From: a virus
DNA: 43,050 nucleotides
Virus record (IMG/VR): IMGVR_UViG_3300031746_000048
Span: 1 to 43,050 of that record
Direction: 5' to 3' (one strand)
Shown: positions 1-43,050 of the stretch, piece after piece
Layout of the letters: every line of letters starts with the position of its first letter
Position numbering within the stretch: the stretch's first letter is position 1
Position numbers and translations under genes: made by a program
Notes under the pieces: model-generated
The model's database searches: none
Seen by the model: only the letters and a program-made list of their open reading frames with translations
What the model was told of the DNA's origin: nothing

Positions 1-2
1 AT

Positions 3-896
3 TTTAATATTAGAAATATACCAATGTTTTCAGGACCATATATGATCACTAAAGTTACTCATGATGTTTCTGAAAACGGATTCAAAACACAATTTGAAGG
101 AATTAGACAACCATTCTATAGTTTACCAACAGTTGACAATTTTTTACAGACATTAAATGAAAAATTAGTTTCTCAATTACAAACTAAAGTTAGAGAAAAT
201 GAAGAATTAAACAAAGCTAAATCAGAGAATGTACAAATACAAGCGTCTAATACTATTGCTAATTTAAGTAGTGAAGATACATTAACAAAAAATCAAGATT
301 GTGCGGCACAAATAAAGTCAAGATATCAAGGATTTGTTGCAACCGATGAACCAACACCGACTTCGTTTTCTACAAAAGATTTATATAATACAATTGTACA
401 AGTTCTTTTAGATAATAAATATTCTCAAACCGGAAGTACTTTTGGTGATTTAGTATCTTTAATGTTCACATTTGTATTTGTCGATTCAGGAACTGGTAAT
501 GGGTCAGAAATAAAAGCATATGAGAATAATTTTAGCACTATTGATCTAACTCAAGTTTATGCTGATAAATTTTTTGAGTATATAAACAGAAGATACTATT
601 GTGTTTCTAGAGGGTCTAACCCTAACCTTCCGGTGGTTTCGTTCAGAAGTTTATATGATTTTCTAAACTTTGTTCATTATTCAGTAAGAAATTTACCAAC
701 AAATATTAAAGCGGAATTACAAAACTTTGGGGATAATGAATTACCTTTTATATATGCAAAACTTTATGTTTTGTATTATCCTGTAAACCAAAACTCTAAT
801 GTTTATACTCAAATTGAAAAGGACAAAAATCAAATAGATAAATTAAGACAGGAGTTTATAAGCGCGGCAAATGTATTAACGGCAATTTTACAATAA
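3..896 (+). CDS. Probable baseplate/tail hub-type structural protein, C-terminal part (5' truncated)
   Basis: The reading frame is open from the left edge of the window: in-frame codons FNIRNIP precede the first ATG at 24, so the true start lies outside and only the last ~298 residues are seen. Near the visible start, GPYMITKVTHDV followed by FKTQFEGIRQP resembles the closing segment of phage tail-hub proteins (gp27/gpD-like), in which a strand ending in a T-x-F-x-G-x-R pattern is common. After that come a Lys/Glu/Asn-rich, probably helical stretch (about residues 40-90) and an alpha/beta region with no motif I recognise. It ends in a short helix-prone tail. The position upstream of a replication block and the size are compatible with a virion protein, but the hub assignment is a family-level impression and could be wrong. 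Confidence 0.45.
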   Translation, partial: FNIRNIPMFSGPYMITKVTHDVSENGFKTQFEGIRQPFYSLPTVDNFLQTLNEKLVSQLQTKVRENEELNKAKSENVQIQASNTIANLSSEDTLTKNQDCAAQIKSRYQGFVATDEPTPTSFSTKDLYNTIVQVLLDNKYSQTGSTFGDLVSLMFTFVFVDSGTGNGSEIKAYENNFSTIDLTQVYADKFFEYINRRYYCVSRGSNPNLPVVSFRSLYDFLNFVHYSVRNLPTNIKAELQNFGDNELPFIYAKLYVLYYPVNQNSNVYTQIEKDKNQIDKLRQEFISAANVLTAILQ

Positions 897-902
897 ACAT
901 GA

Positions 903-914
903 TATTTATAAATA
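903..914 (+). promoter_or_regulatory. Candidate late-promoter element (TATTTAT overlapping TATAAATA)
   Basis: TATTTATAAATA lies 9 bases before the ATG at 924. TATAAATA (907-914) is identical to the T4 late-promoter consensus, and the overlapping TATTTAT (903-909) matches a motif found upstream of several structural genes in this window. The element is self-complementary in part, so orientation is not certain. Function is inferred from position only. Confidence 0.4.
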
Positions 915-923
915 AAAACATAT

Positions 924-1148
924 ATGAACACTAAATTAATATTAGATAACTACTTGGGTAAAAATACAAGAGTTTCAGAAAAAGATATGGGTGATGGTAC
1001 TAAACAAGTTTGTGATTTAGACACAGGAGATTGTTATACTGTAAGAATAAAAGACGGATTGATTGAAAGAGTTGACAATACAATGAAGACATTCAAAAAA
1101 ATTCAAGTAGAAACCAAAAATGGTATAAAAACTTTATTGAACGGATAA
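924..1148 (+). CDS. Hypothetical protein, 74 aa
   Basis: I do not recognise this gene. It is a small, mildly charged protein with a central GDGTKQVCDLDTGDCYTVRI segment in which two Cys flank a DLDTGD turn, suggesting a small beta-rich fold. It ends one base before the next ATG (TAAGATG), so it is probably co-translated with the acidic protein that follows. A TATAAATA-like element sits just upstream. The frame is well delimited by the neighbouring genes, so the gene is likely real although its role is unknown. Confidence 0.65.
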   Translation: MNTKLILDNYLGKNTRVSEKDMGDGTKQVCDLDTGDCYTVRIKDGLIERVDNTMKTFKKIQVETKNGIKTLLNG

Positions 1149-1149
1149 G

Positions 1150-1836
1150 ATGAAAATTGACGAAAAAATATTAAATGAGATTGCAAGATATCAATCAATA
1201 AATAAGTATATCATGGAACAAGATGTTCCACCACCGGTTGAGGATCCAGCATTAACGGGAGCAGGAGCACCACCACCACCAACTGATGCCGCAGGAGCAC
1301 CACCAGCGGCAGGAGCGACTCCACCACCCGCACCACCCGCAGGAGAACCTATTGATTTATCTAAAGATCCTGATGTTGAAGAATTACCTGGTGATGATGA
1401 AGAAGGAACAGAGGGTGAAGGTGAAACTGAAGAACTAGATATAACGGACTTAGTTGATTCACAAAAAACTATGGCAGATAAACAAGAAGAATATTTTGAA
1501 AACTTGTTTAATCAAATTAAAACAATGGAAGAAAAATTGGCCGAAATGGACAATATAGTTCAAAAAATTGATATATTGGACGCTAAAGTTGAGAGATATA
1601 GACCTAAGACACCACAAGAAAAACTTGAACTAAGAAGTTTAGATTCCGGACCATACAAACAAAACTTAGCAGACTTCTTCAAAGACAAAGAAGAAGAAAT
1701 GGAAAAAACAGGTAAAAACGAATATGTTTTAACCCAAGATGAAGTTGAAAACTTTAGCCCTTCCGACATTGAAAAAACATTTAATGAACCAATGGAAGAC
1801 GAAGACGATATTTTATTAAACAGATATAATTCATAA
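1150..1836 (+). CDS. Pro/Ala-rich, acidic, coiled-coil protein of unknown function
   Basis: The 228 residues fall into four parts: a short N-terminal helix ending in NKYIMEQ; a Pro/Ala-rich disordered linker with runs such as GAPPPP (about 26-70); a very acidic stretch (DDEEGTEGEGETEELD, about 83-98); and a heptad-rich helix (about 105-150) followed by a Lys/Glu-rich tail. This is the composition of a flexible virion or scaffold-like protein, but no family is recognised. It follows the 74-aa gene after one base and is closed by a strong terminator at once, so these two genes end a transcription unit. The Pro/Ala codons make a local G+C-rich island (about 1225-1345) in AT-rich DNA. Confidence 0.7.
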   Translation: MKIDEKILNEIARYQSINKYIMEQDVPPPVEDPALTGAGAPPPPTDAAGAPPAAGATPPPAPPAGEPIDLSKDPDVEELPGDDEEGTEGEGETEELDITDLVDSQKTMADKQEEYFENLFNQIKTMEEKLAEMDNIVQKIDILDAKVERYRPKTPQEKLELRSLDSGPYKQNLADFFKDKEEEMEKTGKNEYVLTQDEVENFSPSDIEKTFNEPMEDEDDILLNRYNS

Positions 1837-1837
1837 G

Positions 1838-1873
1838 TTTTAAGGTCGAAAATATAGACCTTAAACTTTTTTT
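1838..1873 (+). terminator. Rho-independent terminator
   Basis: A perfect 9-bp stem, TTTAAGGTC (1839-1847) with GACCTTAAA (1857-1865), encloses a 9-base AT-rich loop and is followed by a C and seven T. It lies 2 bases after the stop of the acidic protein and separates that unit from the gp32-like gene. Confidence 0.8.
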
Positions 1874-1883
1874 ACAATACTAT

Positions 1884-1912
1884 TTGACTATACCTTTTTA
1901 TATACCTATAAT
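1884..1912 (+). promoter_or_regulatory. Sigma70-type promoter of the gp32-like gene
   Basis: TTGACT (1884-1889), a 17-base spacer, then TATAAT (1907-1912): 11 of 12 consensus positions at ideal spacing. Predicted transcription would start near 1919, giving a leader of about 28 bases before the ATG at 1947. A TTTG also overlaps the -35 box (1883-1886), which is the -33 motif of Bacteroidetes promoters. The position directly behind a terminator supports the call. It is the clearest host-type promoter in the window. Confidence 0.75.
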
Positions 1913-1946
1913 TCTACAATAAACCTTTAATTTAAATTTAACTAAA

Positions 1947-2807
1947 ATGGCGACAAATTCATTAGACGCAGTACTTTCACAGTACGAAAAATCACAAAGT
2001 AGCTCAAACGCTACATCAAAAATGTCTTCAGAAGACCGTATGAAAAAATATTTCGCGGCAATATTGAAAGACAACGAAAAACAAGGTCAACGGACAATCC
2101 GTATTTTACCTACAACAGACGGATCTTCACCATTCAAAGAAGTATGGTTTCACGAAGTTCAAGTAGACGGTAAATGGCAAAAATTTTACGATCCAGCAAA
2201 GAATGACAATGAGCGTTCACCTTTGAATGAAGTTTATGAAGAACTTATGTCAACAGGAAAAGAATCTGACAAACAATTAGCAACACAATATAGATCTCGT
2301 AAGTTTTATATTGTAAAAGTTGTTGATCGTGATAACGAACAGGATGGCGTAAAATTTTGGAGATTTAAACACAACTACAAACAAGAAGGTATCCTTGACA
2401 AAATCATTCCTATTTGGAAGGCTAAAGGAGATATTACAGATCCTGATAATGGTCGTGATTTAATTCTTGAGTTAACAAAAGCTAAAACACCAAAAGGCGC
2501 GACTTACACGGTTATCCAAACTGTTATGTATGACGACCCAACCCCAATTTCTAAGGATACGGATCAAATGGCTGATTGGGTTGGTAATGAAATGACTTGG
2601 GAGGATGTTTATTCAAAAAAACCTGTAGAATACCTTGAGGCACTTGCAAGAGGAGAAACCCCAAGATGGGATTCTGAAAAGGGCGGATACGCTTATTCAA
2701 ACAATGAAACATCTGAAGTTTCTATTGGAGGCACAAAATCAGTTTCAATTACTGAGGTTGCGGACCCACAAAAAAATGATGAAGTAGACGAAGACTTACC
2801 ATTCTAA
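1947..2807 (+). CDS. 32: gp32-like single-stranded DNA-binding protein
   Basis: This 286-aa protein is close in length to T4 gp32 (301 aa) and should coat ssDNA during replication and recombination, working with UvsX and the helicase encoded just downstream. Visible features are a basic/polar N-terminal arm; a core with RTIRILPTTDG, KEVWFHEVQVDGKWQKFYDP and RSRKFYIVKVVDRD, typical of the phage gp32 OB-fold region; and an acidic tail ending DEVDEDLPF. The protein has no cysteine at all, so the zinc site of T4 gp32 is absent. The last six residues resemble the DDDIPF tip of bacterial SSB, a docking site for repair proteins. The gene is monocistronic, with its own strong promoter and a terminator on each side, which suits a product needed in large amounts. 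The ATG follows an A/T-rich leader without a Shine-Dalgarno sequence. Confidence 0.85.
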   Translation: MATNSLDAVLSQYEKSQSSSNATSKMSSEDRMKKYFAAILKDNEKQGQRTIRILPTTDGSSPFKEVWFHEVQVDGKWQKFYDPAKNDNERSPLNEVYEELMSTGKESDKQLATQYRSRKFYIVKVVDRDNEQDGVKFWRFKHNYKQEGILDKIIPIWKAKGDITDPDNGRDLILELTKAKTPKGATYTVIQTVMYDDPTPISKDTDQMADWVGNEMTWEDVYSKKPVEYLEALARGETPRWDSEKGGYAYSNNETSEVSIGGTKSVSITEVADPQKNDEVDEDLPF

Positions 2808-2825
2808 TTTAATTAAAAAAACTAT

Positions 2826-2856
2826 AACGGGAGCAGTTTATTGTTCCCGTTTTTTT
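2826..2856 (+). terminator. Rho-independent terminator after the gp32-like gene
   Basis: AACGGGA (2826-2832) pairs with TCCCGTT (2845-2851) around a 12-base loop, followed by a T run to 2856. It ends the gp32-like transcript before uvsX. Confidence 0.8.
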
Positions 2857-2888
2857 ATGTATATTTTATATAACAATTATTAATTATT

Positions 2889-3872
2889 ATGGCATTGAAA
2901 AAGAAAGAATTTAGTTTAGACGCAATAAAAAGTAAGTTTTCCACCAAAACAAAATATAAACCCGAAAGTTTTTATAATTGCGGGGAAGCGTTTATGAACT
3001 CTTGTGGATTACCCGGACCTGTAATGGGGGGTGTTAACATGTTTTTAGGGCACTCAAATACTTCAAAAACAACGGCAATGATTCTTGCTGCGGCTGACGC
3101 ACAAAAGAAAGGTCATTTACCTGTTCTTATTATTACTGAGAAAAAATGGTCTTGGGAACATGCAATTGAATTAGGATTGCAAGCGGAGAAAAACGAACTT
3201 GGTGAGTATGATGGTATGTTTATTTTTAACGATTCATTTGATGTGATTGAACAAGCAACTGAGTTTATTAATGAAATACTTGATTCTCAAGAAAAGGGAG
3301 ATATACCTTATAATTTATTGTTTTTATGGGATAGTATTGGTAGTGTACCTTGTCAGATGACTTTTGATGGAAAAGGCGGTGGAATGCACAACGCTAAGGT
3401 ACTTGCAGATAAGATTGGTATGGGGATTCATTCAAGAATCTCAAAATCTAAAAAAGAAGAATATCCTTATTATAACACTTTGGTGATTTTAAATCAGCCT
3501 TGGGTGTTACTTCCTGATAATCCATTTGGACAACCTGAAATCAAGGCTAAAGGTGGTGAAGCGGTATGGTTGGCATCATCATTAGTGTTTTTATTTGGTA
3601 ATCAGAAAAAAGCGGGTATTAGTCACATTGACGCCACTAAGAATGGTAGAAAAGTGTCGTTTGCAATTAGAACAAAAATTTCTATATTAAAGAACCATGT
3701 TAATGGTCTTGGATATAAAGATGGTAAGATCATTGCAGTACCACAAGGTTATATTACAGACACAAAAGAGTCTTTGGATAACTATAAGAAAGAATATTCA
3801 GATTATTGGGAAACAAAATTAGGATATTCAGATTATTCTTTAGACGAATCTGATGATGACTCTGACGAGTAA
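2889..3872 (+). CDS. uvsX: UvsX-like RecA-family recombinase
   Basis: This 327-aa RecA-fold ATPase should form filaments on ssDNA for strand exchange and recombination-dependent replication. The P-loop is GHSNTSKT (54-61). It lacks the usual second Gly, as does the T4 UvsX loop of the G-x-S-x-x-x-K-S type, and this favours UvsX over host RecA. IITEKKWSWE (81-90) fits the catalytic-Glu region, and NLLFLWDS (142-149) is Walker B. AKGGEAVWLASSLVFLF near residue 225 fits the L2/DNA-binding and following strand region. The C-terminus is strongly acidic (ESDDDSDE), as is common in this family. The neighbours (gp32-like gene upstream, rnh and helicase downstream) are those expected for a T4-type replication block. 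Confidence 0.87.
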   Translation: MALKKKEFSLDAIKSKFSTKTKYKPESFYNCGEAFMNSCGLPGPVMGGVNMFLGHSNTSKTTAMILAAADAQKKGHLPVLIITEKKWSWEHAIELGLQAEKNELGEYDGMFIFNDSFDVIEQATEFINEILDSQEKGDIPYNLLFLWDSIGSVPCQMTFDGKGGGMHNAKVLADKIGMGIHSRISKSKKEEYPYYNTLVILNQPWVLLPDNPFGQPEIKAKGGEAVWLASSLVFLFGNQKKAGISHIDATKNGRKVSFAIRTKISILKNHVNGLGYKDGKIIAVPQGYITDTKESLDNYKKEYSDYWETKLGYSDYSLDESDDDSDE

Positions 3873-3904
3873 AAAAGTATTTTCAAACAACTTAAAAAAT
3901 TTAA

Positions 3905-4915
3905 ATGATTAAAACTCTTGTTATTGACGGCAACAATCTACTAAAGATTGGGGTTTGTGGGGTCAAAGATTTTTATAATAACGGAGAACATGTTGGTGGG
4001 ATTTGGCATTTCTTAAACACAACCAAAAGATTTTTAGATGAAGGAAACTACAATAAAGTTGTGGTTTGTTGGGATAACGAAAGTAATTCAACGCAGAGAA
4101 GATTATTTTACCCCAATTATAAACTTAACCGAAGACAAGCAAATACCGAAGAACAACTCCATTCATTCTCATATCAAAAAACAAGAGTAAAACAATATCT
4201 TGAAGAGATGTTTATAAGACATATTGAAATTGATGATTGTGAGGCTGATGATATTATTGCGTACTATTGTAAAATATCTAAAGACGAACACAAAACTATA
4301 TTCTCAAGCGATAGAGACCTTACACAGCTTATCTCTGAAGATGTGAGTATCTATTCCCCAATTACTAAAAAACATTATAAGAATGGGGATATGATTAAAA
4401 TGTGCGATGTTGAAATACCTCATTATAACATTAAAACTTGGAAAATATTATCTGGTGATAAGTCAGACAACATTAATGGAATTTATTATTTGGGAGAAAA
4501 AACATTAGTTAAGTTATTTCCTGAGTTACTTGACAAAGAAGTAAATATCTCCGATATTTTAACAAAAGGGGAATTACTTTTAAAAGAAGATAAAGACAAT
4601 CCCGCATTAAAAAACCTGTTAAGTGGTAGAACAAAAGATGGTATTTTTGGTGATGAGTATTACGAGATAAATAAAAAACTTGTGGACTTATCGGAACCAC
4701 TAATAAGTGAAGAAGGAAAAGAATTAGTTGAATCTTATTATTCCGAGTCGATGGATCCCGACGGAAGAGGACATAAGAATTTAATTAGAATGATGATGGA
4801 AGACGGACTCTTCAAATACCTACCTAAGAGGGACGATGCTTGGGTTAGTTTTTTGACACCTTTTCTAAAATTAACAAGAAAAGAAAAAAACAAATTTAAA
4901 AACAAAAAAAATTAA
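3905..4915 (+). CDS. rnh: RNase H / FEN-family 5'-3' exonuclease
   Basis: At 336 aa it is close to T4 RNase H (305 aa), which removes RNA primers and trims flaps on the lagging strand. FEN-superfamily metal-binding acidic residues are all visible: LVIDGNN (D8), VVCWDN (D57), EIDDCEADDIIA (D110, D111, E113, D115, D116), SSDRDL (D136, D138) and SGDKSDN (D185, D188). GIYYLGEKT (192-200) matches the helix-3-turn-helix element that follows the last aspartates. It starts 32 bases after uvsX with an A/T-rich leader and is followed 9 bases on by an unknown gene, suggesting one operon. The C-terminus is very Lys/Asn-rich. Confidence 0.86.
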   Translation: MIKTLVIDGNNLLKIGVCGVKDFYNNGEHVGGIWHFLNTTKRFLDEGNYNKVVVCWDNESNSTQRRLFYPNYKLNRRQANTEEQLHSFSYQKTRVKQYLEEMFIRHIEIDDCEADDIIAYYCKISKDEHKTIFSSDRDLTQLISEDVSIYSPITKKHYKNGDMIKMCDVEIPHYNIKTWKILSGDKSDNINGIYYLGEKTLVKLFPELLDKEVNISDILTKGELLLKEDKDNPALKNLLSGRTKDGIFGDEYYEINKKLVDLSEPLISEEGKELVESYYSESMDPDGRGHKNLIRMMMEDGLFKYLPKRDDAWVSFLTPFLKLTRKEKNKFKNKKN

Positions 4916-4924
4916 AAAAACAAA

Positions 4925-5374
4925 ATGAAAGAACAGGATATTACAAAGACAGAATTTTTGTTAATGTGCAACGACAACATCGTAGTTCAAAGATTCTTTA
5001 ATGTTAGAGGGTTTAACAAAAACGCTCATAAATCGGAAGAATTTTATAATCATGTTGACTATCTTTGCCGCGATCTCAAAAATGATTTAAAAATGAGATC
5101 AATAGTTTATATGTTGGACCACCAATACGATATTTTAGAGAATCCGGAATTACTTAATACATCAATTACTGATGGTCCAGAAAATTTTAATTTAATTATT
5201 AAGGTAGGAGATATGACAATTTGTCATAGACGGTTTGACGCAAAACCATACCCCCCAAAGGTCAGATATACCGTAGACCTACGCCCAAAGTTAAAATCTA
5301 TCATGGCGGAGTTAACTGACATTTTTTCAGGTCAAAAATTTAATTATTTTTATCCCGAATTTATTAAAAACTAG
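4925..5374 (+). CDS. Hypothetical protein in the replication operon, 149 aa
   Basis: I do not recognise this protein. It is soluble, alpha/beta in look, with a helical N-terminal half and a beta-rich C-terminal part containing MTICHRRFDAKPYPPKVRY followed by TVDLRPK and a final Phe/Tyr-rich segment (FNYFYPEF). It lies 9 bases after rnh and 32 bases before the helicase, so it is transcribed with replication genes. In T4 the comparable position holds small accessory genes such as the helicase loader, but I see no sequence resemblance that would justify that name. Confidence 0.7.
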   Translation: MKEQDITKTEFLLMCNDNIVVQRFFNVRGFNKNAHKSEEFYNHVDYLCRDLKNDLKMRSIVYMLDHQYDILENPELLNTSITDGPENFNLIIKVGDMTICHRRFDAKPYPPKVRYTVDLRPKLKSIMAELTDIFSGQKFNYFYPEFIKN

Positions 5375-5377
5375 GAC

Positions 5378-5384
5378 TATTTAT
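5378..5384 (+). promoter_or_regulatory. TATTTAT motif before the helicase gene
   Basis: TATTTAT lies 22 bases before the ATG at 5407, in a gap of only 32 bases. It matches the recurrent motif upstream of late genes, but this is a replication gene, so it may be chance or a start for a sub-transcript. Confidence 0.25.
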
Positions 5385-5406
5385 CTTTACTAAAGTAAAA
5401 AAAAAT

Positions 5407-6789
5407 ATGGCGACTATCAAAAATTTTGAGTATTTAGGTAATACATTTCAGTTACAATTGTTAAATCAAATTATTATAGATAAAGACTTTTCACACTCAA
5501 TTCTTGATGTTATTGAAAATAATTATTTTGAAAATAAGTACTTTAAAATAATTATTCAAATGGTTAAAGAGTATTATATTAAATACGATCACACACCATC
5601 CTTTGAAACATTAGAACAGATTACAAAATCTGAACTACAACAAGAGATTGCATCCAAAATAGTTTTGGATACAATTAAGAAAATTAAGGACTCACCTATA
5701 GATGGTGTAACTTTTGTTCAGGAAAAGGCGTTAAAATTTTGTAAACAACAAGAGTTACAAAAAGTGATGGGTAAGGCTCAAAAAATCATCGATGGTGGTG
5801 AATTTGAAAATTATGACACTCTTGAAGAATTGGTTAGAGGAGCGTTACAAGTTGGGGCAAAAGACACAAGTATATTAAATGTATTTTCTAATATTGATCA
5901 AGTGTTAGAAGATGATTATAGACACCCAATCCCAATGGGAATACCAGGTATTGACAGACTATTAAAAGGTGGTTTAGCAAGAGGTGAAATTGGGGTTATT
6001 TTAGCACCAACAGGTGTAGGTAAGTCTACTATTTTAACTAAGATTGCAAATCACGCATTTAATATGGGAAATAATGTATTACAAATATTTTTTGAGGATA
6101 ACCAAAAGGTAATTCAAAGAAAACACTACACATTATGGACAAAAATACATCCTGATGATTTATCAGAAAAAAGAGAAGAAGTTATCTTAAAAGTTAAAGA
6201 AGTTGAGGAAACAATGACAAACAAATTAATTTTAAAAAAATTACCATCAGATACTGTAACTATGTTACAAATTAAGAACCAAATTAGAAAAATGGTTGCG
6301 GATGGTACTAAGATTGATATGGTATTATTGGATTATATTGATTGTGTAGTACCTGACAAACATTTAGGGGATGAATGGAAAAGTGAAGGTTCGGTAATGA
6401 GAGCATTTGAAGCTATGTGTCACGAAATGAATCTTGTAGGTTGGACTGCAACACAAGGTAACAGAGCTTCAATATCGTCCGAAGTAGTGACAACAGATCA
6501 AATGGGTGGATCAATTAAGAAGGCACAAGTGGGACATGTTATTATAACTGTAGCCAAGACTCTACAACAAAAAGAGTTAAAGTTGGCAACAATAGCAATT
6601 ACAAAATCAAGAATCGGAGACGATGGCGTTGTGTTTGAAAACTGTAAGTTTGATAATGCAATGATTGATATTGATACTGAAAGCTCAATGACCTTTCTTG
6701 GTATTGAGGAACAGAAAGAAGAAAGACAAAGACTAAGAGTTAAAGAACTTTTAGAAAAAAGAAAAGAAAGACAAACACAAAACAATTAA
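5407..6789 (+). CDS. 41: gp41-type replicative DNA helicase (DnaB family)
   Basis: This 460-aa DnaB-like helicase is close to T4 gp41 (475 aa); the ring would unwind the fork and recruit the primase. The N-terminal ~150 residues are helical and fit the DnaB N-terminal domain (TPSFETLEQI, then the linker). The RecA-like domain begins near 175 with GIPGIDRLLKGGLARGEIG and has Walker A APTGVGKST (200-208, catalytic K206), Walker B MVLLDY (D309), an H3-like TQGNR sensor region, and ITKSRIGDDG near the C-terminus, typical of the arginine-finger area. The charged tail ends in RKERQTQ. It is encoded between rnh and nrdJ; the matching primase gene is about 32 kb downstream at 38874 rather than adjacent. 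Confidence 0.88.
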   Translation: MATIKNFEYLGNTFQLQLLNQIIIDKDFSHSILDVIENNYFENKYFKIIIQMVKEYYIKYDHTPSFETLEQITKSELQQEIASKIVLDTIKKIKDSPIDGVTFVQEKALKFCKQQELQKVMGKAQKIIDGGEFENYDTLEELVRGALQVGAKDTSILNVFSNIDQVLEDDYRHPIPMGIPGIDRLLKGGLARGEIGVILAPTGVGKSTILTKIANHAFNMGNNVLQIFFEDNQKVIQRKHYTLWTKIHPDDLSEKREEVILKVKEVEETMTNKLILKKLPSDTVTMLQIKNQIRKMVADGTKIDMVLLDYIDCVVPDKHLGDEWKSEGSVMRAFEAMCHEMNLVGWTATQGNRASISSEVVTTDQMGGSIKKAQVGHVIITVAKTLQQKELKLATIAITKSRIGDDGVVFENCKFDNAMIDIDTESSMTFLGIEEQKEERQRLRVKELLEKRKERQTQNN

Positions 6790-6807
6790 CAAATAAATTT
6801 AAATAAA

Positions 6808-8667
6808 ATGAATATTTCGCAAAAAATATTAAGTGACATTACTGTCTTTATGAAGTATGCCAAGTTCCAACCCCAAAAAAATAGGAGAGAAACTTGGGAA
6901 GAGTTGGTTACTCGTAACAAAGAAATGCACCAAAAAAAATACCCTAAAATTACAAGTGAAATCGAAGAGGTATATAAAATGGTATATGATAAAAAAGTAT
7001 TACCGTCAATGAGATCTTTACAGTTTGGTGGTAAATCAATTGAAATTTCACCAAACAGGGTTTACAACTGTGCTTATATGCCAATTGACCATGTTGACTC
7101 TTTTTCTGAAACAATGTTTTTACTTTTAGGAGGAACAGGAGTTGGGTATTCAGTTCAAAAACATCATGTTGAAAAATTACCCGACCTTAAAAAACCAAAC
7201 AAAGAAAGAACAAGACGATACCTAATTGGTGACTCTATTGAAGGATGGGCAGATGCTATTAAAGTATTAATGGAATCGTATTTGGGTTACAAATCGTCAA
7301 CACCTATATTTGATTTTTCAGATATTAGACAAAAGGGGGCAATGCTTGTTACATCGGGAGGAAAGGCGCCAGGACCACAACCATTGAAAGATTGTATTCA
7401 TAATATTACAAAAGTTTTGGATAACAAAAAAGATGGTGAAAAATTAACACCAATTGAAACTCACGATATTGTATGTCATATTGCAGATGCGGTATTGGCA
7501 GGAGGTATTAGAAGAGCGGCACTTATCTCATTATTCTCGGCTGACGATGAAGAAATGATTTCTTGTAAATCTGGTAGTTGGTGGGAACAAAACGCACAAA
7601 GAGGTAGAGCTAATAACTCGGCAGTACTTCTTCGTCACAAAATTACTAAAGAATTCTTTACAGGTCTTTGGAAAAGAATTGAATTATCAGGAGCAGGAGA
7701 ACCGGGTATCTATTTGTCAAACGACAAAGATTGGGGAACAAACCCTTGTTGTGAAATTGCACTTAGACCATTCCAATTTTGTAACCTGTGTGAGGTTAAT
7801 GCTTCAGATATTGAATCACAAGAAGATTTTGATGCAAGAGTTAAAGCGGCGTCATTCATTGGTACATTACAAGCGGGATACACCGATTTCCATTATCTAA
7901 GAGACATTTGGAAACGAACAACTGAAAAAGACGCACTTATTGGTGTTGGAATGACAGGTATTGGTTCGGGTGTTGTTTTGGGTTATGATATGAAAAGAGC
8001 GGCTAAGATGGTTAAAGAAGAAAATGAAAGAGTTGCTCAGATGATTGGAATTAATAAATCAGCAAGAACAACAACGGTTAAACCATCAGGTACCTCATCG
8101 TTAGTGTTGGGAACATCATCAGGAATTCATGCTTGGCATAATGATTATTATCTAAGAAGAATCCGTGTAGGTAAGAATGAATCAATCTATTCTTACTTAT
8201 CGAATAATCACCCTGAGTTGATTGAAGATGAGTTTTTCCGTCCTCACGACACTGCGGTTATTGGTATACCACAAAAAGCGCCAGAAGGTGCAATCATAAG
8301 ACATGAGTCTGTATTTCAAATGTTAGAAAGAGTTAAAAAAGTGTCTCAAGAGTGGATTAAACCTGGACATAGAAACGGACAAAACTCTCACAACGTATCT
8401 GCAACGGTTTCAATTAAAGAAGATGAGTGGGACTTGGTGGGTGAATGGATGTGGAATAATAGAGATTTCTACAATGGATTGTCAGTCCTACCCTATTCTA
8501 ATCATACCTATAAGCAGGCACCTTATGAAGATTGTACTAAAGAAGAATATGAAAGATTACTAACGACATTAAAAAATGTTAATCTTACAAAAGTAATTGA
8601 ATTACAAGACAATACTGACCTACGAGGAGAGGCTGCTTGTTCTGGAAATCAATGCGAGATAGCTTAA
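6808..8667 (+). CDS. nrdJ: Adenosylcobalamin-dependent (class II) ribonucleotide reductase, monomeric RTPR type
   Basis: It converts ribonucleotides to deoxyribonucleotides using a thiyl radical generated with coenzyme B12, so it works with or without oxygen. GGTGVGYSV (about 108-116) and LPSMRSLQFGG are typical of the family. NPCCEIAL places the radical Cys and the Glu at C314 and E316. C325 lies 11 residues after C314, the same spacing as C408/C419 in the Lactobacillus enzyme. C88 in YNCAY fits the partner active-site Cys. The C-terminus has the redox pair C611-x4-C616 (ACSGNQCEIA), as in the monomeric reductase. At 619 aa it is shorter than the ~739-aa Lactobacillus protein, and I see no ATP-cone at the N-terminus. 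No separate small subunit is seen nearby, consistent with class II. The gene starts 18 bases after the helicase behind an AAATTTAAATAAA leader. Confidence 0.87.
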   Translation: MNISQKILSDITVFMKYAKFQPQKNRRETWEELVTRNKEMHQKKYPKITSEIEEVYKMVYDKKVLPSMRSLQFGGKSIEISPNRVYNCAYMPIDHVDSFSETMFLLLGGTGVGYSVQKHHVEKLPDLKKPNKERTRRYLIGDSIEGWADAIKVLMESYLGYKSSTPIFDFSDIRQKGAMLVTSGGKAPGPQPLKDCIHNITKVLDNKKDGEKLTPIETHDIVCHIADAVLAGGIRRAALISLFSADDEEMISCKSGSWWEQNAQRGRANNSAVLLRHKITKEFFTGLWKRIELSGAGEPGIYLSNDKDWGTNPCCEIALRPFQFCNLCEVNASDIESQEDFDARVKAASFIGTLQAGYTDFHYLRDIWKRTTEKDALIGVGMTGIGSGVVLGYDMKRAAKMVKEENERVAQMIGINKSARTTTVKPSGTSSLVLGTSSGIHAWHNDYYLRRIRVGKNESIYSYLSNNHPELIEDEFFRPHDTAVIGIPQKAPEGAIIRHESVFQMLERVKKVSQEWIKPGHRNGQNSHNVSATVSIKEDEWDLVGEWMWNNRDFYNGLSVLPYSNHTYKQAPYEDCTKEEYERLLTTLKNVNLTKVIELQDNTDLRGEAACSGNQCEIA

Positions 8668-8679
8668 AATAAAAAGTAT

Positions 8680-8720
8680 TACCAAATAGTGAGTTATTTA
8701 TATTTTCTCGCTATTTGGTA
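8680..8720 (+). other. Long hairpin between nrdJ and the HNH gene
   Basis: TACCAAATAGTGAG (8680-8693) pairs with CTCGCTATTTGGTA (8707-8720): 14 pairs including one G-T wobble, with a 13-base AT loop. No T run follows, so it is not a classic terminator. It ends 11 bases before the HNH start codon and could stabilise the nrdJ transcript end or mask the HNH start. Confidence 0.6.
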
Positions 8721-8731
8721 TATTTATATGT

Positions 8732-9286
8732 ATGGGAAAAAAAGGTATAACAAAATATTTTGGTTTATTTGAAAAAAAACAAAGATTCGGTAAATATGAA
8801 GTAATTGATGGTAATGTCACTATGGATGGTGAAGCTAAAGTTTTTTGTGTTTGCGATTGTGGAGATATACATAATGTCGCTTGTTATACACTACTAAAAG
8901 GTACTAGTAAGGGATGTAAATTATGTACACAGTCAAGACCTAAAGAATTGAATCCCGCTTGGAGAGGATACGGAAATGTGCCGGGGAGAAAACTATCAAG
9001 AATCACCAAGGGTGCGAAAAATAGAAACATAGAAATTAATATAGATATAAAATTTTTGTCAGAATTATATGAAAAACAAAATGGTAAATGTTATTATACT
9101 GGTTTACTAATAAATTTTGATGACGGATCGGCATCCTTAGAAAGAATAGACAGTAAGATTGGTTATGAAGAATCTAATGTTGTTTGGGTTCATAAAAATG
9201 TTAACATTATGAAGAGAGATTTATCTTATGAAGAATTTTATAATGTGTGTAAATTAGTTTTTGAAAATAAAAAAGAAAATATTTAA
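8732..9286 (+). CDS. HNH-type endonuclease (probable free-standing homing enzyme)
   Basis: This 184-aa protein has two parts. The N-terminal half carries a cysteine-rich zinc-binding segment, VFCVCDCG (C39, C41, C43) and CKLC (C62, C65), like the DNA-recognition modules of phage homing endonucleases. The C-terminal half has GKCYYTGL (C120), ASLERIDS (D140) and NVVWVHKNVNIMK (about 149-161, H154 and N158), the layout of the HNH nucleases found scattered through phage genomes. It probably cuts DNA at a specific site and spreads its own gene. It sits directly after nrdJ, a gene often invaded by such elements, and is preceded by a 14-bp hairpin. Its codon use is similar to the neighbours. Which site it cuts cannot be told from the sequence. 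Confidence 0.75.
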   Translation: MGKKGITKYFGLFEKKQRFGKYEVIDGNVTMDGEAKVFCVCDCGDIHNVACYTLLKGTSKGCKLCTQSRPKELNPAWRGYGNVPGRKLSRITKGAKNRNIEINIDIKFLSELYEKQNGKCYYTGLLINFDDGSASLERIDSKIGYEESNVVWVHKNVNIMKRDLSYEEFYNVCKLVFENKKENI

Positions 9287-9291
9287 TACAA

Positions 9292-9513
9292 ATGACTGTA
9301 AACGCATCAAAAGACTGGGTTCAACAATTATATATTAGAGAATTTGGATCTAAACTACAACCAAATCATTTTTACTATAATAGTGAAGGTAAAATGGTTA
9401 TGACTGAAGAATATCATAAACTTAGAGGAAGTTGTTGTGGTAGTGGATGTTTACATTGTGCTTTTTATCCACCAAAAATTAAAGGTAATAAAGTATTAAA
9501 ATCTCAACATTAA
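9292..9513 (+). CDS. DUF5522-like small cysteine-rich protein
   Basis: The pattern FYYNSEGKMVMTEEYH followed by LRGSCCGSGCLHCAFYP closely follows the small DUF5522 family, common in Bacteroidetes, where a Y-x-N-x-x-G-x-x-V-x-T-x-x-Y-H stretch precedes RG-x-CC-x-x-x-C-x-x-C-x-[FY]. The four clustered Cys (CC-x3-C-x2-C) suggest metal binding; the biochemical role of the family is not known to me. It starts 5 bases after the HNH gene and ends inside a terminator whose loop contains its stop codon. It is likely acquired from a host. Confidence 0.72.
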   Translation: MTVNASKDWVQQLYIREFGSKLQPNHFYYNSEGKMVMTEEYHKLRGSCCGSGCLHCAFYPPKIKGNKVLKSQH

Positions 9514-9529
9514 GTTGGGATTTTTTTTT
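9499..9529 (+). terminator. Rho-independent terminator overlapping a stop codon
   Basis: AAATCTCAAC (9499-9508) pairs with GTTGGGATTT (9514-9523), one wobble, around the loop ATTAA. The loop contains the TAA stop of the DUF5522-like gene (9511-9513). Nine T follow (9521-9529). It closes the replication/nucleotide operon ahead of the structural block. Confidence 0.82.
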
Positions 9530-9570
9530 GACATATTTTTATAGTTTTTACTTAAAAAAACGATAACATA

Positions 9571-9577
9571 TATTTAT
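9571..9577 (+). promoter_or_regulatory. TATTTAT motif at the head of the structural block
   Basis: TATTTAT lies 5 bases before the ATG at 9583, just after a strong terminator, so a promoter is expected in this gap. If it acts like a T4 late -10 element, the transcript would start at or near the start codon, which is a difficulty for the idea here. Confidence 0.35.
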
Positions 9578-9582
9578 GTCAT

Positions 9583-10041
9583 ATGGCAAATGGTATAACT
9601 TATGGGATTTCTTTTCCTTTTGTAGATTCTTTTACGGGGAGGTATCTTGATGTTACTGAAACAACAGAAGGTGAGACTAGAACAAACTTGGTTCATTTAT
9701 TGTTAACAAGAAAGGGAAGTCGATATTTTCTACCTGATTTTGGGACAAGATTATATGAATATATATTTGAACCATTAGATGGTCCGACATTTTCAGATAT
9801 TGAATCAGAAATTAGAGATACCGTTAAAACATATATGCCAAATTTACAAGTTACAAATGTGACAGTTGAACCGGCATCAGCAGGATTGGAAGATAAAGGA
9901 TTTACCGTAAACGAATACGGTGAAAGAGAATTTAAAGTTACAAATATTGCAACTTTAGAACACACGGCAAGAATAAAAATAGACTATAGAATTACCGACT
10001 CAGCTTTTGAATCTCAAGATTTTATAATTCTAAATATTTAA
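9583..10041 (+). CDS. 25: gp25-like baseplate wedge protein (GPW/gp25 family)
   Basis: The 152-aa length fits T4 gp25 (132 aa) and P2 gpW, lysozyme-like-fold wedge proteins at the core of contractile baseplates. The conserved core is seen as LLLTRKGSRYFLPDFGTRLYEYIFEP (about 39-64), followed by a helix (FSDIESEIRDTVKTYMPNLQV) and beta strands including the HTARIKIDYRI terminal strand. It is the first gene after the terminator at 9529 and lies 6 bases before the gp6-like gene. The gp25-gp6 (W-J) order is standard in contractile phages. Confidence 0.87.
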   Translation: MANGITYGISFPFVDSFTGRYLDVTETTEGETRTNLVHLLLTRKGSRYFLPDFGTRLYEYIFEPLDGPTFSDIESEIRDTVKTYMPNLQVTNVTVEPASAGLEDKGFTVNEYGEREFKVTNIATLEHTARIKIDYRITDSAFESQDFIILNI

Positions 10042-10047
10042 TTTTAT

Positions 10048-11889
10048 ATGGCAGAAAAAAAGATTTCCTATACCGCAAGGGATTTTCAAGGTGTTAGGAC
10101 AGAACTTATAAATTTTACTAGAACTTATTATCCCGATTTAGTGCAAAATTTTAACGATGCGGGTATTTTTTCCGTAATGTTAGATTTGAACGCTGCCGTA
10201 ACTGATAACTTAAATTATCAGATAGATAGAAGTATTCAAGAAACAGTTTTACAATTTGCACAACAAAAAAATTCAATTTACAATATTGCAAGAACCTATG
10301 GTTTAAAAGTACCGGGGCAAAGACCTTCAGTAGCGTTAGTTGACTTTTCAATAACAGTTCCCGCTTTTGGAGACAGAGAAGATTTAAGATATTGTGGTAT
10401 ATTAAGAAGAGGATCCCAAGTTAGTGGGGCGGGACAACCTTTTGAAACTGTCTATGACATAGATTTTCAATCGCCAGTAAATGCTGAAGGATCACCAAAT
10501 AGGGTTAAAATACCAAATTTTGATTCAAGTGGAAAACTTATAAATTATACGATCCTAAAAAGAGAAGTTGTTGTAAACGGGATTACAAAAGTTTACAAAA
10601 GAGTAATAACCCCTAATGATGTAAAACCATATTTAGAGTTATTCCTTCCTGAAAAAAATGTTTTAGGCATTTCAAGTGTTTTATTAAAACAAGGTACTCA
10701 GTATTCAACAATACCAAATCCACAAGATTTTTTAGTTATAGGGCCTGAAAGATTCTTTGAAGTTGATGCTCTTGTAGAAGATAGAGTGTTTGTTGAAGAC
10801 CCTACAAAAGTTTCTGATCAACCAGGTGTTAAAGTTGGTTTGTATATTACAACTTCTAACAAGTTTATTTCAGAATATACTCCACAAGGTTATTGTAAAA
10901 TGACTTTTGGTGGTGGAAATATTTCTGCGGATGAACAATTACGACAATTTGCAATTGACGGTAAAGGTTTTGATTTGAGTAGATATACAAACAACTATTC
11001 ATTGGGAGCCGCACTTACAGCAAACAGTACTTTATTTGTACAATATAGAATTGGCGGCGGTTTATCTAGCAATGTTGGTATTAATACAATCAATCAAATT
11101 GGTACCGTATCATTTTCGGTAAATGGACCATCTGAAAGTGCTAATAGAAATGTTATCAATAGTTTACAATGTAATAATGTAACGGCAGCAATTGGAGGAG
11201 CTAACCCACCGACAACTGAAGATGTTAGAAACATGGTTTCGTTTAATTTTGCGGCACAAAATAGAGCGGTAACCGTAAATGACTACAATTCAATATTAAG
11301 AACAATGCCGGCACAATATGGGGCACCAGCAAAAGTGGCTATTACTGAAGAAAACAATAAGATTAGAATTAAAATGTTGTCTTACGATTCTAGTGGGACT
11401 TTAACTAATGTTGTTTCAAATACATTAAAACAAAATGTTGCAAACTATCTATCAAATTATAGAATGATAAATGACTACATCTCAATAGAGGCGGCTGAAA
11501 CAATAGATTTAGCGGTTACAGTTGATGTTGTTTTAGATAATAGTCAAAATCAAGGATCAGTTATTGCTAAAACAATACAAATTGTTACTGACTTCTTTAA
11601 TCCCCTTGTTAGAAATTTAGGACAAAATGTTAACATATCTGAATTACGAAGATTAATACAATCTGAAAATGGAATTGTTAGTATAAACGATGTTTTATTT
11701 TACAACCAAGTAGGTGGTCAATATTCGTCAAGTCAAACCTCAATGCCTTACGCTGACACAGTAACAAGACAAATCCAACCTTCCGCAGATACAATATTTG
11801 CAACACCAACACAAATCTATCAAGTAAGATACCCAAATAAAGATATTAATATTAGAGTATTAAACTTAAAATCTGTTAATTTCTCTTAG
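10048..11889 (+). CDS. 6: gp6-like baseplate wedge protein (baseplate J family)
   Basis: The 613-aa length is close to T4 gp6 (660 aa), which forms the inner ring of the baseplate wedge. The N-terminus SYTARDFQGVRTELINFTR, the following PDLVQNFNDAGIFSVMLDLNAAV and the LNYQIDRSIQETV helix match the conserved beginning of gp6/J proteins. The C-terminal half contains the J-like region around VSFNFAAQNRAVTVNDYNSILRTMPAQYGAPAK (about 403-435), where the T-x-x-D-Y pattern is diagnostic, and ends with LNLKSVNFS. Together with the preceding gp25-like gene it fixes the tail type as contractile. Confidence 0.87.
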   Translation: MAEKKISYTARDFQGVRTELINFTRTYYPDLVQNFNDAGIFSVMLDLNAAVTDNLNYQIDRSIQETVLQFAQQKNSIYNIARTYGLKVPGQRPSVALVDFSITVPAFGDREDLRYCGILRRGSQVSGAGQPFETVYDIDFQSPVNAEGSPNRVKIPNFDSSGKLINYTILKREVVVNGITKVYKRVITPNDVKPYLELFLPEKNVLGISSVLLKQGTQYSTIPNPQDFLVIGPERFFEVDALVEDRVFVEDPTKVSDQPGVKVGLYITTSNKFISEYTPQGYCKMTFGGGNISADEQLRQFAIDGKGFDLSRYTNNYSLGAALTANSTLFVQYRIGGGLSSNVGINTINQIGTVSFSVNGPSESANRNVINSLQCNNVTAAIGGANPPTTEDVRNMVSFNFAAQNRAVTVNDYNSILRTMPAQYGAPAKVAITEENNKIRIKMLSYDSSGTLTNVVSNTLKQNVANYLSNYRMINDYISIEAAETIDLAVTVDVVLDNSQNQGSVIAKTIQIVTDFFNPLVRNLGQNVNISELRRLIQSENGIVSINDVLFYNQVGGQYSSSQTSMPYADTVTRQIQPSADTIFATPTQIYQVRYPNKDINIRVLNLKSVNFS

Positions 11890-11941
11890 TGGTTTATTTT
11901 TTTCAGAACAGGTGTATTTTTTATGAAAATAGGAAATAAAC

Positions 11942-11948
11942 TATTTAT
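11942..11948 (+). promoter_or_regulatory. TATTTAT motif before the giant baseplate-type gene
   Basis: TATTTAT lies 17 bases before the ATG at 11966, in a 76-base gap after the gp6-like gene that holds no other feature. Spacing and position fit a late-promoter element. Confidence 0.45.
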
Positions 11949-11965
11949 GAAAAAACAAATTTTTA

Positions 11966-14900
11966 ATGTCTAAATCATATAGAATAAGAACCGAAGTCGG
12001 TGTTGATAAATATATAAATGTCAATTTAGAACAAGATTGGGAATCTTTGGAGATACTTTCCTTAAAGATCCTTGCGAACAATGTATACAGTAGATTTTGT
12101 TCAACATATGGAGTTGTAACGGGAAGAGTGTTTGTTAATGGTGGGTATGGTTTGCCAAATGCAAAGGTATCCGTTTTTATTCCACTTGACGATACTGACG
12201 AATTAGACCCAGTTATTTCTGAATTATATCCTTTTAAAACAATTGGAGATACAAATGAAGATGGTTATAGATATAACCTACTTCCAAAATTACCATCATA
12301 CAAAGGACATGCCTCAACAGGAACATTCCCAAATAAAGGTGATGTTCTTATGGACGAATCATATATTGAAGTATATGACAAATATTATAGATTTACCGTA
12401 ACAACAAATGAGAGTGGGGACTTTATGATTTTTGGTGTTCCTGTTGGAGAACAAACCATAGTTATGGATGTTGATCTTTCAGATATAGGGTGTTTCTCAA
12501 TGTCTCCGCAAGATTTAATCCAACAAGGATTAGCGACAGAAAGTCAAGTTAATGGGGCAAGATTTAAGTCCTCAACAAATTTAAGAGAATTACCACAAAT
12601 TAAAAATCTGATATATAACATTGATGTTAGACCATTTTGGGGGGCTGAAGATTTTTGTCAAGTTGGAATAACAAGGGCAGACTTTGACCTTACTAAATTG
12701 GCAAATATTACAATCCAACCAAGCTCAGTGTTCATGGGTTCAATCATTTCTAACACAAATGACGACGCCCTTAAAATAAGTTGTAAACCAAAAAACAACA
12801 CAGGAAATTTATGTGAGTTGGTTGCGGGGCCTGGTGAAATACAAGGCATTAGACAAACAATATATTCCGATTCTATGGGTCTACCAATATTGGAAAGATG
12901 GGATATAGAACAAGCGGGTAAAGTAATTGATGGGGATGGTACCTTTTTAGTAAATGTACCAATGAACTTGGATTATATATACACAAATGAATTTGGAGAA
13001 GAAATAATTTCAAATGACCCTAAAAAAGGAATACCAACAAAAGGTAAATACAGATTTAAATTTAAATGGCAAACACAACAAGGGTTACAAGGAACTTCTT
13101 TAAGAGCCGATTTTTTGGTTCCAAATGTTAAAGAACATGGATGGTCAGATTACGAACAAGACCCTTTTCTGATATATAGTGAGTCAATATACAATTACCC
13201 AACAATTCCTGCTGGAGTTAATTCAGGGGCCACAATCACAGCTTCAAGTTCTTTTGGGTTAATAAATCCCGTTTTTTATAACCTTGAAAGTTATACGATA
13301 TTCATTAATGGAATTAATTACTTTGGGTCAACAGAATCAATTCAGATCACTAACGGTGATACATTCCAAATTGTTGCAACTCCAATTGACCCAACACAAG
13401 CAATTAACATTAGTTTTACAAGTGTCCCCCAACCCTTATTTGATGTTTATAAATCATACGCTTTCTCAACAGATTGGGATGATTATGCGGATAGTCAAGA
13501 CGCAATAGATTGTGAAGATAGTTTCTATGAATTCTATTATAACAAAGTTTATACTACCGCAATGTTTTTGGATAGATATAAAAATGGGCTTGGTAGAGCT
13601 AAACACTTGGGAATAAAAGAAATTGATGATAGATCTTGTAAGTCAAATGTGAATACTTTTCCAGTAAACGATATTATAAAAAACTTTGACTCAATATTTT
13701 TTGTTTTTAACATTCTTATAAATATTTTAACATTCCCACTTATAACTCTGTTATTTGTTGCTCACTTAATTGCATTTATGTGGCCAATATTAAAATATGT
13801 TCTTATTTTATTGGGAATTTATTTAACTTATGACTCTATTGTGGCAGTGGAGGAATCGGTTCAAACAGGAGTGCACGCAATTAACTCGGCGCTCAGTGTA
13901 ATTTCTCTACCCATGGATTTTGGTCAATTATTGGATACAATTCGATTATTATTGTGGGGTTTTGGTCAGATTGTAATTGCGGCGTTTAAAGTGGTATTAG
14001 CTTTGTCATTTACTGCATTTGCTATATACGCGGCGATTAGAGTTAAGGGATTCCCAAGAATTGGTCTACCCATGATTTCATATCCTGATTGTACAAGTTG
14101 TGAGTGTGATTGTAAAGACGCACCCTTAGATGATGATTTTGATTCAAACTCCATAACCAATGAATTAAATCAAGCCGCGGCAGCATATCAAGCAGAACAA
14201 GAAAGTGGGTCTGATTTAATTTTATCAACACCAAATTCTTTAATTGCCCCTGTAAACTACTCTGGGTCATTTAACTTAGATCACCCAAATTTACGCGAAA
14301 TAAATAATGAGAAGCCATTTTGGCCATGTGATACTCTTACTGATTATATAAGTTCAAACCCACCTATTATAACATTTGATATAATAATAAGGGCATCATT
14401 AGATTTTATAAGAATGGCCTCAGGTTACGATGTATTAAGTTCTACTGATCCTAATAGATATATACCAAATGAGGCGTATCTTTTAAAGGCTCCGCAACCA
14501 TTCTTAATATTTGCTGATAGGAATGGAATAATACCACCATTATTAGTAAATCAACCCGATGAAAGATATTTTGCCTACCCGACATCTGTAACCCTTTCTC
14601 AAAGATTAAACGAGTTTAATACTCGAGATAAATATTTTTATTCAAGCACCGCAAACATTTCAAACAGTGGTGTAAATAAAATAAAAACAACCGTAAACCC
14701 AACTTCAGGATCAACACCATATTTTGACCAAGTTATGGTTGTCCTTATGAATCAAGGATCTGCGCAACAATTAGGTATTGGGGAATTAGTTACATTCCAA
14801 GACCCAAATTATGTAAACCCAAATTATACAATACCTGGAAATAGATTAACCAATCTTACAGGAGCAACAATAAATCAATTCCAAACCAACTCAATTACAG

Positions 14901-17647
14901 GGACAACATTAACAGGTAATACAATTCCTAAGATTATATATTATGCAAACCCATCAGGACCAAACGCAGGACAATTATCGGCTAACATAATAATTGAGTC
15001 ACCTCAGGTTAGTCAATTACCGGTAACAGGTGACACAACTGTGGAACAGTCATATCTACAATATCCAACAGATATGGAGTATTTTCAGTTAATAACAGGA
15101 ATGACCTTCACTGAGTTTATTACCTTATCCAACACTGGAAGTACAGGATTTTTCCCGGCAAGTTATTTATTACATGATATGACATGTGCTGTTGGGGCAT
15201 GTAATGTGTTTACACTTACTTATCCTAACATTATACAAAAAATGAATAATTATAAAAATTATGAGATTTGTATTTTTGTTAGAGGAGTAGACCCTCATAC
15301 CGTAAAACAACCAGAAATACAATATGACTTATCAAACATATTTGGTAAGTCTTTGGGAACGGGACCAATTGTAAGTGGAAGTTATTATTTAAATTATCCT
15401 ATACAGTCAACAGGAATAAAACCTATACAACATGATACAGTTAATAACTCAACCGCCAATTTATACTTTCCTTCTTTTACTTTTACCCCTAACGCATCAA
15501 GTTGGACAGCATTTACATCTAATTACCCATATTATTATTTAAATACTGATGATAATTCGGGAGTCGCAAATGCGAGTAACTACTCACCTTATCCTGGTGT
15601 ATGGAAAACAAATCAAAACAGTACAATTTCGTTAACACAGACATTAACCGATACTTATAACTTACCTGTAAATAATACTTCTTATTATACGGTTGGTGGA
15701 ACTTACATGAGATGGGTAAACAATGTTAACAATCCACCAATGTTTATGTGGACAGGATGGTTCTTCAGTTCGCCTTCATGTAATCAAAATTGTCAAATAG
15801 GTGAATACTTTAACACTGGATCAACATTTTATGCGGGTATAAACGCACAACAAGGTAATCTAACGGCACTTTATTCACCGGCATATTACAGATATACATC
15901 ATTACCAGGAGTAAGTTTTTCAATTACAAACAGAATTGTAATGAGAAGCGATAGATTACCAACATCTTCCCAAGTCCAAAACGGACCTGTAGGAACTCAA
16001 ACGGGTTATGCTCTTCACCAAAATGATAACTTTGCGTTCTACCTTGCAAATGGAGCACAAAGTTCTCCAATTACTACCGCAGGATTTGATTTACCATCAG
16101 GTGAGTATCAAGATCTTGATCCTATAACCTCGGCACTTACAGAAACATTAACTTGTGAAGGTATGGTACCTTTGGAGTGTTATTCAGGGAGTGGAACCAA
16201 TGTGGGGATTATTCCTTATGGTGAATGTGATTCTTGTTGTTCAGTACTGCCAAATAGAATGGTTAATGGTTGTTATTGTTTATTAAATTATAAAGAAACA
16301 AATATTCCTTTTTTCAAAAAACTTTATTTGTTTCCTGAATATTTTAGAGATGTAAGATTATTCTTAGAATGGAAAGTTAGATTCAGTATGAATTTTGCGG
16401 CATGTCGAGGAGTTTTTGCTCAAGTGTTCCAAAACAATTGGATTAATGGATCTTTGTATATGTTTAATTTTAACAAAAGAACAACATTTAATGCTCTTGC
16501 AGAACCAGTTTATGGCTATTGTGAAAATGTTATAATGTTTAATAAAATTAGTAATACATTTTATTACAGATCATCTCCTTGGGACGGAAATAATTTTATT
16601 GGTAAAAAAAGTCCTTCTGAAGGTTTATTTGGTACTGATTTTCCAGGTGGGGGGTATGGATATAACAAAAGACAAATCCAATTTCCAACAACTATAACCG
16701 ATTTAGGCCCAAGAGACTCGTTTATTAGTGAGGTATGTTGTTCTTCAGAGGATAGTGAATTTGGTTCATATTATGCAAATCAAATTAAAACAACATCATA
16801 TCAAGATAACTCCGACATCGTTCAATTAGGATTCTTATCAAGAATATTAAATGAAGGTGTTAGACAAAGAATTATACCAATCTCAACTGGTGATAATAAC
16901 AGTGAGGGCAAAGGAATAATACAATTCTTTAATAGTGATAGAGGCGGTTATAGAATTGATGGTGATTGGGCACAAATGTTGTCTATAAATTCAGAGTGGG
17001 AAGTTTCTCCTTTTATAACGGAGAATGTGCCAAATAATAGTTATATATACTTTGGAGATAATCAAAACGGAAGTATCGGGTCTATATCAAGTGATTTAAT
17101 TAAACCAATATTAGGTTTATTTTTCTCTTCATCGACCGAAGAATTAAGATATAGAAAAATTATGTCTCCAGGGATTGAAACATATAATTTTAATCCTTTA
17201 ATTGAACAGAAGTTTGGATATCCCAAATCTCAGTATGTACCACATTATAAATGGTTACTTAAAAAACCAAAGACATATGCTGGAACACCTAATATTTTTG
17301 GATCCGAAGATAATAACTGGTATACTGATGTTTATTCAGGTTCTACTGGATACGGGTTCTTTAATAAACGATATCAAGACTTAGATTTTACAACCCCTCA
17401 GGAAAAATATCAAACAACATTAACACAACTTGGATTCATTTCAAGTTTTAATTTAACAGGAGGGACAATGCCGATTACTCCTTTATCTGCAATTTTGCAA
17501 GGTGACCCAAGCCCAAATCCAGCTCAAGAAAGTACAGTTAAAGATGGTATAGTTGTCGGGGCACCTTACCATTTCTACTTTGGTTTAAATAATGGAAAAA
17601 CAGCGGTAGATAGGTTTTATAAACTTTATGTTGCAACAGAAGAATAA
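11966..17647 (+). CDS. Giant baseplate-type structural protein with a hydrophobic block (1893 aa)
   Basis: It follows gp25 and gp6 and so occupies the place of T4 gene 7 (1032 aa), but I see no direct resemblance and do not assign that name. Residues about 50-170 look like a carboxypeptidase-regulatory-like beta sandwich: VVTGRVFVNGGYGLPNAKVSVF, then TTNESGDFMIFGVPVGEQTIVMDVDLS. Residues about 576-694 form a long hydrophobic block with roughly four membrane-segment-like stretches, for example LTFPLITLLFVAHLIAFMW, YVLILLGIYLTY and IVIAAFKVVLALSFTAFAIY. It is followed at once by a Cys/Asp cluster (C709, C712, C714, C716) and an acidic linker. The rest is Thr/Asn/Gly/Tyr-rich beta structure typical of virion proteins, with a second Cys cluster (CDSCC...GCYC, nt 16229-16277). 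Membrane-like helices in a baseplate protein are unusual; they might take part in envelope penetration or assembly, but the sequence does not say which. Confidence 0.75.
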   Translation: MSKSYRIRTEVGVDKYINVNLEQDWESLEILSLKILANNVYSRFCSTYGVVTGRVFVNGGYGLPNAKVSVFIPLDDTDELDPVISELYPFKTIGDTNEDGYRYNLLPKLPSYKGHASTGTFPNKGDVLMDESYIEVYDKYYRFTVTTNESGDFMIFGVPVGEQTIVMDVDLSDIGCFSMSPQDLIQQGLATESQVNGARFKSSTNLRELPQIKNLIYNIDVRPFWGAEDFCQVGITRADFDLTKLANITIQPSSVFMGSIISNTNDDALKISCKPKNNTGNLCELVAGPGEIQGIRQTIYSDSMGLPILERWDIEQAGKVIDGDGTFLVNVPMNLDYIYTNEFGEEIISNDPKKGIPTKGKYRFKFKWQTQQGLQGTSLRADFLVPNVKEHGWSDYEQDPFLIYSESIYNYPTIPAGVNSGATITASSSFGLINPVFYNLESYTIFINGINYFGSTESIQITNGDTFQIVATPIDPTQAINISFTSVPQPLFDVYKSYAFSTDWDDYADSQDAIDCEDSFYEFYYNKVYTTAMFLDRYKNGLGRAKHLGIKEIDDRSCKSNVNTFPVNDIIKNFDSIFFVFNILINILTFPLITLLFVAHLIAFMWPILKYVLILLGIYLTYDSIVAVEESVQTGVHAINSALSVISLPMDFGQLLDTIRLLLWGFGQIVIAAFKVVLALSFTAFAIYAAIRVKGFPRIGLPMISYPDCTSCECDCKDAPLDDDFDSNSITNELNQAAAAYQAEQESGSDLILSTPNSLIAPVNYSGSFNLDHPNLREINNEKPFWPCDTLTDYISSNPPIITFDIIIRASLDFIRMASGYDVLSSTDPNRYIPNEAYLLKAPQPFLIFADRNGIIPPLLVNQPDERYFAYPTSVTLSQRLNEFNTRDKYFYSSTANISNSGVNKIKTTVNPTSGSTPYFDQVMVVLMNQGSAQQLGIGELVTFQDPNYVNPNYTIPGNRLTNLTGATINQFQTNSITGTTLTGNTIPKIIYYANPSGPNAGQLSANIIIESPQVSQLPVTGDTTVEQSYLQYPTDMEYFQLITGMTFTEFITLSNTGSTGFFPASYLLHDMTCAVGACNVFTLTYPNIIQKMNNYKNYEICIFVRGVDPHTVKQPEIQYDLSNIFGKSLGTGPIVSGSYYLNYPIQSTGIKPIQHDTVNNSTANLYFPSFTFTPNASSWTAFTSNYPYYYLNTDDNSGVANASNYSPYPGVWKTNQNSTISLTQTLTDTYNLPVNNTSYYTVGGTYMRWVNNVNNPPMFMWTGWFFSSPSCNQNCQIGEYFNTGSTFYAGINAQQGNLTALYSPAYYRYTSLPGVSFSITNRIVMRSDRLPTSSQVQNGPVGTQTGYALHQNDNFAFYLANGAQSSPITTAGFDLPSGEYQDLDPITSALTETLTCEGMVPLECYSGSGTNVGIIPYGECDSCCSVLPNRMVNGCYCLLNYKETNIPFFKKLYLFPEYFRDVRLFLEWKVRFSMNFAACRGVFAQVFQNNWINGSLYMFNFNKRTTFNALAEPVYGYCENVIMFNKISNTFYYRSSPWDGNNFIGKKSPSEGLFGTDFPGGGYGYNKRQIQFPTTITDLGPRDSFISEVCCSSEDSEFGSYYANQIKTTSYQDNSDIVQLGFLSRILNEGVRQRIIPISTGDNNSEGKGIIQFFNSDRGGYRIDGDWAQMLSINSEWEVSPFITENVPNNSYIYFGDNQNGSIGSISSDLIKPILGLFFSSSTEELRYRKIMSPGIETYNFNPLIEQKFGYPKSQYVPHYKWLLKKPKTYAGTPNIFGSEDNNWYTDVYSGSTGYGFFNKRYQDLDFTTPQEKYQTTLTQLGFISSFNLTGGTMPITPLSAILQGDPSPNPAQESTVKDGIVVGAPYHFYFGLNNGKTAVDRFYKLYVATEE

Positions 17648-17649
17648 TT

Positions 17650-19482
17650 ATGGTAAATCCAACAACAAGAATAATTCAGTCGGATCAAAGGTATAAATCA
17701 GCTCCTTTGAGTGATCAATTTGTAAACATACCTTTCACTCAAAATATGAAAGAATTGATAGAGTTTGACAGAACTGTGGATATTAGTTTGATTACCGTAT
17801 TTGATGAAGAAAGACAAGCCTCACCAACTTTTAGGCCAGTTACAAAATTCACATTGTTATTTGAAAATGCTTATACTGGATCAACAACATATGTACCATT
17901 TAGAGACAATTTGTATTACACAAATGCGATACAAAATGCGGTTTCATATTACCCATCAGGTAATGTACCATCAGTTCCACCACAACCAATAAATTCTACA
18001 GTTCCTTGGGACGGATTCCCACAATACCCTGAGTTTGATTTTATCAGAACCGATTCTCGTGTTTCGGGTTACACATTTGGAAATGGAAAACATTTAGAGT
18101 TTAAACCCGTAAGCGCAACCACATATAATTGGTCACATTATATTAGTTACCCTTATTTGAATGTCTATCAGAAAAAAATGTATGCTATAGAACCTAACAC
18201 CCAAATTTCTTGGAGTTGGTCCGCCTCAGACGGCATACCATTTGTTATAACCGAAGGGTCAGATAAAACCATAGGTTCCATAAGATTCAAATGTCCCGTA
18301 CCACATGGTTTATCAACAGGTCAATTTGTATTACTTTCCTCAAACTATAATGGGAATTCATTTTTCCAAGTCTCAAGATTAGGAAACGGAGGATCAGGAT
18401 CTGAGGAATATATTTTTAACATACAAAATGTTGGATATACAGGAACAACATTTATTACATTAAATCAAGGTACATTTAAAAGAGTTTTAGATGCAACAAA
18501 CTCCGCAGACACAATTAGCCAATATTATGTTAGAAAACATAAAATACTTACAGATGCTGAATGTGCGGTTTTAGTTAATGCAGGGTATGAAAAAAACATT
18601 TATAATGACAAAACAAAATGTGAAATTAAACCTTTAACGCCAAATCAAAGAAAAAGAACTTCAGTTAAAGAAGGATCAAGATCGTACACACTTTCGTTTA
18701 ATTGTGATGTAAAAATTGATAATTTAAGGGATAACCAAAACAGACCACTAACACAATTATTCTTCACCACAATTTGGAGAGGATATTTTGGTTGGACACA
18801 AAAATTAAAACAAGGTTGGGATTTTAACACATTTTTAAAAGATGGTAAACCACAAATATGGTGGGATCAAAATAATGCGGACTCAAACGCTTCGGTTTCT
18901 CAATCACAATATTTTACATTTAACAACCCAAAGCCTTTTTTCTATAACAATTTTTACACAACAGGTGATACTTTGGATGGTGATTATTGTGAATGGAATA
19001 ATTATGAACAACTAGAACGAGTTATTTCTACTTATCAACATAAAATAACATATAACAATAATTGGTTTAAGTTACCAAGTGACAACTTAACAACAACAAA
19101 CCAATATGGATATTTTTATCAACCACATAACCCAATTCAGTTAAGAGTATTTTCAGACTATGTTGAAGAATCTAATTCAGAAAATATTGTTGGTCTACCT
19201 GATTATGCCTACTACTCAACATTAATATCTTCTTTTAGGTGGAGAGACTTGTATTCCTATGGTTTTGTTAGTTCTGATGGTGTTGGTGTTGATTATCCAT
19301 TTTTAAATAATGCTCATTATCCTTTTGTTAATACAATTTTTAGAATAACTCCTGAAAATTATAATATACCAAGTGACTATGCGACATCTACAAATCCATC
19401 TCAGATAGATACTTATCAAGGAGGTAAAGTACCATTTGACATAAACACAATTGCAGAACCTTTAATAGATGGATGCGACTAG
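17650..19482 (+). CDS. Structural protein of unknown role, 610 aa
   Basis: I do not recognise a family. The protein is aromatic- and Asn/Thr-rich, with no signal peptide or membrane segment, in the style of tail/baseplate proteins. It opens with MVNPTTRIIQSDQRY and has a segment CPVPHGLSTGQFVLLSSNY (about 219-237) of a type seen in phage structural proteins. It starts 2 bases after the giant gene and overlaps the next gene by 14 bases, so it is surely co-translated with both. A role in the baseplate periphery is inferred from context only. Confidence 0.72.
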   Translation: MVNPTTRIIQSDQRYKSAPLSDQFVNIPFTQNMKELIEFDRTVDISLITVFDEERQASPTFRPVTKFTLLFENAYTGSTTYVPFRDNLYYTNAIQNAVSYYPSGNVPSVPPQPINSTVPWDGFPQYPEFDFIRTDSRVSGYTFGNGKHLEFKPVSATTYNWSHYISYPYLNVYQKKMYAIEPNTQISWSWSASDGIPFVITEGSDKTIGSIRFKCPVPHGLSTGQFVLLSSNYNGNSFFQVSRLGNGGSGSEEYIFNIQNVGYTGTTFITLNQGTFKRVLDATNSADTISQYYVRKHKILTDAECAVLVNAGYEKNIYNDKTKCEIKPLTPNQRKRTSVKEGSRSYTLSFNCDVKIDNLRDNQNRPLTQLFFTTIWRGYFGWTQKLKQGWDFNTFLKDGKPQIWWDQNNADSNASVSQSQYFTFNNPKPFFYNNFYTTGDTLDGDYCEWNNYEQLERVISTYQHKITYNNNWFKLPSDNLTTTNQYGYFYQPHNPIQLRVFSDYVEESNSENIVGLPDYAYYSTLISSFRWRDLYSYGFVSSDGVGVDYPFLNNAHYPFVNTIFRITPENYNIPSDYATSTNPSQIDTYQGGKVPFDINTIAEPLIDGCD

Positions 19483-20275
19483 AATAAAAATTGTAAAAGA
19501 CGATATTAATAAGTTTATTAATATTCCTGTCAACATGCAATGGGATTTCATGGGAAGAGATGATAGTATTACGGACTATGAGGTAGATGCCGTTAATCAA
19601 GTAATTGGTGGTCCACAAGATTTTGAAATAATAAGATTTGCTCACAACATATTTTTAAAGGACAACACAGAAATAAAACATGTGTTTAATTTCTATGATT
19701 ATTCACAACCAATAACTGCAACAACTGTAGGTAATTGGTCCCCCAATTATTTGAACAATGGTTTTTCAGTACAGGATGTTTATTACTACTCAAAGTCATT
19801 TACAAAGTCTTTTTTTAAATTGGATTTTTATGATAGTCCCGATGATACGGTACAAAATTTATATTTGTCGATTATTCTTCCTACACAACAAGGTTTAACA
19901 CAAACGGCAACTTTATCACCAACATTACCACCTGTTGAAATAAAAAAACCAGAAATGATTTTAGATTACATTGGTTCAAACAAAGAAGGATTCTTTATTT
20001 ATTGGTTAAGAAGTCGTGAGTTTATTGATGTTAATACTTTTTATATGTCCGCAAAGTTTTTTGATGCAATAACAGGAGTCTTCAAACAAATGACTAATGT
20101 AAAACAAACATTATTACTTCCTGGTAAGTTTACATTTAACAATTCAGACTATAAGTACTATAAAGTAGACTTAGATTATAGTAATCAAACATACGAAGTG
20201 TTTTCTACCTCAACTGGTCTTAGACTTGGAGATAATAATTCACCGATAACTTGGTATGAATATGTTAACCCATAA
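19469..20275 (+). CDS. Structural protein of unknown role, 268 aa
   Basis: This is an unrecognised protein with an alpha/beta N-terminal half (VKDDINKFINIPVNMQWDF) and a beta-rich rest. A Pro/Thr-rich turn (LSPTLPPVEIKKPE) divides two domains near residue 150. Its start overlaps the end of the preceding gene by 14 bases, and its stop shares a base with the next start (TAATG), implying translational coupling across three genes. Its role in the virion is inferred from position. Confidence 0.72.
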   Translation: MDATRIKIVKDDINKFINIPVNMQWDFMGRDDSITDYEVDAVNQVIGGPQDFEIIRFAHNIFLKDNTEIKHVFNFYDYSQPITATTVGNWSPNYLNNGFSVQDVYYYSKSFTKSFFKLDFYDSPDDTVQNLYLSIILPTQQGLTQTATLSPTLPPVEIKKPEMILDYIGSNKEGFFIYWLRSREFIDVNTFYMSAKFFDAITGVFKQMTNVKQTLLLPGKFTFNNSDYKYYKVDLDYSNQTYEVFSTSTGLRLGDNNSPITWYEYVNP

Positions 20276-21450
20276 TGGAATTACAACAGTATAATTTTAT
20301 TGTTTCACCTGAAAATGTTAAAAGTGATTTAGTATTTGTTCCATATACGGGAGAAACTGATATTACAACAATAATAGATCCTTGTTGTTTAACGGCAACT
20401 ACCGCTACCACAGTAACCACAGGAACGACAGGAGTCTATTTACCAATGTCTTATCTATTAAGTGGTAACACAGGGGGTACTTCATTTTTAACGGGTTTAT
20501 CGGTCAATATTATGATCACAGAATCTACAGTAGATTTAGGATATTACAGTCCTACCGATGGTATGATTTTACAAAAAGATGTTTTAAACAACTTTATTGT
20601 TACAGGTGACACAATTAACCCATACACATTCAAATTTTATAACACCTCAGATTTAGAACTAATAAAATTTTTACAACTTGTAACATATATTTTAGATTGG
20701 GGTGACGGTACACCACCACAAGTGGTATTAGGAATCACACCAATATCACACACATACCCAAATGCTAGTACGGAGTACATAATAACACTAACTGCTAATT
20801 CACCATGGGGGATTTCAAAAGTACAAAAACCTTTGGTAGTACCATTTACAAATGTTACAATAACAAATCCTCAAGGTAACATGGTTTTTTATCCTGCTGG
20901 AGGTAGTTGGTCAGCAACACCAGTAAGCTATGACTATATTTTTACGGGGGACTCAAATACAAACATTGTTGATTACTATTCATACAATTATACAACAGTG
21001 CCTTTTCCTATTACAGGTTTTACTGAATCAACTTTGAATGACTTATCACAATTTGGACCAAAAGTTAATTTAGCTCAAGGAAAATATAAATTAGGATTAC
21101 AAGTAACAGGCACGACAGGAGTTATTGGGACTTACTTTGGTCCTGATATTACAAATACATACACCGCATATACCGTAAATGGTGTGATCTACCATGACTA
21201 TGAAGATTTCACAATTTATTTTGCCGATTCATATGGTTTAGTACTTGGTGATTTGGAGTTAAGTGCGATAACAAAAAACGAGGCGCTTATTAATGTAATA
21301 GACCAACCTGAAATCGTTTCAAATGTTTTTATTGAAAGGGGAAAAAATTCTCCTTTGGAATATATCATGAGATTGGGTGAGGTTGATAGCGTTGGTGATT
21401 TAGAAAAATACGGATACAAGTTTTTTATTATAGAAAAAGTGTCTACATAA
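20275..21450 (+). CDS. Structural protein with a PKD-like domain, 391 aa
   Basis: Residues about 140-190 fit a PKD-type beta sandwich: YILDWGDGTPPQ, then HTYPNASTEYIITLTA. The W-G-D-G-T and H-T-Y-P motifs are the family hallmarks. PKD domains are spacer or binding modules in surface proteins and are found in phage fibres. The N-terminal part is Thr-rich (CCLTATTATTVTTGTTGVY) and the C-terminal ~100 residues are mixed alpha/beta ending in LEKYGYKFFIIEKVST. Stop-start coupling (TAATG) links it to the previous gene. Probably a baseplate-periphery or fibre-attachment protein. Confidence 0.7.
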   Translation: MELQQYNFIVSPENVKSDLVFVPYTGETDITTIIDPCCLTATTATTVTTGTTGVYLPMSYLLSGNTGGTSFLTGLSVNIMITESTVDLGYYSPTDGMILQKDVLNNFIVTGDTINPYTFKFYNTSDLELIKFLQLVTYILDWGDGTPPQVVLGITPISHTYPNASTEYIITLTANSPWGISKVQKPLVVPFTNVTITNPQGNMVFYPAGGSWSATPVSYDYIFTGDSNTNIVDYYSYNYTTVPFPITGFTESTLNDLSQFGPKVNLAQGKYKLGLQVTGTTGVIGTYFGPDITNTYTAYTVNGVIYHDYEDFTIYFADSYGLVLGDLELSAITKNEALINVIDQPEIVSNVFIERGKNSPLEYIMRLGEVDSVGDLEKYGYKFFIIEKVST

Positions 21451-21451
21451 A

Positions 21452-21458
21452 TATTTAT
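21452..21458 (+). promoter_or_regulatory. TATTTAT motif before a structural gene
   Basis: TATTTAT lies 18 bases before the ATG at 21477, in a 26-base gap. This spacing is close to that at 11942-11948 (17 bases) and 903-909 (14 bases). Confidence 0.4.
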
Positions 21459-21476
21459 TAAAAAGTAAAACATACT

Positions 21477-22382
21477 ATGGCAACAGGAAATTATGGAACG
21501 ATAAGACCAGCGGATGTTAGTCCTGAAGATGTGCAGATTGTAATGGTCTACACTGAATCAAGAGATGACACGCAAAACTTTACATTAACAACGCTTAATT
21601 CTCAAGATGTATTGAGACCATATTTTAACAACGCAAATACTGGTGGTAGCTCGGTAGAAATTTTGGGTGGTTTATATAATTTAAAATTACCTGCGGATCA
21701 ATTCACTAAATTGGGAATTTACACCCTTATGATTAGACCTGCAGAAATCAGAACAATAATCACAGATTGTGGTGTTTTATCTTCATTGCCAAATGTTAAA
21801 GGTATTGTAATTGATTTAAATAATGTGCCAACAGAATATAAAAACAAATTTGTTAACCAAGGTTTGGTTGGATTTAGAATTGAGTATTTAAATCCTGACG
21901 GCACTAAAATACCTAATTTCTTTAGAATAATCACATCGTGTTTTTATTGTGAACCAGTTGTCCAAAATTTGACCAATACAATTCAAAAATCTATAAGATA
22001 TAGGTATGTTGAGGGAGCAACCAATTTAATTTATTGTACTGTGTCACCTTCATCATCACCAACAAACAAACCAAGTGCGACTCCGTATATTGGACAACCA
22101 AATCAAAGTATTGTTATAACAAATACTTATTTTAACCCCATTACAACTGAAATTGAAATTGTTGATCAAGATATATCAACACTTGCAATTGCGCTTTATG
22201 GTAATCAAACTAAATCAATTGAAGACGGTATCTACACTATTTATGATGCGAATAACAATATTTACAAACAATACAATTTGTACGAAATCAAAGATCAGTT
22301 CAATACACTTCTTTATGAAGTTAGACAGGATCGTGGTGAAAATATCGACTTCTCTAAGGCTTTTAATAATATAACCGTTTAA
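21477..22382 (+). CDS. Structural protein of unknown role, 301 aa
   Basis: I do not recognise a family. It opens MATGNYGTIRPADVSPEDVQI, has a beta-rich domain with MIRPAEIRTIITDCGVL, a CFYCEP pair of Cys near residue 160 and a Ser/Pro-rich bridge (VSPSSSPTNKPSATP, about 190-204) to a C-terminal domain ending in FSKAFNNITV. The stop shares a base with the start of the next gene. By location it is part of the baseplate or tail tip. Confidence 0.72.
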   Translation: MATGNYGTIRPADVSPEDVQIVMVYTESRDDTQNFTLTTLNSQDVLRPYFNNANTGGSSVEILGGLYNLKLPADQFTKLGIYTLMIRPAEIRTIITDCGVLSSLPNVKGIVIDLNNVPTEYKNKFVNQGLVGFRIEYLNPDGTKIPNFFRIITSCFYCEPVVQNLTNTIQKSIRYRYVEGATNLIYCTVSPSSSPTNKPSATPYIGQPNQSIVITNTYFNPITTEIEIVDQDISTLAIALYGNQTKSIEDGIYTIYDANNNIYKQYNLYEIKDQFNTLLYEVRQDRGENIDFSKAFNNITV

Positions 22383-25369
22383 TGGCTATAAATAAATTTA
22401 CTTGTCCACCACAAAGTAGTGCGGTCAATCAGTTTTCAAATAACTTGGTTGGCGTTCAGTTAGTTACTGGCGGAGGTTTAACGCAGGCAAATTTTAACTT
22501 TACAACAGGAATTAGCGAAAAACAAAATCGCACATTCAACATTGGAACATTCTCAGAACCAATTAACTTGGAGTCTATTAATATTGAAAACAATGTTGAG
22601 TCTGCAGATATTTTAGCAAACAATTATAGAGTTTACCCAAATTATGATTTATCTCAAGTTACTAACTTTACCGAATATGGGTCTCTTGTTAAAAGAATGT
22701 CAGTGTCAATTACTAAAATTCTTAATTATTTTCCCGCTGGTTTAGAGATTAATCCAAAGACACCAAAGTTTATAACACAACAAACAGCAATTAACATTTC
22801 TTATGATCCTATAGATAATGACACTACATTTGAGGTGTATGTTTCCTCAATACAGAATCCATTTGAAATTGATTATACCGAAAATGCGGCAACAAACATG
22901 ATGTTTAATGAGTTTGAAATTTCTACATTAAGAAATATGACACTCAATTATAAAAAATATGTTTTATACTTAAACAATCAACAATATCCTGTAAACTATT
23001 TATATCCAACGACAACTGGATCTACCACACTTAAATTAATTGTTGACGGGAATCCATTTAGTGGTGGAAGTTTTTCAAATGATTATTTGGTTATTAGACC
23101 AAGCGATTATGAGGCAAATAAAGTTTACAATTTAAACTTAGATCAAGTTGAAAATTTTCTTTTAAATAGAGAAGTAACACCACCTTATACTTCACAATTT
23201 TATGTACCAAGGGAACAAGAAAACGGTACTTATATTATTACAAAAGAACTTGTCACTTGGCCAAGAGCGGGTCTTTGGAATTTAGATATTAGATCAATTA
23301 GTTTTGATAATTATTTAACCCAAATTAATGATTTTTCTGCTAAATTAGACGAATATAATACAAACATTATTTCTAGATTTTTAACAACAGGAGCATTAAA
23401 AGATTTCGATACTCCTGATCAAAAGTTTGAAAAGTTATTACAGATATATGGTAGAAGTTTTGATGAGACAAAATCATTCATAAGCGCATTAAGTAATATG
23501 AACAGTGTTCATTACAATATTGGGAATGATATACCATCTCAATTACTTAAAAATTTAGCACAAACATTAGGTTGGGTAACAAATTTCTCTCCAATATCAC
23601 AAGAAGAATTATTACAGGCAGTTTTCACAACACAACCAAATACTTTTACTGGATTACAAATAGGTCAAACCCCTGAACAAATTAATTATCAGTTTTATAG
23701 AAATTTAATTTTAAATTCGGCATACCTTTTTAAATCTAAAGGAACAAGAAAGTCTATTGAGGCTTTATTGAGAATGGTTGGGGCACCAGATGCTTTAATT
23801 GAATTTAATGAGTATATATATGTTGCTGACCAAAGAATTAATATGGTCGAGTTTAATCAACAATTTGTTGAGATAAGTACAGGTAATGTTGTACAACAAC
23901 TTCCTGTTTTACAAACAACAAATGTTTTTTCAATTCAAGGAGTTCAATATACAGGATTTACCACATTCTCAACTAACTTTACGGTAACAACAACAAGAAA
24001 TGATTACCCTGTGGATGTCTTTGGATGTCCACAAATGCCAATCGCAACCGAAAGTTTTTTCTTCCAAATAGGAGGAGGTTGGTATGAGTCAACACCACAA
24101 CACAGAATGCCTGAGTTTGCAATACCTACGAATCAAGTATTCACAGGAAATAATCCAGATTATCAAACAAAACTTTTACCATTCAATTACGGGGAAGAAT
24201 ACCTATACAGATATAGATATTTCCCATACATGGATTTGGGTTATAAATTAAGAAAAATTGCTGACAACAAAAAAAGTTGGGTTGACACAAATCCTTTTTT
24301 AAGAACAAGTTTTGATGGTAACTTTAATGCTTATTATACTGTTGGCGAAGAGTGTTTAGCTTTAAATGTTAAGAATGTTGACATTATGTTAAATCCTGGT
24401 CAAGGTTTGGCATATGATGTTTGGTATATGTCAAGAAACACCAATTTCCCAATCCCCGAACAAGGATTATTTTATACGCCTCCTTCACCATGTTATGTAC
24501 CTAACCCATATCCTAAATTAGGTGGTGTGGATTGGACAACAATAGTACCAAAACCAAAACAAAAAACATTCTTTGAATTTGCACAGACATTTTGGAGAAA
24601 CATGATTAACACCCGAAATAGACAATTTATTACGGATGGTAAGACAGGCGGGTACCCAACATTACAATCAATATATTGGAATTATTTAGAGTCACAAACT
24701 TTAGCCGGTATACCAAATGATAATTTTACTTATCAAACCATGATCGACTTTGTAAATAGTATGGGCGATTATTGGATTAGGCTTGTTGAACAAATGGTTC
24801 CTGCGACAACAATTTGGAATACGGGAGTTAGATTAGAAAACTCAATTTTCCACAGACAAAAATTTGTATGGAGAAGACAAGAAGGATGTAAATTTGTACC
24901 TGTTCCGTGTAAACCTTGTAATCTTACAACACAACTTTATGTGTTGGATTGCCCGACACAACAAGTTACATGTCCAATATATCCTTGGGAATCAGATCCT
25001 AATATGACAAATTTTGGAACTGTTTTAAATGATTTATTAAATAGTTATTTCACATCAGTTGGATTAAACCCAACAAATTGTCAAGTTAATACGGTACAAT
25101 CAACTTGGTTTGTTGACGTTAGAGTAAATGGTTCTATTTTAACTCAATACGAATTTTTCATTGGTGTAGGAACAGTACAATACCCAACACCAACACAATG
25201 GTTAACGGCATTAGAGGAGACATTCCAAAGTTTACAAACATACGGTTATGGTTATAATATTGATACCACAGATAATCAAATTGTTGTATTTAATAATAAC
25301 TGTCAACCTAACTTTGATGAATTACAAATCAATGTAGGGATAAATTTTAATGTATATTGTAACGGATAA
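22382..25369 (+). CDS. Tail-protein-I-like baseplate protein, 995 aa
   Basis: Residues about 320-470 contain the best clue: a helical region with KFEKLLQIYGRSFDETKSFI, QLLKNLAQTLGW, and then NLILNSAYLFKSKGTRKSIEALLRMVGAP. The last pattern (L-x-N-x-x-Y-L-x-K-x-K-G-T-x-x-S-x-x-x-L-L) is characteristic of large-phage tail/baseplate proteins related in layout to P2 gpI, which links the baseplate to the fibres. The rest is beta-rich and aromatic. The C-terminal ~115 residues, including YPTPTQWLTALEETFQSL and IDTTDNQIVVFNNNC, are a module that recurs in the next gene at nt 27120-27545. Its stop-start overlap with that fibre gene supports a fibre-attachment role. Confidence 0.7.
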   Translation: MAINKFTCPPQSSAVNQFSNNLVGVQLVTGGGLTQANFNFTTGISEKQNRTFNIGTFSEPINLESINIENNVESADILANNYRVYPNYDLSQVTNFTEYGSLVKRMSVSITKILNYFPAGLEINPKTPKFITQQTAINISYDPIDNDTTFEVYVSSIQNPFEIDYTENAATNMMFNEFEISTLRNMTLNYKKYVLYLNNQQYPVNYLYPTTTGSTTLKLIVDGNPFSGGSFSNDYLVIRPSDYEANKVYNLNLDQVENFLLNREVTPPYTSQFYVPREQENGTYIITKELVTWPRAGLWNLDIRSISFDNYLTQINDFSAKLDEYNTNIISRFLTTGALKDFDTPDQKFEKLLQIYGRSFDETKSFISALSNMNSVHYNIGNDIPSQLLKNLAQTLGWVTNFSPISQEELLQAVFTTQPNTFTGLQIGQTPEQINYQFYRNLILNSAYLFKSKGTRKSIEALLRMVGAPDALIEFNEYIYVADQRINMVEFNQQFVEISTGNVVQQLPVLQTTNVFSIQGVQYTGFTTFSTNFTVTTTRNDYPVDVFGCPQMPIATESFFFQIGGGWYESTPQHRMPEFAIPTNQVFTGNNPDYQTKLLPFNYGEEYLYRYRYFPYMDLGYKLRKIADNKKSWVDTNPFLRTSFDGNFNAYYTVGEECLALNVKNVDIMLNPGQGLAYDVWYMSRNTNFPIPEQGLFYTPPSPCYVPNPYPKLGGVDWTTIVPKPKQKTFFEFAQTFWRNMINTRNRQFITDGKTGGYPTLQSIYWNYLESQTLAGIPNDNFTYQTMIDFVNSMGDYWIRLVEQMVPATTIWNTGVRLENSIFHRQKFVWRRQEGCKFVPVPCKPCNLTTQLYVLDCPTQQVTCPIYPWESDPNMTNFGTVLNDLLNSYFTSVGLNPTNCQVNTVQSTWFVDVRVNGSILTQYEFFIGVGTVQYPTPTQWLTALEETFQSLQTYGYGYNIDTTDNQIVVFNNNCQPNFDELQINVGINFNVYCNG

Positions 25370-28300
25370 TGAGTATATTAGTAAATAGTTATGGATTCAC
25401 TGGTGATTGTAGTAATAAATCTATTGGGGCCGTCATATTTAATGTAACGGGTGACACACCTCCATTTGCGGTTACTTGTTTAAATTCATCATTACCGCCA
25501 ACCTCAGCATTAACAGCGCCTTTTTATTATGAGGCAACTGGTTTATCAGGTGACACTTATTTTTTACAAATAATAGACGGAGCTTCAAACGGAACTATAT
25601 TAAGTGTTTATATATCTTCAGGTACTTCCGCTAGTATTGATTCAACAAATACAACTTGTGGGTTTGATAATGGTAGTGTAACAGGATTTACCTCAGGTGT
25701 TTATGGATATGCAAGTTTTACATTATATGATGGGTCAGACAATTACATTACCTCAGCATCAACATCTAACAGTTATTATGATTTCCAAAGTTTATCTGCA
25801 GGAACATATTATGTTGTTGCAGACGATGGTGGTGGATGTACGGGTATTACCGCTTCTGTTATTATTAACCCATCAAACGCATTCACATATAGTGGATATG
25901 TTGTAAATGATGGTAGTTGTATTGGAACATCAAGTGGAAAAATATTTTTAACAGGATTAACATTACCGGTCTCAGCGTACTCAATAAATTGGTTAACAAA
26001 TGTTAATGGACAAACAGGGGCAACAATTACAGGTTTAACTAGTGGGTCATATGTTGTTGAAATAACTAATCCAGATAGTTGTGTAACTTCTAATACTTTT
26101 ACTGTTCAGTCTGTGGACCCAATAGGTTCTGCGGGATTTATTGTATTTAATCAACCAAGTTGTTTTCAAAATGACGGGTCTGTTGAGTTTATAGTTTCTG
26201 GAGGAACTGCGCCGTATTTTTTTAGTGCGTCTACAGGGCAAGTTGAAATAACATTTGACCAATCGGCAATCTTTACAAATTTAGCATCAGGGACATATAA
26301 TTTTTCAGTTACAGACGCAGGTCTTTGTACCATATATGATTCAATTTCACTAATAACACCAAACTCATTTAGTACCGTACAAGTAAATACAACACCATCT
26401 TACTGTTCTGTCAATGACGGAACAATACAAGTTATAGTTGATAACGGATTTTCAAATCAAGCTAATTTATTAATTACTATATCAGGACAATCAGGTACCC
26501 AACAAATAGGTACTTTGGGCAATTCGGTTCAGACATTTTTTGGTTTACCTAACGATACTTATTTGGTTACAGTATCTACCGTAGGTTGTGTTTATACTGC
26601 AACTACAAGTGTTAGTTCTGTAAATCTTTACACAGTTACAGCGGCAACCACAGGGACTACATGTGGATCTACAAACGGAGTTTTACAAGTTACCGTTTCA
26701 ACAGGGGGGACTCTTCCATATATTTTTACATTAGTTGGGCCAAGTCAAAATCCTGGAACTATAACAACAGCTATAAGTACATTCTCCAATTTGGACTATG
26801 GAAATTATGTTTTAACGGTACAAGATTCAAGTACCCCAAATTGTATACAAAGTTATGCAATTTATATTGACCAAAGTCAAAATGTATTTTTTAATTATAT
26901 AACTTCTCAACCTATTAATGGAAACGATGGGTCAATATCTTCTTACATAACTCAAGGTGAGCCACCATTCACATATACATGGACTGGTGGAAACGCAGCA
27001 TCTCAAACAGGAAACACCGCAACAGGATTAACATCGGGGATTTATACCCTTACGGTTACGGATTCAGACGGATGTACTTTAATTAAACGAATAAGATTAA
27101 GTGGAACTATAAGGTACTCAAACTACAGATATTTTAATATTTGCCAAGATAATTTCCAAGATAGTGGTTTTATAGGCCCAAGAAATATTAGATCAATGTA
27201 TCTTGAAGGTTATGCTGATTTAACAAGTGGGGATACTAATTGTATAATTAATGATGCAACATTTTCAATATTTGCAGAAGTAGGAAGTCAATCTGCTCAA
27301 ACCATATTTTATACTTCATCAGGATCAACAGACTATCCTTCAGATGTTTTATGGGCACAAACAATTACAGATACATTAGATTCTTTTGTTGGTATATCGG
27401 GAACAACAGTTGATATAACAAATAATAGAATTGAAATACAAACTACTTGTCAAGATGTACCAAAAGGTTGTATTGTTGAACCAATAAACCCTTTGCAAGA
27501 CACACAAGTTATTGTGAATCTTGTCATTGACTATGACATCGCTTGCGTTTCATGTACTCCAGTAACACCAACCCCAACGACAACCCCAACTAATACTCCA
27601 ACCCCAACGACAACCCCAACTAATACTCCAACCGTAACTAAGACCCCAACTAATACTCCAACCGTAACTAAGACCCCAACTAATACTCCAACCGTAACTA
27701 AGACCCCAACACCTACACCTACATCAACATATCCGGTAATTTGTCCTGATCCTTTTATATCAGTATGGACCACAACATTTCCAAGTGAAACAATTAATTT
27801 ACCTTATAGTCCGTCAGGAATTTACGATGGAACTATTGATTGGGGTGATGGTTCTCCTATAACTATAAATGATTACACAAATAGATCACATACCTACGCA
27901 ATTGCAGGGACATACACAATAACAATAAATGGGGAAATAACAAATTTTAATTTTGGTGTTAATGACCCAACTAATGTAACTAATCTAATAAGTGTTACAC
28001 AATGGGGAAGTTGTTTTAATATTGTAAGTGGTTTAAGTGCTTTTGAAAATTGTGATTCTCTTACTTTAACTAGTGTTACTGATATATTAGATTTGACTAA
28101 TGTATTAACTACCGTAAATATGTTTGCTGGTTGTACTCAATTAACAACGGTAAATAATATGAATTCATGGGATGTATCAAGTGTTACAGATATGAATAGT
28201 ATGTTTGCTGGTTGTCTTAATTTTAATCAACCACTTAATAGTTGGGTAGTGTCAGGTGTTACAGATATGGGCAATATGTTTGCCAATTGTCTTGTATTTA

Positions 28301-29100
28301 ACCAACCACTTAATTCATGGGTAGTATCAAGTGTTACAAATATGGGTCTTATGTTTTCCAATTGTTTTGTATTTAATCGACCACTTAATTCATGGATAGT
28401 ATCAGGTGTTACAAATATGAGTACTATGTTCTATAATTGTAATGATTTTAATCAAAATATTAGTTCATGGGATGTATCAAGTGTTTTAGATATGAGTTAT
28501 ATGTTTGGTTTTTGTTATGTATTTAACCTACCACTTAATTCATGGGACGTATCGAGTGTTTTAGATATGAGTTTTATGTTTTTCAATTGTAATCAATTTA
28601 ATCGACCACTTAATTCATGGGTAGTATCAAGTGTTACAAATATGAGTTATATGTTTATTAGTTGTTTTGATTTTAATCAAGATATTAGTTCATGGGATGT
28701 ATCAAGCGTTACAACTATGAGTAATATGTTTGGTTTTTGTCTTGTATTTAATCAACCACTTAATAGTTGGGTAGTGTCAGGTGTTACAAATATGAGTAAT
28801 ATGTTTGAACAATGTTATCAATTTAATCGACCACTTAATTCGTGGGATGTATCAAGTGTTACAAATATGAGTACTATGTTTTATAGTTGTTTTGCATTTA
28901 ATCAAAATATTAGTTCATGGGACGTATCAAGTGTTACAAATATGAGTGCTATGTTTTATGGTTGTATAGTATTTAATCGAGATCTTAGTACATGGTGTGT
29001 TCAAAACATACTATCACTACCAACAAATTTTGATTTTGGAGCCACGTCATGGATTTTACCAAAACCTATTTGGGGTATTGCTAGTAGTCCACCTTGTTAG
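25369..29100 (+). CDS. Modular tail fibre/adhesin with SprB-like, PKD and DUF285 repeats, 1243 aa
   Basis: Probably the main receptor-recognition fibre. Modules in order: about seven SprB-like domains (residues 1-580), each ending in a pattern such as GLTSGIYTLTVTDSDGC and containing GG-x-x-P-[YF]-x-[FY] cores; a module shared with the preceding gene (about 584-725); a Thr-Pro linker (730-787); a PKD domain (IDWGDGSPI with SHTYAIAGTYTITING, about 820-854); and 12 units of a 25-residue DUF285/BspA-like repeat (about 930-1215) with core NSWDVSSVTNMSxMF. SprB repeats are known from the flavobacterial gliding adhesin SprB, and DUF285 from bacterial surface proteins, so these modules were probably captured from hosts. 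Cys is frequent, one or two per module. The start overlaps the preceding stop (TAATG). Confidence 0.8.
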   Translation: MSILVNSYGFTGDCSNKSIGAVIFNVTGDTPPFAVTCLNSSLPPTSALTAPFYYEATGLSGDTYFLQIIDGASNGTILSVYISSGTSASIDSTNTTCGFDNGSVTGFTSGVYGYASFTLYDGSDNYITSASTSNSYYDFQSLSAGTYYVVADDGGGCTGITASVIINPSNAFTYSGYVVNDGSCIGTSSGKIFLTGLTLPVSAYSINWLTNVNGQTGATITGLTSGSYVVEITNPDSCVTSNTFTVQSVDPIGSAGFIVFNQPSCFQNDGSVEFIVSGGTAPYFFSASTGQVEITFDQSAIFTNLASGTYNFSVTDAGLCTIYDSISLITPNSFSTVQVNTTPSYCSVNDGTIQVIVDNGFSNQANLLITISGQSGTQQIGTLGNSVQTFFGLPNDTYLVTVSTVGCVYTATTSVSSVNLYTVTAATTGTTCGSTNGVLQVTVSTGGTLPYIFTLVGPSQNPGTITTAISTFSNLDYGNYVLTVQDSSTPNCIQSYAIYIDQSQNVFFNYITSQPINGNDGSISSYITQGEPPFTYTWTGGNAASQTGNTATGLTSGIYTLTVTDSDGCTLIKRIRLSGTIRYSNYRYFNICQDNFQDSGFIGPRNIRSMYLEGYADLTSGDTNCIINDATFSIFAEVGSQSAQTIFYTSSGSTDYPSDVLWAQTITDTLDSFVGISGTTVDITNNRIEIQTTCQDVPKGCIVEPINPLQDTQVIVNLVIDYDIACVSCTPVTPTPTTTPTNTPTPTTTPTNTPTVTKTPTNTPTVTKTPTNTPTVTKTPTPTPTSTYPVICPDPFISVWTTTFPSETINLPYSPSGIYDGTIDWGDGSPITINDYTNRSHTYAIAGTYTITINGEITNFNFGVNDPTNVTNLISVTQWGSCFNIVSGLSAFENCDSLTLTSVTDILDLTNVLTTVNMFAGCTQLTTVNNMNSWDVSSVTDMNSMFAGCLNFNQPLNSWVVSGVTDMGNMFANCLVFNQPLNSWVVSSVTNMGLMFSNCFVFNRPLNSWIVSGVTNMSTMFYNCNDFNQNISSWDVSSVLDMSYMFGFCYVFNLPLNSWDVSSVLDMSFMFFNCNQFNRPLNSWVVSSVTNMSYMFISCFDFNQDISSWDVSSVTTMSNMFGFCLVFNQPLNSWVVSGVTNMSNMFEQCYQFNRPLNSWDVSSVTNMSTMFYSCFAFNQNISSWDVSSVTNMSAMFYGCIVFNRDLSTWCVQNILSLPTNFDFGATSWILPKPIWGIASSPPC
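27556..27729 (+). repeat. Thr-Pro linker repeat (30-nt units)
   Basis: This encodes a Thr-Pro-Asn-rich linker. Three perfect 30-base copies of taatactccaaccgtaact plus aagaccccaac occupy 27621-27710, with a diverged copy at 27591-27620. It belongs to the linker family found in four fibre genes of the window. Confidence 0.9.
28159..29010 (+). repeat. 75-nt tandem repeats encoding DUF285-like units
   Basis: Twelve Trp codons of the core [NS]-[ST]-W lie between 28168 and 28993, a span of exactly 11 x 75 bases, so no unit has gained or lost a base. Units alternate between NQPLNSWVVS- and NQNISSWDVS-type versions, and the last one (STWCVQN) is degenerate. Confidence 0.9.
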
Positions 29101-29146
29101 AATTAGTCTTTGTGATTAAAAATATAATCGTTGGGTATTTAAATAT

Positions 29147-29947
29147 ATGAATAACATTACAATATCCTCAATAACGGGTTTAATACCTCCATTTAGCGCT
29201 TATTGTTGTGATTTTTACGGAAATCAATGTTCATATGTTGGTAGTGGAACTACAGTACCCATTACATTTACATTAACACCACAATTTGTTTCGGCTCCAT
29301 CAGTTAATATAACATTGATCGATTCAATAGGGTGTCAAAAAGTTGAAACCGTTATTTGTGGGTTAATAGTTCCAACACCAACAGTTACTCCAAGTAATAG
29401 TGCAACACCTGCGGTTACACCAACAAACACAGAGACACCAACAAATACTAATACTTCTACACCTACAAACACTAATACTCCTACAACAACTAATACTGAA
29501 ACACCAACACCAACACCAACACCTACGCCAAGTGGTACAATGTTAAATAATTATTTTGCAACTAGATGTGGGAGTGGTGCTGAGATTGAAATTATTGATT
29601 TGAGTTTATTAACAGGATTCACAGGAAATACTTTCTTAAGTAGTAATGGTCTTTGTATGTTTGCAGTAGATTCCCCAACAACAAGTGCCGCAACAATAAC
29701 ACCACTATTACAATTTACAGGTGGATCATCGTGTCTTGATTGTTTAACGGGAGGTTGTGTTAATTGGGAAGTATCTAATTCGGGGTCAGCAGGACAAATA
29801 TCATTTACGCCTTGTTGTGGTGAGTCAAAAACAAGTCCATATAATTTGGCGCCTTATGAATTTACTAATATTTGTTCAACCACTCAACCAATTGTTTTAA
29901 GTGGGTTGGTAGGAATAAGTAATCAAGGTATTTGCCCTGGTTGTTAA
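29147..29947 (+). CDS. Short Thr-Pro-linked, Cys-rich fibre-type protein, 266 aa
   Basis: Three parts are seen. An N-terminal beta module (1-73; ITISSITGL...PF...CD...C.YV) is homologous to the whole 73-aa minus-strand protein at 38577. A linker of Thr-Pro-Asn repeats (about 76-129) follows. The C-terminal domain is rich in Cys (RCGSG, SCLDCLTGGCVNW, TPCCGES, GICPGC). The layout, head module - flexible stalk - globular tip, fits a side fibre or tip protein. No signal peptide. It lies between the long fibre gene and a glycosyltransferase-like gene that could act on the Thr-rich stalk. The function of the C-terminal domain is not recognised. Confidence 0.7.
   Translation: MNNITISSITGLIPPFSAYCCDFYGNQCSYVGSGTTVPITFTLTPQFVSAPSVNITLIDSIGCQKVETVICGLIVPTPTVTPSNSATPAVTPTNTETPTNTNTSTPTNTNTPTTTNTETPTPTPTPTPSGTMLNNYFATRCGSGAEIEIIDLSLLTGFTGNTFLSSNGLCMFAVDSPTTSAATITPLLQFTGGSSCLDCLTGGCVNWEVSNSGSAGQISFTPCCGESKTSPYNLAPYEFTNICSTTQPIVLSGLVGISNQGICPGC
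29372..29533 (+). repeat. Thr-Pro-Asn linker repeat
   Basis: Degenerate Thr-Pro, Thr-Asn-Thr codon repeats (such as accaacaccaacacc) encode the stalk of the 266-aa fibre protein. Same linker family as at 27556-27729. Confidence 0.85.
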
Positions 29948-29983
29948 ATTCACTTACAAAAAATAATATCTATAATTTTTTTA

Positions 29984-30964
29984 ATGAAAAATATATTATT
30001 TGTAACAGCACAACCTGATGTACCATACTTTATTTGGCAAATAAAATTATATGTACATAATTTTATTGAGAAGGGAATTGACCCAAATCAAATACATGTT
30101 GTTTTTAGTATTGTACATCGAAATGAAACACCATCTGAAGAATCTTTAAAACTAAAAGATTTTGGTATTAATGTTCATCATTTCTCTGATTTTAGAAAAA
30201 AAAAACACTACATACCATCTATAAAACCATTTCTTATTGCAAGTTGGTTAAAAACAAATCCTGATTACAAAAAATTATTCTTCCTTCACGATGCTGACAT
30301 TATTTTTAGGGAACTACCAAATTTTGATCAGTTGTTAAATGATGAGGTAATTTATTTATCCGATACCGTTGGGTATATTGGTTATGATTATATTATTGAT
30401 TGTTGTAACCGATATGAAATACAACATCCAAAATCAGAAAAAAACCAACTAATAAATGAAATGGCAAATGTTATTGGTTTAGATGTTAAACTAATAAAAG
30501 AAAACCGTAAAAATGCGGGAGGAGGTCAGTACTTAATTAAAAATACCGATGCGGATTTGTGGGATAAAATATATAGAGAGTCTACTTTGTTATATGATCA
30601 AATGTTAGATTACCAAAAAAGGTTTCCAATTTCTCCTGGTGAAATTCAGTTTTGGACCGCAGAAATGTGGAGTTTACTTTGGAATCTTTGGTTACATGGA
30701 TACAAAACAGAAATAACAAAAGAGTTAGATTTTTCTTGGGCAACAGATAGTATTGAGATATACGAAAAACGACCTATCTTACATATGGCAGGAGTAACAG
30801 ACGACATGAAAAATAGAAAATTTTATAAAGGCGAATTTATTAATATTGACCCAATTCAAAAATTAAAAGAGGATCCTAATTTTTTTGATTTTGTTGAAAA
30901 TACAAGTTCAACGGTGAAATACATAGATAATATGAAATCATACATAAAAAAATACGAAAGTTGA
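29984..30964 (+). CDS. GT-A-type glycosyltransferase-like protein, 326 aa
   Basis: The N-terminal half has the order of a nucleotide-sugar-binding GT-A fold: ILFVTAQPD at the first strand, then a long helix, LFFLHDADIIF (98-108) with a D-x-D motif (D103, D105) for metal/nucleotide sugar, and later KNAGGGQYLIKN (about 176-187) and EMWSLLWNLWLHG, patterns used by glycosyltransferases for acceptor and sugar binding. No membrane segment or signal peptide, so it acts in the cytoplasm. Set between two genes for Thr/Pro-rich fibre proteins, it may glycosylate their stalks, or it may modify another virion protein, DNA or a host glycan. The fold call is moderate; the substrate is unknown. Confidence 0.6.
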   Translation: MKNILFVTAQPDVPYFIWQIKLYVHNFIEKGIDPNQIHVVFSIVHRNETPSEESLKLKDFGINVHHFSDFRKKKHYIPSIKPFLIASWLKTNPDYKKLFFLHDADIIFRELPNFDQLLNDEVIYLSDTVGYIGYDYIIDCCNRYEIQHPKSEKNQLINEMANVIGLDVKLIKENRKNAGGGQYLIKNTDADLWDKIYRESTLLYDQMLDYQKRFPISPGEIQFWTAEMWSLLWNLWLHGYKTEITKELDFSWATDSIEIYEKRPILHMAGVTDDMKNRKFYKGEFINIDPIQKLKEDPNFFDFVENTSSTVKYIDNMKSYIKKYES

Positions 30965-30965
30965 T

Positions 30966-30972
30966 TATTTAT
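30966..30972 (+). promoter_or_regulatory. TATTTAT motif before a fibre gene
   Basis: TATTTAT lies 9 bases before the ATG at 30982, in the 17-base gap after the glycosyltransferase-like gene. Confidence 0.35.
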
Positions 30973-30981
30973 TGTAAGTAA

Positions 30982-33033
30982 ATGGTAGAAGATTGTTATA
31001 TACTTTATTCCTGTGATGGGAGTTATGAGCCAATAGTATCAAACTATTCAGGATTCAGCGCTTATTCCTCGACTTTTATAGGGATTGAAATAGTTGATAT
31101 ATCAATTACCGCAAATACTTGTTTTTATGTGCTAAGTTTAGGTGAAGTAGATTGTTCAGTTACTGAAGATGTAATACCTGTTACAGGAGTAACATGTGAT
31201 TGTCCTTGTTATTGTTATTTTATTAGATCCGCAACCGAAACTACAGATGTAACTTATGTGGATTGTAATGATGATATTGTTGTTGAGACAATACAATCAG
31301 GATTAACATATAATATTTGTAGTAAAGTATACCCACAATTTGACACAACAGTACAGATACCTTTAAAACTAACGGATCTTTGTCAAGATAATCAATGCCC
31401 CCCAACAATACCAACGGTTAAACCACCAAACGAATGTGATGTAATTACAATATTTCCAATGTATATTGAATGTTTAACACAACAACCAAGTAATGATAGA
31501 ACCTTTGACGGATCAACTGCTTTAATTATAACTGGAGGAACACCTCCATATACTATTTTTTGGGAGGTTGGTAGTTTTGCTCCGGCTTTAATAAATTTAA
31601 GTGTAGGGGCTTACACCGCAACGGTTACGGATTACTATAGTGATTTTACAGCAACAACAACATGTTTATTGACCGCAGAAACTTTATCGTTATCAGCAAT
31701 GTGTTTTGTTGTTTCAGGTGTTATTAAACAAGTTGTTTATATAACAAGTCAAAACCAAGGGTTATTAAATGGTAAACCTTATTACTACCTACAATATGGT
31801 ATAAATGTAGTTGGTTATGTTTATTGGGATGGACAAACAGAGCTTTGGACTTTCTGCAATGATCTAAGTTGTCAAGGATCCCCTTATAATACTTTAGATA
31901 ACGGGGGATATTTTTATCCAACAGGAACTACTGGGGATTGGATTGTTAATGTGAATAGCCCTTACCATATTACAGAATCCTATGAAGGGTCTTGTAATAT
32001 TCCTGTAATATCAAAAGATTTATATAATCTGTGTGTTAATTTAGAGGTTAGAAGTGATGATGTAGGTTATATAACTGAAATTGTCCGAATACAAATGTAC
32101 TCAGCAAGTACAATAAATGGACAACCAAGTTGGACTTCAGTAACTTCACAATATTTAATTTATTGGAATACAGGGTCAACACCATCACAATGGGTTATGA
32201 CAGGATATCCACTTACTAGTTTGATTAATTACGACCCAACATATCCACCATTATCTAATTGGCAAATTTTAGGGTCGCCAACGGTTTTAAATATGGTGGT
32301 ACTAACAGGAATTTGTTCTACAGCGTATACCGTAAATAATAGCATTGTCGCTAATGACGCAATTTGTAATAAACAAGGAAGTATAACTATAAACACCAAC
32401 AATGGAGTTTCACCATATCAATACTCAATTAATGCGGGACAATCTTATCAAGCATCACCTATCTTCAACAATCTACAACCTGGAACTTATTATGTACTTA
32501 CAAAAGATTCTAATAATGTTACAAGCATAATTACCCCAATAATTATTAATGCAACTCAACCAATAACATATACGGTAACACTAAGTGTTAATTATGCAAA
32601 TGACACATTTTCAGTTTCCACCCCAACTTTACCGGTAGGAGCAACAATATCTTTTGATCTTTTTCATACTAGTAATTTATTTTATTATCCTAACACAATG
32701 ACTCCTATTCCATCATACAATAATTTTGCAACAATAACTGGCGTTGGACCACTTCTATTTTATAGTATATTAACAAGTACGCAAAATATTCCTGGAGTTT
32801 GTACTCAAGTGAATTCACCATCAATTCAAAATCAAATTTATAACACGTATTATTCGGCGGTAACACTAACAAGCGGTCAAATTATTTATGGTACGGTTAC
32901 AGATCAAATAACTAACTTTATGGCTGGTTATTGTAAGAGCGTTTCCGGTACTTATCAAATTCAAGCGGGGAATCCACAAATAAAAAATTGCGATTGTTGT
33001 ATAGTTAAGATAGACACTGGAAATAATTCTTAG
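30982..33033 (+). CDS. Cys-rich fibre-type protein with SprB-like domains, 683 aa
   Basis: Two SprB-like domains are seen, around residues 178-230 (ALIITGGTPPYTIFWEVG ... LSVGAYTATVTD) and 467-520 (SITINTNNGVSPYQYSIN ... LQPGTYYVLTKDSNN). Between them lie two copies of a small module with an N-G-[KQ]-P start and a later Y-W (LNGKPYYYLQYG...VYWDGQTELW, about 263-291; INGQPSW...LIYWN, about 378-404). Cys clusters occur at both ends (CDCPCYCYF; CDCCIVKI). Unlike its neighbours it has no long Thr-Pro linker. Probably a host-recognition or fibre protein, with a TATTTAT motif before the start. The function of the NGK module is unknown. Confidence 0.68.
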   Translation: MVEDCYILYSCDGSYEPIVSNYSGFSAYSSTFIGIEIVDISITANTCFYVLSLGEVDCSVTEDVIPVTGVTCDCPCYCYFIRSATETTDVTYVDCNDDIVVETIQSGLTYNICSKVYPQFDTTVQIPLKLTDLCQDNQCPPTIPTVKPPNECDVITIFPMYIECLTQQPSNDRTFDGSTALIITGGTPPYTIFWEVGSFAPALINLSVGAYTATVTDYYSDFTATTTCLLTAETLSLSAMCFVVSGVIKQVVYITSQNQGLLNGKPYYYLQYGINVVGYVYWDGQTELWTFCNDLSCQGSPYNTLDNGGYFYPTGTTGDWIVNVNSPYHITESYEGSCNIPVISKDLYNLCVNLEVRSDDVGYITEIVRIQMYSASTINGQPSWTSVTSQYLIYWNTGSTPSQWVMTGYPLTSLINYDPTYPPLSNWQILGSPTVLNMVVLTGICSTAYTVNNSIVANDAICNKQGSITINTNNGVSPYQYSINAGQSYQASPIFNNLQPGTYYVLTKDSNNVTSIITPIIINATQPITYTVTLSVNYANDTFSVSTPTLPVGATISFDLFHTSNLFYYPNTMTPIPSYNNFATITGVGPLLFYSILTSTQNIPGVCTQVNSPSIQNQIYNTYYSAVTLTSGQIIYGTVTDQITNFMAGYCKSVSGTYQIQAGNPQIKNCDCCIVKIDTGNNS

Positions 33034-33059
33034 AAAGTGGTATGAACTTAATAAACTAA

Positions 33060-33066
33060 TATTTAT
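33060..33066 (+). promoter_or_regulatory. TATTTAT motif before a fibre gene
   Basis: TATTTAT lies 6 bases before the ATG at 33073, in a 39-base gap with no terminator. Confidence 0.35.
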
Positions 33067-33072
33067 ATTTAA

Positions 33073-35844
33073 ATGGCTTACATAATAAAAAATACTTCAG
33101 GCTTAGTTAATACTAGAGTTACAGATACAGGTAGACAAAAATTATCTGAAGGTAACTTTAATATTGCTTATTTTGCTATCGGAGATAGTGAGATTTCATA
33201 TAACACTCTTCCATCAACTTATAACCAAGCAAATACTGTGATTTTGGAACCACAGTTTAATGCTCAAAACAGTAGTGGTGTTCCTGAATCAAACCGACAA
33301 TATATTAAATACCCTTATTTAGTTGACCAAGGAGAAACAAATATTTATGGAATTCCATTTATGGATTCTATATTTGATTCAGTATTCAATAGAGCGGCAC
33401 CAAGAGGTTTTTTTACAGGTAATACAACAGCAACAACAATTAATTGGTCGGCTTTCACAAGTAGTAATTATGTATCAACACCTAATTATGTTGTTAACAT
33501 GTCATCTTTAAGTGGTACAAACCAAATTGAAGTTTATAATTTAAATTGTAATCCAACTATAACGGAAACACCACAAGTTGGAGACTTTATTACAATTTAT
33601 TACGATGGATTGGCTATTTTAGATTGTTCATGTTCAAATTTACCAACACCAACACCAACTATTTCGCCAACGGCTAGCCAATATCAAACGCCTACACCAA
33701 CACCAACAGTTACAAGTTCGGGGGTTGGTCCATGTACCTCACCAACGGCAACACCAACACCCACTAAAACACCTTGTATTACAGTATCACAAAGTCCTGT
33801 ATGTCCAGTACCACCAATGACTGAATGTACTAAACAGGTTTATAGTTGTTACCCAATTTTAACTTATAGAATTGTTGCGGTATGTGGTAGTTTATTAACT
33901 TTAGATAGAGCAACTCCTGACTTTTTAGAAGTTGCAACTCAATGTGTTGCAAGAGCATTGATTTATCCACCTAAAATGGTACCTCTTTACGATAGTTTCA
34001 CTCCTAGACCGCATTGGAATGATAGTGTTATTGATTTTGAATCTGTTTGTGATACCGATCAGTTTGATGTTAAAATTTGGAATATGAATATTCCATGGAC
34101 AGAAAGTCCAGCGGGATTATTATCAAATCAAGTCCAAAATTACACTAAGTTTGGGTCTGTACAATATATTGGATCTAAAGAGTATTTTGGTTATACAACA
34201 AGTGCTCAAACCTCAACAGATGATGTATATCATTATAACTCATTTGGGGAAAAACAAGTTGTAACACCACAAAATCAAAAAGCAATATCTATAATACATT
34301 ATACAAATCAAACTATTGATTTCTTTTATGGTGAGAAATTTGCGATGCAACCTTACGATGCTCAGAATCCTGAAAATACACAAGGACAAGCAAGAAATTT
34401 TAAATTACACATACCAACATTAATGTGGCATAAAAACCCTGAATGTTGTTTTGGTCAAACATTTTATGTTGATCCTTCGGGATTTGACAATAAAAATTTA
34501 TTTCAAGTTCAATACACAAAGTCTACTGTATCTGAAAACATGAACCAACCTGGTTTAAGATACTATAACCTTTGGGACACATTTGCACAACCAAATGGAT
34601 TACCAAGTAGAATTGGTAAAGTATATCCTGATTCTAAAATGGTGATTATTGATGATGAAGAAATAGTAGCGGCACTTTCTTATAAATCAAATAGAAACTG
34701 GACATTACCGTCACCTCAATTATCGCTTATTACGCCAAATACATGTGGCACATCAAACACCACAGGATTACTTACAGGTGGTGCGGAAACTTTATGGGTT
34801 ACTTATAGATTATCAAATCATGACACATTTACAAATTCATTACATTGTAATTACTACACTAGTATTTTAGGAACTGAAAATATTTGTACACCAGATACAC
34901 CAAGAAATGTTGGAGTTAGATTTGGAGGAGATTTTTCATGTTTAGTACAACCATCATTTATTCCAATTCCTAACCCTACAAGTACGCCAACGGCAACACA
35001 AACACAAACCCCAAGTGTAACCCCAACTAATACTGTAACACCAACAAAAACTTTAACCCCAACTCCAACTGTTTCTCTTTATTTAACCCCAACTGCAACA
35101 GCAAGTAATACACCAACACCAACTGTAACGCCAACGGTTACGCCAACAAATACAATAACACCAAGTGTAACGCCAACAAATACAATAACACCAAGCGTTA
35201 CAAATACTCAAACATTAACTCCAAGCGTTACCGTAACTAACACACAAACACCATTTGACACACCAACACCAACACCTACAGTTACTTTAACACCTACACC
35301 AACAGGATGTCCTACTTGTGTTGTACCTCAAGGGTTTTACGCAACTGAATTCCAAGTCTTGGCTCAAAAAGTACCTGTTGGACAAAGACCAGTTGCTGAA
35401 AATTGGAAAATCATAGACTTTACAAGTGAGATAAGTTCAATGTTTATAAATGGTTTTGTAACTCAAGCGTCTCTTACAGGAACAACTTTTGTTATCTCAC
35501 AAGACAATTATTCTGCGGCAAATTATTACAATCTTAACGATTATATTGATTTAGTACCTTTAAATTATAGTGGAATAAGTATGAATTTTGGTGATGAGTA
35601 TTTCTTTTATGGTAATTTAGAAACCGACATTCAAGCAACAATTTACGAAATGAAGTACAAAATTAATTTAAGTTCTTCTGAGTTCTTAGTTTCTCAAAAC
35701 CCAACATGGAAATTTGGAACACCATCTTATGTTACAGAAATTGCGTTATTAGATGAAAACGAAGATATTTTAGTTATGTCAAAAATGCAATCACCAGTGT
35801 TAAGACAAGGGATTCAACAGTATGTAATTAAATTAGATTTTTAA
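33073..35844 (+). CDS. Large structural/fibre protein with two Thr-Pro linkers, 923 aa
   Basis: The N-terminal domain opens with LVNTRVTDTGRQKLSEGNFN then IAYFAIGDSEISY; such a T-x-x-G-x-x-x-L-x-x-G-x-[FL]-x-x-x-x-[FY]-A-x-G-D pattern is seen at the start of fibre and baseplate-attached proteins of large phages, so this end probably docks to the virion. A first Thr-Pro linker (nt 33643-33774) leads to a large central domain with aromatic-rich beta structure (nt 33780-34970). A second, longer linker (34978-35304) leads to a C-terminal domain of about 175 residues. It is the last plus-strand structural gene. Linker sequence in the same codon register occurs inverted in the minus-strand fibre gene at 36560-38575. 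Confidence 0.7.
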   Translation: MAYIIKNTSGLVNTRVTDTGRQKLSEGNFNIAYFAIGDSEISYNTLPSTYNQANTVILEPQFNAQNSSGVPESNRQYIKYPYLVDQGETNIYGIPFMDSIFDSVFNRAAPRGFFTGNTTATTINWSAFTSSNYVSTPNYVVNMSSLSGTNQIEVYNLNCNPTITETPQVGDFITIYYDGLAILDCSCSNLPTPTPTISPTASQYQTPTPTPTVTSSGVGPCTSPTATPTPTKTPCITVSQSPVCPVPPMTECTKQVYSCYPILTYRIVAVCGSLLTLDRATPDFLEVATQCVARALIYPPKMVPLYDSFTPRPHWNDSVIDFESVCDTDQFDVKIWNMNIPWTESPAGLLSNQVQNYTKFGSVQYIGSKEYFGYTTSAQTSTDDVYHYNSFGEKQVVTPQNQKAISIIHYTNQTIDFFYGEKFAMQPYDAQNPENTQGQARNFKLHIPTLMWHKNPECCFGQTFYVDPSGFDNKNLFQVQYTKSTVSENMNQPGLRYYNLWDTFAQPNGLPSRIGKVYPDSKMVIIDDEEIVAALSYKSNRNWTLPSPQLSLITPNTCGTSNTTGLLTGGAETLWVTYRLSNHDTFTNSLHCNYYTSILGTENICTPDTPRNVGVRFGGDFSCLVQPSFIPIPNPTSTPTATQTQTPSVTPTNTVTPTKTLTPTPTVSLYLTPTATASNTPTPTVTPTVTPTNTITPSVTPTNTITPSVTNTQTLTPSVTVTNTQTPFDTPTPTPTVTLTPTPTGCPTCVVPQGFYATEFQVLAQKVPVGQRPVAENWKIIDFTSEISSMFINGFVTQASLTGTTFVISQDNYSAANYYNLNDYIDLVPLNYSGISMNFGDEYFFYGNLETDIQATIYEMKYKINLSSSEFLVSQNPTWKFGTPSYVTEIALLDENEDILVMSKMQSPVLRQGIQQYVIKLDF
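33643..33774 (+). repeat. Thr-Pro linker repeat, first of two in this gene
   Basis: Codon repeats of cca aca / cca act type. The 16 bases 33643-33658 (CCAACACCAACACCAA) are exactly inverted at 37951-37966, in matching codon register. Confidence 0.85.
34978..35304 (+). repeat. Thr-Pro linker repeat, second of two
   Basis: A long Thr-Pro-Asn-Val linker with internal short duplications such as acaccaagtgtaacgccaac at 35158-35177, which nearly repeats at 35188-35205. Confidence 0.85.
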
Positions 35845-35898
35845 AAAGCTACAATTTTTTAACATTCTTTCTATATATTAAGTTAACAAAACAATTAT

Positions 35899-36504
35899 AT
35901 GACAAAAAGTATTAAAAACTCACCCAAAGTTTTGGGTTTAGATATCTCAACTAAAACAATAGGTTGGGCGCTTTTTGACATCCAAACTGAAGAACTTTTA
36001 GAGTTAACCCATGTTTCACCAAGACCTAAAGTGGATAAAGACGAAGATAAACTTAAAGAACTTCTTTTAAAGTCTGAAATATTTTCAGAAAAACTTAAAG
36101 AGTATAAAGACTTAGGGATAGTTAGGGTAATTATTGAAGAACCACTTTTAAACTCAAATAATGTTTATACAATTCAAACACTCTTGAGGTTTAATAGTTT
36201 TGTTTTCAAGGAGATATATAATATATTAGATATAGTTCCTGAATTTATATCAACATATAATTCAAGAAAGTTTGCATTTCCTGAATTAGTACAAGAAAAC
36301 GATAAAAAGAAATTTGTGTTATTTGGAGGTTTGCCAAAAGATGTGGATAAGAAAATGATTATTTGGGATAAAGTCGCCAAAAGAGAACCACAAATAAAAT
36401 GGTTGTATACAAGAAATAACACACTTAAGAAAGAAAATTTTGATCAAACAGATGCCTACGCTTGTGTGTTAGGTTTTATGAGAACAAAAGGTATTTGGAA
36501 ATAA
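35899..36504 (+). CDS. RuvC-like Holliday-junction resolvase/nuclease, 201 aa
   Basis: An RNase-H-fold nuclease of RuvC type is suggested by three acidic positions in the right contexts: VLGLDISTKTIGWALFD (D15) on the first strand, VRVIIEEPLL (E80/E81) on a later strand, and DQTDAYACVLGF (D182, D185) on the last helix. Length fits RuvC (about 170-200 aa). It would cut branched DNA during recombination-dependent replication or before packaging, doing the job of T4 gp49 with a different fold. It stands between the last plus-strand structural gene and the convergent minus-strand fibre unit and is closed by a terminator. It is not similar enough by eye to call host RuvC itself. Confidence 0.72.
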   Translation: MTKSIKNSPKVLGLDISTKTIGWALFDIQTEELLELTHVSPRPKVDKDEDKLKELLLKSEIFSEKLKEYKDLGIVRVIIEEPLLNSNNVYTIQTLLRFNSFVFKEIYNILDIVPEFISTYNSRKFAFPELVQENDKKKFVLFGGLPKDVDKKMIIWDKVAKREPQIKWLYTRNNTLKKENFDQTDAYACVLGFMRTKGIWK

Positions 36505-36529
36505 TATTGTTTAAAATACCAATCATTTG

Positions 36530-36561
36530 AAATATCACCTCTTTAGGTGATATTTTTTTTT
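36530..36561 (+). terminator. Rho-independent terminator between convergent genes
   Basis: AAATATCACC (36530-36539) pairs with GGTGATATTT (36546-36555) around a 6-base loop, followed by T to 36561. It ends the plus-strand transcript; the T run overlaps the stop codon of the convergent minus-strand gene. For the minus strand only a weak T run (three bases) follows the stem, so it is mainly a plus-strand terminator. Confidence 0.82.
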
Positions 36562-38575
36562 AACATACAAATCCCAAAGGGATTATGAATACATTTTGTG
36601 GGTTGTTTGAAACAGGTACCGTAGAGGAACAAATCACACTAAATGCATAACCAGCCAAAGAAACAGTTATGGGTGATCCTCCAACACAAGTTGTGTATTG
36701 AAATGTTATGACTGATGGGCTCACATTAGTGACACGATATTTCTTTTGAACACAAGGTGTTGCACTTGGTGTTGGAGTAGGTGTTGGTGTTAATGTCGGG
36801 CAAGGAACATTTAATAGGGTTGTGGTAAAAGTATCATCAAAACAACCTACGGATGGATTGGTAGTTAAACCAATAACCCACTCTAATGCTGTGCCTATTG
36901 GAAGTTCGCTATCTATTTCTAAATAAGCCCCTAATACATTTGTTGTGGTTTCAGTTGCATTCCATCGGTCATTGATATTATCCCAATAAATTTTATAAAA
37001 GTACTGAGGGGAAATAGGTAAAGTAAAACTCCATGTATATGATAGTTTACCATTAATATACGGACCTGGAGTAGCATAAGAAGTACCACATTTGGAACTA
37101 GCAATAACACATTCTAAAATTGGTTCAGGTAAAGATGGTGTACATTCTAAACACGAACCTAAGTTAGATGGGCCAACTTCATTTGTTAAACTAATATTAT
37201 CAACACCACTTATGTTTTCAAATAAACCTTCAAATACCACACAATAACTTAATCCGTTGATCGTTGCGTTATACACATAACCTTCTTTTGGTGATGTAGT
37301 ACCTGAAACTAAAACTAATCCTGATGTAAAGTAATTAATTCCTGTAAAACAATCTTTAAATTTCTTACTATTAGCACATTCAATAATTTGATTTATGGAG
37401 TTAAATACTACTTCACCCGAAAAAACACAAGGTCTTGTAATAACAGGTGTTGACGAAGGTGTAACTGTTGGAGTCGCAGTTGGGGTAGGAGAAATTGACG
37501 ATATGCTTGCACTAAGAGACCTTCCACCACAAAGTGCTGTCACAGAAGGGGTTGGTGTTATAGTAGGGGTTGTTGTGTTGGTAGGTGTGATACTTGGTGT
37601 TGGTTGAATAAAACAATCAAAAATTGCGTCAAAGTCAAAATTCGCACAAGGATTTGTGGTTGTGGTTGTTGTGACACAAATACCAATATACATCACAGTA
37701 TCGTCTAAATCTGGTGTAGACGAAGTACTACCATATGGCCCAAACTCAACGCAAGGATCACCTAAATTCGCAGCTAAACACCATCTATTTTCAAGTATTG
37801 AATAAAAAATAAAACCAACCAATAATGTTGTATTGTTATAATAATTATATCCGTCATAAGTACCACCAAAAAAATAATCACCGTCGTAAGTTATTGTATT
37901 ATGAACACAATAATCTGATGTTGGGGTTGATGAAGGTGTTGGGGTAAATGTTGGTGTTGGTGTTGGGGTTTTTGTGTTAGTAGGTGTTAATGTTTGTGTA
38001 GGAGTATTTGTTGGAGTTTCAGTTGGCGTATTAGTTGGAGTTTCAGTTGGCGTATTAGTTGGTGTTGTTGTTAACGTAGGGGTATTTGTTGGAGTTTCAG
38101 TTGGAGTATTTGTTGGAGTTTCAGTTGGCGTATTTGTTGGAGTTTCAGTTGGCGTATTTGTTGGAGTTTCAGTTGGCGTATTAGTTGGTGTTGTTGTTAA
38201 CGTAGGTGTTACTGTTGGAGTTAAAGTATTAGTAGGTGTAACTGTTGGCGTTACTGTTGGAGTTAAAGTATTAGTAGGTGTAACTGTTGGAGTTTTAGTA
38301 TTAGTAGGTGTAACTGTTGGAGTTGGTGTTGGGGTTGGTGTTGGACAAAGAGTCGATGATACAATATACACACCAGAGTAATCATAAACATAGTTTTGAT
38401 AATAGAAGAAAAAACTTCCACTTGCTGGTGTTAAACAACCAGGGTCTGTGTTAACTGTTGTAAAATCAGGAAAAGGTGCTGTGGCATCAATATAAACTTG
38501 CATTTCTTTACCATTACCCTCACATAATCCTGCTGAAGTTGTACCAGTATATATACTAAAAAGAACACACGCCAT
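36560..38575 (-). CDS. Thr-Pro-linked fibre-type protein on the minus strand, 671 aa
   Basis: Parts in order: an N-terminal domain of about 77 residues ([11 protein letters not shown] ... [15 protein letters not shown]); a very long Thr-Pro-Glu-Asn linker (about 77-218) built largely from an 8-residue NTPTETPT unit; a domain with Y-x-G-Y-x-YY (about 220-300); two shorter linkers around Gly/Cys-rich domains; an NGK module (INGKLSYTW ... [10 protein letters not shown], about 506-537) like that in the 683-aa fibre protein; a final linker; and a C-terminal Cys-containing domain. It looks like a second host-recognition fibre, transcribed against the rest of the late block. It starts one base after the stop of the 73-aa gene (TAAAATG), so the two form one unit. 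Confidence 0.75.
37920..38345 (-). repeat. Long Thr-Pro linker with 24-nt tandem repeats
   Basis: Repeated unit on the plus strand: gttggagtttcagttggcgt plus attt, in several near-perfect copies between about 38005 and 38190. A larger block ending in ttggtgttgttgttaacgta is duplicated (near 38060 and 38190). It encodes the stalk of the minus-strand fibre. Shorter linkers of the same kind lie at about 36759-36795 and 37440-37614. Confidence 0.9.
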
Positions 38576-38576
38576 T

Positions 38577-38798
38577 TTATAAAGTTAAATTTTCTTCGAT
38601 TATGCAATTAGAGTTATCCACAACCCTTAAACCTATAGGGTTCATGCCCTCTTGAATAAATGGTAATATAAAAATATATGGAATTTGACCTGATGTTATT
38701 GTTGAAACATAAACACAAGTTGTGTACCCTGTATCACATGTGTATATATCAAAAGGTGACAATCCTGCTAATGTGTTTATTGTTATTTGTGTTGGCAT
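38577..38798 (-). CDS. Small protein homologous to the head module of the 266-aa fibre protein, 73 aa
   Basis: It aligns over its whole length with residues 2-70 of the protein at 29147: [18 protein letters not shown] against ITISSITGLIPPFSAYCCD, then C-x-YV, a P-x-x-F-x-L strand, and a final D-[SN]-x-x-C-x-x-x-E. Here it is free-standing and followed one base later by the 671-aa fibre gene. It may be a separate fibre-assembly or docking subunit, or the relic of a split in a once-fused gene. A TATTTAT motif precedes the start in the reading direction of this strand. Confidence 0.68.
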
Positions 38799-38805
38799 AT
38801 CAACA

Positions 38806-38812
38806 ATAAATA
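38806..38812 (-). promoter_or_regulatory. TATTTAT motif before the minus-strand fibre unit
   Basis: Read on the minus strand, TATTTAT lies 7 bases before the ATG at 38798. That the motif keeps its orientation relative to a gene on the opposite strand supports a real promoter role. Confidence 0.45.
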
Positions 38813-38837
38813 TAAAAGAACAGAAAAGTTTGTGTAG

Positions 38838-38866
38838 TTGATGTATTGAAAGTTTATGATTATATT
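38838..38866 (+). promoter_or_regulatory. Possible sigma70-type promoter of the primase gene
   Basis: TTGATG (38838-38843), 17-base spacer, TATATT (38861-38866). The match is partial (9 of 12) and the predicted start would fall about at the ATG (38874), giving a leaderless message. Listed because a divergent promoter is needed in this 75-base gap. Confidence 0.3.
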
Positions 38867-38873
38867 ATAAGGA

Positions 38874-39773
38874 ATGGAAGAAAACGAAGCATTAGTTGAG
38901 TTATTGGAGGAAGTTCTTGGTGATCACGGACTCCACTACGCCAATAAAGGACAAATCTCTTTTAACTGTCCTGTATGTGATGATGGTAGAAATAAACATA
39001 ATTTGGAAATTAACTACATAGATAATGTTTATAAATGTTGGTCCTGCGGTGATAGTGAAAACACACACGGACCTTTGGGTAGAATATTTGATAAATACGG
39101 AAATAAAAAACAAAAAAAACTATATCAAGTTTTTAAACCTGAAACTGTAGTAAAAAGAGAAAGAAAGAAAAAAACACTTAAACTTCCCGAAAGTTTTACC
39201 TTATTCAAAGACTCAAGTAAGGTATACCCAATTAGAAGACAAGCAATAAATTACCTATATAATCGGGGAATTTCCGATTATATGATTGAAAAATATCAAA
39301 TTGGGTTTTGTGATAAGGGAGATCATGCCGGTAGAATTATAATTCCATCTTATGGTGGTAAGGGAGAATTGAATTACTATATCGCAAGAAGTTGGGATCC
39401 AATGTCAAGGGCCAAATATAAAAACCCTGAAGCAGAAAAAGATAAAATTATTTTTTGGGAAAATCTTATTGATTGGAAAAAAGATATATTTTTGGTTGAG
39501 GGCGCTTTTGATGGTCTATTTTTAGATAACTCAATACCCATGCTTGGTAAACATATGTCAGAACTTTTATTCGAAACAATATATATGAAAGCTAAGGGTG
39601 ATATAACAATATGTTTAGATGCCGATGCTTGGCAAAATGCGGTTAAACTTTATCACGAGTTAAATGGTGGTGAATTATGGGGAAAAATTAAACTAATAAA
39701 ATTACCTGAAGATTCAGATATTGCAGATCTGAGAGGTGAAATAAAAGATGAATATTATCGTATAATAAAATAA
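38874..39773 (+). CDS. 61: DnaG/gp61-type DNA primase, 299 aa
   Basis: It makes RNA primers for the lagging strand with the helicase at 5407. An N-terminal zinc ribbon has C32-P-V-C35 and C55-W-S-C58, with FNCPVC and YKCWSC contexts typical of primases. A TOPRIM catalytic core follows: IFLVEGAFDGLF (E209) and TICLDADAW (D249, D251). The length is close to T4 gp61 (342 aa) and well below bacterial DnaG, as expected for a phage primase without a separate helicase-binding domain. The last codon overlaps the next start (TAATG), so it is coupled to a PD-(D/E)XK nuclease gene. It is the first gene rightward of the divergent fibre unit. Confidence 0.85.
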   Translation: MEENEALVELLEEVLGDHGLHYANKGQISFNCPVCDDGRNKHNLEINYIDNVYKCWSCGDSENTHGPLGRIFDKYGNKKQKKLYQVFKPETVVKRERKKKTLKLPESFTLFKDSSKVYPIRRQAINYLYNRGISDYMIEKYQIGFCDKGDHAGRIIIPSYGGKGELNYYIARSWDPMSRAKYKNPEAEKDKIIFWENLIDWKKDIFLVEGAFDGLFLDNSIPMLGKHMSELLFETIYMKAKGDITICLDADAWQNAVKLYHELNGGELWGKIKLIKLPEDSDIADLRGEIKDEYYRIIK

Positions 39774-40636
39774 TGGATTTAAAAAAAATTGCACAAGAAA
39801 TAAGAGACATCATCTCTGAAAGACAAAAAGAATTCCAACTCACCTTTGAGGAGGAAAGTCATAAATACACCATGTTGGATAAAAACGGTGTTCTAAAATC
39901 AGATTTTCCATCGGTATCTAAAGTCATGAAACTTTTTTACGACGAGTTTCCAACCGAACAGGCGGCATTTAATAAGGCTGGAGGAGATCCCGATGAGGCC
40001 GAAAGATTGGTTAATGAATGGGCAGAGTTAGGAAGAAAATCAGCTAACTTGGGGTCTCGTTGTCACTTCTTTTTAGAGGAACACACTCTTAATGAGTTTG
40101 GGATTGATAAAGTGGTTCGACAACCAATATTTGATTGTGATGCCGAACAAATTATCAAAAGTGATACGATGATAATTGCAGGTAAAAGATATATTGAATT
40201 ACTCAAAGAAAGAGGATGTGTGTTGATTGATACTGAGATTGTTTTAGGCCACCCTGAACTTGGATATACCGGTCAACCCGATAAGGTATGGTTGGTTATT
40301 GGAACAAATGGTAAGGTTGGTATTTTAATAACAGACTGGAAATCAAATAAACCAAAAAACTTTGAGGTTACTCGTTATACAAAAAAAATGAAAAAACCTT
40401 TTGAAGATTTACCTGACAATGCATTGGGTCACTATAACACTCAGTTACCTTTTTATGGTAAACTAATTTTGAAAATGTTGGAAGGATCAAAATATGAAGA
40501 CATACAACTTTTAGGTTGTATTATTGTGTTAATAACAGAAGAAAGAGAGTATCACGAACATCGAGTTTCTAAAAAAACTATGAATAAAATTCTTGAAATG
40601 GATATAAAACAACATTTGACTAAACTTAAAAAATAA
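39773..40636 (+). CDS. PD-(D/E)XK nuclease (RecB/Cas4-like exonuclease domain), 287 aa
   Basis: The catalytic core is visible as LIDTEIVLGHPELGYTGQPD (D170) followed by GILITDWKSNK (D188, K190), the D-x(n)-D-x-K arrangement of RecB-family nucleases. ARG-like GSRCHFFLEEH (about 94-105) fits the upstream helix with the conserved His, and YNTQLPFYGKLI fits the downstream Q-x-x-x-Y motif, both typical of this superfamily. It probably degrades or trims DNA ends in replication or recombination, or breaks down host DNA. The start overlaps the primase stop (TAATG), implying a linked function at the fork. Confidence 0.78.
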   Translation: MDLKKIAQEIRDIISERQKEFQLTFEEESHKYTMLDKNGVLKSDFPSVSKVMKLFYDEFPTEQAAFNKAGGDPDEAERLVNEWAELGRKSANLGSRCHFFLEEHTLNEFGIDKVVRQPIFDCDAEQIIKSDTMIIAGKRYIELLKERGCVLIDTEIVLGHPELGYTGQPDKVWLVIGTNGKVGILITDWKSNKPKNFEVTRYTKKMKKPFEDLPDNALGHYNTQLPFYGKLILKMLEGSKYEDIQLLGCIIVLITEEREYHEHRVSKKTMNKILEMDIKQHLTKLKK

Positions 40637-40649
40637 ACTATAATTATAT

Positions 40650-40739
40650 ATGGAAACTACAATTACACCTATTTGGTATACCAACACAAGTTGGGACAAC
40701 TCAACAATTAAAATAAACATAAATTATATAATAAAATAA
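40650..40739 (+). CDS. Possible micro-protein, 29 aa
   Basis: An ATG at 40650 opens a 29-codon frame (METTITPIWYTNTSWDN...) whose stop TAA shares a base with the ATG of the next gene at 40739. The exact stop-start overlap, also used by the surrounding genes, is the main support. The sequence is polar with two Trp and resembles nothing I know. It may only serve as a leader peptide coupling translation. Confidence 0.4.
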   Translation: METTITPIWYTNTSWDNSTIKININYIIK

Positions 40740-40954
40740 TGGACGATATTATAAGACCAAAAATTAACTTGAAAGAACAACAAACTATCAAGTGTGAAAA
40801 ATGTGAATCAAAGTACTTCAAAGAAGTAACTATGTTAAAAAAAGTACCTGCATTATTAACAGGAAGTCATGAAGACACAATTGTTCCATTTCCAACTTAT
40901 ATGTGTAATGATTGTGGACATGTTAATTCAGACTTTGAATTATTTATTGACTGA
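40739..40954 (+). CDS. Zinc-ribbon protein, 71 aa
   Basis: Two Cys pairs, IKCEKCESKYF (C19, C22) and YMCNDCGHVNS (C55, C58), form a treble-clef or zinc-ribbon-like module around a hydrophobic centre (MLKKVPALLTG ... IVPFPTY). Small zinc-ribbon proteins of this layout are common in large phages and may bind nucleic acid or a polymerase; the role is not known here. Its start overlaps the preceding micro-frame stop, and its stop overlaps the next start (TGATG). Confidence 0.72.
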   Translation: MDDIIRPKINLKEQQTIKCEKCESKYFKEVTMLKKVPALLTGSHEDTIVPFPTYMCNDCGHVNSDFELFID

Positions 40955-41100
40955 TGAGATTAGGTGACATGACAATTAGTGAAGCTTACCCACATCTTAA
41001 AATTGTGGCATTGGCGTATGGTTTAAAATTAAACAGAGCAAAAGATTTTAAATTTGCAAGAATTATTTTAGTAAATCTTTATAATAGAGAATTATGTTAA
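40954..41100 (+). CDS. Small hypothetical protein, 48 aa
   Basis: A 48-codon frame starts at an ATG that shares its first base with the stop of the zinc-ribbon gene (TGATG) and ends 7 bases inside the next gene. The product (MRLGDMTISEAYPHLKIVAL...) is basic and probably two helices. It fills an otherwise empty 140-base gap exactly, which is the reason to accept it. Function unknown. Confidence 0.6.
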   Translation: MRLGDMTISEAYPHLKIVALAYGLKLNRAKDFKFARIILVNLYNRELC

Positions 41101-41315
41101 CACACAAAGAATTTTATATTTGGTTAGAAGGTTATCTTTATGGTAAACTTGAAAATAAACACATTGATATTTCACCTATCGTTGAAAAAATGAGTCATGT
41201 TAAGGAGGAAAAACATGAATCAATTAAAATAACGCCATTTGAAAGAATACCAATACCAATAAATCCATTCCCAATAGAAGATGATTTGGGATATCCGCCA
41301 AAAATAGTAATGTAA
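41094..41315 (+). CDS. Hypothetical protein, 73 aa
   Basis: Not recognised. The N-terminal helix (HKEFYIWLEGYLYGKLEN) has a pattern seen in many small phage proteins, and the C-terminal part is Pro-rich (IPIPINPFPIEDD). It overlaps the preceding frame by 7 bases and is 2 bases from the GNAT-like gene, so it is part of the same dense cluster. Confidence 0.6.
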   Translation: MLTHKEFYIWLEGYLYGKLENKHIDISPIVEKMSHVKEEKHESIKITPFERIPIPINPFPIEDDLGYPPKIVM

Positions 41316-41317
41316 TT

Positions 41318-41650
41318 ATGATTGAAGATATTAAAGTTATACACCTTAAGAGTAACGCACAACAACTTGAAACATGGATTGCCATGTTAAATGGTGAAAT
41401 TATAGGTCACATATATATGGAACGAGAAGAAAGTAATAAAATAAAATTTTTAGATGCTTGGGTACACGAAGAACATAGACTAAAAGGTGTTTTTAGAATG
41501 TTGTGGGATACTAGATGGGAATATGTTAAAACTCGTTATAGTGGGTTTACTGTATATGCTTGGTGTAAACCAAGTTCATTACCATTATTAATTGAGAAAG
41601 GATTCACTGAAGGTGAGACATCAACTTATGTTGAAAAAACAATAATATAA
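41318..41650 (+). CDS. GNAT-like acetyltransferase, 110 aa
   Basis: The order fits a minimal GNAT fold: beta strands with an internal turn (AMLNGEIIGHIYMER), a central strand ending in AWVHEEHRLKGVFRMLWDT (about 47-65), where V-x-x-x-x-R-x-x-G-x-x-x-x-L is the acetyl-CoA-binding pattern, and a last part with YAWCKPSSLPLLIEKGF (about 85-101) typical of the family's C-terminal strand. At 110 aa it is shorter than most. Whether it acetylates a host protein, a phage protein or a small molecule cannot be told. It follows the 73-aa gene after 2 bases. Confidence 0.65.
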   Translation: MIEDIKVIHLKSNAQQLETWIAMLNGEIIGHIYMEREESNKIKFLDAWVHEEHRLKGVFRMLWDTRWEYVKTRYSGFTVYAWCKPSSLPLLIEKGFTEGETSTYVEKTII

Positions 41651-41663
41651 ATAAATTAAAACT

Positions 41664-41999
41664 ATGAAAAACTTATTAACCATCATTGTTAGTACATCAA
41701 TTCTTATTGGAATATTTGCTGCCATTATCAATAATAGAGTAAATACCAAATTTAGTACACTAATAAAAGATAAAGAAAAAATAATTGACAGTCTTAAAAA
41801 AAATCCCCATGTAGACACTCTATGGTTATCATTACCTGAAGACTCCATCAAGGTTCAAATAGGAAAACAATTAAAAAAAATTAAATCTCAAAAAGATAGA
41901 AATAGGGTATTAAAAGAATATATTATTTTATTAGAAAATGAAAACCAATTTTTAGGTAGTGTTATTGCAGAGAAAGAATTAGAAAATAGTATCAAATAA
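41664..41999 (+). CDS. Single-pass membrane protein with coiled coil, 111 aa
   Basis: The N-terminal hydrophobic segment (LLTIIVSTSILIGIFAAII, about 4-22) followed by a Lys/Glu/Asn-rich coiled-coil region is the layout of inner-membrane spanins and of other small phage membrane proteins. No lipobox Cys is present, so it is not an outer-membrane spanin. No holin or endolysin gene is seen nearby, so the lysis idea is only a possibility. The leader (TAAATAAATTAAAACTATGAAAA) is almost repeated before the next gene. Confidence 0.6.
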   Translation: MKNLLTIIVSTSILIGIFAAIINNRVNTKFSTLIKDKEKIIDSLKKNPHVDTLWLSLPEDSIKVQIGKQLKKIKSQKDRNRVLKEYIILLENENQFLGSVIAEKELENSIK

Positions 42000-42021
42000 T
42001 AAATAAATTAAAACTATAAAA

Positions 42022-42219
42022 ATGGATAAAGATAAAATTAATGAGTTGTCAATAACTCAACAAATTAAAACCCAATTAGAAAACTCTAACATAAATGTTG
42101 TTATTACACCAGTTATGTATGACCCAGATGGATTTACACCTGTGTTAGGTGTGTTAGTAAAAAACGAAGATTCAAGTTACACTAGAAAATATACAATAAC
42201 GGTTAAACCAAACAATTAA
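42022..42219 (+). CDS. Hypothetical protein, 65 aa
   Basis: Not recognised: a helical N-terminus (LSITQQIKTQLEN) and a beta hairpin-like second half (NVVITPVMYDPDG ... SYTRKYTITVKPN). Its leader shares the 17-base string AAATAAATTAAAACTAT with the preceding gene. It is followed after 3 bases by the next small gene. Confidence 0.58.
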   Translation: MDKDKINELSITQQIKTQLENSNINVVITPVMYDPDGFTPVLGVLVKNEDSSYTRKYTITVKPNN

Positions 42220-42222
42220 ATT

Positions 42223-42438
42223 ATGAAAAGATGCCCCGCATTATTCATTAAATGGTTGGCTAACCGTTTTGGATACAAAATAGGAATGATTAAAATTAAT
42301 GGTAATAAGAAACGTGGTAAAAGAGAAACTTTAGTACCTCACACAATAATTGAGGGTGATTTAGAAATATTGAGATATTTGGATATCTCAGGATACCTCT
42401 TTAAAAAAGAACCATTTAATAGAAGTAAAAATGATTGA
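42223..42438 (+). CDS. Basic hypothetical protein, 71 aa
   Basis: Not recognised. It is strongly basic in the middle (KINGNKKRGKRE) with a hydrophobic N-terminal helix (ALFIKWLANRFGYKIGMI). Nucleic-acid binding is possible from charge alone. Its last 8 bases overlap the next small frame. Confidence 0.58.
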   Translation: MKRCPALFIKWLANRFGYKIGMIKINGNKKRGKRETLVPHTIIEGDLEILRYLDISGYLFKKEPFNRSKND

Positions 42439-42532
42439 TATTTTATATAGATTAAGATACAAATTATTAAAATATGTGTTGTATAATCAACGTAATATTG
42501 ATAAAACAACAAAGATTACCCTAAACGATTAA
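42431..42532 (+). CDS. Possible small basic protein, 33 aa
   Basis: A 33-codon frame (MIDILYRLRYKLLKYVL...) opens inside the end of the preceding gene, overlapping it by 8 bases, and fills the gap up to the cysteine-synthase-like gene. It is predicted to be a single amphipathic, Arg/Lys/Tyr-rich helix. Accepted with caution because overlapping starts are the rule in this cluster. Confidence 0.45.
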   Translation: MIDILYRLRYKLLKYVLYNQRNIDKTTKITLND

Positions 42533-42544
42533 ACTTAATTTAAA

Positions 42545-43050
42545 TTGAAAAATTATTTAGAGGTGGGCCAAACACCACTTATCCCTATTGATATTGATGG
42601 AGTTATTATTTGGGGTAAGGCAGAATTTATGAACCCATCAGGATCTGTTAAAGACAGACCAATCAAAAACATTTTAACACGAGCGGTCGAGAATGGTTTA
42701 TTATCCAAAGGAAGTACCGTTGTTGAAGCAACCAGTGGAAACGCTGGTATTTCATTTGCCATGTATTGTGCCGAAATGGGGTTTAAATGTGTTATTGTAA
42801 TGCCATCTAACATGAGTGAAGAACGTAAAAAAATGTTACGTCTATATGGTGCGGAACTTATTGAAGTTGGACCTGGTGATTTTGATTCTGCAATTAAATT
42901 AAGAGATGAGTTGGCACAAAAAAATGGATGGTTTAATGGAAATCAATTTGCATCGCCTTGGAATATAGAGGCTCATAAAGAGGGAACAGGTGTTGAACTA
43001 ATGTATCAGGCAATTAGTAATAAAATTAGACCATCTGCATTTGTATTAGG
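42545..43050 (+). CDS. Cysteine-synthase-like PLP enzyme (3' end outside the window)
   Basis: The frame is open to the window edge (168 complete codons). It starts well within the family pattern: NYLEVGQTPLIPID at the N-terminus, FMNPSGSVKDRP with the Lys that binds pyridoxal phosphate (about residue 42), then VVEATSGNAGISFAMYCAE, the substrate-binding loop, and GWFNGNQFASPWN. CysK/CysM enzymes make cysteine from O-acetylserine and sulfide; related enzymes use other beta-substituted amino acids, and the missing C-terminal half prevents a choice. No ATG is available: an in-frame stop lies 6 bases upstream, so TTG at 42545 (or GTG at 42563) must start it. A metabolic gene carried by a phage; no other sulfur gene is in view. 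Confidence 0.8.
   Translation, partial: MKNYLEVGQTPLIPIDIDGVIIWGKAEFMNPSGSVKDRPIKNILTRAVENGLLSKGSTVVEATSGNAGISFAMYCAEMGFKCVIVMPSNMSEERKKMLRLYGAELIEVGPGDFDSAIKLRDELAQKNGWFNGNQFASPWNIEAHKEGTGVELMYQAISNKIRPSAFVL

Follow-up and report, generated by a model that had tools for sequence, protein, structure and literature searches.

A phage protein family with a predicted GT-A glycosyltransferase fold co-occurs with threonine-rich tracts on virion proteins: putative glycosylation of the phage's own virion

Gene setting and threonine-rich features

The window analysed here was the whole record IMGVR_UViG_3300031746_000048 (43,050 bases), a fragment of a T4-like contractile-tailed virus encoding T4-like baseplate wedge proteins, a DnaB-like helicase, a UvsX-like recombinase and a ribonucleotide reductase. 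An HNH/endonuclease VII-like gene (8732–9286), possibly a homing endonuclease, was flanked by the ribonucleotide reductase gene on one side and by baseplate genes on the other. As originally predicted, a glycosyltransferase (GT) gene was positioned between a gene with a Thr-Pro stretch, which starts exactly at the predicted base, and further fibre genes (Table 1).

Thr-Pro stretches were present in several other genes of this region. The 1243-aa protein (25369–29100) combined SprB-like repeats and a Thr-Pro stalk with DUF285 repeats, the latter otherwise found in bacterial surface proteins. Two minus-strand genes (36560–38798), a 671-aa gene whose Thr-Pro stalks are very long and a 73-aa gene, were placed within the plus-strand structural array, and an inverted fibre gene of the 671-aa type, variable in length, was also present in relatives. 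The C-terminal part of the 266-aa gene consisted of a small domain ('..FTPCCGE..TSP....CPGC'), which in relatives (L001 and L049) was inserted between the Thr-rich linkers of the big fibre gene; we read it as a shuffling domain with the Thr-rich linkers as joints.

Table 1. Coordinates of the GT gene, its motifs and the surrounding Thr-rich features in the window
Feature	Position	Strand	Basis
Thr-Pro stretch, 1243-aa SprB/DUF285-repeat gene	27538..27750	+	
266-aa gene, directly upstream of the GT gene	29147-29947		
Thr-Pro stretch of the 266-aa gene	29372..29554	+	
GT gene, 326 aa, phrog_4417, predicted GT-A fold	29984..30964	+	profile match, AlphaFold2, Foldseek
D-x-D codons (D103, A104, D105)	30290..30298	+	alignments
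H267-M-A-G270 codons, GT8-like 'HxxG' motif	30782..30793	+	alignments
Fibre-like gene after the GT gene	30982-33033		
923-aa fibre gene with candidate acceptor linkers; N-terminal domain conserved in relatives	33073..35844	+	
N-terminal Thr-Pro linker, 923-aa fibre gene; weaker acceptor candidate	33643..33774	+	
Thr-Pro-type linker rich in Thr (42% of 111 aa), 923-aa fibre gene, ahead of the C-terminal CPTC domain	34972..35304	+	
TTTTTT run, 671-aa fibre gene; second acceptor candidate	37655..37672	-	
Long Thr-Pro stretch, 671-aa fibre gene	37904..38368	-	

Family, fold and motifs of the 326-aa protein

The 326-aa protein matched phrog_4417, listed with "unknown function" in PHROGs, with an E value of 1.2e-66 over residues 6–319, and the same profile also matched 21 of 21 diverse members. 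Sequence searches with the protein against the PDB gave no clear match, and neither did Pfam and NCBIfam searches for the family, the window protein being without any Pfam match. A single one of the 21 members (L147:6001-6840) had a weak collinear match to HPAT (PF23452) over 175 residues (E 0.0037; 17.1 bits, below the cut-off of 23.9), and no HPAT match was found in whole records. Plant HPAT enzymes (GT95) act on repetitive extensins and thus resemble the activity proposed below in having low-complexity repeats as substrate; judged from sequence, we regard kinship with phrog_4417 as a possible lead and not as membership. With tblastn, homologues covering most of the protein were found in 74 phages, with identities of about 30–37% in the rows listed. 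Their hosts were mostly Enterococcus, Lactobacillus, Staphylococcus and Lactococcus, with the addition of one Chryseobacterium phage, and no mycobacteriophages appeared in the genus tally of these 74 records. The scan of one genome collection yielded a single homologue, in a Geobacter MAG.

The AlphaFold2 model, based on a 36-sequence alignment, had a pLDDT of 94.9 and a pTM of 0.92. A Foldseek search against the PDB resulted in 288 matches at E ≤ 0.001, and the 50 listed were GT-A type enzymes, among them WbbM, UGGT (GT24), LARGE1, glycogenin and XXYLT1 (GT8) and the blood-group enzymes GTA/GTB (GT6). These named matches had E values of 3e-7 to 5e-6 and a probability of 1.00, with whole-chain TM values of only about 0.4–0.5. 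Among viral structure models (BFVD), the matches included viral GT8 proteins. GNPTAB was also among the Foldseek matches, and GT-A folds can also move sugar-phosphate, a point against reading the protein as a sugar transferase.

The D-x-D motif predicted at residues 103–105 is D-A-D, and both Asp residues were invariant in 38 close relatives and in diverse sets of 21 and 36 sequences, down to about 27–31% identity. W224, M228, H267 and G270 were likewise invariant in the diverse sets down to that level. We take the H-x-x-G...K pattern of the protein to resemble the GT8 motif that helps to bind the metal, and the H267-containing motif probably provides the third metal ligand. The GT-A fold, the D-x-D and the HxxG...K-like C-terminal pattern are common to the protein and the GT8, GT24 and GT6 enzymes (glycogenin, XXYLT1, UGGT, GTA/GTB); the protein differs from them in the low whole-chain TM values and in having no match to the CAZy GT8 profile PF01501 at E ≤ 10. 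The gene was under purifying selection (dN/dS of about 0.06–0.19 against relatives). No stretch of the window protein resembled a membrane segment (the highest Kyte-Doolittle mean over 19 residues was 0.86), and the GT-A-like fold that had been predicted for it was borne out by the structure search. We thus assign a GT-A glycosyltransferase fold with high confidence on the basis of the model, with sugar transfer itself as the predicted activity.

Co-occurrence of the GT gene and threonine tracts

In cultured phages, homologues were located at, or immediately after, the gene of the major tail protein (phiFL1A, RQ1), of a major structural protein (1706) or of the capsid (nattely, R3.3). The major tail protein gp50 of Enterococcus faecalis phage phiFL1A had the C-terminal end TTTTSTTTTTTSSTTTTTTT / NGTTTTTSTTTTTTSSTTTTTTTQASSK, the R3.3 capsid protein TTTTTTKAPTTTTT / ATTTTTTKAPTTTTTSSHA, and the nattely tail protein, 2 kb from the GT gene, TTTTTTKATTTTTTTTIGG; the gene neighbouring the GT in the Chryseobacterium phage contained PPTTTTTTTSTTTTTTSSTTTTTTAAPT. 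In a survey of distinct GT loci, poly-Thr tracts were present on structural proteins almost everywhere. Loci that seemed tagless (L135-L138, L143, L086, L175/L177) had, on inspection, shorter capsid or tail Thr tails or PTTV repeats; L162-L164 had Thr-codon runs elsewhere in the contig, and L389 carried a GT in a locus without a Thr run. In L136, three virion proteins were tagged (capsid, tail and connector), of which the capsid and tail proteins ended in Thr runs, and L135 had tags on its capsid and tail proteins. The third tagged gene of L136, in the head-tail region (L136:3746-4099), starts with MADETTTTTTTTT. The carriers of the tags were unrelated proteins (capsid, tail, connector and fibre), which is further independent support for the association of GT and tag. 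Thr codons were as mixed in the runs as outside them. A DNA microsatellite as the origin of poly-Thr was ruled out by this mixture; selection therefore keeps the amino acid and not a DNA repeat.

The association was examined in homologues of the phiFL1A tail protein, which were taken from IMG/VR regardless of the GT, counting loci with enough context. Among these major tail proteins of lactic phages, the C-tail carried a Thr run in 17/17 loci with the GT versus 0/44 without it (Fisher 2e-15). Tag and GT each changed about five times on the protein tree, twice on well-supported branches and always together. Even among tail-protein homologues that were >80% identical, L264-L266 had both GT and tag, and L267 and L268 had neither. 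The capsid protein was Thr-tailed too in 15 of the 17 GT-carrying loci, whichever gene the GT adjoined, and in none of the GT-less loci.

That gene and tag were merely co-transferred in one structural cassette, with no functional link, is a reading to which we give little credence. GT and tagged gene are often adjacent, as such hitch-hiking would have it, but proteins at a distance were tagged as well: Coetzeevirus-type phages have the GT after the capsid gene and nevertheless a tag on the tail protein too, at a distance of about 1.4 kb, and phiFL1-type phages have it after the tail gene and nevertheless a tag on the capsid protein too, 2–3 kb upstream. The tags also differ in sequence and codons.

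For the fibre and baseplate proteins of the window, no match was found in cultured phages, and the test within its own lineage was therefore run in IMG/VR. Sequences homologous to the 923-aa fibre gene in its N-terminal domain were collected regardless of the GT; together with the first relatives, which had been found through the GT, they made up 76 distinct rows. A run of at least five Thr (T≥5) in the fibre gene was present in 58/63 rows with the GT versus 0/13 without it, and in 25/27 versus 0/11 in the fibre-fetched set alone. These row counts, like those for the tail proteins, are not counts of independent events, each data set holding two to three supported independent changes and thus a limited number of evolutionary events. 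The GT state changed about seven times on the best tree, three times on well-supported branches, and the Thr run went along. No GT was found hidden elsewhere in the GT-less contigs (16 records; the same model was positive on two known carriers).

The C-terminal linker between the middle domain and the CPxC domain was of the PTTTTTTxxPTTTTTT type in GT-carrying relatives and short, without a Thr-rich tract, in GT-less ones. At this homologous position the linker was Thr-rich in 61/64 rows with the GT versus 1/13 without it, the one GT-less exception being TTT only. Thr-Pro-rich stretches, which had been expected always to accompany the GT and to be missing without it, were found in 63/63 rows with the GT and also in 11/13 without it (9/11 in the fibre-fetched set). 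The Thr-Pro stalk was thereby ruled out as the co-varying feature, and the predicted role of Thr-rich stalks as acceptors stood for the poly-Thr runs, which co-varied with the GT, and not for Thr-Pro stalks as such. Since GT-less relatives have similar linkers too, the N-terminal linker of the 923-aa fibre gene is the weaker acceptor candidate.

The window belongs to a subclade, with L001 and L019, that has lost the poly-Thr run of the fibre gene and has Thr-Pro repeats instead; the acceptor in the window is therefore less certain than in relatives. All three members nevertheless keep a Thr-Pro-rich linker at the same C-terminal position, which fits the rule, with Pro breaking the run. In the window, the linker at the position homologous to the poly-Thr linker of GT-carrying relatives is, by that position, the best acceptor candidate. 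A T≥5 run occurred just once in the window, as the T6 run of the 671-aa fibre gene, which was kept in relatives.

An unbiased reverse test started from the tags. When IMG/VR was scanned for exact matches to DNA coding for ten Thr, 120 stretches were returned, of which 91 had a long Thr or Ser-Thr run in an open frame. Among the same-strand neighbours of poly-Thr genes, phrog_4417 was the commonest family (9/83; the next family, 4). The GT was contained in 12 of the 91 fragments, mostly directly behind the tagged gene. Among longer poly-Thr records, 8/36 had the GT and most were without it in a search positive on two known carriers. In the same scan (L424-L543), glycosyltransferases of GT2 (PF00535) and of the DXD sugar-binding type (PF04488) also adjoined poly-Thr genes, and several enzyme families may serve similar Thr tags.

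It is quite improbable, in our view, that the virion is modified on other tail or capsid residues, with the Thr runs travelling alongside the gene as spacers or lectin-like partners. The existence of Thr runs without a phrog_4417 GT and the window's own subclade, which has no long fibre run, would fit such an arrangement. It is opposed by the presence of the same tag on several unrelated proteins of one phage, as in L136 and L135, and by the tail-protein set, where the tag occurred only when the GT was present; Thr is, moreover, a natural O-glycan acceptor.

Putative glycosylation of the virion and its relation to known systems

The co-occurrence of a GT fold with Thr-rich virion tracts in several unrelated phage groups is best explained by phages glycosylating their own virions. 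A phage-encoded GT co-occurring with a putative acceptor tract on virion proteins, as self-glycosylation would call for, was found. We consider it very likely that the phage O-glycosylates Thr-rich tails or linkers of its own virion by means of the 326-aa GT; catalysis, the O-Thr linkage and the acceptors are inferred. The original prediction that the phage sugars its own fibres was upheld in its essence, by fold and co-occurrence, and was too narrow in its putative targets, which extend beyond fibres to the C-tails of major tail proteins and to capsid proteins.

The enzyme would be cytoplasmic, soluble and nucleotide-sugar-dependent, and would be made together with the structural proteins. 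Before or during assembly, it would move sugar from a nucleotide sugar to the Thr hydroxyls of exposed, disordered Thr-rich tails and linkers. Thr runs would act as a portable acceptor tag, borne by fibre linkers or by the C-tails of major tail or capsid proteins, such that carriers of the enzyme would have tags and relatives without the enzyme would have none. The poly-Thr peptide TTTTTTKPTTTTTT is a candidate acceptor for the phrog_4417 enzyme; in the phage studied here, the probable acceptors are the 923-aa fibre, at its C-terminal linker, and the 671-aa fibre, at its T6 run. Possible benefits are stiff mucin-like spacers, protection from proteases and shielding. More broadly, it seems reasonably likely that phrog_4417 enzymes and poly-Thr tags are the two parts of a portable 'glyco-tag' module that phages infecting Bacteroidota, Bacillota and other hosts have spread. 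Its enzyme would decorate consecutive Thr residues on whichever virion protein bears a tag, be it capsid, tail tube, connector or fibre, to give mucin-like rods, and enzyme and tags would be gained and lost together.

Like many prophage glycosyltransferases, the enzyme might instead glycosylate the host surface (LPS, capsule or a wall polymer), with superinfection block or serotype conversion as the outcome. Serotype-converting phage glycosyltransferases exist, as cited in PMC12619734, and many homologues are found in temperate LAB prophages; the gene is, however, part of late structural operons, where it immediately follows the major tail, capsid or fibre gene, it encodes no membrane segment, no flippase-like partner was seen, and the joint gain and loss of Thr tags would be left unexplained, making this very unlikely. 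Glycosylation of modified bases in phage DNA, a known role of phage GTs (cited in the same paper), is scarcely credible for a gene in the structural module with no base-modification genes seen beside it, and would also leave the association with Thr tags unexplained.

Bacteroidetes possess a general O-glycosylation system, which works on exported proteins, whereas the production and assembly of phage fibres take place in the cytoplasm. The link to this system that had been drawn for the fibres is therefore unlikely, and it is not needed for virion self-glycosylation by the phage's own enzyme.

PMC12363180, PMC11652166 and PMC12619734, which refer to Freeman et al. 2023, describe GTs of mycobacteriophages (Che8, Corndog, Myrna) that O-glycosylate the phages' own capsid and tail tube proteins at their C-termini, and the first two state that this glycosylation shields virions from antibodies. 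Mycobacteriophages resemble the proposal made here in having phage-encoded GTs that act on their own virion proteins. The Che8 glycosyltransferases gp108–gp110 had no detectable relation to the phrog_4417 family and, unlike those of phrog_4417 phages, the Che8 capsid and tail proteins had no poly-Thr tail; the activity would therefore be of a known kind, with apparent novelty in the enzyme family and in the acceptor tag of Thr runs. In the open literature, outside of which most subscription journals lie, no paper linking poly-Thr tags to a phage glycosyltransferase was found.

For phrog_4417, previously without an assigned function, we propose virion glycosylation. A family that is widespread among phages thereby receives a testable function, and the poly-Thr tails that stand out on the capsid and tail proteins of unrelated phages find an explanation. 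The proposal can be tested at once in cultured phages, e.g., Enterococcus phage phiFL1A and Lactococcus phage 1706. If it is true, virion glycosylation would be common among phages whose hosts are lactic, enterococcal, staphylococcal or Bacteroidota bacteria, and its acceptor tag could be read straight from the sequence.
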